From the NCBI GenBank assembly GCA_027604665.1, contig JADGIZ010000423.1, forward strand, positions 1 to 13,910: a stretch of DNA of 13,910 nucleotides, written 5' to 3'. The notes below the pieces were generated by a model. That model saw only the letters and a list, made by a program, of their open reading frames with translations, did not search any database and was not told the origin of the DNA. The stretch's first letter is position 1; each line of letters opens with the position of its first letter. Shown here in pieces: positions 1 through 13,910 of the stretch. Source of the stretch: Polyrhizophydium stewartii (Eukaryota; Chytridiomycota; Chytridiomycetes; Rhizophydiales). A program made the position numbers and the translations under genes.

Positions 1-527
1 TCCAAGGTGACGTCGTGCAACCTGTCGGGCACGTCGCTGTGCTCGTCGGGCGATGCGCCGGCCGTGTGCAACGCCCCGTCGTGTGAGTCGCCGCTGCGGC
101 CTTTGTGACCGCCGCGTCGATCGCGCTGACACCATTGCGTTCAGGCCCGACGACGAGCAGCGGACTGAGCGGCGGCGCCATTGGTGGCATCGTTGCAGGT
201 GTTGTGGTTGTCATTGCGGCCGTCGCGGTGTTTGTCTGGTTCCGAATGCGTGGTCAGCAAGCACCATGGAATGCGATCTCGACAGTCGAGCGTGGCACCT
301 CGCCCCTGAAAGTCATCAAGCCGTCAGCAGCAGCGTCGCAACCTCAGAGGTCTGAGCGACGAACAACATCATCGTCTGGGTGCGAACTGCCGTTGCAGAC
401 GGGGACCGCCAACACACTGCCAAGCTTTGCGACCATGTCCGATGGAAGCGCTCCGAGAGGTGCGAACTGTTGTTGCTCTGTTGCATGTTGTTTGACTAAT
501 GAGACAAACACGGCGAACCCAATATAG
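1..527 (+). CDS. LRR receptor-like protein A, 3' part (C-cap, membrane helix, short tail)
   Basis: Two exons are visible: 1-82, cut by the window edge, and 145-527. They are separated by a 62-nt intron (GTGAGT donor, CTGAC about 15 nt before the AG). The first exon encodes an LRR C-cap with cysteines spaced C-x7-C-x8-C-x4-C; the last Cys codon is split by the phase-1 intron. The second exon opens Cys-Pro-Thr-Thr-Ser-Ser. It then encodes a Gly/Ala/Val-rich membrane helix (GGIVAGVVVVIAAVAVFVWF) and a basic stop-transfer (RMRGQ). The cytoplasmic tail is about 90 residues with no kinase. By analogy with related LRR proteins this would be a type I surface receptor or adhesion protein; ligand unknown. 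The C-cap DNA is closest to gene C, while the helix exon is closest to gene B. The tail lacks the LVER...LGV ending shared by B and C and ends in a Cys cluster, so this copy may be diverged or decaying. The splice is well supported; function is inferred. Confidence 0.72.
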
Positions 528-570
528 GGCTTCGCCGCGCCTTGTCTTTGCTTCATTCCATGCCGCACAT

Positions 571-2593
571 ATGGCGCGCACTACCGGCGCAACACGAACA
601 CGACCGATTTTTAGGCGGGCTACCATTTTCACTGTTTCAGCTCTCTCAGCCTTTCCAGCCTCACTTTTCACAAGGTTTACCTTAAATCGCCCAAGCCCCA
701 TGTCAACCGACTGCACGGCGCTCTCGGGGGCGTTCCCGTCGCTCGCCCTGCCAGCCAACTGTTGCTCCGACTCGCGCGTGGCATGCCTGAACGACCGCGT
801 CACGAGCATGTGAGTGCGCCGCCGGCATGTGCACGGGGGGGGGGAGCGGCTGCTCTGGCGTGCCTTACAGCGGCCCCTGACGCCCCATTCCGCTCCTGCT
901 CTTTGTGCGGGGCTGTGCCTGCGGCGCGTTTTTGTGTCTCTCGACCGCCCTGCCTTCCAGCAACTTCCAGTCGAGCCAGCTCTCGGGGCCGCTGTCGCAG
1001 GCGCTGTCGCAGCTCACGGTGTTGCGCTCGATGTGAGTCTGCTGCTCCACAATGCCCATCCGCTCTGTCCCATGCTGTCTGTGGTGCAAGGTCCTTCTTC
1101 AACAACTCGCTCTCGGGGCCGCTCCCCACATGGATCGGCGATATGGGCTTGCTCTCAACGCTGTACGAGCATTACTTGCCTCTGAGCTTGCCTCTGCGGT
1201 GCGCTGACTCGAATGTGCGCGAGCAGTGACCTCAGGCAGAATCGCCTCAACGGCACGATCCCCGACTCGCTTGGCAAACTTACCGGGCTGCAGACGCTGT
1301 GAGTGTCGCTGGATGCTGAGCAGCAGCCTGCCGTGGCATGTGGCTGACCAGCTAAGCGTAGGCTGATCGGCCAGAACAACTTTGCCCTGCCTGTTCCCGA
1401 GTCCCTGGGCAATCTGCAAGATCTGACGGTCCTGTGAGTGAGCTCGCATTTTGTCGTGATGGCCAGCTGCAGTCCGTGCTGACTCTGGACGCAGGGGCCT
1501 GAACGGCCTGTCGTTTGCGATTCCACTTCCCGCATGGATCGGAAAGCTCACGTCGCTGACCTTCCTGTGAGCGCATTGTGTGACAGGCGTCCGCGAGTTG
1601 CGGGTGTGCTGCTGACCGCCGCCGTGCAGCAACGTGGCCGCGTCGGGATACACCGGTCCGGTTCCCGAATGGTTTGGCAACCTCAAGTCGCTGCAGACGC
1701 TGTGAGATTTGCTTGGCGGCTCGCCCGCGACGACGCCGAGGCTGACTCGGCGAGTCACAGTTACATCTTTGGAAACAACCTTGAGGGCACGATCCCAGCC
1801 TCGTTCTTGCAGATCCGCAACCTCACGACTTTGTGAGCCAGCGCTGGTTTTGGCTGGGGTGCGACCTTGCGTGCTGCTTCTCTGACATCCGTGATCCCAG
1901 CTATATCAACAACAACCCTAAGCTCACGGGCGAGCTTCCGGCCACGCTCTACTCGCAGGCTTCTTGCCTGGCGTCTGGAACCAAGCTGTGCTCGAACAAC
2001 ACGAAAATCCAAAGCCTTTGCAAGCTGTCCGCATGTGAGTTGGCACAAGCCGGTGCCTTTTGGTGCACCTGGCTGTACTGACGTTTGAAATCACAGGCCC
2101 GGACAGCAGTAGCGGATCCAGCGGTAGTGGCAGCAGCAATAGCAACAGCAGCGGCGACAATGCCACGGCCAGCACCAACAGCGGGCTGAGCGGCGGCGCG
2201 ATCGGTGGCATCATGGCGGGAGTCGTGATTGTGATTGCGGCTGTCGCGGCAGTTGTGTGGTTCCGCATGCGCGGCCAGACCAACAAGTCGAAAACTAGCA
2301 TGACCGCCACAACTGTTGATCGTGCCACCTCTCCACCTGTTTTATCAAACTCGTCCCAATCTTTGTCTGCGGATCCCAGTCTCGCACAGCAAGCTATGGT
2401 ACCCTCGGGAAGCGGCTTTGCTTCCTATAACGATGAACTTCGCTCTCTACAAACCTTGTCTACGACGTCCCAGGGATCGGTCGCAAGAATGGCAGAGTTC
2501 AGCGATTACGGAGGAAGAGTCGAGAGGCCTGCCATTCTTGTCGAGAGATCATCTCCTCCAGTTGCGAGCCTGGGTGTCAGTCGTGCACGTTGA
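571..2593 (+). CDS. LRR receptor-like protein B (N-cap, 7 single-exon LRRs, C-cap, TM, short tail)
   Basis: Ten exons join in one frame: 571-809, 961-1032, 1091-1162, 1227-1298, 1362-1433, 1495-1566, 1630-1701, 1761-1832, 1901-2034 and 2097-2593, giving about 457 residues. Exon 1 holds an N-cap with cysteines C-x15-CC-x6-C. Exons 2-8 are each exactly 72 nt, phase 2 at both ends, and encode one 24-residue LRR of the LxGxIPxxLGxL type (e.g. LDLRQNRLNGTIPDSLGKL). Exon 9 (134 nt) gives half an LRR plus the C-cap C-x7-C-x9-C-x4-C. Exon 10 encodes a Ser/Gly/Asn-rich stalk, a helix (GGIMAGVVIVIAAVAAVVWF), RMRGQ and a tail of about 100 residues ending LGVSRAR. No kinase is present. Inferred role: surface recognition or adhesion. 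The start is uncertain. ATG 571 gives a basic then hydrophobic leader (ATIFTVSALSAFPASLF) that could be a signal peptide; ATG 702 would leave none, and in-frame ATG 499 overlaps gene A. Confidence 0.8.
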
Positions 2594-2714
2594 AGTTTCA
2601 CCGATCATGCAAAGTGTAGCCGTTCTAGCCTTATCAAATGCCATGCAAACTAGTGATCGGGATAAATTCACCCACACTCAGCTGTTGAAAAGTGGCACGC
2701 TTGGGGCTGTCAGC

Positions 2715-2720
2715 AATAAA
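2715..2720 (+). promoter_or_regulatory. Polyadenylation hexamer AATAAA for LRR gene B
   Basis: A canonical AATAAA lies 121 nt after the TGA of LRR gene B on the same strand. The sequence between is less GC-rich than the neighbouring coding DNA, as expected of a 3' untranslated region. A single hexamer can occur by chance, but its position fits. Confidence 0.45.
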
Positions 2721-2818
2721 GCTTGCTGAGATGCTGCCAATGTGGCGAGCTGTCTTGAATTGTACTGTGGATTTGGATGTGGCTCGCATCTTGAAATTCC
2801 GCCCCGCAAGTCGGGGCT

Positions 2819-3793
2819 GTGTTTCGGTGCCACCACGGATCGGGCACCATGCCGAGGTTTCACCGACGAGGCCATGGCTGCGATGCGATCGGGGAGGCAT
2901 GGGCCACGCACGGTGGCATCCGTAGTGAGTCGACATATGCACGTACGGCGCACCAGTTCCGCGTCGCTGGCGAGCCGTGGGCGTCCAACTCGGACGCTAA
3001 GGATACCGATGGGCCCAAGATCGTCGCGGCTGTGGTCGAGGCCGCGCTGCGCACGTATGCATGCGTCAGCACAACCACGACCAAGAGCATCTGGTTCCAG
3101 GACCACGAGCCGCAGGCGGCCAACCGCGTTGGGCTTGATACGCGGGTCTTCCAGGCGCCGCTCGGCGCGCTCGAGGCGGCGGCAGGCGCGACGGACGGCG
3201 CGGCCGTGCACGCGGGCATCCCCGTGCCGCCGGCCAACGCCGTGTCAGTCATGTGCCTGGCAATCCGCGGCTTGAGCTTGCTGCGGCTGGCGGCGGGATC
3301 TATCTCGGAGCTTGCGCTGCTGATTGAGATGGTGATCGCGGCGTCGTGGCCGCGCGGAAGCAGCCGGCCAAAGTCAGCGTGGGCGGGCCGCGCGGTCGAC
3401 TTCCAGCTGCACAGCACGCCGTGGTACTGGGCCGAGGCAGGTGCGCTCGAGGGCCGGCTGTTTGTGCTGCGGATGCTCGGCGTGCTCGCTGCGATGGGCT
3501 GGCACATTGTCGCACTGGTGGTCTTGCAGCCCATTGTCGCACCAATTGCCATGGAGAAAACCGTCATCAGGAACAGGCACAAAGCCGGCATCGCAAACAG
3601 AGGGTGGCGCTCCAGCTCTCGCACCTTCTGTGCATTCCGCTTCGGCCACCGCATCCGCCTGCCGCCCGCTGCGCCGACACAGGTATGTGCGCAGGCACCC
3701 ATCCATCCGGCGCGCGCACGCCCAATGCCCGCGCGCGCACAGACGCAGGCAACCCCTGCTGCGTTTGTCCAGGCTCGCATGCTCATTTGTTGA
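2819..3793 (+). CDS. Unrecognised ORF with hydrophobic segments (boundaries uncertain)
   Basis: I do not recognise this protein. From about 2930 to 3600 the frame uses G or C at most third codon positions and has a normal residue mix, as expected of real coding DNA. Before about 2930 and after about 3600 the frame looks less convincing, so the true gene may be a spliced subset. A moderately hydrophobic stretch near 3275-3350 (LSLLRLAAGSISELALLIEM) is followed by a clear membrane-helix candidate near 3470-3555 (MLGVLAAMGWHIVALVVLQP). An aromatic patch, STPWYWAEAGALEGR, lies between them. A GTATGT donor-like site at 3683 could end an exon. The phase there (0) does not fit the phase-2 entry of the LRR exon at 3904, so it is unlikely to be the 5' part of gene C. 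A long - strand ORF overlaps it but looks like its antisense shadow. Confidence 0.4.
   Translation: MFRCHHGSGTMPRFHRRGHGCDAIGEAWATHGGIRSESTYARTAHQFRVAGEPWASNSDAKDTDGPKIVAAVVEAALRTYACVSTTTTKSIWFQDHEPQAANRVGLDTRVFQAPLGALEAAAGATDGAAVHAGIPVPPANAVSVMCLAIRGLSLLRLAAGSISELALLIEMVIAASWPRGSSRPKSAWAGRAVDFQLHSTPWYWAEAGALEGRLFVLRMLGVLAAMGWHIVALVVLQPIVAPIAMEKTVIRNRHKAGIANRGWRSSSRTFCAFRFGHRIRLPPAAPTQVCAQAPIHPARARPMPARAQTQATPAAFVQARMLIC
3625..3682 (+). repeat. Direct repeat, copy 1 (58 nt)
   Basis: This 58-nt segment recurs at 3801-3858 with about five mismatches (about 91% identity) and an offset of 176 nt. Both copies end in the same string, GCGCCGACACAG. Here the copy is followed by a donor-like GTATGT; the second copy is not. 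It lies at the 3' end of the unrecognised ORF, just before the first recognisable exon of LRR gene C. Confidence 0.75.
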
Positions 3794-3800
3794 ATAACAC

Positions 3801-3858
3801 ATTCTGCGCATTCCGCTTTGGCCGCCGCTTCCGCCTGCCGCCCGCCGCGCCGACACAG
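3801..3858 (+). repeat. Direct repeat, copy 2 (58 nt)
   Basis: Second copy of the segment at 3625-3682. The DNA between the copies includes alternating GCGCGC runs near 3710-3740. The duplication sits 45 nt upstream of the first LRR exon of gene C, where an N-cap exon would be expected but is not seen. A local rearrangement may have removed or displaced the 5' end of gene C. Confidence 0.75.
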
Positions 3859-3903
3859 CGCGACTCGGGAGCCAAAGTCGTGACATGACTTGGGCGGCCG
3901 CAG

Positions 3904-5745
3904 GTATCTGGACCACAACCAGTTCACGGGGTCGATCCCAGACTCGCTCGGCAAGCTCACGGCACTCACGGCGCTGTGTGTGCTTGCGTGATCGGCTCAG
4001 AGCTCGGAGGGAGACTGCTGACAACTTGCGTTGGCTGGACATGCAGGTCGCTCAACAACAACCAGCTCTCGGGTCCGATTCCGTCGTCGCTCGGCAACCT
4101 GGCGCAGCTTCAGTCCCTGTGCGTTTGCATGTGCTGCTGCGATATCGTTTCAATTTGCCGATGACCATGCGACTCCAGTGATCTGAGTGGGAACCAACTC
4201 AGCGGCGAGGTCCCGTCGTCGCTGGGCAGCCTCACCTCGCTCACAGCCTTGTGAGTTTCGCGCGAAAGCCTGGATGCTGTTCGTCAGATGGATGGTCATG
4301 ATACGTCGGTGCTGACACATGGGACGACTGCAGGGGCTTTGGAACCAACCAGCTGTCGGGCAGGATCCCCTCGTCACTGGGCAACCTTGTGAACCTGACC
4401 AGATTGTGAGCGGCCGCGGACTGGATGCCTGTGTGACTCTGTCGATGCATGGCTGACAGTCTTGCCGTTACGTGCGGCAGGTTCCTGGACACGAACCAAT
4501 TCTCAGGCTCTGTGCCGTCGTCGTTCAGCAAGTTGACCAAGCTGACCAACTTGTGAGTCGCTGCTGGTTGGCGGTCGCGGGCGAGGCAGCAGCGATCGCC
4601 GCACTGACGCCGCAAGCCGCAGCTGGCTCGAGTCGAACACGCAGCTCTCTGGCGAGCTGCCATCGACGATCAATCCCAGTGCCGAGTGCAGGATGAGCCG
4701 CACCAACATCTGCACAAGCAGCCCAAGCTTGCAGACGCTCTGCAGCCTGCCCGCATGTGAGCGGATCTTGAACTTGCATCGCTGCTGGCACCACCAGGAT
4801 GCTGACGCTGCATGCAAAGGCCCGACATCCAGCAACTGCGCGATCCCAGTCGGTCTCTTCCCCACGCTCGACTTTGGCAACAACTGCTGCACGTCCGGAT
4901 ATGCCACCTGCAGCAACGGCGTGATCACGGGGCTGTGAGTGTGCGAGCGGCGAGCGGGCTGCCTCGACTCGCGCAGCTGCTGACGCACGCATCGGCCGCG
5001 GCAGCACACTCTCTGGCGCCAACCTGACGGGCTCGCTGTCGCCGCTGCTCTCTGGGCTCACCAACGTCACGTCGCTGTGAGTCTGGGCTGCAGCGAGATC
5101 GGTGCTGGCTGCTTCCCAGTGTGCGGCAACTGACGCCTGCTGCAGCGACCTGTCCAACAACCTGCAGCTGTCCGGCCCGCTGCCGTCTGGACTGTCCAAA
5201 GTGACGTCGTGCAACCTGTCGGGCACGTCGCTGTGCTCGTCGGGCGACACACAGGCAGTCTGCAACGCCCCGGCCTGTAAGATGGTTGCCGGATGCCTGC
5301 CGTTTGGCCGATCACACTGACGACGCTACGCGCAGGCCCGTCTGAGGGCGTTTCCAAGACTCCGTTAATTGGCGGCTTGGTCGGAGGAGCCGTTCTTCTG
5401 ATTGCCGGCGTCGTGGGCTTCTTGTGGTACCGGATGCGCACGCAACCCGAGGCTGAGCCGCAGCTGCCCATGACACACAAGACATCGTTTTCTCGGCTCA
5501 AGTTCACGCCGAGCCCGTCGCCGTCGTTCCCGTCGATGGGCGAGGCGGTTAGTGGCGACTACAGCCTCAGCACGACACCTTCGACTATGCCTGGCGCTGG
5601 TGGGGTCCCCGCGCAGCCCGCGCGCCTGATCGACTATGGGGCCGGGATGCCCGCAACAGCGCCGTCGCGGCCGGCCGCGGCAATGTTGGTCGAGCGGCCG
5701 ATGGGCCCGCCGGCGCCGGACCTTGGAGTCACCCGCCCGCGTTGA
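3904..5745 (+). CDS. LRR receptor-like protein C with two serial LRR modules, TM and short tail (5' end unresolved)
   Basis: Ten exons join in frame: 3904-3975, 4047-4118, 4179-4250, 4334-4405, 4481-4552, 4623-4756, 4820-4934, 5005-5076, 5146-5276 and 5336-5745, about 406 residues. The first five are single-LRR exons of 72 nt (e.g. SLNNNQLSGPIPSSLGNLAQ). The 134-nt exon closes module 1 with a C-cap C-x7-C-x9-C-x4-C. Exon 4820-4934 then encodes a second N-cap with exactly gene B's spacing, C-x15-CC-x6-C. One further LRR, a second C-cap (C-x7-C-x8-C-x4-C) and a membrane helix (LIGGLVGGAVLLIAGVVGFL) follow, then RMRTQ and a tail ending LGVTRPR. No kinase is present. The first exon needs a phase-2 exon upstream; no N-cap or signal peptide is visible between 2594 and 3903, so the gene is either truncated or has a distant first exon. 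Inferred role: surface receptor or adhesion. Confidence 0.78.
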
Positions 5746-5948
5746 GGGCGTTCGGCTGAGAGCAGCATGCATCGGGCAGGAGGCGTCGGGAGCAGCCCGT
5801 TCAATACATTCGATGATTGTGCCAACGCTGCCTGGAGCGGGCAATGGAGACATGCGCGAAGCGAGGAGAGAGACGGGTGAGACAAGCGGGGACATGGCCG
5901 AGTGGGCCGAATGAGAGGCAGGCGGAGGCGTTGCGATTGGACATGGGC

Positions 5949-6053
5949 AGAGACACAGATTGGAGAGAAACGGGAGTGGGAGACACGAGAGGGAGAGACG
6001 GGAGGGAGAGACAGGAGGGAGAGACAAGAGAGAGAGAGAGACAGGAGGAGGGG
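5949..6053 (+). repeat. GA-rich polypurine tract
   Basis: About 105 nt made almost wholly of GAGA, GGGA and GACA units, including a perfect (GA)n run near 6028-6040. It separates the stop of LRR gene C from the GC-rich 5' region of the EGF-7TM gene. Polypurine tracts with mirror symmetry can form triplex DNA, and GA tracts occur in promoters; either role here is inference. The reading frame through it (Arg/Glu/Gly-rich) looks like simple repeat rather than protein. Confidence 0.7.
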
Positions 6054-6074
6054 CGGCCGAGGCCCGCGGGTGGC

Positions 6075-6470
6075 TCAGAAGCGCCAGCGCTGGCGGGCGC
6101 GGTCGCGGCGGTCGCGGAAGCGGCGGCGGTCGTCGCGGATGACGCGCACGCGCACGACGATGCCGGTGCGGTGGTCGTCGCGGGAGCGGCGGCGGCGGTC
6201 CGCGCGGCGGAAGCGGCGGCGGCGGCGGTCCGCGTCGCGGCGGTCGCGGTACCAGCGGGCGAAGACGCGGGCGGCGTCGTCGTCGTCGCGGCGGCGCGCG
6301 GCCTCGTAGTCGGCGCGGGTGCGGCGGCGGCGGGCGCGGGCGGCGTCGCGGGCCGAGTCGATGATGACGCGCACGTCCACGTCCTCCCGGCGCCACGCAT
6401 CGTCGAGCTGCCGCCGGCGGCGCGCGCCGACCGTGTTGCGGAACCACCGCTCGAAGTCGGCGCAGAACCG
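6075..6470 (-). other. Extreme GC block; antisense Arg/Asp-rich open frame of unknown status
   Basis: About 400 nt of very GC-rich DNA. On the - strand one frame, closed by TGA at 6077-6075, has G or C at almost every third position. It encodes a mixed-charge Arg/Asp-rich sequence with regularly placed Trp, Phe and Tyr (e.g. FERWFRNTVG, ARVFARWYRDRRDADRRRRR). No start codon lies in the segment itself, and the frame runs back antisense through the EGF-7TM gene. The + strand frame in the same codon register is almost pure Ala/Val/Asp/Glu and runs into the EGF module. The block could be a CpG-rich promoter and leader, a low-complexity N-terminus of the + strand gene, or a terminal exon of a - strand gene. 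The sequence does not decide between these. Confidence 0.35.
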
Positions 6471-7852
6471 CGCGCGCCGCCCGCCGCGCCCGCCGCGCCC
6501 GTCGCCGCCCCCGTGCCGCCGCCGGCCCGCTGCCCGCTCGACTGCTCCGGCGTCGGCCACTGCCTCGCCTCGGGCGTCTGCGACTGCCCGACCCCAGACA
6601 TCACAGAGTGGTGGCGGCCATACGACTCGGCCTGCCGCACGGGCATCGCGGCCTTCGACATCGCCTGGCGCCCCTTTGTCGTCTCGTGGATCCTCGTCTC
6701 CGCACTCGGCTGCCTCTTCGTCACATACTGCAACGTCAGCATGCTGCGCCGCAACGGCTGGGCCGTCAGGGGCGTCAGGCACATGTGTCTCATGGCCATC
6801 AACGGCGCTGCGCTCCGTATGTGCTGCGCCTGCAACCTCTCCTCGCCGCCCCACCGCTCCCGCGCTCATGCTGGCTGGGGCGAGGCGGCTGCCCGCCGTG
6901 CGCATTGCGCTGACCCCCAATGCCGCGCCGCAGTCAAGCTCGTCTTCTACTCCTATAACCCGTACTGCGTCTACGACGGCTGCGACACCAACGCCGTGCG
7001 CATCCTCTTTGACGGCACGTACTGGTGCTTCATGCTCGCCTACGCGCTCATGGGCGTGCACTGGATCAGCATCTTCTACACCTTCATGCACCTCACGCCC
7101 ATCGACACCCTCTTGATTGCGCGCGCCGTCGCGCTCGTCTACGTCGTGTTTGTCGTGGCACTCGAGATCGTGCTCTCGGTCATGGCCATGAATACGGACC
7201 TCAAGTACGCCGTACTGATTGTCGAGGGCGGCACGCTGGTGCTCATCCTTGTGGGTTTGCTCCCGTTTTGTGAACCGAGCCGTGCACGCTGCGCCGACCT
7301 GCTGACCCGCTGCGTGTGTGCGTTGGCTCTGCGCAGCTGAGCGTCGTGCCAATGTACTTTCTGTACGGCCTGCGCTTCATCCAACGGTTGCGCAACGTGC
7401 GCGCAGACAAGTCTGGCCGGCGCGAGCGCATGCTCAGCAAAGTGAGACACCGCCCCCGCCGCCGCCGCCGCTCTGCCTGCTCTCGACAGGTTGCTGACCC
7501 GCAGTGCGCTGCGCAGATCCGGGTCATGACGTACGGGCCGTCCGTCTGTTCCGCTGTATTTATTATTTTGCAGGGTGCCAAGTTCACCGTGCTGCACACC
7601 AACCCGTTCTGGTTCCTGATTGGCGAGTGCCTCGGCAACTCGATCGAGTTCATTGTCATGTCGCTGTTCCTCGACGGCATCCTCCTGCGCGAGGTGGGCT
7701 GCATGCGCACGCATGCTGGTGGCTGCGGCTGGCGGCTGACACCGGCTTGCGTGGGCTGACCCGCCGCCTTGCAGGAAATACCGCATCCGCAGCTCTCGAG
7801 CCGCAACCCCTCGCAAAACCCCAATACTGCGCAAGGCCCGCGCCAATCGTAA
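6466..7852 (+). CDS. EGF-like module plus seven-helix membrane protein (5' end unresolved)
   Basis: Five exons join in frame: about 6466-6816, 6934-7250, 7337-7441, 7505-7693 (or from 7517) and 7775-7852. All four introns have a CTGAC motif near the acceptor. A Pro/Ala-rich lead-in precedes an EGF-like cysteine module (CPLDCSGVGHCLASGVCDC). About seven hydrophobic segments follow, for example VVSWILVSALGCLFVTYC, YWCFMLAYALMGVHWISIFY, ARAVALVYVVFVVALEIVLS and FLIGECLGNSIEFIVMSLFL. The C-terminal tail is short and Ser/Asn/Gln-rich. The layout is an extracellular EGF module plus a 7TM bundle, as in GPCR-like receptors. Spacing and the lack of a known GPCR signature also allow a THH1/TOM1-like 7TM protein; family assignment is tentative. 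No in-frame ATG is close upstream, and an acceptor AG at 6464-6465 suggests the signal-peptide exon lies further 5'. The 7250/7251 donor is GTGGGT and less certain. Confidence 0.68.
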
Positions 7853-8053
7853 TGAATATAGACAGAGCCGCTGTTCTCCGCGGTCCGCCCGCGCCCCGCG
7901 AGCCACGCCCGCTGGCTCGCCCGGGGAATCCGCCGACCCGAGAAACGGATCGACGCCGGGCCATCGACTCACCGCACGTGTGCCTCCGCCGCGCGCTGAT
8001 TGGCCGGCGGGGCTTCATCCGCCTTCTGGCACGCCGCCCTCGGCTTCGCCCTC

Positions 8054-9692
8054 ATGTCGCTGCCAAGCGTCCTCGCTCAGCAGCCGCCCGCCGCAGACGC
8101 CGAGGCGCCCGCGCCGCCCGCGGCTGACGGCGGCGCCGCCCAGCAGCCCGACGCAGTGCCCTCGCTGGCCGAGCGGCTGTGGGACATCACCACCGCATAC
8201 GTGCCCCTCACGTACACGTCCTTTGGCGGCCCGCAGGTCCACATTGCCATGTACATCCACGAGTTTGTCGAGAAGCGCAAGTGGCTGCCCAGCAACGTCT
8301 TTGCGGAGCTGTTCGCCATCGCCCAGGCGCTGCCCGGCCCCGCGTCGACGCAGCTCGGGTACAGCATCGGCCTCATCCGCGGCGGCGTTGCCGGCGGCCT
8401 GCTGTCCTTCTTCATTTGGAGGTGCGTCGGGCGTCGTCGCCCGTGTTTGCGTCTGTCGCCTCTGCCGCCGCCTCATCGAACCCGGCCGTGGCGCCCGCTG
8501 ACGCCATCGCGCGATCCACCCGCGCGATCCCACCCCTCCCCCTCCCGCGGACAGCTTCCCGTGCATGATTATCATGATGGGCTTTGGCATCGGCGTCTCG
8601 CAGCTCGGCTCGTCGCTGCCGCCCGTGGTCCTCTACCTCCAAAACGGCCTCACGTCCGCCGCCGTCGGCCTCGTCGCCCTCGCCGCTTACAAGCTCTGCA
8701 CCAAGCTGCTCGCCGACCGCATCTGCAGCGCCATTGGCGCCGTCTCGGCCATCCTCGCCATCAACCTCTACAAGCAGGCGTGGCTGTTCCCCGTGCTCAT
8801 GATTGCGGGCGGCACCGTCACGTTCATCGAGGCTCAGATCGCCGCCGCCGCGGAGCGCCGTGCGCGCGAGCAGGCGGCCATCTCGTCGTCCGAGGCCCGC
8901 GACGAGGCGCGCGCGCTGCAGCCCGGGTCCACGGCCGACAGCGGCGCACAGACGCCCAAGTCGGGCTCGAGCGGCAGCGGCGCCGCCGACGAGTCGACGT
9001 TTTTCAAGGTCCGCTTCTCGTACTCGCCGCGCACGGGCCTCGTGCTGCTCGGCATCTGGGCCGTGCTGCTCGTTGTCGCGATTGTGCTGCGCGGCATCGA
9101 CGCCCCGCGCCCGCTCAGCGTCCTCGGCACGCTCTACTTTGTCGGATCCATCATCTTTGGCGGCGGCCCTGTCGTGATCCCGCTGCTGCAGAACTACGTT
9201 GTCACCAACGGCTGGCTCAGCGACTCAGAGTTCCTCATTGGCCTCGCCATCATCAACGCCATGCCCGGTCCCAACTTCAACATCGCCGCGTACGTGGGCG
9301 CCCTCGCTCTCCGCGACAGCGTCGGCGCGAGCATCGGCGGCGCACTCCTCGGCAACATTGGCATCTTCCTGCCGGGCCTGCTGCTCATGTCGGGCCTCAT
9401 GCCGCTGTGGAACCAGTACCGCGCGCTCAAGTCGGTGCAGTCGGTCTTCCGCGGCGTCAACGCCGCCGCCGTGGGTCTCGTCGTCGCTGCCATTTACCTG
9501 CTCGGCCAAAAGACCATCACCCCGCCCCACAGCAGCGGCCTGGGCATCGTCGAGCCGCTCACCGATCACCCCATCTACATTGGCGTTGCCATCTTCTCGT
9601 ACACGGCGTCGGGATTCCTTGGCCTCCCCACGCCACTCGCCATCATCCTCGGCGGCATCTTTGGCATCATCCATTGGGGTATCTCCAGATAG
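8054..9692 (+). CDS. CHR-family chromate ion transporter, long two-domain form
   Basis: Two exons, 8054-8421 and 8555-9692, join across a 133-nt phase-2 intron (GTGCGT donor) to give about 501 residues. The protein has the duplicated CHR (ChrA) architecture. The N-half carries TSFGGPQVHIAMYI and AQALPGPASTQLGYS; the C-half carries the matching FGGGPVVIPLLQ and NAMPGPNFNIAAYVG. A Ser/Ala/Glu-rich cytosolic linker (about 8880-9000) joins the halves. CHR proteins are multi-pass membrane transporters; bacterial members export chromate, sometimes linked to sulfate, while fungal substrates are less certain. ATG 8054 is chosen as the first in-frame ATG. The codons just upstream would add a hydrophobic signal-like stretch, but an in-frame TGA at 7997-7999 and the absence of an ATG mean that reading needs a TTG start. 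The intron and codon use match the neighbours, so this is a resident gene rather than recent bacterial DNA. Confidence 0.93.
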
Positions 9693-9769
9693 CAGTGGCT
9701 CAGTTATCCTGGTGTCCTGTCGCCCACTTCCGCCCTGGCACACCCCATCCATGCATGCATCCGCCGCAA

Positions 9770-9775
9770 AATAAA
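9770..9775 (+). promoter_or_regulatory. Polyadenylation hexamer AATAAA for the CHR transporter
   Basis: AATAAA lies 77 nt after the TAG of the chromate-type transporter on the same strand, and the sequence turns AT-richer just there. Ty3/Gypsy-like sequence begins about 25-70 nt further on. Confidence 0.55.
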
Positions 9776-9840
9776 TTCTAAATGCACCATTTAGTCATTG
9801 CACTCGTGCGGCCGATCAGCACATAGAAACACATGCCCAT

Positions 9841-10155
9841 ACTGACGCCTCCAAGTGGGGCCTAGGCGGCTGGATAGGGCAGCGGCAAGAGGACATCCAG
9901 ATCCACCCTGTGCTTTTCTGGTCGCGCAAGCTGCGCGACGCAGAGTGTCCAAACTCACCATTCAACCTCGAGTTCTTGGCGATGGTGGAGATGCTGGACA
10001 AGCACCGGCATCTTCTCGAGCCATTGACTTTCAGCGTCTGGACTGACCACAAGCCGTTGGTCAAGATTGAGTCCTTGAGCGACTCCTCAATCATGGCCAA
10101 TGACTTGTGGTCGGCCCAGACGCTGAACGTGAGCAGCTCAAGCAGATCTCGATGA
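9841..10155 (+). mobile_element. Ty3/Gypsy RNase H fragment, + strand arm
   Basis: The + strand frame opens with TDASKWGLGGWIGQ, continues with HPVLFWSRKLRD and FNLEFLAMVEMLDKHRHLLE, and reaches FSVWTDHKPLVKIE. This is the usual order of Ty3/Gypsy RNase H motifs (TDAS, FxSRKL, E-x-E-like core, TDHKPL). It stops after about 105 codons. From about 10078 onward this frame is reading the antisense of the opposite arm rather than element sequence. No LTR, integrase or intact RT accompanies it. A weakly matching segment extends the arm back to about 9797, where an in-frame TAG breaks it. It is a dead fragment. Confidence 0.85.
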
Positions 10156-10316
10156 TTGTCCAGCATCTCAACTAGTGCCATGAACTCAAGGTTGAATGGC
10201 GCGTTTGCAATTTCCGGATCATGCAGCTTGCGCGACCAGTAGAGCACCGGGTGGATCTGGTTATCATCGTGGCACTGTCCAATCCAGTCGCAAAGGCCCT
10301 GCTTGGAGGCGTGGGT
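9841..10316. repeat. Large imperfect palindrome made from two RNase H arms
   Basis: Position 9841 (start of TDAS on +) pairs with 10316 (start of THAS on -), which puts the centre near 10077-10079. The arms are about 238 nt each and, by eye, about 75-80% identical as reverse complements. Blocks such as CAGCGTCTGG with CCAGACGCTG and GACCACAAG with CTTGTGGTC flank the centre, with almost no spacer. Transcription through it would give a long imperfect hairpin. Confidence 0.85.
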
Positions 10317-10700
10317 GCAGACGTGCGTCTGTCTGGACGGCCTCGCATCGTGGCCATGATGATTACAGTTGGATTTATATTTGGGGTTTCCCCTGTCGAT
10401 AAACACACGCTTCAGACGCGCACGTTTGCCGTCCCCAGAACCGCCCGTCACCCGTCGCCCCACGCACCCGTCACACCCCGTCGAGCTCCAGGAACCACCC
10501 GTGGCTTCCGGAGTTCTTTCAGCGTCTCCTTGGCCGGGTAAAAGTAGCGCAGCACGGGCGCCGACGGCTTCGGAGTGCTTGGCAGTCCACTTCCACTTGG
10601 CTCTCTTGCGCATCAGGTTTGTGAGCGTGGCCGCGAGGCCCGCGACACACGAGATGAACTCGCACATCCAGTTGACCGCCGCACGAGCAATCTGACCAGT
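10079..10700 (-). mobile_element. Ty3/Gypsy RT-RNase H remnant, - strand
   Basis: Read on the - strand, the segment near 10680-10560 resembles the end of a Gypsy reverse transcriptase (AVNWMCEFISCVAGLAATLT, then RKRAKWKWTAKHSEA). A frame change and small deletion follow, then SAPVLRYFYPAKETL, the usual RT-to-RNase H junction. About 190 nt of unrelated-looking DNA (about 10320-10505) then intervenes. The RNase H part resumes as THASKQGLCDWIGQ, HPVLYWSRKL, FNLEFMALVEMLDNHRDLLE and FSVWADHKSL. Asp of the TDAS motif is replaced by His, so even the intact part would lack a catalytic acid. It is a pseudogene-like element fragment. Confidence 0.75.
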
Positions 10701-10847
10701 GACGGAGGTGTCGCCTGGCGCACTTTGGGTGTCATTGACCGGGCGATGCCAGTGCTGGAACCATGCGATCAGAGCACCGCACATCAGCAACCCTCATTGC
10801 AGATGTTATAAGCGGGCCGGCAGTTACTCGTGGCAACGGGGACTGAC

Positions 10848-10973
10848 GGGCCCGGGTCAGCGGCAGTGGGAGGCGGGCGAGGACGGAGAGCATTCATTGA
10901 CATGCCTGGCGGGCGCGGGTCGGCGGCAGCGGGAGGCGGACGTGGGCGGAGAAGCACAGATGACGGCATGAAG
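10848..10973 (+). repeat. Two-copy tandem repeat, 63-nt period
   Basis: The unit starting at 10848 (GGGCCCGGGTCAGCGGCAG) recurs at 10911 (GGGCGCGGGTCGGCGGCAG). The first 33 nt match at about 28 positions, and the similarity fades later (GAGCATTCATTGACATG against GAAGCACAGATGACGGCATG). It is non-coding as far as I can see. Confidence 0.6.
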
Positions 10974-11178
10974 AAAAAACGTGGGTGCCGGGGCGGATGA
11001 GGGCGGCGTCCTGACGACGGGAGGGCCAGATGGCTTACAGATCTTGCGCGACAAGCGGCCGCAGGCAAGGCGGTCGGCAGGGGGACGGCGGACAGCTCGG
11101 CCAATAACACATGTCAATGTGGCGACGGCCGAGTATGGATCTTGCAGTGCACTTGTGTGCCCATGCCAATTCAACCCA

Positions 11179-11192
11179 TGTGTGTGTGTGTG
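11179..11192 (+). repeat. (TG)7 microsatellite abutting the AVT stop codon
   Basis: Seven TG units on the + strand, that is (CA)7 on the coding strand, begin directly after the TGA (11195-11193) of the - strand amino-acid transporter. It lies in the 3' untranslated region, so length changes would not alter the protein. Confidence 0.8.
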
Positions 11193-13170
11193 TCACGCTG
11201 CCCACTGGGTCCCCGAGCGCCGTGCGGCATCGGCCGTGCCCGCGATGCCACCCGCGAGCCCGAGCGACACCAGCAGCACGTCGACGGCCACCTCCCACCA
11301 CGCCAGCGTCGGCAGAAAGAGCACCAGGTGGCATGCGCATGGGAACACGAGCGTGATGAAGAACGAGAAAAGCGCGCCGACAAGACTGATGAGGTGCGTG
11401 AAGTTTGGGAAGCATGTGCTCACAAAGAGCACGAGGATCCCGAGCGCCGTGCGCACGGCGACACGCAGGGCTATGGGCGCCGGGACGTTATGCGGTGTAC
11501 GGCGTGCACTTGCGTTTGCGCCTTGAGATATCTCGTGGGTGGTTGTGGCAGTGATGTGTGCGTCCGTATGCGGGATGCCTGCCGAGCCGTCGACTCGCGA
11601 AGCGGCCGCTTGCGCCGCTTGCTGGATCATGCGCTCAAAGACATGAGCGACGGGGTTCATTAACAGCGCGTACTCTGCAGACAGTGCTGTCAGTCCCGTC
11701 ATCGACTGTTTGTGCCTTGCACTGCGAGACCCAACTGCATGTCGGTACGATAATCAGGATCCACAACAGCATGCTGTTCAGCGGCTTGCTGTATCCAGGC
11801 GCTGTGTACAGGTTGAGCGTAAACTCTTCCTCAATGTCTGCGCCGAACATGAGGTACACGGCGGTCGAGACAGACACAAACCAGACAAAGATGGCAATCT
11901 GCGCTCGGCTCGAGTGAGCAGGGCAGCCAGTCGGTTTTGCTGTCACCAGTGGCTGCGCACCATGTAGCTCAGGCTGATCATGGCGCGGAATTGCCGGGGA
12001 GATCGCATGTCCGTATAGATAGACGGGATCACGGAGTGTCCGCTGTATGTGAAGATGACAAGACCTGGCTCGATGCGGATGCCTCAGCTGGCAGCATCAG
12101 TGTGTATGCGCGCTATGCTGCCTCACCCATGTTGAGCAGCAGGAACGACCAATCCTGGGGCCAGAGCTGTGTCGCCGCGGGCTCCCACAGACTGCCCTGT
12201 CTCGTTTCATGGCGGCAACCATCAGCGAAGAGCATCCAACAGAGCGTGCAAGCGCACAGCGCACCGGTGCATGCGCGGCGGATATACCGTCGTATAGCGT
12301 GATGAACAGTAGCGACACGCTGGCCAAGATGCCCAGCGAGCTCGAGATGGACAGGACCGCCAGCGAGTCGACCCAGCTGGACGCGATCATGACCGCGGCT
12401 GCAACGACCTTGAGATGCGACAGCTGCAGCGCGGGCCACAGCGCCTTAAGCGTGTCGCCCACGACAATGACGTAGCTGATGCCGCAGCTCATGAGCTCAA
12501 AGACATAGACGCTGGACACCAGCCAGCGGCCCCGCGCGCCAAATGCCAGCTGGCCAATGTCGCCCAGCGTGCGGATCTCTGGGTCCAGCTGCATGCACTT
12601 GATGAGCAGGAACGACGTGAAGAGCGTCGTGAACCCGCCGGCGAGGATGCAGCCGATGCCCATGATCCAACCGCCCGTCTTGAGCGTATACGGCAGCGAC
12701 AGCAGCGACAGACCGACGAGTAGGTTGACCGAGTTGATGACCGACTGCGTGAACGTGGATTTGGACATGCCCTCGAGTGGCGGTATATCATGATCCGCAG
12801 GGGCAGCGTCACCAGTGTGCGGGGAGACATGCACATCGACGCCGGAGCTGTATCCGCGACGGGGTATCTGCGGCAGAAGGTGCGGGTGGGCAAGCAGCGG
12901 CGACGTCTCGTCCTCGGACACGACATAGCGGTCCGTGTCGTGGTCGCCGTCGTGGTCTGCGCCGTCTGGAGCGGACGAGCGCCGGCGCACGGCGAACAGC
13001 AGGCCGTCAAAGGTGTCGCGGCTGCTGTTCTCGGTGTGGCCGCCGACCGGCCGGCGATGCTGACTGGCGGTGCGCGAATGGGCCGCGGAATGCCGCCTCG
13101 AGCCGGTCCGCAAACCCTCGGGATCTTCGTCTATTGCGACGAGCGATGCCGCGCTGGCGCTGCCTGGCAT
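11193..13170 (-). CDS. AVT-type (AAAP family) amino-acid transporter
   Basis: On the - strand, exons 13170-12265, 12196-12127, 12064-11961, 11898-11731 and 11672-11193 join to give about 575 residues. A Ser/Arg-rich cytosolic N-terminus of about 130 residues precedes helix 1 (SVINSVNLLVGLSLLSLPYT), the conserved start of the amino-acid/auxin permease fold. Later landmarks also fit AVT proteins: a DG...PGSLWEPA loop formed by splicing, GHSVIPSIYTDM, then ALRVAVRTALGILVLFVS and LISLVGALFSFFITLVFP. Family members move amino acids across the vacuolar membrane. An acidic dileucine ETSPLL (about residues 88-93) matches AP-3-type vacuolar sorting signals. The fourth intron is ambiguous: the donor could be 11731|11730 (GTCTCG) or 11749|11748 (GTACCG). 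The start at 13170 is the nearest ATG; an upstream exon ending at 13291 is a credible alternative. Confidence 0.88.
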
Positions 13171-13290
13171 CGGCGGATGGTGCGGCGGGGCAGTGAGCCA
13201 CGGCGTCGCGTCCCTGGATCCGCCATGCGATGCAGGGGAGGGGGTCAGCCGGCGGCGGCGCGATGCGGGCGGGGTGCGGCGCGGCGGCAC

Positions 13291-13455
13291 CTGGCGAGCA
13301 GCGCGGCCCTGCGGGCGGTGTCGCTGAGAAACGACACGGCCGAGCGCACGCTGGCGGGCGGCGACGCGGCGAGCAGCGACGGCCGGCGCGGGATCGAGAT
13401 GCGCGACGACGCGCTGGGCGCCCTCGCGTGCCGCGTCCACGGGCCGCGGGCATCG
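13291..13455 (-). other. Candidate upstream coding exon of the AVT gene
   Basis: The - strand frame here encodes SSRISIPRRPSLLAASPPAS and then SVRSAVSFLSDTARRAALLA, a Ser/Arg-rich sequence of the kind seen at fungal transporter N-termini, with G or C at nearly every third position. It ends at 13291 in phase 2 before a GTGCCG. An acceptor at 13154, also phase 2, would join it to AASLVAIDEDPEGL of the AVT gene through a 137-nt intron. The donor is non-consensus for this window, so this is a possibility rather than a call. If right, the ATG at 13170 lies in the intron. Confidence 0.35.
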
Positions 13456-13822
13456 GCGGCATCGGCGGGCTCGGCGCGGTCGGCGGCTGCCGCCTGCGGC
13501 GGCGGGTGCGGCTGCCGCCCCGCCTGCGCTTCCATCTGGCGGCCAGCGCCCGCGCCTGCGCCGCCGCGCCGCCTCTTGCCCATGCGGGCCCACATGGCCG
13601 CGCATGCCCCTCGCCTGCCTGCCGCGTTTGGCCGCCGCCGCGCGTTTGGCGTTTCCCCCACCACTCCATGTTCTCGCGGTCGCTCTCGCTCGTCGCCCAA
13701 GGTCCGTGCGCTGCCGCCGCCATGCGCAGCCGCACCCGCCCGTGCACGCCCCGCGCTCGGCCTGCACGCTGACGCCGCCCGCAACTTGCGCGCATGCCCG
13801 CCCGCGCCGGCGCCCGCCGCAC
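13456..13822. other. GC-rich stretch without a supported gene
   Basis: Open frames on both strands are Arg/Ala/Pro-rich and mutually overlapping, typical of high-GC non-coding or leader DNA. On the - strand it lies between the dynamin exon and the AVT gene. It could be intron or 3' flank of the dynamin gene plus promoter of AVT. I looked for the dynamin continuation (a TKLD motif) and did not find it. Confidence 0.4.
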
Positions 13823-13910
13823 GCCCTCGGGGGCGACCTCGCGCGCGAGCTTGAGGCCGTCCGAGTTTGCCAGGTCCGTGTTGCCGGCCGTGACGGCGAG
13901 GATGATGGCG
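13823..13910 (-). CDS. Dynamin-family GTPase, partial exon at window edge
   Basis: Read on the - strand from the right edge, 29 codons give AIILAVTAGNTDLANSDGLK followed by LAREVAPEG. This matches the stretch of dynamin-superfamily G domains (Dnm1/Vps1/dynamin) between the DxPG and TKxD motifs, where the usual form is ILAVTPANxDLANSDALKLA. These GTPases drive membrane fission of mitochondria, peroxisomes or vacuoles. After Gly the frame becomes Arg/Ala-rich and no longer dynamin-like, so a phase-0 intron starting GTGCGG at 13822 is likely. The expected next exon with TKLD is not visible in the remaining window, so either the intron is long or the gene is broken. The rest of the gene lies outside the window. 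Confidence 0.8.

What the first reader, a model, noticed from the sequence alone, without database searches (positions are those of the whole stretch)
2480..5745. Shared C-terminal tail motif in the kinase-less LRR receptors
Genes B and C have unrelated Ser/Pro-rich tails but the same ending: DYG, a short gap, PA-[IA]-x-LVER, a PP pair, then LGV[ST]R[AP]R at the very C-terminus (B 2505-2593; C 5629-5745). Strong conservation at the end of otherwise diverged tails points to a binding site for a common cytoplasmic partner, perhaps the signalling output that the missing kinase would supply. I know no named motif that matches.
Basis: partly seen in the sequence, partly recalled or inferred. Interest (0 to 1): 0.75.

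Follow-up and report, generated by a model that had tools for sequence, protein, structure and literature searches.

The report
Shared tail motif in chytrid receptors
In a non-pathogenic chytrid fungus, a small family of membrane proteins that carry plant-like leucine-rich repeats but no kinase keeps one short peptide near the end of otherwise drifting, disordered tails, which looks like a docking site for an unknown partner inside the cell.

Summary
The window matches predicted proteins of the chytrid Polyrhizophydium stewartii. B and C encode LRR-transmembrane proteins whose last exon carries TM plus tail; both tails end as described.

The tails are homologous but strongly diverged (34%), and DYG is in B and C only. 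Two paralogues on another contig (D, E) carry the reduced motif A-x-LVER-x(1,3)-P...L-[GS]-V-[ST]-R. LVER is in 5 of 7 subfamily tails in the held genome, the fuller ending in 4 of 7; A and its copy lack it. A distant paralogue (P0007) has LVER twice mid-tail. LVER uses different synonymous codons in B, C, D and E, so recent DNA copying does not explain it.

C's ectodomain is 96-98% identical to those of two other family genes where they align, while its tail exon is not. C and E look 5'-truncated, so the whole genes carrying the full ending here are B and D.

Best reading: a lineage-specific short docking motif (about 0.45). No known motif recalled here fits all copies, though a loose SUMO-interacting form fits 5 of 6. 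Partner and function are unshown.

The parts
700..2593 (+). Gene B: LRR-TM protein, exons 700-809, 961-1032, 1091-1162, 1227-1298, 1362-1433, 1495-1566, 1630-1701, 1761-1832, 1901-2034, 2097-2593 (seven LRR exons of 72 nt, one repeat each)
   Evidence: Splice model by hand and script, open throughout; homologous to P. stewartii predicted proteins P0001 and P0002
2192..2278 (+). Transmembrane helix of B with the basic residues of WFRMRGQ at and after its end
   Evidence: Confident helix of the exon model, residues 32-60
2279..2593 (+). Ser/Pro-rich tail of B, predicted disordered
   Evidence: Block-mean pLDDT 44-56 over the tail (single-sequence model)
2528..2593 (+). Tail-end motif of B: PAILVERSSPPVASLGVSRAR*
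   Evidence: Direct reading; alignment with C, D, E
3886..5745 (+). Gene C: LRR-TM protein, apparently 5'-truncated in this contig; exons 3905-3975, 4047-4118, 4179-4250, 4334-4405, 4481-4552, 4623-4756, 4820-4934, 5005-5076, 5146-5276, 5336-5745
   Evidence: ectodomain 96.4% identical to C75 and, over its last ~420 bases, 97-98% to C110
5365..5439 (+). Transmembrane segment of C, ending WYRMR
   Evidence: Alignment with B
5671..5745 (+). Tail-end motif of C: PAAAMLVERPMGPPAPDLGVTRPR*
   Evidence: Direct reading; alignment
1..524 (+). Gene A, 3' end only: cap exon, then TM plus tail exon from 147; tail lacks the motif
   Evidence: Translation; similar to E and to A' on C75
468..594 (+). 127-bp insertion with TGTTG...CAACA ends and 5-bp target duplication CGAAC, inside the tail frame of A; absent from the C75 copy
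3885..3886 (.). Junction where the region downstream of B meets the middle of an A'-like ectodomain (C lacks its first exons)
   Evidence: Alignment to C75 switches exactly here
10330..10521 (.). 192-bp repeat also inserted in the ectodomain of gene E on C110 with 5-bp duplication AGCTG
   Evidence: 98.4% identity; flanks

Best explanation
The tail end is a lineage-specific short linear motif, core A-x-L-V-E-R with a basic residue shortly upstream (five of six copies by eye; the second P0007 copy reads NTILVER), followed in B, C, D and E by proline and L-[GS]-V-[ST]-R, at or near the C-terminus of a disordered tail. It most likely docks a common cytosolic partner (adaptor or sorting protein) onto LRR-TM proteins that have no enzymatic domain. 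The hydrophobic A-x-L-V stretch between prolines would suit strand addition to a partner domain. Shown: presence, conservation against a diverged tail, synonymous codon change, recurrence of LVER in a paralogue, predicted disorder, and near-identical ectodomains on different tail exons. Inferred: cytoplasmic location, binding, any partner, any signalling role.
For: LVER in 5 of 7 subfamily tails in the held genome (B, B', C, D, E; not A, A') and the fuller ending in 4 of 7. End block 9 of 20 invariant columns against 4 of 58 elsewhere in the tail. Codons for LVER differ: L is CTT, TTG, CTT, CTC and R is AGA, CGG, CGC, CGA in B, C, D, E. P0007's tail has LVER twice; 0 of 200,000 shuffles had two, 240 had at least one. 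Tails are low-confidence and unstructured in two models. In a scan of the loci then held (to L094), only B, B', C, D and E had LVER within 45 residues of a stop after a strongly hydrophobic stretch. Ectodomains under constraint: dN/dS 0.17 for B vs B', 0.16 for C vs A'.
Against: B' has lost [ST]R by a frameshift and A, A' lack the whole motif, so it is dispensable or those copies are decaying. C lacks its first exons in this contig, and E's ectodomain matches C's only over the last ~420 bases and is split by a 192-bp insertion, so of the four full endings only B and D sit in genes read whole. D lacks DYG and the PP pair; E carries an extension. The TM-tail exon of B vs B' shows moderate constraint (dN/dS 0.33 on 4+4 changes). 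One species only so far: a search with B's TM and tail found just P0002 among 1,024 candidates, and 0 of 7 Chytriomyces/Phlyctochytrium LRR-TM proteins have LVER. The core is not enriched genome-wide (58 places against 97 for the backward control). No partner known.
Confidence: 0.45

Rival explanations
1. Passive descent: the tails are homologous and the end simply has not yet diverged; no special function.
For: B and C tails are homologous (34%, E 4e-11); all but P0007 belong to one subfamily; A, A' lack it and B' has lost part of it; C and E may be truncated, non-working genes.
Against: The rest of the tail has lost most similarity (4 of 58 invariant columns), C's tail exon has no DNA-level match to the C75 and C110 copies, and synonymous positions inside LVER have changed while the residues have not. 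Two shifted copies in P0007 are not expected by descent alone.
Confidence: 0.27
2. Trafficking or quality-control signal: the end directs sorting (ER exit or retrieval, vacuole, cell surface) rather than signalling. Basic ends RAR, RPR, SRR resemble arginine-based ER signals (recalled); LV with an upstream basic residue is loosely dileucine-like.
For: A loose R.?R near the C-terminus is found in 4 of 4 of B, C, D, E.
Against: Patterns recalled from memory: acidic dileucine fits 0 of 6 copies, the extended form 2 of 6, YxxPhi 0 of 6. E's hit to the loose R.?R pattern lies in its C-terminal extension, not in the motif; B' has lost this end; the P0007 copies are internal.
Confidence: 0.2
3. DNA-level homogenisation: gene conversion copies the 3' ends, as something evidently does for the ectodomains.
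For: Ectodomains of A', C and E are 96-98% identical where they align, so conversion or recent exchange operates in this family.
Against: C's tail exon shows no DNA match to the C75 and C110 copies (best E 0.37), and the ends of B, C, D and E use different synonymous codons.
Confidence: 0.03

Closest known systems
Plant receptor-like proteins (LRR-TM without kinase)
   Same: LRR ectodomain of the 24-residue plant type, cysteine-bearing caps, single TM helix, kinase-less tail
   Different: No N-terminal signal peptide recognised by eye; fungal; one LRR per 72-nt exon; no such conserved tail end known to me from plant RLPs (recalled)
Chytrid LRR-TM-SAM proteins (Chytriomyces P0135-P0137, P0142, P0144, P0146; Phlyctochytrium P0094)
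   Same: Start M-x(n)-DC, LRR, TM, Ser-rich tail
   Different: They end in a SAM-like domain (weak, below-cut-off Pfam hits in the two scanned; by eye in the rest) and have no LVER. A SAM search of the held P. stewartii genome found nothing (no positive control)
Fungal LRR receptors as surveyed in PMC2939053
   Different: That survey (49 fungi among 101 species) accepted five LRR receptors in four fungal species, one a chytrid, with no other functional domains (passages read); here several paralogues in one chytrid share a tail motif
Giardia variant-specific surface proteins (PF03302)
   Same: Sub-threshold Pfam resemblance around the TM segment (15.7 bits for the B exon, 17.3 for P0002; cut-off 31.4)
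   Different: LRR ectodomain, and a tail of about 85-130 residues

Membership tests
LRR receptor-like protein | LRR ectodomain | tested here: met
   Pfam LRR_1, LRR_8, LRR_14 above cut-off in P0002 (gene D) and P0007; LRR-like solenoid in the P0007 model; B by homology
LRR receptor-like protein | Single transmembrane helix before the tail | tested here: met
   Helix 32-60 of the B exon; helix 307-335 of P0007. No TM-prediction program was run
LRR receptor-like protein | No kinase domain | tested here: met
   No kinase in Pfam scans of P0002, P0007 and the B and C tail exons
LRR receptor-like protein | N-terminal signal peptide | tested here: inconclusive
   No signal-prediction program run. 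Models begin MSTDC, MSATADC, MSTAPEDC, MATATASQDC; upstream of D another frame ends about 150 bases away; an in-frame upstream ATG of B (571) would add a mildly hydrophobic leader
Acidic dileucine sorting signal | [DE]xxxL[LIV] (recalled) | tested here: not met
   0 of 6 copies
YxxPhi sorting signal | YxxPhi (recalled) | tested here: not met
   0 of 6
SH3 class I / class II ligand | [RK]xxPxxP or PxxPx[RK] (recalled) | tested here: not met
   1 of 6 (E) and 0 of 6
MAPK D-site | basic pair then Phi-x-Phi (recalled) | tested here: not met
   1 of 6, B only
SUMO-interacting motif | hydrophobic core next to acid (loose form, recalled) | tested here: inconclusive
   5 of 6 fit the loose form [VIM][LI]VE; E does not; the form is too loose to decide
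14-3-3, PDZ, WW ligands | 14-3-3 mode I and PPxY; C-terminal 14-3-3 mode III and PDZ class I (recalled) | tested here: not met
   Mode I and PPxY 0 of 6; the two C-terminal patterns 0 of 4, as the P0007 pieces are internal

The most novel reading that the evidence does not exclude
Chytrid fungi have an expanded, recombining family of LRR surface receptors, in which ectodomains are exchanged onto different TM-tail exons while one dedicated peptide keeps the receptors plugged into the same signalling adaptor: an LRR recognition system in a kingdom reported to lack one.
Probability: 0.17. Interest if true: 0.82.

Novelty: new variant of a known kind. Interest (0 to 1): 0.5.

Why it matters
A 2010 survey (PMC2939053; abstract and passages read) concluded that LRR receptors are almost entirely absent from fungi. 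A chytrid with several recombining LRR-TM genes and a conserved kinase-less tail end gives a concrete handle, a peptide of about 20 residues, for finding what such proteins connect to inside the cell. P. stewartii is the non-pathogenic outgroup of Batrachochytrium dendrobatidis used in PMC12204190 (passages read), so presence or absence of the system across that split can be compared.

Tried and rejected
Genome-wide search for the core at DNA level (A-x-[LF]-V-E-[RS] with x restricted): 58 places against 97 for the backward control, so no genome-wide enrichment. All 58 were translated in the pattern's frame (plus the two in the window). The hydropathy scan (LVER within 45 residues of a stop after a hydrophobic stretch) kept only the five family loci; LVER farther from a stop was not tested that way.

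LVER-x(1,3)-PP: 7, 4 and 3 listings against 2, 8 and 7 for the backward controls; 14 listings, 13 places, 4 of them family (B, B', C, E). Of the other 9, seven were read at least in part and, C399 apart, none shows the L-x-V-[ST]-R end; C212 and C531 were seen over 221 bases and C474 over 83 bases to its contig end, so their context is not settled. Two (C6, C24) encode FVER and were not fetched. C399 reads RLVEREDNPPRARGLGVDR* and looked like a further copy, but it lies antisense to an open frame on the other strand, with no LRR or TM seen in 1,011 bases: taken as a chance match, and a warning about such searches.

C75:23659 (AILVER) lies in another gene's neighbourhood, in a frame of 72 residues, and is taken as chance. 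The P0007 tail was not found in the held genome, which therefore looks incomplete. SAM-domain search of the held genome: nothing, but no positive control. LRR_8 search of the held genome: 48 matched places, not sorted into receptors. Papers: 'LVER motif' 0 papers; chytrid plus LRR plus SAM domain plus transmembrane 0; early-diverging fungi plus LRR terms 0; some searches gave listings, of which two papers were opened. Read: PMC2939053 (abstract and passages) and PMC12204190 (passages). Structure models of the tails are low-confidence and say only 'disordered'; no fold search was made. On re-checking, E's truncation was added, and the docking odds went from 0.50 to 0.45, passive descent from 0.22 to 0.27 and the novel case from 0.18 to 0.17.
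Full report
Source. The B protein's best matches are predicted proteins of Polyrhizophydium stewartii (P0001, P0002, which lists 120 of 247 hits). By eye, P0002 is gene D on contig C110 of the window's own assembly and P0001 carries the A'-B' stretch of C75. P. stewartii is a chytrid of the order Rhizophydiales, described as a non-pathogenic, saprophytic relative of Batrachochytrium dendrobatidis (PMC12204190, passages). The held assembly is 12.86 Mb in 690 contigs and looks incomplete: the tail of P0007 is not in it.

Gene models. B spans 700-2593 in ten exons, seven of them 72 nt (one repeat each). C is readable from 3905 to 5745. In both, TM and whole tail lie in the last exon. The B exon model has one confident helix, the TM, and a low-confidence tail. 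The nine-sequence model of P0007 shows an LRR-like solenoid, a TM helix and a tail with pLDDT below 50 almost throughout. Kinase domains are absent from the family proteins and exons scanned.

The motif. Searching the genome with the TM-tail exons of B and C and the tail of E gave these subfamily tails: A, B and C in the window; A' and B' on C75; D and E on C110. LVER is in B, B', C, D and E (5 of 7). The fuller end A-x-LVER-x(1,3)-P...L-[GS]-V-[ST]-R is in B, C, D and E (4 of 7). B' matches B up to LGV, then a net loss of one base shifts the frame and 17 other residues replace SRAR. A runs into a 127-bp insertion and stops without the motif; A' has a stop just after the TM segment, another further on, and no motif. 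Three more distant LRR-TM tails that could be read (C110:22.9k, C525, C40) lack LVER; the tails of the LRR genes on C113 and C573 were not located. Among the 152 protein records fetched, LVER occurs in P0002, twice in P0007, and once each in two plant proteins. P0007, another P. stewartii LRR-TM protein, has ...VRAVLVERTDG... and ...NTILVERDPT... in mid-tail. A database search with B's TM and tail alone returned only P0002, so nothing like this tail was found outside the species at that sensitivity.

Is it selected? In the alignment of B, C, D and E, 9 of 20 gap-free end columns are invariant against 4 of 58 in the rest of the tail (P 0.00035, with the caveat that the block was chosen from B and C). 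Shuffled tails of D and E never gave the relaxed motif in 200,000 trials each, and shuffled P0007 tails never gave two LVER. The LVER codons differ between copies, including AGA against CGN arginines, which speaks against recent DNA copying of the end. Genome-wide the core is not enriched (58 places against 97 in the backward control), and one antisense chance match to nearly the whole pattern was found (C399), so the pattern means something only at the end of a TM tail.

Exchange of ectodomains. C's ectodomain (3886-5276) is 96.4% identical to that of A' on C75, introns included, and its last ~420 bases are 97-98% identical to E on C110, whereas C's tail exon has no significant DNA match to the C75 and C110 stretches (best E 0.37). 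The break lies at the end of the cap exon or in the last intron. dN/dS is 0.16 for C vs A' ectodomains and 0.17 for B vs B'. So the same ectodomain sits on different tail exons; C and E keep the motif while A' does not. At 3885/3886 the window joins the region downstream of B to the middle of an A'-like ectodomain, so C lacks its first exons here. E's match to C also ends abruptly (L021 1229) and its cap exon carries a 192-bp insertion. These may be real rearrangements or assembly joins; if real, C and E may no longer work, and the intact carriers of the full ending are B and D.

What it probably does. The pattern (disordered tail, short conserved core, proline flanks, variable spacing, duplication in a paralogue) is that of a short linear motif. 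Patterns recalled from memory for dileucine, YxxPhi, SH3, WW, MAPK docking, 14-3-3 and PDZ ligands do not fit all copies. A loose SUMO-interacting form fits 5 of 6 and cannot be excluded. I commit to docking of a common cytosolic partner at about 0.45, with passive descent (0.27) and a sorting signal (0.2) as rivals. That the tail is cytoplasmic is inferred from the basic residues after the TM segment. No signal peptide was recognised by eye, and LRR-outside topology is therefore unproven.

Context. Chytriomyces and Phlyctochytrium LRR-TM relatives (7 read) end in SAM-like domains instead (weak Pfam support in the two scanned) and have no LVER. A 2010 survey concluded that LRR receptors are almost entirely absent from fungi (PMC2939053, abstract and passages). 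I found no paper on this motif or on chytrid LRR-TM-SAM proteins nor in the listings, within an open-licence library only.

Noticed in passing
window 700-712; L022 3083; P0007, P0135, P0094 N-termini: LRR-TM models of several chytrid genera start within a few residues of a DC motif with no signal peptide recognisable by eye; upstream of D another frame ends about 150 bases away. How the LRR domain would reach the outside is unclear.
   Followed up: partly
window 3886-5276; C75:24672-26058; C110:622-729 and 922-1229: Nearly identical ectodomain stretches (96-98%) sit on different TM-tail exons in C, A' and E: exchange at or near the last intron.
   Followed up: partly
window 3885/3886; L021 1229: Abrupt junctions: genes C and E both look 5'-truncated relative to the C75 copy.
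   Followed up: partly
window 468-594: 127-bp insertion with TG...CA ends and CGAAC duplication in the tail frame of A; the C75 copy has the empty site.
   Followed up: partly
window 10330-10521; L021 730-921: 192-bp repeat, inserted in the ectodomain of gene E with AGCTG duplication; in the window it lies beside a reverse-transcriptase RNase H open frame (9819-10790 minus).
   Followed up: partly
L015 (C562), L017 (C491): Ser-rich TM proteins whose tails run into an apparent SH3 domain (by eye): another kinase-less tail type in this genome.
   Followed up: no
L018 (C155:1325-1537 minus): TM protein tail ending in two similar blocks, FPIVEARPADQ and FPIMEPRRS, at the very C-terminus; could be a second tail-end motif.
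   Followed up: no
window 8565-9689: Chromate transporter family domain (PF02417, E 3.2e-38) in a fungus.
   Followed up: no
window 11196-13767 minus: Two open frames with the two ends of an amino-acid transporter domain (PF01490), apparently one split gene.
   Followed up: no
window 2819-3790; L060 2052-3125: Open frame beside the LRR genes with no Pfam hit and weak similarity to an open frame beside the LRR gene on C110 (output cut, E-value of the best match not seen).
   Followed up: no
P0001 (HK105_007375), P0002 (HK105_000375): Public model P0001 appears to fuse an upstream gene with A' and B'; P0002 loses the real end of D, so the motif is hidden in public annotation.
   Followed up: partly
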